From: Chloroflexota bacterium
GTDB taxonomy: Bacteria > Chloroflexota > Anaerolineae > Promineifilales > Promineifilaceae
Direction of reading: 5' to 3'
Length of the DNA: 39,508 nucleotides
NCBI GenBank assembly: GCA_020631655.1
Contig: JAHDGV010000003.1
Span: forward strand, 1 to 39,508
Shown in pieces: positions 1 through 39,508 of this stretch (its first letter is position 1; every line of letters begins with the position of its first letter). The notes beneath the pieces were generated by a model. It saw nothing but the letters and a program-made list of their open reading frames with translations. It searched no databases and was not told the origin of the DNA. A program made the translations under genes and the position numbers.

Positions 1-3000
1 GAGCCAGAACCGGAGCCTGAGCCCATTGTTGAATCACAATTACCGGAGACAGTGTTGATTTCACAAATCCTGTCTGGTGTTGATGGCAATAACAATCGTG
101 ATTTCATCACGCTATACAACAACACAGGTGGTGAGGTTGACCTAAAAGGATATCGGTTGATGTACCAGCCTCGGCCGACCGATGAGCCAGAGCTACTTTA
201 TCGTTGGCGAGAATTTACCCCGTTTATCGAAGGGCATTTTGTGCTGGCGCGTGAAGGTGAGGTGTTTGAGACACCGGTCGATGGCACGTTTGATTTGCAG
301 GTGTTTAACCGTGGTAGTTTGACTCTACTCGGTCCAGACGGAGCTGTTGTTGATCTTGTGGGATGGGGTGATATGCCTGAAAATAGCTATGTAGGCACAC
401 CTGCACCAAAAATCCCACGGGGGCAAATGTTGGCCCGTATTTTAGACGGTTCAGCCCCCAGCGATAGCAATGCTGATCAGTTTGTATTACTAGCTGATCC
501 AGTCGCTAATGGATGTACCACGGCCGGCATTCGTGTAGAGATTCCAACCGAAATTGCCCCCGGCAAAGATTTTTCGATCACAATACACATCGATAACCCC
601 GAATCAGTTGAGTCGCTTTCGATATTGATCCCGGCCGGATATGCGGCCGGTGGCGCTGAACCATTTGGGGATGCGATCTATCAAACGTTTGCGGGGCCGC
701 TAACCGAAACACAAATTTTAACGCTACAAGCGCCGGTAACTTTGCAAGAGTCTGTTTTTAGAGGAAGTAAGGCGATTGTAGATGGGGTAACCGCTTGCTT
801 GCCTTCAGTCCAAGTGACGGTGGATGGGGTTCTTCCGATTAAGATTGCGCGCGGGCTCATCAATAAATCGGTGACGATTGAAGGGATCGCTACGATGTAC
901 ACCGACGGCTTTTTTGCCGGATCATCGGGCACGAAGTTTTATATCGAAGATGAGACCGGTGGGGTGCAAATTTTTGTTCCCGGCGGCAAAGGGGATGTCA
1001 ACGTCGCAATCGGCGATCGGGTCCGTGTTACGGGTAAAACTGAGTTCTATCGGACTGCACTCGAAGTCATCCCAGCCGATTTTGAAACCCAGATCGAGAT
1101 TGTTGAATCAGCGGCCGAAGGGACAGCCCCAACCGTGATTGGAATCGACGAAGCTTTGGGGGATGCGTCACAGCTCGGCAACCTAGTGCAGGTAAGCGGT
1201 ATCGTTGAGCGGGTTGAAGAATTTACCTATAGCTTTGAAGTTGATTTGGTTGACGAAGATGGCAAAAAACTCCCCATCTATCTAGATAAATTAACTGAGG
1301 TGTCTGTACTGGAACTAAACGAGGGGGATGAGTTTACGGTTTCTGGCATTTTAGAGTCGTGGGATGGAAATATTCAGCTGTATCCTCGCGTGCAGGGGGA
1401 CTTCGCAAAAGTTTGGCCGGAAGAAATCAGGATCGAGACAATCGTACCGGCCGCCATTTCGGTGAGTCCAATCGATTATCAGATCAAGATTACCAACAAT
1501 ACCAGCGAATCACACACTAATATTTTGGTGACGGCGGCCCGGCCGGAAGGGGATGTTGAAACGGTTATTCTTGACAATGGGATTACCGCCACAAAAGAAA
1601 TTATCAATTGGCTCATTCCTCAGCTAGATCCAGGCCAAGCTGTAACTTTGAAACTATCTGTGGCTCTGAGCGATCCGAACTCTGAAACTGCGTCTGAAGA
1701 CCAAGTTTTGTTTTTCCCGGTCCGTGTGATCTCTGATCAGTCGGCCGACCCGTATAAATCGGCGGGTAATACCGTGTTTACTACCGGCATTTTGCCCATC
1801 TGGGCTATTCAAGGGACCGGTGATAAATCGCCGTACGTTGGACAAGTTCAAACAACGGCCGGAATTGTTACCGGCATCTTCCCAGACCTTGGCGGGCTGT
1901 TTATCCAAACCCAAAACGGCGACGATAACATTTCAACGTCTGATGGGTTGTTTGTGAGTTTTGGGGATCGGACTGTTCCCAGCACCTTAACGACAGGAAT
2001 GCAGGTGAATGTCACCGGCGAGATCACTGAACTTAGCGGGCAAACCTCTATCGAAATCTCTGAATTGGATGACATGGAGATTATCAGTAGCACAGACTTG
2101 GTGAGCTCGTTTGAACCGCTATCGCTAACTCCCCCTTCCGAGGGAGACATTCTCGACTATTTTGAAGCCCGTGAGGGAATGTTGGTTTCGTTGGATGGCT
2201 ATGCTGTGGCTGTGGGGCCAACCAATCGATTTGGTGAATTTCCCCTTTATCCGCTCAGTTTGTCAGAGAACCTATACCCGAATGCCCCACTTATTTTCCG
2301 TAATCCGGCCGAAAATCGGGCTGATGGGATCATTTTTGTAGATGATGGTTCAGAAGCTGAATATGCTTCAGGGAACGAGCTTCCAATTCCAATTGCCACG
2401 GGTGACATCGTATCCAACGTTGTTGGCCCACTTGCGTTTACCTATGGCAATTACAAAATCGAGCCGATTAGCCCGGCTAGCATCATTGTTGAACCATCTA
2501 CGTATGCCGAGAAAGGGCTAACTATTCCCGAACCACTCAGCGAGAGTCAGGTCGCCATCGCTACGTTCAATGTTGAAAACTTCTACGATATTTTAGAACC
2601 ACATCCATCATCGCCACCGGCTCCATCGCCAGAAGAGTACGAGCAAAAGCTGGCCAAATTAGCCGCCAGCTTTGCAACGATGGGTTACCCAGAAATCGTT
2701 GCTTTGCAAGAAGTTGAAAATTTGAAGGTGCTGAATGATCTGGCAGAAAAAATCGTTGAAAACGATGGGCCAAGTTACGAAAGCCATCTGTTAGAAGGAT
2801 CAGACAGCCGTGGGATAGATGTGGCATACATGACTCGAACTGACCGCATTAGCCTAATCTCGCTTGAGCAACGGCCGGACCCAGATGGAAGTTTAAGCCG
2901 AGAGCCGTTGGTGCTTCGGGCAGTCATCAGCTTGCCAAATGGAGATCAGGAAATTGCGCTGATCAATAATCACTTTACATCGCTGGCCGGTGGGGAAGAA

Positions 3001-3402
3001 GCAACACTATCACGGCGTACAACTCAGGCAGATTGGAATGTTGGGCTGGCTGATGAGATTTTGGCAGATAATCCAGATGCAAACGTAGTTGTGCTGGGGG
3101 ACTTAAACTCGTTCCGCGACACACCGCCGCTCGATAATTTGGAAGAAGATTTAACCCATGTATACGATGGGCTATCTGGTAGTTCAACAGCCTATCCAAC
3201 CTACACGTACATCTTCCAAGGGGTTGCTCAATCGCTAGATCATATCTTGGTGTCTGATTCTCTTATTGAAAAGCTGGTTAACGTGATTGCGTTGCCCATC
3301 AATGCAGATTATCCGCTGGCTCTGGAAGGAGACGAATCTCCGTATCGTGTGTCAGATCATAATCCGCTAATTGCGATTTTTGAGTTTGGAGAGCAGGATT
3401 AA
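1..3402 (+). CDS. Extracellular nuclease-like protein: lamin-tail domain, OB-fold repeats, C-terminal endonuclease/exonuclease/phosphatase (EEP) domain; 5' partial
   Basis: Frame is open from base 1 (EPEPEPEPIVESQLPET before the listed GTG at 52), so the true start lies outside the window. Motifs: ISQILSGVDGNNNRDFITLYNNTG (LTD-like), IQGTGDKSPYVGQVQTTAGIVTGIFPDLGGLFIQ (OB-like), VAIATFNVENFYDI, ALQEVENL, INNHFTS, VVLGDLNSF, SDHNPL (EEP). Confidence 0.85.
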   Translation, partial: EPEPEPEPIVESQLPETVLISQILSGVDGNNNRDFITLYNNTGGEVDLKGYRLMYQPRPTDEPELLYRWREFTPFIEGHFVLAREGEVFETPVDGTFDLQVFNRGSLTLLGPDGAVVDLVGWGDMPENSYVGTPAPKIPRGQMLARILDGSAPSDSNADQFVLLADPVANGCTTAGIRVEIPTEIAPGKDFSITIHIDNPESVESLSILIPAGYAAGGAEPFGDAIYQTFAGPLTETQILTLQAPVTLQESVFRGSKAIVDGVTACLPSVQVTVDGVLPIKIARGLINKSVTIEGIATMYTDGFFAGSSGTKFYIEDETGGVQIFVPGGKGDVNVAIGDRVRVTGKTEFYRTALEVIPADFETQIEIVESAAEGTAPTVIGIDEALGDASQLGNLVQVSGIVERVEEFTYSFEVDLVDEDGKKLPIYLDKLTEVSVLELNEGDEFTVSGILESWDGNIQLYPRVQGDFAKVWPEEIRIETIVPAAISVSPIDYQIKITNNTSESHTNILVTAARPEGDVETVILDNGITATKEIINWLIPQLDPGQAVTLKLSVALSDPNSETASEDQVLFFPVRVISDQSADPYKSAGNTVFTTGILPIWAIQGTGDKSPYVGQVQTTAGIVTGIFPDLGGLFIQTQNGDDNISTSDGLFVSFGDRTVPSTLTTGMQVNVTGEITELSGQTSIEISELDDMEIISSTDLVSSFEPLSLTPPSEGDILDYFEAREGMLVSLDGYAVAVGPTNRFGEFPLYPLSLSENLYPNAPLIFRNPAENRADGIIFVDDGSEAEYASGNELPIPIATGDIVSNVVGPLAFTYGNYKIEPISPASIIVEPSTYAEKGLTIPEPLSESQVAIATFNVENFYDILEPHPSSPPAPSPEEYEQKLAKLAASFATMGYPEIVALQEVENLKVLNDLAEKIVENDGPSYESHLLEGSDSRGIDVAYMTRTDRISLISLEQRPDPDGSLSREPLVLRAVISLPNGDQEIALINNHFTSLAGGEEATLSRRTTQADWNVGLADEILADNPDANVVVLGDLNSFRDTPPLDNLEEDLTHVYDGLSGSSTAYPTYTYIFQGVAQSLDHILVSDSLIEKLVNVIALPINADYPLALEGDESPYRVSDHNPLIAIFEFGEQD

Positions 3403-3407
3403 ACTGG

Positions 3408-4223
3408 ATGGCAAAGCGAGCCCTTGTTAAGGTCAAAACGGCCGATGAGAAGCTGAGCCAGTTGCAGGAAGAAATGCAGGTGGCTCAAGAAGAACTGCGC
3501 CAAGTCGAAGCGATTTTGGGGGAGGAGCAGGCAGCCGTTAATGCATTTAGAATGCACTGTCGGCTGAAGCTTGGGCCGTGGGTAGATCAAATCATCGAGC
3601 TATACACCGAAAAACAGCTGATTCTGATTCGGCGCCGGATGCGAAAACAAGCTGAAGCGATGGGGGCGATGTTTGATGAAGAGAAGTGGCTCGAGGATGA
3701 AGGCATCGACCTTGATGAGGAAGTTCCACTAGAAGGGCTGATGGAGGAGGCGGACCTGCCTTATGATGTGAACACAAGCGATGAGAAACATGCTCGTCGT
3801 TTGTATCGAGAGCTGGCCCGAAAACATCATCCTGACCTCGCTGAGGGGCAAATCCAAAAAAGCTATGCTACGTCAATGATGGCGGCCGTAAATGAGGCTT
3901 ATTCTCGGCGGGATACCCAGGCACTTCGTGACTTGGCGGGTGAATTTGACCCCAAAACGGCCGCAGAATTGGCCAGCTCGGCCGATGAACTATCTGTCGC
4001 CGCTCGAAAACTACAGCGCCAGGTTCGCCGCTGTCGCCAGCGCAGACGCAAAGTGACGCTACAGCTAAAAGCATTGCGCGAAGAAACAACAGCAAAGCTA
4101 TGGCGTAAAGCTCAAACAATCGATCCGCAGGATGGAGAAAACTGGTGGGATGAGGTTGAGGGGTCGCTAAAGGCTCAGATTAACGGATACAAAGAGGAAA
4201 TCCAACAGCTAATGGCCGCTTAG
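3408..4223 (+). CDS. J-domain-containing protein with flanking coiled coils
   Basis: ORF 271 aa; DEKHARRLYRELARKHHPDLAEG contains the HPD motif of J domains; charged heptad-like segments on both sides. Confidence 0.75.
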   Translation: MAKRALVKVKTADEKLSQLQEEMQVAQEELRQVEAILGEEQAAVNAFRMHCRLKLGPWVDQIIELYTEKQLILIRRRMRKQAEAMGAMFDEEKWLEDEGIDLDEEVPLEGLMEEADLPYDVNTSDEKHARRLYRELARKHHPDLAEGQIQKSYATSMMAAVNEAYSRRDTQALRDLAGEFDPKTAAELASSADELSVAARKLQRQVRRCRQRRRKVTLQLKALREETTAKLWRKAQTIDPQDGENWWDEVEGSLKAQINGYKEEIQQLMAA

Positions 4224-4567
4224 GTAGATGGGTCTTCAAAACACCATCCGATTAAGCGACGCACAAAATCGGCCGTGGGAAAGCGTTTTGAGTCATGTTT
4301 CCAACGAGGTACTTCAACCTGCCGAGCCCCTGGCTCCCGAGGAAACTGGCCCCCTTCAATGTTTAAAATGGTGAATTCATCACCCGGTTTAGGGATGCGG
4401 TAATGCACAATAAACTTTTTGTTGCTGGCAATGATGTGTAGAAAACGCTCAGCAACCGGCTCCACAAAACCCTGATCTGGCACAACCTCTTTCACATCGT
4501 TCACGTACCAGATAAACTCTCTGCCTTTAAATTTAACTTTACGATTGCCTTTTTTGCTAACTGCCAC
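4220..4567 (-). CDS. Hypothetical protein (115 aa)
   Basis: Uninterrupted ORF, convergent with the J-domain gene; stop codons overlap (TTAG at 4220-4223). Confidence 0.55.
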   Translation of the reverse strand: MAVSKKGNRKVKFKGREFIWYVNDVKEVVPDQGFVEPVAERFLHIIASNKKFIVHYRIPKPGDEFTILNIEGGQFPREPGARQVEVPRWKHDSKRFPTADFVRRLIGWCFEDPST

Positions 4568-4620
4568 GGTTCAATTATTATCTGTCGGCCGAAATCTGGC
4601 AATTAGATCATCAAGAAAAC

Positions 4621-5148
4621 ATGACGAAAAATGAGACAAATATTATCTTAACCGGATTTATGGGAACCGGAAAAACAACGGTCGGCCGTCTGCTGGCTGA
4701 GGAGTTGGGGTACACGTTTGTTGATACTGATCTGCTTATTGAACAAACGAGTGGCAAGGGGATCCCTGAAATTTTTGCGACCCAAGGGGAGAAGGCTTTT
4801 CGTCAGCTTGAGCGAGAAGCGGCCGAAACATTGGCGAAAAAGCGTGGGCAAATTATCTCGACCGGTGGGGGGATGATGCTTGATCTAGAGAATAAATCTA
4901 CCTTGGAACCAACTGGCCCGATTTTTTGCCTAGTCGCTTCAGCTGAAGAGATTTTCCGGCGGGTTTCAGCAGACGTAGACGGAATTGAGCGGCCGCTGTT
5001 GAAAGGGGATGATCCTAAAGGGAAAATAGAATCCCTGCTGACAGATCGGCGTGAGCTGTACGGCCAATATGTTCAGATAGACACAGAAGGCTTGTCACCC
5101 GTTGAGATTAGGGACCAAATATTAGCCTATATCGTAAAGGATATTTAG
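4621..5148 (+). CDS. aroK: Shikimate kinase
   Basis: Walker A GFMGTGKTTVGRLLA, DTDLLIE, FRQLEREAAE, STGGGMML; followed by aroE. Confidence 0.93.
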   Translation: MTKNETNIILTGFMGTGKTTVGRLLAEELGYTFVDTDLLIEQTSGKGIPEIFATQGEKAFRQLEREAAETLAKKRGQIISTGGGMMLDLENKSTLEPTGPIFCLVASAEEIFRRVSADVDGIERPLLKGDDPKGKIESLLTDRRELYGQYVQIDTEGLSPVEIRDQILAYIVKDI

Positions 5149-5262
5149 ATTGTGGCAGAGCCGGAGATAGTTCGATTATAAAAAAAATCAGAATTTGATG
5201 CTGTTTGTTGCCTTTGGCCGTCTATCTTCGTATAACTAGAAAAAGTTACGCAATAAAAAGCC

Positions 5263-6129
5263 ATGGAAGTAAACGGGAAAACAAAGGTGCTTGGATTGTT
5301 AGGGTGGCCTGTCTCTCATACTCAAAGTCCAAAAATCCATAATACGTTGGCCGAAGCATATGATCAAAATGTGGTCTATGTTCCGCTACCCGTACATCCA
5401 AATCACATAAAGGAGGCGATTGATGGTTTAGGTGCGTTAGGTTATTTAGGAGTAAATGTGACTGTGCCACACAAGCAGGCGGTTATGGCTTGTGTTGATC
5501 ATGTTGATCCTGCGGCCGAGGCGATTGGGGCGGTAAACACAATCCTGTTTCAATACGATCAGACCAATCCTGATCAAAAGCCAAAAACGTTTGGTTACAA
5601 CACAGACTGGATCGGATTTAGTGACGATCTTGAGCAATATGGTGTTGAATTAAACGGCCGGGACGCCATTGTTTTAGGGGCGGGTGGTTCTGCTCGTGCA
5701 GTTGTTTATTCACTATTACAGGCAAATGCAAAGGTGCATATTTTGGCTCGACGGCCGGAACAGGCAGATGCGTTGAGAGTTGAAATGCACACCCATTTTC
5801 CCGATCATGCTTTGGCCTCGTACGATATAGGTCTGTTAGCAGATGTAAATGATCAGGCTGAAACCCCATTAATCATCAATACAACGCCTGTAGGGATGAC
5901 TCCGAAAATTGATCAATCACCGTGGCCAGAAAATATTCCCTTAAAAAATGGTTCCATTATTTACGATTTAATATATACTCCGGCCGAGACTAAATTAATG
6001 CAAGAAGCAAGATCTGTGGGGTGTGAAGCTTTTAATGGGCTGGGGATGCTCATCGGACAAGGCGCAGAGGCCTTTAGAATTTGGACAGGGGTTAAACCTG
6101 ACTATTCTGTTATTGCTGACGTGCTTTAG
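5263..6129 (+). CDS. aroE: Shikimate dehydrogenase
   Basis: GLLGWPVSHTQSPKIHN, NVTVPHKQAV, GAVNTI, VLGAGGSARAVVYSL, NTTPVGM, NGLGMLIGQGAEAF. Confidence 0.95.
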   Translation: MEVNGKTKVLGLLGWPVSHTQSPKIHNTLAEAYDQNVVYVPLPVHPNHIKEAIDGLGALGYLGVNVTVPHKQAVMACVDHVDPAAEAIGAVNTILFQYDQTNPDQKPKTFGYNTDWIGFSDDLEQYGVELNGRDAIVLGAGGSARAVVYSLLQANAKVHILARRPEQADALRVEMHTHFPDHALASYDIGLLADVNDQAETPLIINTTPVGMTPKIDQSPWPENIPLKNGSIIYDLIYTPAETKLMQEARSVGCEAFNGLGMLIGQGAEAFRIWTGVKPDYSVIADVL

Positions 6130-6416
6130 TGTGATGAGGCACAATAATTTCAGGCGTATGCAAGCTACCAAAGGCCTGTTTCTCTGAAGTGGTTGTTGTG
6201 GAGAATTTGTAGACAGTTTTTCTTAGGGTTAAGAAAAAATTTAGCTGGCAGTCATGGTTTTGATGTTGCCATGATGTGAACTCGGTTGAGCAGTAATGTT
6301 TCTACAGTGAACTGCCAGCTTCGTCAATAGTACAAAAATTTGTATATTTTGCAAGAGATTGAGCAAGATTTTGCATAAAATTCTCTATTTGCAAGTGCAA
6401 ATGTACAGAAACTTAC

Positions 6417-7295
6417 ATGAATAGAAAAAATTTCGGGCAACTGATCGAAGTTTTACGACATGAAACGGCGTATCTTCGACCAAATAATAAGTCATTTACC
6501 CAAAAGGAGATGGCTGAAAATTTAGGGATTACATTGAGGCATTACGGCCGCCTAGAGCGGGGTGAGGTTGTTAACATCGAGGGAGAGCTTTTGACCAAGC
6601 TTGCCGATGCATTTAGCCTTACATCGCGAGAGCGGCATGAGTTCTTCTATGCGGCCGGTGGGGTAAGCCAGTTCGCCTTTAAACAGTCTCAAGACGAGTT
6701 AGAAAATTTGATGAACAAACTGACTCGTATTGTCAAAGAATCAATTTTTCCTGTTTTTGTATCTGACGTTTTAGGGAATATATTGCTCGGAGCAAAAGGG
6801 GCTATGCCGATTGTAGGCTTTGATAAAGATGAATTTCTTGAATTGAAGTATCCCAATGTTCTTTGGGCTCCGATGCAAATAGATTTATCCCACGCATTTG
6901 TCCAAGAAGAGCTAATTCGAGTCATGATTGCCAATTTGCGTCTCATTCGTGGTACGAGTCTGCGTTATCGTGCATTGCACGTCAGCAAGACATTGTTTGC
7001 AGATTTAGAGAAGTATCCGCAATTTAAAGCCGCATGGCAGTGGGTTTCAAGCGATTCAGGGATGGATTTTGAGGAGAGTCGGGTATTTAAGCAAAATCAC
7101 CCTACCTTTGACATGGAGCTGGCTTATTTTTCTCTAGGCTCTAAGGTCGTCACCTCTTGGGGGGAATTATTCGTAACAACGTTTACCCCTTACGACGAAA
7201 AAACCTTTTTTAAATTTAAAGAGCTGAAGACTCAATACGGGGATGAGATTGTGCAGACGAACGCTCGCTGGCCCTACCCGCCAAAAATCGGGTAG
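6417..7295 (+). CDS. XRE-family HTH transcriptional regulator with MmyB-like ligand-binding region
   Basis: N-terminal HTH (FTQKEMAENLGITLRHYGRLERGEV); C-terminal region resembles the MmyB-type domain of XRE regulators. Confidence 0.75.
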   Translation: MNRKNFGQLIEVLRHETAYLRPNNKSFTQKEMAENLGITLRHYGRLERGEVVNIEGELLTKLADAFSLTSRERHEFFYAAGGVSQFAFKQSQDELENLMNKLTRIVKESIFPVFVSDVLGNILLGAKGAMPIVGFDKDEFLELKYPNVLWAPMQIDLSHAFVQEELIRVMIANLRLIRGTSLRYRALHVSKTLFADLEKYPQFKAAWQWVSSDSGMDFEESRVFKQNHPTFDMELAYFSLGSKVVTSWGELFVTTFTPYDEKTFFKFKELKTQYGDEIVQTNARWPYPPKIG

Positions 7296-7320
7296 GATGC
7301 GATTTTTCATCAATTAGAAG

Positions 7321-7836
7321 TTATGTGAAGAGGCGGACCCACCACGGTGGAAAAACCCTTTGTCGGAGGCGGGCGTCAAAACCGAGCACACGGCCGGCCG
7401 CAGTGATTAAAAATACTCCGTGCCACATCGCCAACATCGCATAAGACCAAGGCCATTCACCTGGAACCTCTAACAAGCCAATGCCAAGATTGAGTGACAT
7501 GACTAGGCCGAAAAACGATCCGAGGCGGGTTAGTGTGCCAGTTAGGAGTGAAAGCCCCACAAACAGCTCCCCTAAGAAAATGAGCCAAGCAAACAGTAGG
7601 AAATTAGGGAGAACAACAAACTCAACAAACTCAGCATAAAATTGGAACGATGGGTTATCAACCATCAACTGCATCCAGTTGCGTAACCCCAGTGTCTCGC
7701 TGTCTAGAGGGATAAAATCAAACGGGAGTTTCCAGCGTAGGGAGTAAAGCCACAAAATACCGATGATGATTCTTGCCCCAGAAATAGGCCATAACGGGGC
7801 GGGGGTTGTAAAAAACCGTTCTTTCTCCAAATTCAT
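7321..7836 (-). CDS. DoxX/DoxD-like membrane protein
   Basis: Hydrophobic 171 aa ORF; ARIIIGILWLYSLRWKLP, GELFVGLSLLTGTLTRLGSFFGLVMSLNLG. Confidence 0.65.
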   Translation of the reverse strand: MNLEKERFFTTPAPLWPISGARIIIGILWLYSLRWKLPFDFIPLDSETLGLRNWMQLMVDNPSFQFYAEFVEFVVLPNFLLFAWLIFLGELFVGLSLLTGTLTRLGSFFGLVMSLNLGIGLLEVPGEWPWSYAMLAMWHGVFLITAAGRVLGFDARLRQRVFPPWWVRLFT

Positions 7837-7916
7837 AAGCTAGCTTTTTGAGATCACAGGTGGAAAAGGGGTAGAAGTTCCGCCTCTTTCCCACCTGCAG
7901 TGTGTGAGTTAAGTAA

Positions 7917-8762
7917 CTATGGCCAGATTTCCATTTCGCCGCCCAAAGGCAAGTCTAAAACGCGATCTGGTCCAACAAACCACTTGTCATAGATTTGTTG
8001 ATAGGTGCCATCTTTCCAAAGCTCTTGAAGCGCAAGGTTTACCGCATCGCGCATTTCTGAGTCATTGATGGGGACACCAATGCCGAACTGTACCGGATTA
8101 TGGCCACCGGGCAACAGAACCAAGTTTTCGTCTCCGGCTGATAGCGAGAGCATGGTGATGTTGTCTTCGGTGTAGCCTTCTACAGCCCCGTCACGAACCG
8201 CTTGTACGGCCGCCTGTTTGTCTTCAAATTCAACAATTTCAGATGGGGTGCCACCGGCCGCTTCTACGTAAGCGTTCCAAGAGTCGATTGCACTACTGCC
8301 TGCGCTGGCCGCAACCTTTTTACCAAAAAGTTCTTCGATGTTGGTGTATTCACCATCACGCACCAAGAAAGATTGGTTGTCCCAGAAATAGGTGATCGAG
8401 AAGTCAATCGCTTCATCACGTGAACGGGTGTGGTTCATGCTAGCAACAGACATGTCAACACGGTCTTCTTGAACAAAGGTGATGCGGGTGGTGCCATCAA
8501 CCACGACAAGTTCAGGTGTAACACCCATTTCGGCCGCCATTGCGTTGGCAAGGTCAACATCAAATCCAACCCAATCTCCAGCATCGTTAACAAAGCTAAG
8601 AGGGGGATTATCATTGCGGACACCAATACGTACCGTGCCAGCTTCTTGAACTTTATCAAGCGTAGATTGTTGTTCCTCTACTGCGGCCGTCCCGCCGCAG
8701 GCAGCCATAAAAATGGCCAATAGTGTAATCAGTACAGAAAAAGTTGTTTTTTTCATATTCAC
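7917..8762 (-). CDS. ABC transporter substrate-binding lipoprotein (SBP family 3, polar amino acid type)
   Basis: Lipobox-like MAACGG; VRIGVRNDNPPLSFVNDAGDWVGFDVDLANAMAAEMGV; VDMSVASMNHTRSRDEAIDFS. Confidence 0.9.
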   Translation of the reverse strand: MNMKKTTFSVLITLLAIFMAACGGTAAVEEQQSTLDKVQEAGTVRIGVRNDNPPLSFVNDAGDWVGFDVDLANAMAAEMGVTPELVVVDGTTRITFVQEDRVDMSVASMNHTRSRDEAIDFSITYFWDNQSFLVRDGEYTNIEELFGKKVAASAGSSAIDSWNAYVEAAGGTPSEIVEFEDKQAAVQAVRDGAVEGYTEDNITMLSLSAGDENLVLLPGGHNPVQFGIGVPINDSEMRDAVNLALQELWKDGTYQQIYDKWFVGPDRVLDLPLGGEMEIWP

Positions 8763-8767
8763 TTCCT

Positions 8768-9490
8768 TCAGGGCAAGGTGTTGATTGTTTGCCTGCCCAA
8801 AATTTGGTTTGTTTGTTCAATTGATTGTGCATATTTTGATAAGGCATATGCGGCCAAAAAATATAAAACCCCAACAGTCAGGTAAACCCCAACCCAATAG
8901 GGGGCATTGTTAACATCGTTGCCCAGCAAAATGCGAGCCGACATCATCAGTTCAGACATACCCACAACGATCACAACCGAAGTATCTTTAAACAAGCTGA
9001 TTGTTTGACCCGTTAACGCGGGGCGCATCGTGCGGAATACGGTTGGGATGTGGATGTGCCAAAGGCGTTGCCAGCGGCTGGTACCAAACATCCGGCCGAT
9101 TTCGTCGAGCTGTTGTGGTAAAGCGGTGAATCCGGCCCGTAAAATCTCTGCTTGATAAGCGGCCGAGTAAAGGGTTAACGAGATGATTGCTGCACCCCGA
9201 GGCTCTAGAACAAAGCCGAACCGGCCGCTACCGATGACCTGAAAAACGAGAACCAACAGCAGAATTAGTGGGATTCCGCGAAAAAGATCAACCAGTAAAC
9301 GAGATATCCAGCGAACGGGGGCAATAGATGCTAGTTGCCCCAAAGCCAATGGAACCGCTAGAAAAAAGCCCAAGCCCAACCCAACTATCGTTAGGATAAT
9401 GCTCATAACCAGTCCGCCCGGCCGTTGCCCCGGAAAGCCGATGATTAAGTGCGGCAAGTTCTCGATCAGAAATTGGAGCTGATCAAGCAT
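8768..9490 (-). CDS. Amino-acid-type ABC transporter permease
   Basis: ORF track start is 9523; internal ATG at 9490 (MLDQLQFL) gives a short 8-bp overlap with the upstream gene and is preferred. SLTLYSAAYQAEILRAGFTALPQQLDEIGRMFG is typical of the HisM/GlnP family. Confidence 0.88.
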   Translation of the reverse strand: MLDQLQFLIENLPHLIIGFPGQRPGGLVMSIILTIVGLGLGFFLAVPLALGQLASIAPVRWISRLLVDLFRGIPLILLLVLVFQVIGSGRFGFVLEPRGAAIISLTLYSAAYQAEILRAGFTALPQQLDEIGRMFGTSRWQRLWHIHIPTVFRTMRPALTGQTISLFKDTSVVIVVGMSELMMSARILLGNDVNNAPYWVGVYLTVGVLYFLAAYALSKYAQSIEQTNQILGRQTINTLP

Positions 9491-10214
9491 GATGCCCTCC
9501 CATCGGCAAACGGGTTTCGACATAGCGCAAAAGTGCGGCGATCAGGGCAGTTAGGATGAGGTACACCAACGTTGCCAAGAGCAAGAACTCTGTCGCACGA
9601 AATGTTTTGCTAATTGCAGTTTGAATCCCATGAAAAAAGACGGGGACGGCGACCAGCGAAAGCAATGCGCAGTTTTTAAAATTGTGGATTAAGCGGGTTG
9701 AGATAGCGGGGAAAGCGGCCGTTAAGCCACTTGGGAGCATCAATTGCCAAAAAACAACGCGCCGGTTGGCGCCTAAGGTTCGAGCGGATTCAAACTGCTC
9801 GGCCGGGACCGTGTTCACGCCCGATCGAAAAATCTCTGCCAAATACCCGCTGGTGTTTAGCATGAGCCCAAAAGTGCCTGCTAAAAAATAGTAAGGTAAC
9901 GCGAGCCCTGTGCCGTTTGAAAGCGCATCCCAAAAGGTGTTGTTAAAGAAAAGCTGTTGGCGAACCTGCTGTGGAAAAACATTCGGAACCGCGAACGCCC
10001 AAAATATGACGAGCACAAGGGCCGGAATATTACGGTGGATTTCAATGAAAATCCTTGCAATTCGCTGGACAAACCGGCCGCCAAGCATAGAAGCGGTTCC
10101 GGCCGCGATGCCCATGACCATGGCTCCAATCGTAGTTATGACCGTTACGAGTAGCGTTAAAATTAGGCCACTGCGCAAAAGCTCGATCATATCTGCGGTC
10201 AGCCAACTATCCAT
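9483..10214 (-). CDS. Amino-acid-type ABC transporter permease
   Basis: ORF to 10232, ATG at 10214 (MDSWLTADM) preferred; IEIHRNIPALVLVIFWAF, SGYLAEIFRSGVNTVPAEQFESARTLG. Confidence 0.87.
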   Translation of the reverse strand: MDSWLTADMIELLRSGLILTLLVTVITTIGAMVMGIAAGTASMLGGRFVQRIARIFIEIHRNIPALVLVIFWAFAVPNVFPQQVRQQLFFNNTFWDALSNGTGLALPYYFLAGTFGLMLNTSGYLAEIFRSGVNTVPAEQFESARTLGANRRVVFWQLMLPSGLTAAFPAISTRLIHNFKNCALLSLVAVPVFFHGIQTAISKTFRATEFLLLATLVYLILTALIAALLRYVETRLPMGGHHA

Positions 10215-10944
10215 TTGCCTCCGCAACAGCAAGCATGTTCATGCTTGATTCGGTGAGTGGGGCGCTTGAATAGTTGCCAAACATGGCGACCAAACTAAAT
10301 CCGGCTGAGGTTAGTTCTGTTTCAAGCTCAGCTTGGTTGTACAGCTTATAGCTCAGCAAAAAATGACGTGTTGATTCAGGCGAGACAAGCTTGAAGGTTT
10401 CAACAATGCATTCTGTATCTGGATCAAATTTGCGAGTAATGTCGGTATAGTGTGTGTCTGTACCAAACCGATCCGACGACTTTAGGGTGTCGATCATGGT
10501 TTGTTTTTGCGGCAGTTCTAAAATCAATTTTCCACCCGGCTTTAAATTTTGCTGGATGGCGGTTAGCAAGCCGTTGTTCGGGCCGCTGGCTGATACTTGT
10601 CCAAACGTTGTCATCAGGCAGATGGCTGTGCCAAATTTGTGATCGGTTTGAAAATTTTCCCCAGACGATACGACAAAGGTGGCTCGATCTTGCTTGTTTT
10701 TAGGCAGCTCACGCTTGCGCTCATTTGCGGCCGCAATCATCGCTTCGGCCGGATCGATGCCGACCACATCGTGGCCCCGCTTGGCTAGCTCAAGCGAATG
10801 GCGTCCAAAGCCACATCCTACGTCTAAAAATGGGCCATCTTTGGCGTGTGACAGCACAAAATCTACCTCGGCCGAGGTCCGTTCTGGGGTTAGCAGGGGG
10901 TGGTTTAAAAATGGGGACTGGTCAGTAAAAAAGTTAGGCGTCAA
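10207..10944 (-). CDS. Class I SAM-dependent methyltransferase
   Basis: FLDVGCGFGRHSLELAKRGHDVVGIDPAEAMI (SAM motif I and post-I). Confidence 0.85.
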   Translation of the reverse strand: MTPNFFTDQSPFLNHPLLTPERTSAEVDFVLSHAKDGPFLDVGCGFGRHSLELAKRGHDVVGIDPAEAMIAAANERKRELPKNKQDRATFVVSSGENFQTDHKFGTAICLMTTFGQVSASGPNNGLLTAIQQNLKPGGKLILELPQKQTMIDTLKSSDRFGTDTHYTDITRKFDPDTECIVETFKLVSPESTRHFLLSYKLYNQAELETELTSAGFSLVAMFGNYSSAPLTESSMNMLAVAEANG

Positions 10945-10957
10945 CGGTTAACTCATT

Positions 10958-11043
10958 ATTAGGATTTTCGTCTCACATATTCTCGTTTTCTGCGAGATCA
11001 CCCTTCGACAAGCTCAGGGCTCTTTTCAGACGAAACTCCTAAT
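10958..11043. repeat. 86-nt MITE/REP-like element with 16-nt imperfect terminal inverted repeats
   Basis: ATTAGGATTTTCGTCT (10958-10973) versus AGACGAAACTCCTAAT (11028-11043), 15/16 complementary; inner hairpin TCTCG-TTTTCTG-CGAGA (10981-10997) and CCCTTCGACAAGCTCAGGG (11001-11019). Confidence 0.6.
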
Positions 11044-11120
11044 CATTCTTCATCTTCATCAACAACGGGTGGTGCGTGCAAATCCCCACTCACGGTGGGG
11101 CGGAAAGCATTCCGCTTTTG

Positions 11121-12020
11121 TCACAAATCATCCCGAACATCAAGCATCGGGATATCTGATCGTTTTAGTTTGTTGAGTCCTTCAAACGGGATCACCGCAT
11201 CAAGCTGTTCGGCCGCTTGGGCCCAATCCTCTAGCCATTCCCGCTCGATGCCATCCACATCATCTACCACGCGCAATCGATCAATTTTGAAGGTTTCACG
11301 CAACATCTTCATTTCTTCCGCCACGCTTTCGGGTGATCGTTGTCGATAGCCGTTGCCATGAACCGCATCGGCGCACCAATCGCAACCGTAAGGGCAACCG
11401 CGCGTGGTTGAGATGGTCATCGAGGTGTAACCGCGCTCTTCTTTCCACGTGTTTAAATATCGATCCATATCGATCAAATCGCGGGCCGGAACCGGCAACG
11501 TGTCTAAGTTTTCGATAGGAGGACGCGGATCGTTGATCATCGGGCCACCAAATGAATCCCGATAAGCAATGCCTAACTCATGCTTTAAGTAGATCGGATT
11601 GAAATTTCCTTCGGCCACCAAGTTGAGCAACGCAACCATTGTTTGCTCCCCTTCGTGATGTCCTACCACATCTACCTGAGGATGAGCCAAATACCAGATC
11701 GGGTCACGGGTCGCATCTGGGCCACCCATCACCACAATTTTGTTGGCTTCCCAAGCAATATCTGCCAGCGCTAGAGCCATGTCGCGGGTGGGCAACACGG
11801 CCGAGATTCCCACAACGTCTGGATTTTCTCGTTCTAAGCATTGGGCAAAGGCACTTTCATCTTCTTCAAAAGTCCCGTCAAAAACAGCCACCTCATGCCC
11901 ATTTTCGCGCACATAGCTGGCCAAATAGAGCAAGCCGAGCGGAAAATAGGGAGACCCGGCCGCTTTTTCGTCTGGACTCTTACTTAAAAACAGTGGATGA
12001 ACCAATAAAAGTTTTGTCAT
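11121..12020 (-). CDS. B12-binding domain / radical SAM protein, apparently C-terminally truncated
   Basis: PLFLSKSPDEKAAGSPYFPLGLLYLASYVRENGHEVAVFDG (B12-binding-like), ISTTRGCPYGCDWCAD (CxxxCxxC). Only about 100 aa follow the cluster motif. Confidence 0.75.
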   Translation of the reverse strand: MTKLLLVHPLFLSKSPDEKAAGSPYFPLGLLYLASYVRENGHEVAVFDGTFEEDESAFAQCLERENPDVVGISAVLPTRDMALALADIAWEANKIVVMGGPDATRDPIWYLAHPQVDVVGHHEGEQTMVALLNLVAEGNFNPIYLKHELGIAYRDSFGGPMINDPRPPIENLDTLPVPARDLIDMDRYLNTWKEERGYTSMTISTTRGCPYGCDWCADAVHGNGYRQRSPESVAEEMKMLRETFKIDRLRVVDDVDGIEREWLEDWAQAAEQLDAVIPFEGLNKLKRSDIPMLDVRDDL

Positions 12021-13465
12021 AGTCTATTTTCAGAGGGGGTGGTGCGTCTGATTAAAGAAGTGCCGAGGGTCAGACCGGCAATCAACAAGAGGGTAAGCGT
12101 TGGGATCCATTCTGTGTTTCTAACCCAAGCTAATTCACGAAAATCAGCAGGGTTCAGATAGGTTAGATAAGAGAATATTAGCCCACCGCTTAAATATATC
12201 CACGGGACCGTAATCAACCAGTAATTTTTATCTTCGTCTATGGCAGGGGCTAAAAACGGAAGGAAGATGAGCAGGATTAAGGCGTACCAAGGATGGACCG
12301 TATGGGTCAAAATCAGGTAAGCCATCAAAGGGATTGCCATGAGACGCAGCGAGGTTTTGGGTGATCTGTTTCGATAAGCTAAGCCCCATACGATGAGGAG
12401 CACCACCATCATGATGATGGCAACGGCCAGTTTGACCTGTGTGTCGGCCGGACTTGGAGTGTATCCGTCCCCGTCATTTAGTCGCCGCGTCACCCAAAAG
12501 AAGAGCCCGCTGTTAAACTTCCAGCGATCGTTGTAAATGCGTAACGCACCAAATAGCCCTGTCCCATCGAGTGGGCCAACCAATCCCCAACCGGCCCGTA
12601 AACCGGCCGGAACGAGCAACCCTATGGTTAGGATGCCATAGGTAAATCGCTGACGCCATGACCAACGCCAATAAATAACCGGCAAAATGAGGACGGGCAA
12701 AATTTTAGTAAGCGTAGCAAGAGCTAGCAAAATAGGGGACACAAAACTGCGCCATGCTTTGTCGTTATCTTCGCCAAAAATGGTTGATTGAAAGAGCGTG
12801 ACCCATACCCCTGCCATCATCAAAAGGATCATCCATGCATCGATGTGGGCTGAATGAGCCACCTCTACAATAATCAACGGATTCCACAGCCATAGCAGGA
12901 TACGTTGGGAAGGAAATGCCGCGGCCGCTAATAGTTTTGTTACGATGAAAGCGGCCCCTAGCTCGAATACAACCATGCTGATTTGCATGCTGAGAGGGCT
13001 GATACCAACCAATCGATTAAGGCCTGCGAACAGCCACTGTGCGGCCGGCATGTATGGGCTTGCCATCCACGTATTGTTGGCCAGCTCACGGACCGGAACG
13101 GCTAGATAATCGAGCTCGGCCGATTCAATCGGTAAGGCATATGGAGAAACGCCATTGGTCGCCACGTGGCCGTCCCATAAATACCGATAGACATCATCCG
13201 ATAGCGTTGGTGTGGTAAATAGCAGGATAACTCGGGCAAGTATGGCTGTTCCCCAAATAAGTCTGGTAGAGAGCTGGCCCGGCCGAGTTTCTGCCCAAAC
13301 CAAAGCGAGCAGAAAAGCTAAAAATGCGACAGCATAAAACCCGATTGTGGTTGGGGTATGCTCGGCCCGTAGTGTGCCGTTGGCTTGGTCAAGCACAAAC
13401 ATCCCCCCAAATGGGAGGATGAATGTTACTGCCAAGAGAAATGCTGGAATCTGTTTGGTTGACAA
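12017..13465 (-). CDS. GT-C-fold-like integral membrane glycosyltransferase
   Basis: 482 aa, many TM segments; LSDDVYRYLWDGHVATNGVSPYALP motif typical of polyprenyl-phosphate-sugar-dependent GT-C families; start overlaps the next gene. Confidence 0.65.
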   Translation of the reverse strand: MSTKQIPAFLLAVTFILPFGGMFVLDQANGTLRAEHTPTTIGFYAVAFLAFLLALVWAETRPGQLSTRLIWGTAILARVILLFTTPTLSDDVYRYLWDGHVATNGVSPYALPIESAELDYLAVPVRELANNTWMASPYMPAAQWLFAGLNRLVGISPLSMQISMVVFELGAAFIVTKLLAAAAFPSQRILLWLWNPLIIVEVAHSAHIDAWMILLMMAGVWVTLFQSTIFGEDNDKAWRSFVSPILLALATLTKILPVLILPVIYWRWSWRQRFTYGILTIGLLVPAGLRAGWGLVGPLDGTGLFGALRIYNDRWKFNSGLFFWVTRRLNDGDGYTPSPADTQVKLAVAIIMMVVLLIVWGLAYRNRSPKTSLRLMAIPLMAYLILTHTVHPWYALILLIFLPFLAPAIDEDKNYWLITVPWIYLSGGLIFSYLTYLNPADFRELAWVRNTEWIPTLTLLLIAGLTLGTSLIRRTTPSENRL

Positions 13466-13475
13466 AGCGATAGGT

Positions 13476-13560
13476 TGGTGTCGCTTCGCTTACGCACAGA
13501 ACTTCGTTCTGCACAGTTGGTCAGTAAAGCTGATTGACTGACAAGCGAAGCGTGCTGATA
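13476..13560. repeat. Intergenic inverted-repeat element
   Basis: CGCTTCGCTT (13482-13491) and AAGCGAAGCG (13543-13552) perfect 10-bp arms; nested hairpin CAGAAC-TTC-GTTCTG; GCTGAT/CTGACA monomers. Confidence 0.6.
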
Positions 13561-13574
13561 AACTGACAGGCTAA

Positions 13575-14066
13575 TTACCAGAGCCACCTGTTTTTAGGTT
13601 CACCCATCGTATTGAGTAAGATTTGATCAAGGCCAAACGCCCGGCCAGATTTTGTGAGTGCAACAACCAGTGCACCGGCTGTTAGCAAAACGTACGTCCA
13701 AATCCACTCGCTACCACCTTGGTAGGCAAAGAACAGATTGAGAAAGAAGAAGGTTGCTCCCCAACCGGCTAAGGTTGTGAGCCCACCAAAGGTCAAGCCC
13801 AAGCCCAGCAAGAGCTCAGCTACGAGCTGGAAACCTGCAAACAGACCCGGAGCCTGCAAAATCGTGCTGTTGATGACGGCGCGATAGGCATCGCTCCCAC
13901 CACCAACTTCACCGAAAATCCAGCCGAACAAGCCGGTAATCCCGTCGGCCGTGTACAGCCCTTTGGTAAAGTTGTCGTACCATGTCACCAAAAGAATAAT
14001 TCCTAAAGTGACCCGCAAAATTGCGATGATACTGCGTAAATATTTTGCTTCGTTTTCTGCATTCAT
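13575..14066 (-). CDS. DoxX family membrane protein
   Basis: 163 aa; IIAILRVTLGIILLVTWYDNFTKGLY, ELLLGLGLTFGGLTTLAGWGATFFFLNLFFA. Confidence 0.7.
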   Translation of the reverse strand: MNAENEAKYLRSIIAILRVTLGIILLVTWYDNFTKGLYTADGITGLFGWIFGEVGGGSDAYRAVINSTILQAPGLFAGFQLVAELLLGLGLTFGGLTTLAGWGATFFFLNLFFAYQGGSEWIWTYVLLTAGALVVALTKSGRAFGLDQILLNTMGEPKNRWLW

Positions 14067-14201
14067 AAGATTTCCTTCCTTTGAAAATTACAATCACTAT
14101 TATTGGTCTAACCGAATTATGGCTTTTGTTTCGGTTACACACAATTAGAGCCTTGAAGTAGGGGAAACCTTACCGGTGAAATACTTTTGTAATATCAGAA
14201 C

Positions 14202-14232
14202 AAAAAAAGGCCACACCGGAGTGTGACCTTTT
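14202..14232 (-). terminator. Intrinsic terminator downstream of secA
   Basis: On minus strand: AAAAGGTCACAC-TCCG-GTGTGGCCTTTTTTT (12-bp stem with one G-U, then T run). Confidence 0.85.
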
Positions 14233-14263
14233 CATAAATCTAAAATCTGGATTCAAAAATAAT

Positions 14264-17200
14264 CTAGCGTTTCCGCTTCTTTTTCTTTTTACGGGTCGCT
14301 TTTTCTGCCGCTGAAAGAGGTTTTTGCTCGGGAGCAGCTGCCTGATTACCGTTAGTTGGAGCCTGTTGAGTAGCAATTGCGCCGTTGGAAGAATCCGCTT
14401 TCATGTGGCAGTTTTTATACTTTTTGCCACTTCCACACGGACAGGGATCATTCCGGCCGACGCGCAAGGCATCTTTGCGAACTTGGGTTTTCTTCCCTTT
14501 GCCCTGAACAACCTGTAGCCCAGCCTTTGTGAGCGAGTCTTGCCGTTCTTGCTCCGCTTTTTCGCGCCGCATGTACTCTTCATGCCGCTGAATTTGGATA
14601 AAGAACTTGCTGGCAATTTCTCGCTGGATGTTGGTCAACATGTCGTCAAACATCTCGTAAGAGCGCATTTTGTATGCGATCTTAGGGTCTTTCTGACGGC
14701 CGGCCGACTCTAGGCCGATTTCGCGGCGCAGGTCATCTGCGGCCGATAAGTAGTCGCGCCATTCCCGGTCAATGGCTGAGAGCATCATCGTCCGTTGGAA
14801 CTTGGTGAAGGATTCTTCGCCGATCCGTTTTTTCCAGTTTTTACGTTCTTTATCAACGTATAACCCGAGCGCCTCAACCAATTCATCCCCTGAAAGGGCA
14901 GATAAACAGCTGATCAACAGATTTTGGAGCCCTTCACGAACAGCGACACGGAACTTCGTTTGCTGTCCTTTTAAGACATCAACGGCCAAACGCTGAGATG
15001 GGAAAGCATTAAATGCACCACCAATCTCTTCCTCTGCTTTGGCCCATAAAGCGGTTTTGTCGTCTTCGGCCGCAAAGTCAGCCAAGAAGTTGTCGAACAC
15101 CGCCCGCACGTTGGTCATGAAACGGGCCTGTGTATTTTGTTTCGCCTGAATATGGTTCGATTTGGTGTTTGCCATAATCGCGTCCATGCGTGGAATCGCG
15201 GGCAAAAGCGGAATAAACCGACTCATCTCTTGAAGCATTTGATACAGATTGCGCCCTTCGTCCAAGTTTTCTTGGGCAAGCGCCATCATTTCGCCACGAA
15301 CTTCGTCTGGTGTCCAATCGGCCATTTCTGCCATATCCAGCTTGCGGATGGGCAGATAGGTTTGTAACCGGCCGAAGACCCCTTTTAGGTTGACCGAGTC
15401 AGTTGCTTCGGCTGAGAAATCGTCCACGGCGCGATCAACTTCACCGCCGATGAAGCCCAGATAATTATCGAGATAATTGGTGACAAGCTCATCGATGATT
15501 AGCTCAAACGCTTCATCAAGCCGCTCATCCATGTCATCATTCCCAGTTAAGATCGAGCGACGGCCGTCGTAAATTGTTTCACGCTGTTTCGACATGACAT
15601 CGTCATACTCAAGAACGTTTTTACGGATGTCAAAGTTGTACCCTTCGATCCGCTCCTGCGAACTGGCGATGATGCGATCTAACAAACGACTTTCAATCGG
15701 AATGTCGCTGTCGGTGTAACTGCTCATGAATGACTTGAGTCGTTCACCACCAAAGCGGCGCATGAGCTCATCTTCTAGCGACAAGAAAAAGCGGCTGGAG
15801 CCGGGGTCACCCTGACGGGCCGCACGACCGCGAAGCTGGTTGTCAATCCGGCGGGATTCATGCCGTTCAGAGCCAACAACGTGCAGACCGCCCAGTTCCC
15901 ATACCTCGTCACGCGATGATTCCGCGTCACTCATAATTTTTTGGATGTCTGTTATGAGGCTAGCTGGCAGGGCTGGAACATCGCCAACAATTTGCTCTGC
16001 TTCGGCCGTTTCACCTTCCAGCACAGCACGAACGACGGCCGCACGGGCGTTATAGTGATAATCGAAGACCTGATCGGATAAAAATTCTGCCATTTTCCGA
16101 TCATCTTTTAACGCCACTTGGAAGCGAGTGTGTAATTCAGTCTCACGTACCGCCTCGTCCACGATGATCGTGTCTAAATCTCGCTCTTTTAAATATTCAC
16201 GAGCATCATCCCGTCGGCCGATTTGGATCTGAGACAAGATGTGACGGGCGGTTTCAAAATCGAGATCATGTTCTTCTTGGAACATCTTGGCAAGATAGCC
16301 AACCATTTGAACTTCCTCGATTTGTTTGGCCGATGCATCGAATTCTGCCTTTTTCGCGGCCAGCGTATCAACCAGCTCTGCATCCAATTTGCCAGATTTT
16401 GTTGCCAGCTCTTTGGCTTTATCAACCCCTTCGGTCACATATTTCAGGGCCAAAGCGATGAGTTGCTCACGGGTGAACAGGCTATCTTCAACCATAGCGG
16501 CCGCCAATCCTTCAGGATTACCGCCCAGCATGATGTCTGTACCACGACCGGCCATGTTGGTCGAAATCGTAACAGCCCCTTTCTTGCCCGCTTGGGCAAC
16601 CGTCAGCGCTTCGGATTGATGCATTTTTGCATTCAAGACGTTGTGGTTAACATTCTCGCTATTGAGCATCTGATGGATTTTTTCAGAGTGCTCAACCGAA
16701 GTGGTACCGACCAGAACGGGTCGGCCGGTTTGCGCCACACGTTTAACCTCTTGAACAATCGCTTGGTCTTTATAATCTTCTGTAGCAAAAACTTGGTCAG
16801 GGAAGTCGATGCGCTTAAAGAAAGCGGGTTTGCTTTCACCCTTGTTGTAGTAGCTAAAGGCCTCGGTCCCCTCGATTGTCTCTTTTTTGGTTTCCATCCC
16901 TAGATCAGAATATTCAACCAAATAGGTTACGTTGGTGGGGAGCGGCGTTACATCTACGCTGTAGATTTCTTGGAATTCCTCAGCATCGGTCATGGCTGTA
17001 CCGGTCATCCCAGCGATTTTGTTGTACAGCCTGAAATAATTTTGGATGGTGATGGTTGCAACCGTCACGCTTTCCCGCTTAACGGTTACCCCTTCCTTCG
17101 CCTCGATGGCCTCATGCAGACCATCTGAGTAGCGACGGCCGGGCATTAAACGGCCGGTAAAGTCATCGATGATCACCACTTCATTTTGCTGAACCGTATA

Positions 17201-18259
17201 ATCTTTATCCCGTTTGAACATGTACTGCGCTTTTAAGGCGTTGTCCAAATAGTAAGTCATATGGTAGAAGCGAGGGTCATAAATGCTGTCCCCTTCTTCT
17301 GGGTCCAACTCCGGAATCTTGGCTTCAATGGCCGCAATTCCCATGTCGGTCAGCGTGATCGATTTGCTCTTTTCATCGAAGTCATAGTGGCCGTTTGGCT
17401 CTTCGTCCTCGTCACGCGTGTTTCGTTTTAACCCACGCACGTAGCCGGAAAAACGAATGTACTCGTCAGACGCTTGGTTTGCGGGTCCTGAAATGATTAA
17501 TGGTGTACGAGCCTCATCAATTAGAACGTTGTCTACCTCGTCGATAACGGCAAAGTTGTGCGGCCGTTGAACCAAGCGATCTGGATCGCTGATCATGTTG
17601 TCACGTAGATAGTCAAAGCCAAACTCGCTACTAATCCCGTAGGTGATGTCAGCTTGGTACGCTTCGCGGCGGGTACACGGCCGCCAGTGAACAAGGCGGT
17701 CGTCTTCTAGCTCTGCACCAGGATTAACGTAATCCCCATCGTACAGGGCTGAATATTGTTGCGGCCCAATAATGCCGACGCTCAGCCCCAAAAAGGTGAA
17801 GATTTGACCCATCCAGCCACCGTCACGGCGTGCTAGATATTCGTTCACCGTTACAAGGTGAACGCCTCGGCCGGAAAGCGCGTTTAGAAACAGCGGGAGC
17901 GTTCCAACCAGCGTTTTTCCTTCACCCGTACGCATTTCAATGATTTCGCCCCGACTGAGCAAAATACCACCCATCATTTGTACATCGTAGTGGCGCAAAG
18001 TGGTGGTGCGACGGGATCCTTCGCGCACAAGGGCAAACACTTCTGGTATCGCTTCCTGTAGGGCTTCGTTGCGCTCATCATCATCTTCGATGGCGGAAAT
18101 ACGATCCTTCAGGCTCAGGGTTAATTCCCGAAGCTCTTCATCGCTCATGGCCTGCATACGTGGTTCTTCGCTCTCAATCGCTTCAACCAGCGGCCGTAAA
18201 TTGTCAATTACTTTTTTATTTGGGTCGCCTGAAAAGGCGCTCACAATTCGATTCCACAT
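14264..18259 (-). CDS. secA: Preprotein translocase subunit SecA (1331 aa, long form)
   Basis: MRTGEGKTLVGTLPLFLNAL, VDNVLIDEARTPLIISGP, GMTGTAMTDAEEF, TNMAGRGTDIMLGGNPE, HESRRIDNQLRGRAARQGDPGSSRFFLSLED, C-terminal SEC-C motif VGRNDPCPCGSGKKYKNCH. Confidence 0.97.
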   Translation of the reverse strand: MWNRIVSAFSGDPNKKVIDNLRPLVEAIESEEPRMQAMSDEELRELTLSLKDRISAIEDDDERNEALQEAIPEVFALVREGSRRTTTLRHYDVQMMGGILLSRGEIIEMRTGEGKTLVGTLPLFLNALSGRGVHLVTVNEYLARRDGGWMGQIFTFLGLSVGIIGPQQYSALYDGDYVNPGAELEDDRLVHWRPCTRREAYQADITYGISSEFGFDYLRDNMISDPDRLVQRPHNFAVIDEVDNVLIDEARTPLIISGPANQASDEYIRFSGYVRGLKRNTRDEDEEPNGHYDFDEKSKSITLTDMGIAAIEAKIPELDPEEGDSIYDPRFYHMTYYLDNALKAQYMFKRDKDYTVQQNEVVIIDDFTGRLMPGRRYSDGLHEAIEAKEGVTVKRESVTVATITIQNYFRLYNKIAGMTGTAMTDAEEFQEIYSVDVTPLPTNVTYLVEYSDLGMETKKETIEGTEAFSYYNKGESKPAFFKRIDFPDQVFATEDYKDQAIVQEVKRVAQTGRPVLVGTTSVEHSEKIHQMLNSENVNHNVLNAKMHQSEALTVAQAGKKGAVTISTNMAGRGTDIMLGGNPEGLAAAMVEDSLFTREQLIALALKYVTEGVDKAKELATKSGKLDAELVDTLAAKKAEFDASAKQIEEVQMVGYLAKMFQEEHDLDFETARHILSQIQIGRRDDAREYLKERDLDTIIVDEAVRETELHTRFQVALKDDRKMAEFLSDQVFDYHYNARAAVVRAVLEGETAEAEQIVGDVPALPASLITDIQKIMSDAESSRDEVWELGGLHVVGSERHESRRIDNQLRGRAARQGDPGSSRFFLSLEDELMRRFGGERLKSFMSSYTDSDIPIESRLLDRIIASSQERIEGYNFDIRKNVLEYDDVMSKQRETIYDGRRSILTGNDDMDERLDEAFELIIDELVTNYLDNYLGFIGGEVDRAVDDFSAEATDSVNLKGVFGRLQTYLPIRKLDMAEMADWTPDEVRGEMMALAQENLDEGRNLYQMLQEMSRFIPLLPAIPRMDAIMANTKSNHIQAKQNTQARFMTNVRAVFDNFLADFAAEDDKTALWAKAEEEIGGAFNAFPSQRLAVDVLKGQQTKFRVAVREGLQNLLISCLSALSGDELVEALGLYVDKERKNWKKRIGEESFTKFQRTMMLSAIDREWRDYLSAADDLRREIGLESAGRQKDPKIAYKMRSYEMFDDMLTNIQREIASKFFIQIQRHEEYMRREKAEQERQDSLTKAGLQVVQGKGKKTQVRKDALRVGRNDPCPCGSGKKYKNCHMKADSSNGAIATQQAPTNGNQAAAPEQKPLSAAEKATRKKKKKRKR

Positions 18260-18541
18260 AATATTTTTGGATCTGGAACAAGGCTTAAGTGCCTTGATAG
18301 TTTGAAATTTATGGTGCGCAATTTTGTATTATCGCGCAACATGGGACACATTACTTTGTTTAGGGGTTCTAAGTTCTGTTTATTTTACCTGTCAGAGTAG
18401 ATTCTAACGATAAAACTTATGTTTCAACCATTGTGAGAAAATGGTGTTAAGAAACTGTTAGCGACTTATGCAAAATTAGCATAATGGATGAGTCACGGTT
18501 GTAGGTTCAATTGGCAGGCTCTGCACTCGCTCTAAAAACTA

Positions 18542-18613
18542 AAAAGACTTCGAAAGTTTAATTTTTTCGGTTCAACCGTGGATCGGTGATGAGGAAAACT
18601 TCCGAAGTCTTTT
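18542..18613 (-). terminator. Long-stem hairpin, probable terminator of prs
   Basis: AAAAGACTTCGAAAGTTT (18542-18559) versus AAACTTCCGAAGTCTTTT (18596-18613), 17/18 paired, 36-nt loop; minus-strand readout ends in TCTTTTTAGTTTTT. Confidence 0.7.
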
Positions 18614-18620
18614 GTGATCC

Positions 18621-19577
18621 CTATTCGTCAAAGAGCTCGCCCACACTGCGCCCTTCGTGTGAACGAACGATGACCTCACCCAAAAGGGATGATGTCGATA
18701 AGATTTTTAGATTTTTCAGTCCGTGATCCGGCCGGATGGGAATCGTATCGGTGGTGATGATTTCGCGGATCGGTGCGGCCGCAAAACGCTCCATCGCTGG
18801 GTCAGATAAAACGGGATGGGTGAAGACGATATCAACCTCGTTGGCTCCGTTGTCTTTGACCACCTGCACCGCTTGGGTAATCGATCCGGCCGTATCAACC
18901 AAGTCATCCACAATGATGCAGTCTTTGCCTTCAACATCACCGATCAGAGTCAGTGCTTCCCGGCGTAAGTCGTTGCCCAAACGCCGTTTTTCTACAAAGG
19001 CCAAAGGGAGGTTGAGTAGATCTGCATATTTCCGGCCGGTTTTGGCAAAGCCCAAGTCTGGGGTCACCAAAACAGCGTTGCTCAAATCCTTTGTCCGCAG
19101 ATAGTCACAGAAAATATATCTAGCGGTTAAGCTGTCACCGGGTATTTTGTAGAATCCTTGAATCTGTCCTGCATGCAGGTCAACCGTCATCCAGCGATCT
19201 GCTCCGGCCGCTTCGATCAAATCTGCCATTAAGCGGGCGGTAATTGGGACACGCGGCTGTGTTTTTTGATCGCTCTGAGAGTATGCCAAATAAGGCATGA
19301 CGGCCGTGATGCGTGCGGCCGAATCCCTTTTTAAACAATCGATGGCGATCAACATCTCCATGATATTGCGGTGCACCGGCTTGTTGTGGCTCGAAATCAA
19401 ATAAACGTCCTTGCCACGGGCGCTCCCATGTAATTGAACCCAAATATTTTCATTTGGGAAATCAATAATATTCCAACTGGTTAATGGAACGTCGATATAA
19501 TCTGCAATCCCCTGAGCCAATTCAGGGCATCCTGAGCCAGCATAAATTTGAATATCTCCGTAACTACGATAAGTCAT
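18621..19577 (-). CDS. prs: Ribose-phosphate pyrophosphokinase
   Basis: IWVQLHGSARGKDVYLISS, VMPYLAYSQSDQKTQPRVPITARLMADLIEAAGADRWMTVDLHAGQIQGF, CIIVDDLVDTAGSITQA. Confidence 0.94.
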   Translation of the reverse strand: MTYRSYGDIQIYAGSGCPELAQGIADYIDVPLTSWNIIDFPNENIWVQLHGSARGKDVYLISSHNKPVHRNIMEMLIAIDCLKRDSAARITAVMPYLAYSQSDQKTQPRVPITARLMADLIEAAGADRWMTVDLHAGQIQGFYKIPGDSLTARYIFCDYLRTKDLSNAVLVTPDLGFAKTGRKYADLLNLPLAFVEKRRLGNDLRREALTLIGDVEGKDCIIVDDLVDTAGSITQAVQVVKDNGANEVDIVFTHPVLSDPAMERFAAAPIREIITTDTIPIRPDHGLKNLKILSTSSLLGEVIVRSHEGRSVGELFDE

Positions 19578-19908
19578 ATCTCACTATCCTAAATTCGTTT
19601 TACGTGTGTTGCTTTAAGCAGGCCTGAGTAGGGAACTGGTATTGCTCAGTAAGTTCTCGGGTTGACAGGCTGTTGCAAAGCTTGTTGTGATGGAGGCCGA
19701 TTTTAAAGTGACTCGCAAGTGACACGCATAGGTGAGTCATTAGCCCGTCTTGCTTCGAGAATTGTACCCCAATCAACCCCTTTCAGCATTAAATTTGCTA
19801 AATAAATCGACCTGCTTTTCAAAACATGAAATGTTAAAAACTCCCTAGCTGGTTTCCCAGAGAAGAGAGGGTTATTCAAGAAATCATGTCGTTTTATCGG
19901 AGTGATTG

Positions 19909-21552
19909 TTATTGTAAGCTTTTGTCAATGAGGCGAAGCCGATACGGCCTGCGCTCCGCATCCCGCCAGTCAAGTAGCTCTGGAAGTGCGTTATCAAATT
20001 CCTGTAGGTCTGGCACAATGCGCAAGAATGGAAGTTGAACCGCGTTGCGGATCACCCGCTCAGATTCGTCGTATGACGGTAACCAAGAGCCGGTGTTGAC
20101 ATACCACTGGCGATAGCTCCGGCCGTTTTGATGTTGCGATAGCTCCTCAAATTTTGGGGAATGATCGTGACCAAAAATCAGGAACTGAACGGCCGCGCTA
20201 TGATTTTCCCCATCTTCGTGCGTGTGATTATTAAGCGTATGGTTGATGGCATCCGCTACCTCATCTAACCCTACAACCGCATTGGTTGAGTTTAAAAAGC
20301 GCATCAAACGCAGACGGACAATGTAATCGACCCCTGCAAATACCAACGACAGAATGGCGATTAGCAGATTTCCGGTGATGAAGTTGCCCAATCCGATAAC
20401 AACAAGAAGCCAGAACAAGATGCGCAATATAACTCCGGCCGTGACTCCACGTATGTAGCGGCGATTTCGCTTGCGCGAGATGCGACAGGCTCTAAAACGA
20501 ATATCTTCGATGAGTCGAACACAATCATTTGAAAGTGGCAATGTATCGACAACCCCTTCATCTGTGTGAGCTTCTGGGCTGAATTTGCCGCTTTTGCCCA
20601 GTAAGTTTGCGAGCGCTTTAAATGTTAGATGCGGTTGACGCAATAACATCGATATGGTTTCTGTTGCTTGATTGCTAAGTGCATAGTGGATGTAACTCGA
20701 GAGCGGCCGGATGTTGTCTGCAAAGGGGTGAATTTGTTCGATTGTGTTGAACAAATAGCGCACAAAAAAGGAGCCAGAGGGTAGTTCGATTAGATTCGGC
20801 CGATCTTTTAAAAATGGTTTATCGATGGCTGAGAACGAGTTAACCGGATCATACTGATTCCCGTGCTCTACATAAAACAGCCCTTCTTCATAATCAAACC
20901 ATTCGGGGAAATGGATTCGATCTCTAAAGTTTTCATCTAACGAGGCTGGCAAAGATTCTTTGAGCGGGAGCGGAGATTCAGGGTTCCGGCCGTCGATCGT
21001 GTCGTGATACCACGCATAGTAGCTGGCCGAAATGGTTGTGTAGATCGCTTCCTGTACCTCTGGCCACACCGTTTCTACATCGTGGTTCCCCCGCATCAGC
21101 ACCAGTTCGTTTTCTGGATGGGCCAGAAACCAGCCCAAGGCTTGAAACAGCGTTTGATGCCCGCCAGCAATCCGATTCAGCTTCCAAACAGTTTCGGCCG
21201 AGCTTGTCCCCAAACCATACTGGCGGAAATGATCAGTGACTTTAATTTTCCCGTTCATCACATCTGCGCTTTGCTGATCCGGCACAGATATCACCTGCAA
21301 AAATTCGAGAAAATCCCCGTTGATGTACAGCTTCCAAGGCTTTTTAAATGCAGAAGAGACGGTCGCGCTTTCAGTCAGCTCGACGTGATAAACCAGCATA
21401 TTTGCAAACGCACCGTCGAAGAAAAAGTCTTCGAGCGGGGCGATTTTTCCCGTTTGTGGATCGATACCTTCAGCCAAGTGAAGGTCGCTTACAAATAGAA
21501 AATTATGCTTTGGGGATAGCCTTGGGGAGTTTGCAGGCGTATTACGACGCAT
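19909..21552 (-). CDS. Calcineurin-like metallophosphoesterase with TM segment
   Basis: FVSDLHLAEG, LMRGNHDVETVW, FLIFGHDHSP; hydrophobic GVILRILFWLLVVIGLGNFITGNLLIAILSLVFAG. Confidence 0.85.
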   Translation of the reverse strand: MRRNTPANSPRLSPKHNFLFVSDLHLAEGIDPQTGKIAPLEDFFFDGAFANMLVYHVELTESATVSSAFKKPWKLYINGDFLEFLQVISVPDQQSADVMNGKIKVTDHFRQYGLGTSSAETVWKLNRIAGGHQTLFQALGWFLAHPENELVLMRGNHDVETVWPEVQEAIYTTISASYYAWYHDTIDGRNPESPLPLKESLPASLDENFRDRIHFPEWFDYEEGLFYVEHGNQYDPVNSFSAIDKPFLKDRPNLIELPSGSFFVRYLFNTIEQIHPFADNIRPLSSYIHYALSNQATETISMLLRQPHLTFKALANLLGKSGKFSPEAHTDEGVVDTLPLSNDCVRLIEDIRFRACRISRKRNRRYIRGVTAGVILRILFWLLVVIGLGNFITGNLLIAILSLVFAGVDYIVRLRLMRFLNSTNAVVGLDEVADAINHTLNNHTHEDGENHSAAVQFLIFGHDHSPKFEELSQHQNGRSYRQWYVNTGSWLPSYDESERVIRNAVQLPFLRIVPDLQEFDNALPELLDWRDAERRPYRLRLIDKSLQ

Positions 21553-21569
21553 TTAAATCAATCGAAAAA

Positions 21570-21607
21570 GAAAATGGCTTTGCACCTAATTGTGCAAAGC
21601 CATTTTC
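21570..21607 (-). terminator. Intrinsic terminator downstream of the CopC-like gene
   Basis: GAAAATGGCTTTGCAC-CTAATT-GTGCAAAGCCATTTTC, 16-bp perfect stem; minus-strand readout continues TTTTTC. Confidence 0.85.
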
Positions 21608-21619
21608 CAATTGGTTATG

Positions 21620-22147
21620 TTAGTTACGGGTCATGTTGCGGACCAAAAATGGGACGCCAATTGCGAGTGCAACCATAATCCAAGCGAACCAACCAGGTAG
21701 GTTAACTGCTGTGCTTTCTGCTGCTGCCATAAGTTCCATATCGTGTGTTCCTCCGTTGCGATTTTCTGGATCGATCGCAAATGAATATGATCCGTCGATG
21801 CGGTGACCATCTGTACTGATGACGAGCCACTGGACGGTATACACGCCCGGTTCCGAAATTTCTACGTTCCGGCCGGTCATGATATTGTCTGTTGAAGCGT
21901 TGATTTCAACCAAAACCGGAATCGTGTTGAAGTCGCTATCAAACACAGTAAATGTGCTCGACAGGCCAACTGATTCGTTAAATTCTAGTCGAATCTCATC
22001 TGGGAAATCTGTTAAAACTTGACCGGGGGCCGGATTAGATGATGCTAATTCAGCGTGGGCCAAAATGACATAAGATTGCCCAAAATAATAGCACAATCCT
22101 ATCAGAATGCCCCATAAAATTTTTGTTTTGCAAAAGTATTGTTTCAT
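21620..22147 (-). CDS. CopC-domain protein with C-terminal TM
   Basis: ORF to 22237; ATG at 22147 (MKQYFCKTKILWGILIG signal peptide) preferred. HAELASSNPAPGQVLTDFPDEIRLEFNESV and DGHRIDGSYSFAI are CopC-like; C-terminal LPGWFAWIMVALAIGVPFLVRN. Confidence 0.8.
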   Translation of the reverse strand: MKQYFCKTKILWGILIGLCYYFGQSYVILAHAELASSNPAPGQVLTDFPDEIRLEFNESVGLSSTFTVFDSDFNTIPVLVEINASTDNIMTGRNVEISEPGVYTVQWLVISTDGHRIDGSYSFAIDPENRNGGTHDMELMAAAESTAVNLPGWFAWIMVALAIGVPFLVRNMTRN

Positions 22148-22161
22148 CAATTTAAGCCGTT

Positions 22162-24645
22162 TTATTCTCTTCTGAAGCGCCAAGTGATTAGGGCAACGGC
22201 GATCAAAATCGATAGAGGAATGATCAAGAATCGCCACCCAGAGTTTAAGACACCTTCCGTTAACGGTGCATCATCTGTTATCACATTGTCATTTTCGGCC
22301 GCATCTTCTTGCTGGATTGGAGGATTCGGTGCGGTCCCGTTTTCAGATTTAGGCCAATTTAGAATAACCACGGCCGGATCATGATCGGTAGATTTAAAGT
22401 CTAGATTTTCGGTCGAAATATCCAGTTGATATGCATCAGGATAATCCGCATTCAGGTGCAAAATATCAACGTGCTCCAATCTGGGTACAAGATCAGTCGT
22501 TAAGTAGATGCCATCAATCAATTGGCTGGCGCCACCAAAATTAAAGGAATACTGCTCTTCTAAAGGCAAGCTGGCTAATGCGTTTTGCAAATTGTCATTT
22601 GCAGTCAGAGCATTTTGGGTGGGGGACTGAGCAAAATCGTTAAAGTCACCTAGCACGACGATGGGAGTCTGGCTTTTTGAGAGCACGTTTGTCACCAGCT
22701 CCGCCTGGAATTCAGCTTGTGCCAGTCGGCGAGCGGCCGTTTCCCGTTCACCACCACGCTTTGATTTAAAGTGGTTCACATACACGATCAGCGGCTGGCC
22801 GTGCACGGTCAAGGTTACTTCGAGTGGCGGCCGGGAAAAAAGTGGTTCTTGGCCGCGATCACACTCAAATCCCTGTGGATCGATACCGGTCGTGATGCGG
22901 GAGCAGGTTTGTTGAAGCTGTAAGCCAGTCAATTGGGTTGATCGGGGATCGAACAGAAGCGCGTTGTCTATGCCTCGGCCGTCATAACTTTCCAGATGGG
23001 CAATCCCATACCGGAAGCCACAGCTTGGCTCCAAGCTGTCAGCCAAAAGGTCCAGTAGTGGTTCATTTTCTACCTCTTGAATTCCGATCAACGTTGGGCA
23101 CCCCAGCCAGTGGGTGATTAAACGCTCAAACTTCGTGTTGCGCGTCTTGATCTCTTCGGCCGAAAGCTTTGGCTCCGCATCCTGACCTGTATCGTCAATC
23201 GAGTCAAAAAGATTTTCCACATTCAAGGTCGCAACTGAAATCTGGTTTTCAGCTAAGCGAATAGGGTCGGGCAAGGGGAGCGCAGGTCCGGCCGAAACCT
23301 GAATCGGCCGATCAGCGTCTTGCACTAATTTCCACTGCTCAAAGTTCCACGTGAGCACACCGACCAAGTCACTGACGCGATCTCCACGTTTCACAACGGG
23401 CAACTCGTCACAATCACGATCATCGCTCGGCAAAATCGGGATGATCACATCAACCGGATCTTGGCTTGATGTCCGAATGATGGGCAACTCCTGAGCATTT
23501 GCTGGAATCACCGAAAAGCCACAACCAGCATCAGTCTCAAACGTCGGACCAGCAACAATCGCTTCTGGCAAAGCCACCCGCATCCCCTCAAGGCTTTCGT
23601 TGGGCAACTCCGTTGCGGTTAACAGGATGGGATCAGGCAGTGGCTGATTGTCACCGATTTTTATGATGGTTAAGCTATCATCGTCAATCTCCGTTAAACC
23701 AAAAAACTCAGTGACCCGGCCGCTGATTTGAACTCGATCACCCGGCCGTACGCTGGGCCGATCTCGGCCGGTAAAAACCGGAATCGCATCAGACGTTAAG
23801 TCGTTAAAATCTCCAGAGTCTTGCACAAAAAGAGTATAAAACGTGATGCCGCTGGCATTTTTATCAGCCGTAACCGCCGTCACAATCCCCTCAAACTCAA
23901 CCGTCTGATTGACTTTTGATCCTGAATCACCCGTTCCTTGAATCTTGCTAATTTGGCTGCCAATTTCTGGTTGATTGTTCGTTTCTTGGGTAAGTATTGG
24001 TTCTGGGCATGGTTCAAAATCTGGCACTAAAAACGGAGTGGGGTTCCGTTGCGGCCGAAAATCAGCGGCCGTGTCTGTATCACAGTTTGGCGGAACCCGC
24101 TCAAGAGAAAATCCTGCGCCAACGGGCAAAATAGCCGGGTTAAGCCGTGTGTTGGCATCCCCGTAGCTGATTTCGTCGAGCGGTTTATTTCTCTCGCTCA
24201 GCACAATCACTTCATCCCCAGAATTTGAGAAAAAGACGTCACCAGTCGCTAAAATAGAGACCGGCCGCATATTAGGCACATCGGGAGTAGAATCCTTAAA
24301 TTCAAAATGGGGGTAAATGCCGATTTCGGCCTTAAATGCTTCGGCCGACTGAGCAATCACGATCACCTCGCTCGGCTGAAAAGTAGTATTTCTGGGGAAA
24401 CGCATCATCCCCTCACCACCTCCAATTGTTTCTTCATCCCCAATTTTAATTTGCTCTGCATCGACGGGGGCATCAGCTACAACAAGCAGTTCAACCCATT
24501 CGTTAAACTCATCGTCTTGAATGGTGTCATAGGCGATTTCGGTGATTAAGATCGGAGTTGGCTCGTCCGTTTGGAGCGGCGTGGCTCCCATAAAAAATAG
24601 ACTCAATAGCAAGATGATGGCGACTTTGATCTTCAAAATGTACAA
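22162..24645 (-). CDS. Secreted/anchored nuclease: LTD, OB-fold, EEP domain, C-terminal TM anchor
   Basis: ILITEIAYDTIQDDEFNEWVELL (LTD), ISKIQGTGDSGSKVNQTVEFEGIVTAV (OB), ISVATLNVENLFDSI, IGIQEVENEPL, VNHFKSKRGG, IVVLGDFNDF, STDHDPAVV (EEP), C-terminal FLIIPLSILIAVALITWRFRRE. No ATG at the ORF start (TTG). Confidence 0.85.
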   Translation of the reverse strand: MYILKIKVAIILLLSLFFMGATPLQTDEPTPILITEIAYDTIQDDEFNEWVELLVVADAPVDAEQIKIGDEETIGGGEGMMRFPRNTTFQPSEVIVIAQSAEAFKAEIGIYPHFEFKDSTPDVPNMRPVSILATGDVFFSNSGDEVIVLSERNKPLDEISYGDANTRLNPAILPVGAGFSLERVPPNCDTDTAADFRPQRNPTPFLVPDFEPCPEPILTQETNNQPEIGSQISKIQGTGDSGSKVNQTVEFEGIVTAVTADKNASGITFYTLFVQDSGDFNDLTSDAIPVFTGRDRPSVRPGDRVQISGRVTEFFGLTEIDDDSLTIIKIGDNQPLPDPILLTATELPNESLEGMRVALPEAIVAGPTFETDAGCGFSVIPANAQELPIIRTSSQDPVDVIIPILPSDDRDCDELPVVKRGDRVSDLVGVLTWNFEQWKLVQDADRPIQVSAGPALPLPDPIRLAENQISVATLNVENLFDSIDDTGQDAEPKLSAEEIKTRNTKFERLITHWLGCPTLIGIQEVENEPLLDLLADSLEPSCGFRYGIAHLESYDGRGIDNALLFDPRSTQLTGLQLQQTCSRITTGIDPQGFECDRGQEPLFSRPPLEVTLTVHGQPLIVYVNHFKSKRGGERETAARRLAQAEFQAELVTNVLSKSQTPIVVLGDFNDFAQSPTQNALTANDNLQNALASLPLEEQYSFNFGGASQLIDGIYLTTDLVPRLEHVDILHLNADYPDAYQLDISTENLDFKSTDHDPAVVILNWPKSENGTAPNPPIQQEDAAENDNVITDDAPLTEGVLNSGWRFLIIPLSILIAVALITWRFRRE

Positions 24646-24691
24646 AAAAAGACCAGGCTGATTTTTAAAACTTCAAACCAGCCTGGTCTTT
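24643..24691 (-). terminator. Intrinsic terminator downstream of the SPFH gene
   Basis: AAAGACCAGGCTG (24648-24660) / CAGCCTGGTCTTT (24679-24691), 13-bp perfect stem; T7 run on the minus strand runs into the next ORF start. Confidence 0.88.
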
Positions 24692-24710
24692 AGGCTCAAT
24701 AAAGCGGGAT

Positions 24711-25805
24711 CTACCCGCTTAAAAATGCTTCTAAATTGGCTTTGCTGATGCGGTAAGCCGATCCGATTTTGCGCGCTTTTAGCTCGCCAGATTCAATTAC
24801 GGCCATGATGTCGGCCTCTGCAACCTGCACGATCTCGGCCGCTTGTGCCGGGGTCATAACGGCCGGCATTTCGCCTGAGCCAGAGCCGCTGTCTGCCGCG
24901 GCTGACTCAGTTTGAGCACCCGCATTGGCGGCTGCCATTTGGGCCGCTTGCTGGTTGAGCATCTGCTGTTGTTGCTGTTGCATCATCTGCTGATTTTGCA
25001 GAGCGCCCATTCCCATCGCACCAATGCCTAGCCCGGCAAGGCCGTCACCACCGCCAGATTCACCGGCCGCGCGCAAGGCATCTGCCTGTTGCATTTGGGT
25101 GTAGCTGGTGCCGTAACCCATTTTGGTCACAACTTCAAGTGAGTTCGGGTGTAGTGCGATGCGAATATTAAAGTCAACCAGTGACAGGCCGATCGCATCA
25201 AATTCCGCTTGCAACATGCCAACCAATAAGTCGTTTAAATCTTTTGAAAAGGATTGGAGCTGAGCTGGCCCGAGGCTTTTCGCTTCGGCCAATTCGCTCA
25301 GTTTGTCCTGCATCATCACGCCCAACATCGGGTCGAGCCGATCTTTGAGTTGAGGCGAGCGGACGCTGTCACGGAACGCATCCATTGCGGTTAAAAAGCG
25401 CCAAGGATCGGTCACTTTCATGACGTAGGTGCCGTTCCCGACCATTGCACTTGCTCCGGGACCACGCCCAGCATGTTCAATCACAATCGGGTTTGCGGTT
25501 CCCCATTTCATCGTGATGTCGGTCGTTTTTACAAAGAAAACGTCGGCCGTAAATACATTTTTGCCGCTGAAAACCCCTTTAACCAAGCGATCTAGTAGGG
25601 GCAGATTTTCTGTGGTTAGCGTGTGGCGACCTTGATTCAATGTACCAAGCGATTCACCACCCCGCACAAACAGGGCCACTTCGCCCGGATTCACAATACA
25701 TTGCGAGCCCAGCCGGATATCGCCAGGGCCACCTTGTGGAACTTTTTGGACAACCTCGTCACGAAGCCATCTTTCAACCATTACGCGATCTAATATGCGT
25801 GCCAT
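24711..25805 (-). CDS. SPFH (band 7)-domain protein with C-terminal excisionase-type HTH
   Basis: QCIVNPGEVALFVRGGESLGTLNQGRHTL..NLPLLDRLVKGVFSGKNVFTADVFFVKTTDITMKWGT (SPFH, YdjI/virion-core-like); Q-rich linker; MTPAQAAEIVQVAEADIMAVIESGELKARKIGSAYRISKANLEAFLSG (excisionase/MerR-like HTH). Confidence 0.82.
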   Translation of the reverse strand: MARILDRVMVERWLRDEVVQKVPQGGPGDIRLGSQCIVNPGEVALFVRGGESLGTLNQGRHTLTTENLPLLDRLVKGVFSGKNVFTADVFFVKTTDITMKWGTANPIVIEHAGRGPGASAMVGNGTYVMKVTDPWRFLTAMDAFRDSVRSPQLKDRLDPMLGVMMQDKLSELAEAKSLGPAQLQSFSKDLNDLLVGMLQAEFDAIGLSLVDFNIRIALHPNSLEVVTKMGYGTSYTQMQQADALRAAGESGGGDGLAGLGIGAMGMGALQNQQMMQQQQQQMLNQQAAQMAAANAGAQTESAAADSGSGSGEMPAVMTPAQAAEIVQVAEADIMAVIESGELKARKIGSAYRISKANLEAFLSG

Positions 25806-25830
25806 AATGTCTCCTTTTTAAAAGCTTTTT

Positions 25831-25945
25831 GCTGTCAGCTTTTGGCTTTTAGCTAATTTCTTAAATCCTGAGTCTCTTTTGACCGGCAAAAAATCTACAT
25901 GCCATCAGACCCGCGCTAATAGCTAATAGCCAACGGCTAAGAGCA
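25831..25945. repeat. Intergenic imperfect inverted repeat of AGCTAAT-like monomers
   Basis: TGCTGTCAGCTTTTGGCTTTTAGCTAAT (25831-25858) versus the reverse complement of about 25918-25945 (TGCTCTTAGCCGTTGGCTATTAGCTATT): 22/28 identities by eye. Confidence 0.6.
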
Positions 25946-25948
25946 AAC

Positions 25949-26497
25949 TTACGCCATCCCTTTAATTATTTCGTTGCGAGATGCAAATTCACTGTTTGCA
26001 TCTTTTAGTACAGAATCTAATTCGCGAATTGTGGCCGCGATATGGGTCCGTTCGTCAACGGCCTGTTGAAGCGCTTTAACTTGATCGTTTGCTTCATCGA
26101 CGTACGCTAGCATCGCCCCGTCAAAAATATAGACTCGATCTAGATCGCTCTCGTTGATTTGATTGGCATCAAAAAAGCTTGAATAGCCGCTGGGTGCATC
26201 TTTGATTTTGCCGATCAAGCCCATGAGTCTGTTATCAACCCGGCCGATTGGTTCAGCGTGGTCAATGGCCAAGACAATATCGGCCGAAAGCGTTTCAGAT
26301 ATGCCGCCAAGGGCCAATCGAACCTCATCGAGTTTGTTTGCGAGCGCCTCGCGTAGCTCACGATCCGACTCACGCCGTTCTTTTTTGTCTAAATATCCAG
26401 AAAATCCGGGAATCTTGCGCATGAGCCGCTCTAATCGACCCAAAACCCCCTCGTTTGTCTCTTTTCCTGCGGGCTCAGTCCCAAGTGTTTCGTCCAT
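25949..26497 (-). CDS. Hypothetical 182 aa helical/coiled-coil protein
   Basis: Uninterrupted ORF directly upstream of and co-directional with the SPFH gene; charged and helix-rich; no recognised family. Confidence 0.65.
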   Translation of the reverse strand: MDETLGTEPAGKETNEGVLGRLERLMRKIPGFSGYLDKKERRESDRELREALANKLDEVRLALGGISETLSADIVLAIDHAEPIGRVDNRLMGLIGKIKDAPSGYSSFFDANQINESDLDRVYIFDGAMLAYVDEANDQVKALQQAVDERTHIAATIRELDSVLKDANSEFASRNEIIKGMA

Positions 26498-26588
26498 TTT
26501 TTACTCGCTTCCCCATGTCTATTTGGGGATAAGGCTTCTCTTTTGAAATTGATTATATTTGATGTTCCGATTGTGTACCAGATCAACT

Positions 26589-26693
26589 TAGGAGCGTGAT
26601 TTTTATACTCCACTAAATCACCGCTCCTACCCAACTGAAGGTTAAAGCACAGAAAGTCAATTCACAAAATGTGGAATTTATTTAACCTTCAGT
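26589..26693. repeat. Two tandem intergenic hairpins
   Basis: TAGGAGCGTGATTT (26589-26602)/AAATCACCGCTCCTA (26615-26629) with one bulge; ACTGAAGGTTAAA (26634-26646)/TTTAACCTTCAGT (26681-26693), perfect 13 bp. Confidence 0.7.
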
Positions 26694-26705
26694 CCTTGAA
26701 CGTTG

Positions 26706-27524
26706 TTATGACCCGATCCATGCGTCGATGATGTCTTGCAATTCACCCGAGAAGCTGAGTGTTTCAATGATTTGATTAATCTCACTTAGCAATTCATCGT
26801 CATCTTTACGCACAACAATTGCGTACGGTTCTACCGTAATCGGTTCAGCCACCAGAGATAGCCTCGAATGGCTTTGCATGTAGAGTCGGGCGTTGACTTG
26901 ATCGATCAAAGCTCCGGCCGTCTCTTGTTGCAGAACCGTCCACATCGCATCGTCCGGAGTGGGCAAGGTTTTGATGGAGAGATCTCGCACACGATTTTGG
27001 GCGCTGATCGCCGCCACATGCCCTGCCGATCCGGTCTCTACACTAACCGTTTTTCCCTCAAAGTCGGTCAACGAATTAACACCGGTCGTCTCTTCATGCA
27101 CAACTAAAAATTGGCCCGCATTGAAATACGGCTCTGAATAAGCAAAGTCTTTGGTTTTAGTTTCGTCGATGATCAGGGCCGAGATGAGGATGTCACACTG
27201 GTCGATTAACAGGGCGTCGTACAACCCATCGTACCCAAACAGTACAAACTCAACGGAGACTCCTAGTTCCCGGCCGATGGCGTTTGCCAGATCGATGTCG
27301 ATGCCGTGTAACCCACCATCGCCGTTTTCAAACGGTGGAAACGTGGGATCAAGCCCCACACGAATAACCCCATCTGCCCGAATGCGCTCCAGTGTTTGTG
27401 AGCGGTTGCCACAGCCGGAAAAGAGTAGGAAGAAAGAAGTAATAAGTATGAAGTAGCAGGCGCGCCATTTTGGACTTCTTACTTCATACTTTCTACTTAT
27501 CACTTTGTCACTCGCCACTGGCAA
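26706..27524 (-). CDS. ABC transporter substrate-binding lipoprotein (SBP family 3)
   Basis: YFILITSFFLLFSGCG lipobox-like signal; GVIRVGLDPTFPPFENGDGGLHGIDIDLANAIGRELGV; QCDILISALIIDETKTKDFAYSEPYF. No ATG; ORF opens at TTG 27524, later in-frame GTGs possible. Confidence 0.85.
   Translation of the reverse strand: MPVASDKVISRKYEVRSPKWRACYFILITSFFLLFSGCGNRSQTLERIRADGVIRVGLDPTFPPFENGDGGLHGIDIDLANAIGRELGVSVEFVLFGYDGLYDALLIDQCDILISALIIDETKTKDFAYSEPYFNAGQFLVVHEETTGVNSLTDFEGKTVSVETGSAGHVAAISAQNRVRDLSIKTLPTPDDAMWTVLQQETAGALIDQVNARLYMQSHSRLSLVAEPITVEPYAIVVRKDDDELLSEINQIIETLSFSGELQDIIDAWIGS
27444..27491. repeat. AAGTATGAAGTA-type inverted repeat inside the 5' end of the SBP gene
   Basis: AAGTATGAAGTA (27444-27455) and TACTTCATACTT (27480-27491), perfect 12-bp arms; loop contains GGCGCGCC; flanks extend the same AAGTA monomers. 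Confidence 0.75.
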
Positions 27525-28641
27525 CCTCCTGCAAAGCTGAGTAAATCGGTTTTTGAATAAACTCAGGGGTCACGAGTGAATAGGCATCCATATAACTTTT
27601 AGTCGGAGCTGGAGTCCTAAACATCCAGATGGCGGCCGTTTCAACCCACGGGGTCTGCTCCGCTACATGTTGGATGGCGTTTGTCGTGTAGTCAATCCGC
27701 TGTCCCGGCCGAACAGCCCGTGTCCAGCGGGGATGATCGTTCCAGCCGGTTTCAGTAATGTACACAGGGACTTCGTGATCATAAGCCAGCATAATGTCCC
27801 GATAAAGCTCGTAGCGTCTAAAGTTGAGCAATTCTGGATCCGGCGGCGTTTCAGGGGGGAACTGGAATCCATAAGTATGGACGGCTAAGCCGTCCAAGTG
27901 CTCGGCCACCCCGGCCGCATACATCTGCTCTAAGTAGATGAGGTCGTTTAATCCCCACGGAGACCCTTCTGGCTCAAGCGTTGGGGCTAGCGCACCGCCG
28001 AGAATCAACACGTCTGGGCTAACTTGTTTTACAGCCTGCGATGTTTCAGCGATTAGTTCCACGTAATCGGCCGCCGTTGTCGGCTGATATCCCCATTCAA
28101 AAGCCAGATTTGGCTCGTTCCAGACAATGATTGCGTGTAATTTCCCCTCGTATCTCTGGGCAAATTCGGCCGTGAATGCGGCAAAATCTGCATAGCTTTC
28201 TGGGCCAAGATAGTTAAGCGTCGTTTCTTCCGGCCGGGCCCATTCCGGCGTCAGGCCGATTCGGGCAATCACCCGCAACCCTTGGGCGTGCGCATGCTCC
28301 ATCACCAAATCAGGATGTTGCCACGCGATGCCACCACTTTCATCTTGGTAATAGGCCCATGGAAAAAACTCAACGATGGTGGTTGCTCCCATCTCTCGCA
28401 CCATTTCAAGCGAGCGTTTGATTTTCCACTCTTCTACTTCATCGGTGAGTCGGGTGTGGACGCCCAAGACGGGGAGCTCGCTTTCCACAGTTTGCTCCGG
28501 CCCCAGCACAACTAAATCAGGGGCCGGTTTTAGCGCCAGCAGGATGAGGAACATACCGGTCCACCGTATAACTTTACTCATCATCGAATTAGTTTTGGCT
28601 TGCTCGGCTATGTGCAAAGTAGAAGTCGCCCCACCAATCAA
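27508..28641 (-). CDS. Glycoside-hydrolase-like TIM-barrel protein (GH5/GH39-like)
   Basis: IIVWNEPNLAFEWGY (acid/base region) and VYITETGWNDHPRW (nucleophile region); signal peptide after MMSKVIRWTGMFLILLALK, so the real start may be near 28587/28584. Confidence 0.72.
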   Translation of the reverse strand: MIGGATSTLHIAEQAKTNSMMSKVIRWTGMFLILLALKPAPDLVVLGPEQTVESELPVLGVHTRLTDEVEEWKIKRSLEMVREMGATTIVEFFPWAYYQDESGGIAWQHPDLVMEHAHAQGLRVIARIGLTPEWARPEETTLNYLGPESYADFAAFTAEFAQRYEGKLHAIIVWNEPNLAFEWGYQPTTAADYVELIAETSQAVKQVSPDVLILGGALAPTLEPEGSPWGLNDLIYLEQMYAAGVAEHLDGLAVHTYGFQFPPETPPDPELLNFRRYELYRDIMLAYDHEVPVYITETGWNDHPRWTRAVRPGQRIDYTTNAIQHVAEQTPWVETAAIWMFRTPAPTKSYMDAYSLVTPEFIQKPIYSALQEVASGE

Positions 28642-29737
28642 ACAAATCGATGATGATCTTGAGCCGATCTTCGATAGGTAATGCCTTGTCTGGCAGATTG
28701 CTTTCAGGCTTTCCTTTTGGAAGGATGTTCAACCCGCCTAAGATCTCGTTTTGCAGACGGATATTGAGCAGTTGATTTTGAAGATCATGGATTAATAAAC
28801 GGTCTTTTGATGGATCGGGCAAGTCACGAAATAGACTGCGGCCGATCCATTCGATTTGTAGCCGAGCCGAATTTTCGGCCGCATTTGTTAGCAATTCGCG
28901 CTGACTAAAACTGAGACTGTCCAATAACCTCTCACCCCAAATATGGTGATACCTGCGCAACCTCACGTCCAAGCCGCCATATTGCTGAGCCACCGTTAAC
29001 AACTGTTCCGGGGTGCAGACCTCTGCTCCGGTGGCTTCGAACTGCTCAGCGTAACTGTTGAAAGCTTCATGATTCCAGTTGCTTAGGGTTTCAGCTGGCT
29101 CATGGGTAACCAAAACGATGTGGCTTAATTTTCGATAAATTGCAACGGGGGCTGGAAAATTAAATGGGGGGATTTCTGATTTTTCAGTGTCCGCACCTAA
29201 CGAACCAAATGTTTGTGAGGCCAGTGACTGCGCATAAATTTTGATCGGATCATCAGAAGTGTCTTTCAGTTGGGAGCCGGTTAGAGCATTTAGTCGGTCT
29301 AATTGACGAGGGGGTTTGAGTAAGTCGGTTGATATTTGAATCAACTGCTGACCCATCCACCCGTTTAAACTGCGTTGCTCACCTGCAGAGCGAATCATGC
29401 CCAACCAGCCAAGTCGAGACTGCCAGCCGTAACTCTCGATTCGCTCGGCTAATTCGGGATGAAGCATAAAAAAGCGAGCTGCACTTTTTTGATTCAGAAT
29501 AGTGAGTGTCGACTCGCTTGTGGCTAAATCTTGCTCTTGTCGAAAGGTGGCGATTTCATTTCTGATTGACTGAATATCAAATTGATCTGAAACAACCGCT
29601 GTAAAATGGTGCTGCTTACTTTCAGTCTGGGATGGGATATCAAGGGTTCCATGCCAAGCTAAACCAAACAGATAGTCGGCCGCGCATAATCTGGTTAAAA
29701 AGTCATGGAAAACTTGAGGCTTGGCATCAGAAAGCAT
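28589..29737 (-). CDS. Hypothetical protein (382 aa)
   Basis: Uninterrupted ORF from ATG 29737, tightly linked to the downstream GH-like gene; no recognised motif. Confidence 0.6.
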   Translation of the reverse strand: MLSDAKPQVFHDFLTRLCAADYLFGLAWHGTLDIPSQTESKQHHFTAVVSDQFDIQSIRNEIATFRQEQDLATSESTLTILNQKSAARFFMLHPELAERIESYGWQSRLGWLGMIRSAGEQRSLNGWMGQQLIQISTDLLKPPRQLDRLNALTGSQLKDTSDDPIKIYAQSLASQTFGSLGADTEKSEIPPFNFPAPVAIYRKLSHIVLVTHEPAETLSNWNHEAFNSYAEQFEATGAEVCTPEQLLTVAQQYGGLDVRLRRYHHIWGERLLDSLSFSQRELLTNAAENSARLQIEWIGRSLFRDLPDPSKDRLLIHDLQNQLLNIRLQNEILGGLNILPKGKPESNLPDKALPIEDRLKIIIDLFDWWGDFYFAHSRASQN

Positions 29738-29920
29738 TAATATGAGTATAGCGTTGGTTCTGCTCCGTTTCTACCCCATCGAAATGTGAATGAGTATACT
29801 ATTAGTGGATTCACACGATTTGACTGAGGCATCAGAGTTAAACCTGCTCGAATTCATCTAATTCACCACACTTAATAAATTTAAAAGATGGCATCTAGTT
29901 TGTAGTTGCCATTTTGTTTT

Positions 29921-30874
29921 ATGCGAGTACTAGTAACAGGTGCGGCCGGTTTTGCAGGCACACATTTAGTTAGACATTTGAATCAGCTTGGGCAAACGGT
30001 GTATGGGTTGGTCTTGCCGCACGAGTTTGATCCAGAAAAGGAATACATTTTTGAGCCTGTTCTGGGGAATTTACTTGATGCTGAATCGCTAGAGGCGGCC
30101 ATCAAAACCTCAAAAGCAGATGTGATTTACCATTTAGCAGGACAGGCCGATGTGGGGCTGTCGTGGCGTAAACCAGCAATGACCATCATGGTTAACACTG
30201 TGGGGACAGTCAATATTTTAGAGGCGGCCTTAGCAGGCAATGTTGAAACAATTGTGGCGGTGACAACGGCCGAACTTTATGGGCCGCAACCGCGTGAAAA
30301 AATGCCGATTAACGCTCGCAGTCGGCCGAATCCGTGGCATCCGTATGCGGTTAGTAAACTTGCGGCCGGTAGCCTGCTATCAATTTATCAGCGTCGCTAT
30401 ACAGACATGAAAATCATCGAGGCGCGGCCGTTTAACCATATAGGCCCGGGCCAAATGACCGGGTTTGTCGTGCCGGATTTTGCCAGCCAAATGGCCCAGA
30501 TTCGTGCGGAATTGATTCCGCCAAAATTGCTTGTGGGTAATTTAGATGCAGAACGAGATTTTACCGATGTGCGAGACGTGGTGCGTGCCTATGCGCTTTT
30601 GGCCGAAAAGGGGGTTCCGGGCGAAACCTATCACATCTGCTCAGGACAGCCGGTTGCAATTGCTACGATTCTTAATATTTTGGCTGAACTTGCTGAGGTA
30701 AATCTGGAAATTGAATATGATCCAGATCGGATGCGGCCGTCAGACACGCCGGTTTTGTACGGTTCTTTCCACAAGCTCCGCAAAGATACTGGCTGGTCCC
30801 CATCTATACATTTGCGCCAGTCACTGGCTGAAGTGCTGGCCGAGTGGGACGCAAAGGTTCAGGATGGCGCATAA
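29921..30874 (+). CDS. NAD-dependent epimerase/dehydratase, GDP-mannose dehydratase/reductase-like
   Basis: ORF from 29906, ATG 29921 preferred (MRVLVTGAAGFAGTHLVRHL); AELYGP, YAVSKLAAG, ARPFNHIGPGQ, RDFTDVRDVVRAY. Confidence 0.88.
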   Translation: MRVLVTGAAGFAGTHLVRHLNQLGQTVYGLVLPHEFDPEKEYIFEPVLGNLLDAESLEAAIKTSKADVIYHLAGQADVGLSWRKPAMTIMVNTVGTVNILEAALAGNVETIVAVTTAELYGPQPREKMPINARSRPNPWHPYAVSKLAAGSLLSIYQRRYTDMKIIEARPFNHIGPGQMTGFVVPDFASQMAQIRAELIPPKLLVGNLDAERDFTDVRDVVRAYALLAEKGVPGETYHICSGQPVAIATILNILAELAEVNLEIEYDPDRMRPSDTPVLYGSFHKLRKDTGWSPSIHLRQSLAEVLAEWDAKVQDGA

Positions 30875-31676
30875 AAAACGGAAGCGGTTGGATGAGGCGA
30901 TGGCGGAGCGAGGGCTTGTAGAATCTGCAAAACAAGCGGCCGGATTTATCATGGCTCGCGAAGTAAAGGTCAACGGCAAAATCGTAGATCAGGCGGGGAC
31001 CGCAATTAAAGAGGGTGACGAAATATCGATGGTGACTACCATGCCGTGGGTCAGCCGAGGTGGGTACAAATTGGCCGGTGTTTTAGAGCCTTTTGGAATC
31101 GATCCATCCGGCCGTGTATGTGCAGATGTCGGGGCTTGCACTGGCGGCTTTACCGACGTTTTGTTACAGAATGGGGCGACAAAAGTTTATGCATTAGATG
31201 TTGGCTATGGATTGATCGATTGGAAACTGCGCCAAGACGAACGTGTGGTCGTCATGGAGCGGACAAATGTGCGGTACGTTGAGGCATTAGATGAGCCGGT
31301 CAGCCTTGTCGTAATCGATGTATCCTTTATTTCACTTAAAATTATTTTGCCTGCCATCCGAAAGTGGTTACATTCTACGCTTGAAACCAACGCTGAAGTT
31401 GTGGCTTTAATCAAACCACAATTCGAAGCGGCCCGCGATCAAGTGGGCAAAGGTGGTATTGTGCGGGATGATGCTGTGCGCGAAGAAATTGTGGTAGACG
31501 TGCTTGAATGGCTCCATGACAATAATTGGGTCATTCATAACTTGGCTCAATCTTCGATTAGAGGAACTGAAGGCAACATTGAATTTTTGGTTCATATCTC
31601 TCCCCTAAACACCGCTAGTGATAAAAACAAAACAATTAAAGATGCTCAACAGTGGTATCGTGACATAGATGGCTAA
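30864..31676 (+). CDS. tlyA: TlyA-family rRNA 2'-O-methyltransferase
   Basis: ORF from 30711; ATG 30864 (MAHKKRKRLDEAMAERGLVESAKQAAGFIMAREVKVNG, S4-like) preferred; SRGGYKLAGVLEPF, CADVGACTGGFTDVLLQNGATKVYALDVGYG. Confidence 0.9.
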   Translation: MAHKKRKRLDEAMAERGLVESAKQAAGFIMAREVKVNGKIVDQAGTAIKEGDEISMVTTMPWVSRGGYKLAGVLEPFGIDPSGRVCADVGACTGGFTDVLLQNGATKVYALDVGYGLIDWKLRQDERVVVMERTNVRYVEALDEPVSLVVIDVSFISLKIILPAIRKWLHSTLETNAEVVALIKPQFEAARDQVGKGGIVRDDAVREEIVVDVLEWLHDNNWVIHNLAQSSIRGTEGNIEFLVHISPLNTASDKNKTIKDAQQWYRDIDG

Positions 31677-31737
31677 AATCTAAGCAGATTTAAACGGCGA
31701 GATTCAACCAGCATCATGTATACTATTCAGGCGTCGT

Positions 31738-31748
31738 CATGGTATAAT
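31738..31748 (+). promoter_or_regulatory. Candidate extended -10 promoter upstream of the histidine kinase
   Basis: TGGTATAAT (TGn-TATAAT; TATAAT 31743-31748) in a 185-nt intergenic region; no convincing -35. Confidence 0.45.
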
Positions 31749-31861
31749 GACGCCAAGGGCCGTTTGTGAAAAGCTATTACCGGGAAAGTTTATGCACTTG
31801 AGGGTAAAAGTATATACGGGTAGGACTACGACGATAAGCCCGTTCCGACTATTGAATAACC

Positions 31862-33160
31862 ATGGAAGCACAAGTTACTAATTTGGATATTGCCAGACAA
31901 GAAATGCTTGTAAACAAGCTACGAGCAGTTCTCGGCCGGATGGAGATCGCCACGATGCTCTCATCCGAGGCGATGGTGTGGGCCGACGAACGCGGTGTCG
32001 TTCAGTGGTGTAATAGCGCATTTGAGGACCTAATCAATACCCCACGGTATGAAATTTTAGGGGCCGATTTAGTTGATCTACTGCGACTGTACAAAGACAA
32101 AAAAATGGTTCGGGGGATCGATCATCCCGTTAATTCAGCCTTGCAGACTAAATCTCACAAAATTGAGCAGTATGTTTGCCAGCTAGGCGAGACACGTACC
32201 CATCTAGAAATTGCGCAAGCGCCCACAATTGATGCGAACGAGCAGACCAATGTGGTTCTCGTGTTGCGTGAGGTAAACAAATCATCACCGATGAATTTGC
32301 CTAAAGACCTGCTAGAAACGGCCGTGACTGATCGCCTAAAAACCCTAACGTATGAAAAGATGGAGCTAGAGCGTAAAGTTGAAAGCCTGAGCCAAGAGCT
32401 TGAAGAACAGCGTTTTAAGGCGATGGACACGATGGAATCGGGTTATCGAGCTAAAAGCGCATTTCTTGCCAACATGACCCATGAGTTCCGCACACCGATT
32501 AGCGCGATCATGGGATATGCGGACATTTTGACCCGTGAAGTTAAAAGCATGGGGCACAATGACTGGGCCAGAGATCTGTCTGAAATTCGCAAAGCATCGA
32601 GTCAACTGTTTTTCATGATCAGCCAACTACTCGATATGGCCGCCATCGAAGAAGATAAATCTGCTTTAAATCTGAACGAAGTTGAAGTGTCTTCATTGAT
32701 TCGGGAAGTGAAATCGGCCGTGCTGGAAGACATAGCCGAGCAAAACAACTCGCTTGAAGTAAACATCGCTCCAGAAGTTGATGTGATGCTGACCGATGTA
32801 GCGAAGCTCCGCAAAATCTTGGTGCATCTGCTCGATAATGCCTCGAAATTTACGATTAGTGGCTTGGTTAAACTGGATGTGACCGAAGTTGAACGAGACT
32901 CAGAAACCTGTATTCGCTTTATTGTTTCTGATACCGGTGCTGGGATGAGTCCGCGACAAATGGAACACATCTTTGATCCATTTACACAAGTAGATGAGTC
33001 GCTAACTCGCTCGTTTGAAGGGACCGGTCTTGGGCTTTATATTTCGAGCCAGTTTGTCGAGAAAATGGGCGGCACAATCTCGGTTGTAAGAAGCGAACCG
33101 GGTGTAGGCACTGAGTTTGAAGTTGTGGTTCCTAAAGTGATTGAACTTCCTGAAGAATAG
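31862..33160 (+). CDS. PAS-domain sensor histidine kinase
   Basis: MVWADERGVVQWCNSAFEDLI (PAS), KSAFLANMTHEFRTPISAIMGYADIL (HisKA), LVHLLDNASKFT, VSDTGAGM, FEGTGLGLYIS (HATPase). Confidence 0.93.
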   Translation: MEAQVTNLDIARQEMLVNKLRAVLGRMEIATMLSSEAMVWADERGVVQWCNSAFEDLINTPRYEILGADLVDLLRLYKDKKMVRGIDHPVNSALQTKSHKIEQYVCQLGETRTHLEIAQAPTIDANEQTNVVLVLREVNKSSPMNLPKDLLETAVTDRLKTLTYEKMELERKVESLSQELEEQRFKAMDTMESGYRAKSAFLANMTHEFRTPISAIMGYADILTREVKSMGHNDWARDLSEIRKASSQLFFMISQLLDMAAIEEDKSALNLNEVEVSSLIREVKSAVLEDIAEQNNSLEVNIAPEVDVMLTDVAKLRKILVHLLDNASKFTISGLVKLDVTEVERDSETCIRFIVSDTGAGMSPRQMEHIFDPFTQVDESLTRSFEGTGLGLYISSQFVEKMGGTISVVRSEPGVGTEFEVVVPKVIELPEE

Positions 33161-33223
33161 GCTTCCCACAAAAGCGTTATATTTGCGCGTCGTCCTTGTG
33201 GCGAAAAGGATAGGGGTTTAGCG

Positions 33224-33251
33224 CTAGATTCTCGCCCTCGCGGGAATGACG
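33224..33251. repeat. CGTCATTCCCGCG...GGGAATCTAG-type small dispersed repeat
   Basis: CTAGATTCTCGCCCTCGCGGGAATGACG; stem ATTCTCGC/GCGGGAAT; followed by hairpin ACGTTTT-CCG-AAAACGT (33249-33265). Confidence 0.6.
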
Positions 33252-33268
33252 TTTTCCGAAAACGTAGA

Positions 33269-36200
33269 TTACTTGTCCTCTACCTCTAGCTGGGTCAACA
33301 TCACGACAAACACATTTTGATCTAGCCTGTTGTAAAGCGAAGCGGGAGCCTCGGCCCAGACCATAATTTGCTCTGCATCATCTGAGCCAGACGGTTCAGA
33401 CACCATCAAAAATCCCCAAATTTCCTGCCCTGAACTTTTGACATAGCTGAAATCCCGGCGCGCCCAAATACGATCGTTAATCGCAATTCTAAACGTGGCT
33501 GTTTCTTCGTACCCCAATGCACCGTCAGCCGCCGCATTGGCCAAGCTGTTAATTCGTTCTGTAGCCGGTTGATCTGACACAGCGCTTGAATTAAACGCGA
33601 TAAACACCTTGTCGTCCCAGTTGGCGCTAAACCGTTGCCATGCCCCTTTGTCATCCTGCTCAAAATCGGCCGGATTGGGAACCGCAATCTTTTCAAGATC
33701 AACAACCGGCCACTTGGCTGGGAACAAACCTACCCCAACCGGCCGGTAATTCCACGACGCCACAAGCCTGCGGCTGGTTTCAATCAGTTCTGCCTCACTT
33801 TCACGCAACCCATCAACGTCAATCAGAATCCCTTCATCTTCGATCACAAAGGTGTAAAACAGACCGGTGTGTTCAATGCCGTCAGGGTCGGTGTAGCCGT
33901 AGGCGGTTTCAATTGCCGGTTGCCCCGCGATCTCCAACGGCTCTTCGTACAGCACGTCAACTCCGGGATAGGTGTTTAACGCTTGTGCTTGAATATCTTG
34001 AGCGCTTAGTCCGGCCGACTGATCGAAAATGGTAACTTGGAACAGGGTGTCTCCGGCTTGATCGCTGGTGAACAGGACGGGGCCGCGCCAGTCGGGGGAA
34101 TACCAATCGGCCGGATAGGCAAACTGAAAGCCGGTATACGGGTCAAGAAATGTGCGTGTGGTTGGCTCAGTTTGGCTAACCGCTACATCGATTAATTCGC
34201 GATTTTTGCCGCCAGCTTGGTTTAAAGCTTCAAACCCGATTTTATAAGCGCCATCTGGCAACGGTCGCCAATCGTAGGTCAGTTGCGAATTTCCGTTTAG
34301 CGTGAGCGGCACACCGGGAACCGGCTCGATCCCATCATCAGTTAGAATCCAATCATACGGGGTGAAGGTGTCGCCCGGCTGAGCCGAAATCTCGTACGGC
34401 GTCCCCTCGGCCGTGAAGGCCCAAGCCTGTATTGATGCGCGTACATCTGTGTTAAACACAAGGCTTGCTTCCGATTGCTCACCCGTTGCCGCGCTGGTTA
34501 AAACTCCGCTGGCCGTACGCTGATCTCCACTTCCATCAGGCGTTGTGGCCCACAGGATCACAAATTGCCCTTGCCCCGCATCATCTTTTAAGAACGTGAC
34601 GCGAGTGTCCCAAATAAAGAAATCTTCGTGCAGGCCGTCTTGCCATTTAAAAATTTCGTTGCCGTCAACCAGCCGCTGTGGTTCTGGGATGAGGGGATCA
34701 ACTTCGAGCAATTTGGTGCGCTCAACCCCATCTGCCCCAATTTCGGCTTGGCTCACCAGCAGATTAACGCCTGAGATGCCAAGTCCGCTTACCTGAAAAC
34801 CGAGCCAAAGCGGGTTGTTTTGCCCAAAACTTTGTGGGATCGGTTCACCCGCTTCGTCAGTTGGGGCGGTTTCTTGAAAGATGGTGACCTGTGGTGGTGA
34901 AACTCGCTCCTGAGAAATGGCATGATACCGATTGAGGAAGCGCTCCCAACTGGGAATGGCTGTTTCGTTGGCGTAGCTACGGTCAAGATTGGTGGCTGTG
35001 CTGGGGAAGTAGAGTGAGATGCCTGATGCATTCGGTAATCCCCGGCCGGATGCGTTGAGCAACACGGCCGCATCCACCGCTTGAGACACATTTTGGGCCA
35101 GCTCACTAATCTCTGGTTTGGGGCTTTGATTTTCTAAAATCGTGGCAAAATGATTGAGATCAATCGCCCCAAACCGCTCAGCATTTAGTCCATACGCTTT
35201 AGCATAGATCTCTGTTCCGGCCCGGGAGGGTGCAACCAAACTTGCGGCCAGATTCATATCTGTTTCAAGCTCAGCCGTCAGGTTGCCCAGCGCCTGCGTC
35301 ACCCCATCAATTTGCTCTAAATCGATGGCGGCCATCGTCACAAACTCGGCCGGGGCTTCGGTTGAGTAGTAGTCGATAAACGCTTCGGTGGCGAGTTGAG
35401 CCGCCATCTTGCCATCGGCATTGGGGTTTTGCGCCAGTTGGTTGAGCCAAGCGGTGTAGGGCCAGCCTGCGGCCGGGGTTAGCTCTTCAGAGGCGGCGGC
35501 CGCCTGAGCATACGGAACCAAACTTTGATACACATCTAGCTGACCCATGAGACAGGCATCAAAGCCGATCATGTCGAATTTAAAGTCGGTTTTGTCCCGT
35601 ATTCCGGCCGCTAGTCCTCGCTCTAGCTCATCAAGCGTGAGTTGATCCCCATCGGTGTCGTCTTCAGCGATGCCGGACCAGCCAACGCCGTGATCCCAGA
35701 CTACAAGTGATGTACGGTTGGCCGGATAGGTCGCCAATCCCCACTGGATAAAGTCGGCCAGCACCGAAGGGTCACCCATGTTCAGCTCGCCAATCTCAGC
35801 CACAATTTCGCTGTTGATCGTTTGATCATCATCGTCCGGCCGGATGACGTAGCGGCGGGTGTCGCTCCACGGCTTGCCGGCCGCGCGATCCCACTGGACG
35901 ATGACTTGTACGTTATCGCCTAGCTCGGCCGCTTCCATTTGGTTCATGTTAAACACAGATGCGGCATCAAGACTGTTGTCGGCCGCCATGTAGACCAAAA
36001 CGGTCCAATCTGGCAGATTGGGGTCGATGGTGGCTGTTGCTGTAGGGATTTCGACTGTAGGGGTTTGGGTCGCCGCTAAAACCGGTGTGAGGGTTGGCCC
36101 TTCAGGGGCTATCGCTTGGCTGGCTTGAGTCGGCATTTCGGCCGGATCTGAATCTGGGGTGGCAAATGGGTTTTGAAAGCCGGTGCAGGCGGCTACCATA

Positions 36201-36286
36201 AAGCAAGCCATCCATAAAAAGGTTATGTTTAACTTGTTTCTTAATCGAAAAAGGTTCTTTTTAAATTGCAGATTCATGAGCCTCAT
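33269..36286 (-). CDS. Clostripain-family (C11) cysteine peptidase lipoprotein with long C-terminal extension
   Basis: Lipobox-like MVAACTGF; WTVLVYMAADNSLDAASVFNMNQME, TSLVVWDHGVGWSG, FDMIGFDACLMGQLDVYQSL, AAASEELTPAAGWPY. Confidence 0.88.
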   Translation of the reverse strand: MRLMNLQFKKNLFRLRNKLNITFLWMACFMVAACTGFQNPFATPDSDPAEMPTQASQAIAPEGPTLTPVLAATQTPTVEIPTATATIDPNLPDWTVLVYMAADNSLDAASVFNMNQMEAAELGDNVQVIVQWDRAAGKPWSDTRRYVIRPDDDDQTINSEIVAEIGELNMGDPSVLADFIQWGLATYPANRTSLVVWDHGVGWSGIAEDDTDGDQLTLDELERGLAAGIRDKTDFKFDMIGFDACLMGQLDVYQSLVPYAQAAAASEELTPAAGWPYTAWLNQLAQNPNADGKMAAQLATEAFIDYYSTEAPAEFVTMAAIDLEQIDGVTQALGNLTAELETDMNLAASLVAPSRAGTEIYAKAYGLNAERFGAIDLNHFATILENQSPKPEISELAQNVSQAVDAAVLLNASGRGLPNASGISLYFPSTATNLDRSYANETAIPSWERFLNRYHAISQERVSPPQVTIFQETAPTDEAGEPIPQSFGQNNPLWLGFQVSGLGISGVNLLVSQAEIGADGVERTKLLEVDPLIPEPQRLVDGNEIFKWQDGLHEDFFIWDTRVTFLKDDAGQGQFVILWATTPDGSGDQRTASGVLTSAATGEQSEASLVFNTDVRASIQAWAFTAEGTPYEISAQPGDTFTPYDWILTDDGIEPVPGVPLTLNGNSQLTYDWRPLPDGAYKIGFEALNQAGGKNRELIDVAVSQTEPTTRTFLDPYTGFQFAYPADWYSPDWRGPVLFTSDQAGDTLFQVTIFDQSAGLSAQDIQAQALNTYPGVDVLYEEPLEIAGQPAIETAYGYTDPDGIEHTGLFYTFVIEDEGILIDVDGLRESEAELIETSRRLVASWNYRPVGVGLFPAKWPVVDLEKIAVPNPADFEQDDKGAWQRFSANWDDKVFIAFNSSAVSDQPATERINSLANAAADGALGYEETATFRIAINDRIWARRDFSYVKSSGQEIWGFLMVSEPSGSDDAEQIMVWAEAPASLYNRLDQNVFVVMLTQLEVEDK

Positions 36287-36457
36287 TTTTACACTTTATG
36301 TCACGTAGCACCTGTTTTTATCAAGCGTTTGTGTTTTGCGCCAATCTTTTGCGTGGATTCTTCTTTGTTTGAGGTTTTCTGGTAAAATCTGGCACCCCAT
36401 TACGAATAAAATAATCGCACCAAGTATGTGGTGCAAAACGTAGAAACGAGGTTTTGA

Positions 36458-37984
36458 ATGACAAATCCGGTAGCACTCATCATTATGGATGGCTGGGGCA
36501 TGCGTGACGCAGAAGAAGGAAATGCGGTCAAGCAAGCAAATACCCCCAATGTAGATAAATGGACGGCCGAACACGAACGCTCGGTCTTAGACGCTTCCGG
36601 TGAAGAAGTGGGGCTCCCGGCCGGGCAGATGGGGAATTCTGAGGTGGGGCATCTTAATTTGGGGGCAGGCCGCATCATCTATCAAGACATTACCCGCATT
36701 GACAAAGCGATTCGGGAAGACCAACTGATTAACAATGAGGAGTTACGCGCCGCGTTCTCATTGGCCAGCAACGGGCTAAACCGGCTCCACCTGATCGGGT
36801 TGCAGGGTTCTGGTGGGGTGCATAGCCATGAGCGGCACATGTTCTCGATTTTAGAACTGGCGAAAAAGTGGGGGGCAATTAATCCGATCATTCATGTGAT
36901 TACCGACGGCCGTGATACACCGCCTGAAAGCGGGGCTGAGTTTGTGGCTGGATTAGAGTCAAAAATAAGCGATTTAGGCATCGGCCGGATTGCAACGATC
37001 AGCGGCCGGTATTATGCGATGGATCGGGACAAACGCTGGGAGCGTACTCAGTTGGCCTATGACGCGATTGTGAATCAAACCGCTCCTGAAACATTTGCAT
37101 CAGCATCAGATGCTCTAAAAGCGAGCTATGCGGCCGATATCACCGATGAGTTCGTGAAACCGGCCATTATCGAAGGGCACAGCGACTGCACGGTTAAAGC
37201 TGGGGACGTTCTGCTGTTTTTCAATTTTCGGGCAGATCGGATGCGCCAAATTGTCCGGCCGTTTGTTGTGCCAAGCTTTGATGGGTTTGAGTTTGAACCG
37301 GTTGATGACTTGATGGTCCTCTCTATGACCAAATATGCGGATGACCTGCCAACGCGGGTCATGTTCCCAGATCAAACGATCAAGATGACTTTGGCTGAGA
37401 CGATTAGCAAAGCGGGTAAAACCCAGCTACATGCGGCCGAAACAGAGAAATATCCACACGTTACTTTCTTTTTCAACGGCGGTGAGGAAACGCCTTTTGA
37501 CGGGGAAACCCGCATCATTGCAGATTCACCAAAGGTTGCAACCTACGACCTAAAACCTGAAATGTCTGCTTATGAGCTGACCGATAAGGTTGTGGCACAC
37601 ATCGAAGGGGAGAAGCCCGGCTTTGTGCTGGTGAACTTTGCCAACCCTGACATGGTGGGACACACCGGTTCGATTGAAGCGGCGATTAAAGCGGTTGAAA
37701 CGGTGGATGAGTGTGTGGGCAAGGTGGTTGATGCGATTTTGGCTCAGGGGGGATCAGCCTTGGTCACGGCCGATCACGGCAACTGTGAGCGGATGGTTGA
37801 AATTTTGACCGGCGAACCGCACACCTATCACACAACCAATCCGGTGAACTGTTTGGCCATTAGCAACGATTATATTTTACTCCGGCCTCGCGGCATTTTG
37901 GCCGATGTGGCTCCCACAGTTTTAGGCTTGATGGGGATCGATCAACCGGCCGAAATGACGGGGGAGAGTTTGTTGGTAAGCTGA
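36458..37984 (+). CDS. gpmI: 2,3-bisphosphoglycerate-independent phosphoglycerate mutase
   Basis: ALIIMDGWGMRDAEEGNAV, LPAGQMGNSEVGHLNLGAGRIIYQDITRI, VHSHERHMF, ITDGRDTPPESG, NFANPDMVGHTG, VTADHGNCE. Confidence 0.97.
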   Translation: MTNPVALIIMDGWGMRDAEEGNAVKQANTPNVDKWTAEHERSVLDASGEEVGLPAGQMGNSEVGHLNLGAGRIIYQDITRIDKAIREDQLINNEELRAAFSLASNGLNRLHLIGLQGSGGVHSHERHMFSILELAKKWGAINPIIHVITDGRDTPPESGAEFVAGLESKISDLGIGRIATISGRYYAMDRDKRWERTQLAYDAIVNQTAPETFASASDALKASYAADITDEFVKPAIIEGHSDCTVKAGDVLLFFNFRADRMRQIVRPFVVPSFDGFEFEPVDDLMVLSMTKYADDLPTRVMFPDQTIKMTLAETISKAGKTQLHAAETEKYPHVTFFFNGGEETPFDGETRIIADSPKVATYDLKPEMSAYELTDKVVAHIEGEKPGFVLVNFANPDMVGHTGSIEAAIKAVETVDECVGKVVDAILAQGGSALVTADHGNCERMVEILTGEPHTYHTTNPVNCLAISNDYILLRPRGILADVAPTVLGLMGIDQPAEMTGESLLVS

Positions 37985-38100
37985 TCAGCCTAATCAGCAC
38001 ACTCGCGTCGCTCGTTTTCAGCCAATCAGCTAATTAAGCCTAATGCTGACAGTGAGCGAAGCGAACGAGCTGATTAAGCTGAAATGCTGATAAAGCTAAA
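37985..38100. repeat. Intergenic GCTGATTAAGCTGA / GAGCGAAGCGAACGAG repeat element
   Basis: TCGCTCGTTTTCAGC... versus ...GCGAACGAGCTGATTAAGCTGAAA; shares AGCGAAGCG and GCTGATAAA monomers with the 13476-13560 element. Confidence 0.55.
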
Positions 38101-38108
38101 AATCTCTT

Positions 38109-38936
38109 ATGCATCCCAAAGAAATCCTCCAGCAACATGGCATTGACGCCAAAAAGTCTCTTGGGCAAAATTTTTTGTACGAAGAGTCGATTTTGGCGCG
38201 GATTGCAGACGCGGCCGATGTAAACGCGGCCGACGATGTGCTGGAGGTTGGGCCGGGGCTGGGGAGCCTAACCAAGCAATTGGCACAACGGGCTAATCGG
38301 GTTGTTGCAGTTGAATTAGATGATCGAATGATCCCGATTCTACGCATGGAGCTTGCACGTTATCTGAATGTTGAGCTAATTCATCAAGATATTCTGGAGA
38401 TGGAGCCAAAAGGTGAATTTGCGCATAGTCAATCATACAAGGTCGTAGCCAACGTGCCGTATTACATTACCGGAGCGATTTTGCGCCATCTGTTGCAAAA
38501 CGAAGTTAAGCCATCCCAAATGGTGCTGACGGTGCAAAAAGATGTGGCAGAGCGGATGACGGCCAAGCCGGGAAGCATGAGCCTGATGGCGGTGAGCACG
38601 CAGTTCTATGGGGCGGTCAAGATGATGTTTAATCTCTCGGCCGGATCTTTTTACCCCAAACCAAAAGTTGCCTCGAGTGTGGTTCGGATTGATGTGACAA
38701 AGCGGCCGGAACCTGCCCGGAACGTGACAGACGAAAAGCTGTTTTTCAGAATTGCTAAAACCGGGTTTAGTCAAAAACGGAAGCAGTTGCTGAATAATTT
38801 TAAGGGGTTGGGGCTTGATAAAGGGACGATAGCTGAATGGTGCGAGGCGGCCGGAATTGACGGGAAACGACGAGCAGAAACACTTTCTATAGAAGAATGG
38901 GTAGCTCTGTACAGCACATATCAACCAAGTGGTTGA
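38109..38936 (+). CDS. rsmA: 16S rRNA (adenine1518/1519-N6,N6)-dimethyltransferase
   Basis: KKSLGQNFLYEESILARIADAA, VLEVGPGLGSLTKQLAQRANRVVAVELDDRM, VVANVPYYIT, TVQKDVAERMTAKPGS. Confidence 0.96.
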   Translation: MHPKEILQQHGIDAKKSLGQNFLYEESILARIADAADVNAADDVLEVGPGLGSLTKQLAQRANRVVAVELDDRMIPILRMELARYLNVELIHQDILEMEPKGEFAHSQSYKVVANVPYYITGAILRHLLQNEVKPSQMVLTVQKDVAERMTAKPGSMSLMAVSTQFYGAVKMMFNLSAGSFYPKPKVASSVVRIDVTKRPEPARNVTDEKLFFRIAKTGFSQKRKQLLNNFKGLGLDKGTIAEWCEAAGIDGKRRAETLSIEEWVALYSTYQPSG

Positions 38937-39107
38937 TTGATAAGTCAACCGTTATTGCCATTTGGCAATTAAAAAAAGGTGGGACACTACACGGGTCACA
39001 ATTAAACATGACTTCGGCATGACCTTCTACACATCCAACATGACCACCAGCATGCCTATACTATCAATCGTAAGTGGGAGCACAATAGTTGAACTAGTTG
39101 AGGAAAT

Positions 39108-39508
39108 ATGAGTGATTTAATATTGGAAACAACCAATCTAAAAAAGCAGTACGGTGACTTTACGGCCGTAGATGGGGTTAACTTTACGATCCCACGGGGA
39201 GAGGTTTTTAGCCTGTTGGGGCCAAATGGGGCGGGCAAAAGCACAACGATTAGTATGCTGTCATGTTTGTTAACACCGAGCGACGGGGATGCTCATATCG
39301 ACGGCCATTCGATTGTAAATACACCTGATAAAGTGAAAGGAGTTATCGGTTTTGTCCCCCAAGACTTAGCTTTGTATGACAAGCTCAGTGCTAAACATAA
39401 CCTGAAATTTTGGGGAACAATGGCTGGGATGAGCGGGGCTGATCTAAATAAAAAGATGGATGAACTGCTGGAGCGGGTTGAGCTAGCAGATCGTGCCAAT
39501 GATCGGGT
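39108..39508 (+). CDS. ABC transporter ATP-binding protein (3' partial)
   Basis: MSDLILETTNLKKQYGDFTAVDGVNFTIPRGEVFSLLGPNGAGKSTTISMLSCLLTPSDG; not in the supplied ORF track because the frame runs off the window edge. Confidence 0.92.
   Translation, partial: MSDLILETTNLKKQYGDFTAVDGVNFTIPRGEVFSLLGPNGAGKSTTISMLSCLLTPSDGDAHIDGHSIVNTPDKVKGVIGFVPQDLALYDKLSAKHNLKFWGTMAGMSGADLNKKMDELLERVELADRANDR

Follow-up and report, generated by a model that had tools for sequence, protein, structure and literature searches.

The predicted signal peptide of a transporter lipoprotein in an uncultured Chloroflexota bacterium (G000) was very probably formed from a stop-codon hairpin, a copy of a dispersed repeat element. 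The hairpin lies within the 39,508-nt stretch of DNA that we analyzed (the window), between a glycosyl-hydrolase-like gene and the gene of an SBP_bac_3 substrate-binding protein (SBP), and is read in frame at the start of the latter. Judging from orthologous sequences, the same event appears to have happened again in other relatives with other repeat words.

Structure and reading of the hairpin

The relevant features of the window are as follows.

26706..27518, minus strand: SBP_bac_3 substrate-binding lipoprotein gene (Pfam PF00497, E=5e-29)
27411..27425, minus strand: lipobox LFSGC, with the Cys codon TGT at 27413-27411
27424..27505, minus strand: dispersed element, a hairpin of heptamer words with AAGTANN units (inverted repeat and genome matches)
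27430..27455, minus strand: 3' pyrimidine-rich arm, coding for YFILITSFF of the signal-peptide core
27456..27479, minus strand: loop (spacer), 24 nt
27480..27505, minus strand: 5' purine-rich arm in the minus-strand reading, with stops in two frames and the SBP frame open
27501..27503, minus strand: alternative start GTG in the foot of the 5' arm
27508..27510, minus strand: TGA stop of the upstream gene, adjoining the hairpin foot
27508..28641, minus strand: glycosyl-hydrolase-like gene (Glyco_hydro_cc), a conserved neighbour (Pfam and synteny)
27516..27518, minus strand: candidate start GTG of the SBP gene, in frame and overlapping the upstream gene's tail (from AGGAGG spacing)
27525..27530, minus strand: AGGAGG, Shine-Dalgarno-like, 6 nt before the GTG at 27518

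The hairpin sequence singled out by the original prediction was located at 27503-27423 of the minus strand. Its arms (27430-27455 and 27480-27505, 26 nt each with a 24-nt spacer) are 81% complementary and pair perfectly in the 12 loop-proximal bases, AAGTATGAAGTA (27480-27491) with TACTTCATACTT (27444-27455). On the minus strand the words run AAGTAGA-AAGTATG-AAGTAAG-AAGT ... TACTTCATACTTATTACTTCTTTCTTCCTACT; the arms are thus built from repeats as predicted, and the unit, described at first as an AAGTA-type monomer, is refined to the heptamer AAGTANN. Folding of the element as single-stranded DNA gave z = -2.7, and the RNA fold of a 120-nt stretch around it reached -32.7 kcal/mol with a z of only -1.7. 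An Rfam search returned no match above the gathering score, and an intrinsic terminator was ruled out by the A+T-rich arms, the lack of a U-run directly after the stem and the position inside the SBP ORF.

A genome search bore out the claim that the element is dispersed. An arm 18-mer with up to three mismatches matched five times in the window, every time inside the element (expected 0.03), whereas genome-wide AAGTATGAAGTA occurs 19 times versus 4 for its reversed control. The 84-nt element used as query against its own genome gave 30 matches including itself, in about 20 places, several of them on both strands as expected for hairpins. Many of the dispersed copies (~43-100 bp) are hairpins that differ from each other in loops, words and word order.

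The SBP_bac_3 assignment is clear (PF00497, 101 bits versus a cut-off of 26.4), and, as the original prediction had it, the hairpin is translated within this gene: the ORF is open across both arms, reading (V/M)ISRKYEVRSPKWRACYFILITSFFLLFSGCG, and is the sole stop-free frame through the element. This frame begins at in-frame TTG/GTG codons within the upstream gene's tail, contains no ATG ahead of the mature protein, and leaves the arms at LFSGC. The hydrophobic core YFILITSFFLL (27455-27423) is indeed the translation of one arm, the 3' arm with a few flanking bases added, and is followed by the lipobox. By inspection, ISRKYEVRSPKWRACYFILITSFFLLFSGC has a positive n-region, a hydrophobic core and the lipobox Cys, whose position matches in nearly all orthologs. 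GTG starts had been proposed to lie in the other arm, and one is present at the foot of the 5' arm (27503-27501); the likelier start is probably the GTG at 27518, outside the hairpin and inside the upstream gene's tail, because AGGAGG (27530-27525) precedes it at 6-nt spacing. The upstream gene terminates with GAG TGA (27510-27508), and the hairpin starts 2-4 nt beyond.

The junction in close relatives and across the family

In the congener G004 (73% identity, identical neighbours on both sides) the junction carries no repeat, and the syntenic SBP gene begins in an ATGA overlap and codes for an ordinary signal peptide, MTSIQRRFMNQLGWLAWLCLIGIALFGC. The G000 frame equivalent to this start reads GTG ACA AAG TGA and is closed after three codons at the element. 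The closed start frame and the repeat-free G004 junction fit both proposals of the original prediction, domestication of the repeat as an export signal and displacement of the original start.

The nearest relative, G002, has the element with zero indels. Over 90 nt there are 4 substitutions, of which three are synonymous when read in the SBP frame, compared with 55 over the following 300 nt (Fisher p = 7e-4). The repeat-coded part shows 1 nonsynonymous change in 70 sites, and the mature SBP has a pN of 0.06 and a pS of 0.5-0.6. In our overall explanation the coding copy would be held by purifying selection, a reading for which a single species pair supplies a small number of substitutions. Nearby synonymous sites are less conserved than the arms, and the element's low synonymous divergence (0.15 vs 0.5-0.6) may reflect hairpin constraint or younger age instead of selection on the protein. 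Of three non-coding family copies compared between G000 and G002, one is absent from G002 with collinear flanks, the second faces a repeat of a different word in the other genome, and the third is common to both with a 7-nt indel; the contrast with the coding copy is suggestive, three sites being few. The empty site in G002 (L014/L205) has no clear target-site duplication, though its flanks have diverged, and a search of G002 for an ortholog of the L007 element found none. At the L016 site (G000 C934:2391) and in G002 C175, orthologous intergenic sites carry AAGTGAG-type and GATTTACG-type words, respectively.

A repeat-derived N-terminus that is not used, either because translation starts elsewhere or because the SBP gene, its signal peptide disrupted, is in decay, would fit the closed overlapping frame and an ORF with in-frame GTG/TTG starts only and no ATG. 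We consider this highly improbable in view of the full-length stop-free ORF, the substitution rates of its mature and repeat-coded parts given above, the lipobox immediately after the arm, the AGGAGG well spaced to the GTG at 27518, and the lack of an alternative in-frame start close to the mature N-terminus.

The SBP gene was found at E <= 1e-40 in 45 of the 52 family genomes searched, and 44 family orthologs with a parsed N-terminus were scored for a period-7 array within ~140 nt of the lipobox cysteine. Such an array is present at the junction in 13 of them and absent from 31, compared with 46 of 700 ordinary co-directional junctions (p = 1e-5; p = 1e-4 after merging near-identical g22 rows). 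In every junction array inspected, the repeat comes after the upstream gene's conserved C-terminus. In nine orthologs it encodes all or part of the signal peptide, with differing words:

G000, G002: AAGTATG
G001: CCTTTTC
G012: CACACTC
G013: TTTCACG/ATCACGC
G064: TTTTACG
G016: TTTTTCG
G027: GGTCGGT, mostly n-region
G073: GGTGGCG, mostly n-region

In G027 and G073 the repeat codes mainly for the n-region and not for the hydrophobic core. Clear inverted pairs are seen only in G000/G002, in G027 and in the g22 copies, where they lie upstream of an ordinary start; the remaining junction arrays have no good second arm. Most orthologs carry unrelated, ordinary signal peptides at the same place. Mapped onto a mature-protein tree, the repeat trait requires 7 changes and a single clade is rejected. 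Conversion at this one orthologous junction apparently occurred seven or more times, a number that hangs on a tree with several weak branches.

The same data bear on whether this is ordinary coding sequence that resembles a repeat by chance. A hydrophobic core alone would favour pyrimidine-rich DNA, as signal-peptide codons do; yet the dispersed family is matched by the two arms alike, the hydrophilic 5' half among them, the peptide is common to only two genomes (G000 and G002), the junction is filled with different heptamer words in other relatives, and the periodicity at family junctions is specific to 7. Chance likeness is thereby largely refuted, and we give it next to no weight. The original prediction had named a unique arm conserved as protein in distant orthologs as the mark of ordinary coding sequence; here the arm is dispersed and the signal peptides of most orthologs are unrelated.

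Heptamer hairpins at stop codons

We surveyed 2.08 Mb of sequence from eight genomes of the family using a simple codon-usage gene caller, whose stops are reliable and whose starts are unreliable, and found 70 heptamer hairpins. For 42 of the 50 placed hairpins a stop codon is no more than 25 nt away (median distance 5 nt), and array coverage is about zero within genes, rises sharply at the stop and drops after ~100 nt. The word "intergenic" in the original prediction was accordingly too general: the repeat stands, as an element type placed on stop codons family-wide. Where an array lies at the stop (82 genes), a further copy of that gene's stop triplet follows at exactly +7 in 29% of cases and at +14 in 28%, compared with 2% and 1.3% elsewhere, indicating that the stop codon itself is part of the word in many cases. 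Sixty of 69 hairpins have a purine-rich 5' arm. Lag 7 dominates, with 52 arrays in 800 kb of G027, none in shuffles and fewer at most other lags.

These hairpins have stops in more frames than predicted from dinucleotide composition (1.98 vs 1.57 +/- 0.08). Together with their close association with stop codons across the family and with arms that outconserve nearby synonymous sites between G000 and G002, this agrees with the possibility that the hairpin is kept mainly as an RNA or DNA element of the upstream gene (a 3'-end stabiliser, an attenuator, or a translational insulator that provides stops in several frames), the signal peptide being a tolerated side effect. We regard this as a possible though rather unlikely account, since elements are missing or replaced at orthologous sites of congeners, 31 of the 44 orthologs have no element at the junction, and the SBP reading frame contains the hairpin, after which there is no U-run. 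An RNA or insulating role may also coexist with the coding role.

Conversion of a stop-codon hairpin, one copy of a large and rapidly changing family, into the SBP signal peptide is the explanation that we favour. A hairpin would have grown at, or been copied to, the stop of the glycosyl-hydrolase-like gene, the simplest assumption being that this took place in an ancestor shared by G000 and G002. Its appearance in a tightly packed operon would have destroyed the downstream start and signal peptide, closing the old overlapping start of the G004 arrangement, and the pyrimidine-rich 3' arm would have supplied a hydrophobic stretch that, together with the lipobox, forms a putative lipoprotein signal peptide. 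Copies with an open frame and a hydrophobic 3' arm could still export the lipoprotein and would then have come under purifying selection. Such replacements would be survivable because signal peptides tolerate very many hydrophobic sequences. The simplest guess for the generation of the words is replication slippage combined with hairpin-templated copying. Only tentatively, and with considerable doubt, would we extend this to an active process in which heptamer words grow out from stop codons and are copied into inverted hairpins, continually making new C-terminal tails and some export signals. Since each heptamer shifts the frame by one base, an array would give the preceding gene stops in several frames and the following gene a mostly stop-free opposite arm; protein tails would be renewed in this way, as would the export signals of some genes for secreted proteins.

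Among 1361 called genes of eight family genomes (loci L050-L200 plus the window), 36 arrays cover C-terminal codons and run beyond the stop, so that the repeats also rewrite protein tails. Arrays of five TGANNNN units were seen in 31 of the 60 genomes searched within the class, with up to ~370 matches in one (G093). This suggests that stop-bearing heptamers are common across the class, the search being only qualitative because its imperfect reversed control (AGTN4) is itself a heptamer word.

Three broader patterns were considered and rejected. Absence of hairpins between divergent genes held in a first sample (0) and was not significant in a larger one (3 of 53). The pyrimidine arm is no universal ready-made export signal, as 9% of 3'-arm frames are clearly hydrophobic, compared with 17% for shuffled arms (5'-arm frames, 3%). 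Nor are heptamer signal peptides a genome-wide habit: among 55 lipoprotein-like N-termini, the clear cases (score >=16) all belong to this SBP gene. One further repeat-coded signal peptide was noted in G013 (L164:5740-5930), where a protein with LysM/SdrD_B domains has a Sec-type signal peptide start, MIKHAPFTIHNSQFILHNSPFLILLALLLAAPLPALAQQ, coded by an ATTCACA array that begins just past the upstream gene's stop.

Relation to known repeats

Heptameric repeats with the words GGGAATC and GGGGA(C/T)T have been described in Xanthomonas and Nostoc as arrays with variant units (Rehm et al. 2015, PMC4692102). Those of Xanthomonas include 70-75 inverted pairs. On the sense strand they show a strong bias to stop codons, overlapping them or lying no more than 50 bp away; on the antisense strand they are located before starts, and they are under-represented between divergent genes (PMC4692102). 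Period-7 tandem units, inverted pairing and the stop-codon position are all found here as well. In contrast to one G-rich, quadruplex-forming word per genome, our genomes have many words, mostly not quadruplex-like, and they differ further in a gene's own stop that is often in register, in word replacement at orthologous sites and in the reading as a signal peptide, of which no report was found in PMC4692102. The window arm AAGTAGAAAGTATGAAGTAAGAAGT has no G-tract of three and falls outside the quadruplex definition; lacking G-tracts, the element is of the same general kind as the heptamers of Rehm et al. and not of the same G-rich class.

The Yersinia palindromic repeat YPAL/RU-2 has hydrophobic coding capacity and partly forms the predicted signal peptide of a putative exported protein at locus YPO1552 (Delihas, PMC2229807). 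It is a 168-bp MITE-like unit of conserved sequence in a putative new protein. The Chloroflexota case involves a heptamer hairpin in place of the signal peptide of a conserved transporter lipoprotein, a replacement that appears to recur with differing words. Rickettsia palindromic elements (RPE) are likewise translated in frame within genes of conserved function; they differ in their length (~100-150 bp), their conserved peptide and their position mostly inside genes, with no heptamers and no tie to stop codons. Membership in the MITE or RPE classes, which requires one conserved sequence of ~100-200 bp, was rejected, our copies being ~43-100 bp long with varied words. Cyanobacterial STRR heptamers form short intergenic arrays of direct repeats. 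REP/BIME elements combine a GTAG- or CGTC-tagged palindrome of 20-40 bp with a RAYT transposase; the word diversity seen here argues against this identity. The TAACTGA heptamers of Beggiatoaceae are similar as short intergenic heptamer arrays, and are direct repeats mostly just upstream of starts and almost never inverted pairs (PMC4679880).

A literature search on Chloroflexota heptamers and repeat-derived signal peptides, covering few subscription journals, returned nothing beyond the works cited. The kind of element is already known, since stop-adjacent heptamer pairs of Xanthomonas and one partly MITE-derived predicted signal peptide in Yersinia have been described before. As far as the literature searched shows, the lineage, the register with the stop, the replacement of words at orthologous sites and the repeated conversion into a conserved lipoprotein's signal peptide are new. 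With repeat-free, repeat-bearing and differently filled states in relatives, the junction offers a clean comparative case of non-coding repeat DNA turning into a protein targeting signal, and lets natural data test the old proposal that a very wide range of hydrophobic sequences can be recruited as signal peptides. It also ties the heptamer repeats of these bacteria to the stop codon itself.

Two other features of the window were noted. A SecA homolog (14264-18259) is longer than usual, with 1331 aa and ~230 residues without a Pfam match between the P-loop and the wing/scaffold domains. A separate dispersed family of terminator-like palindromes resembling AAACCTCNGAGGTTT is found at 18542-18613 of the window and at L070:3377, L075:6396 and L077:4787.
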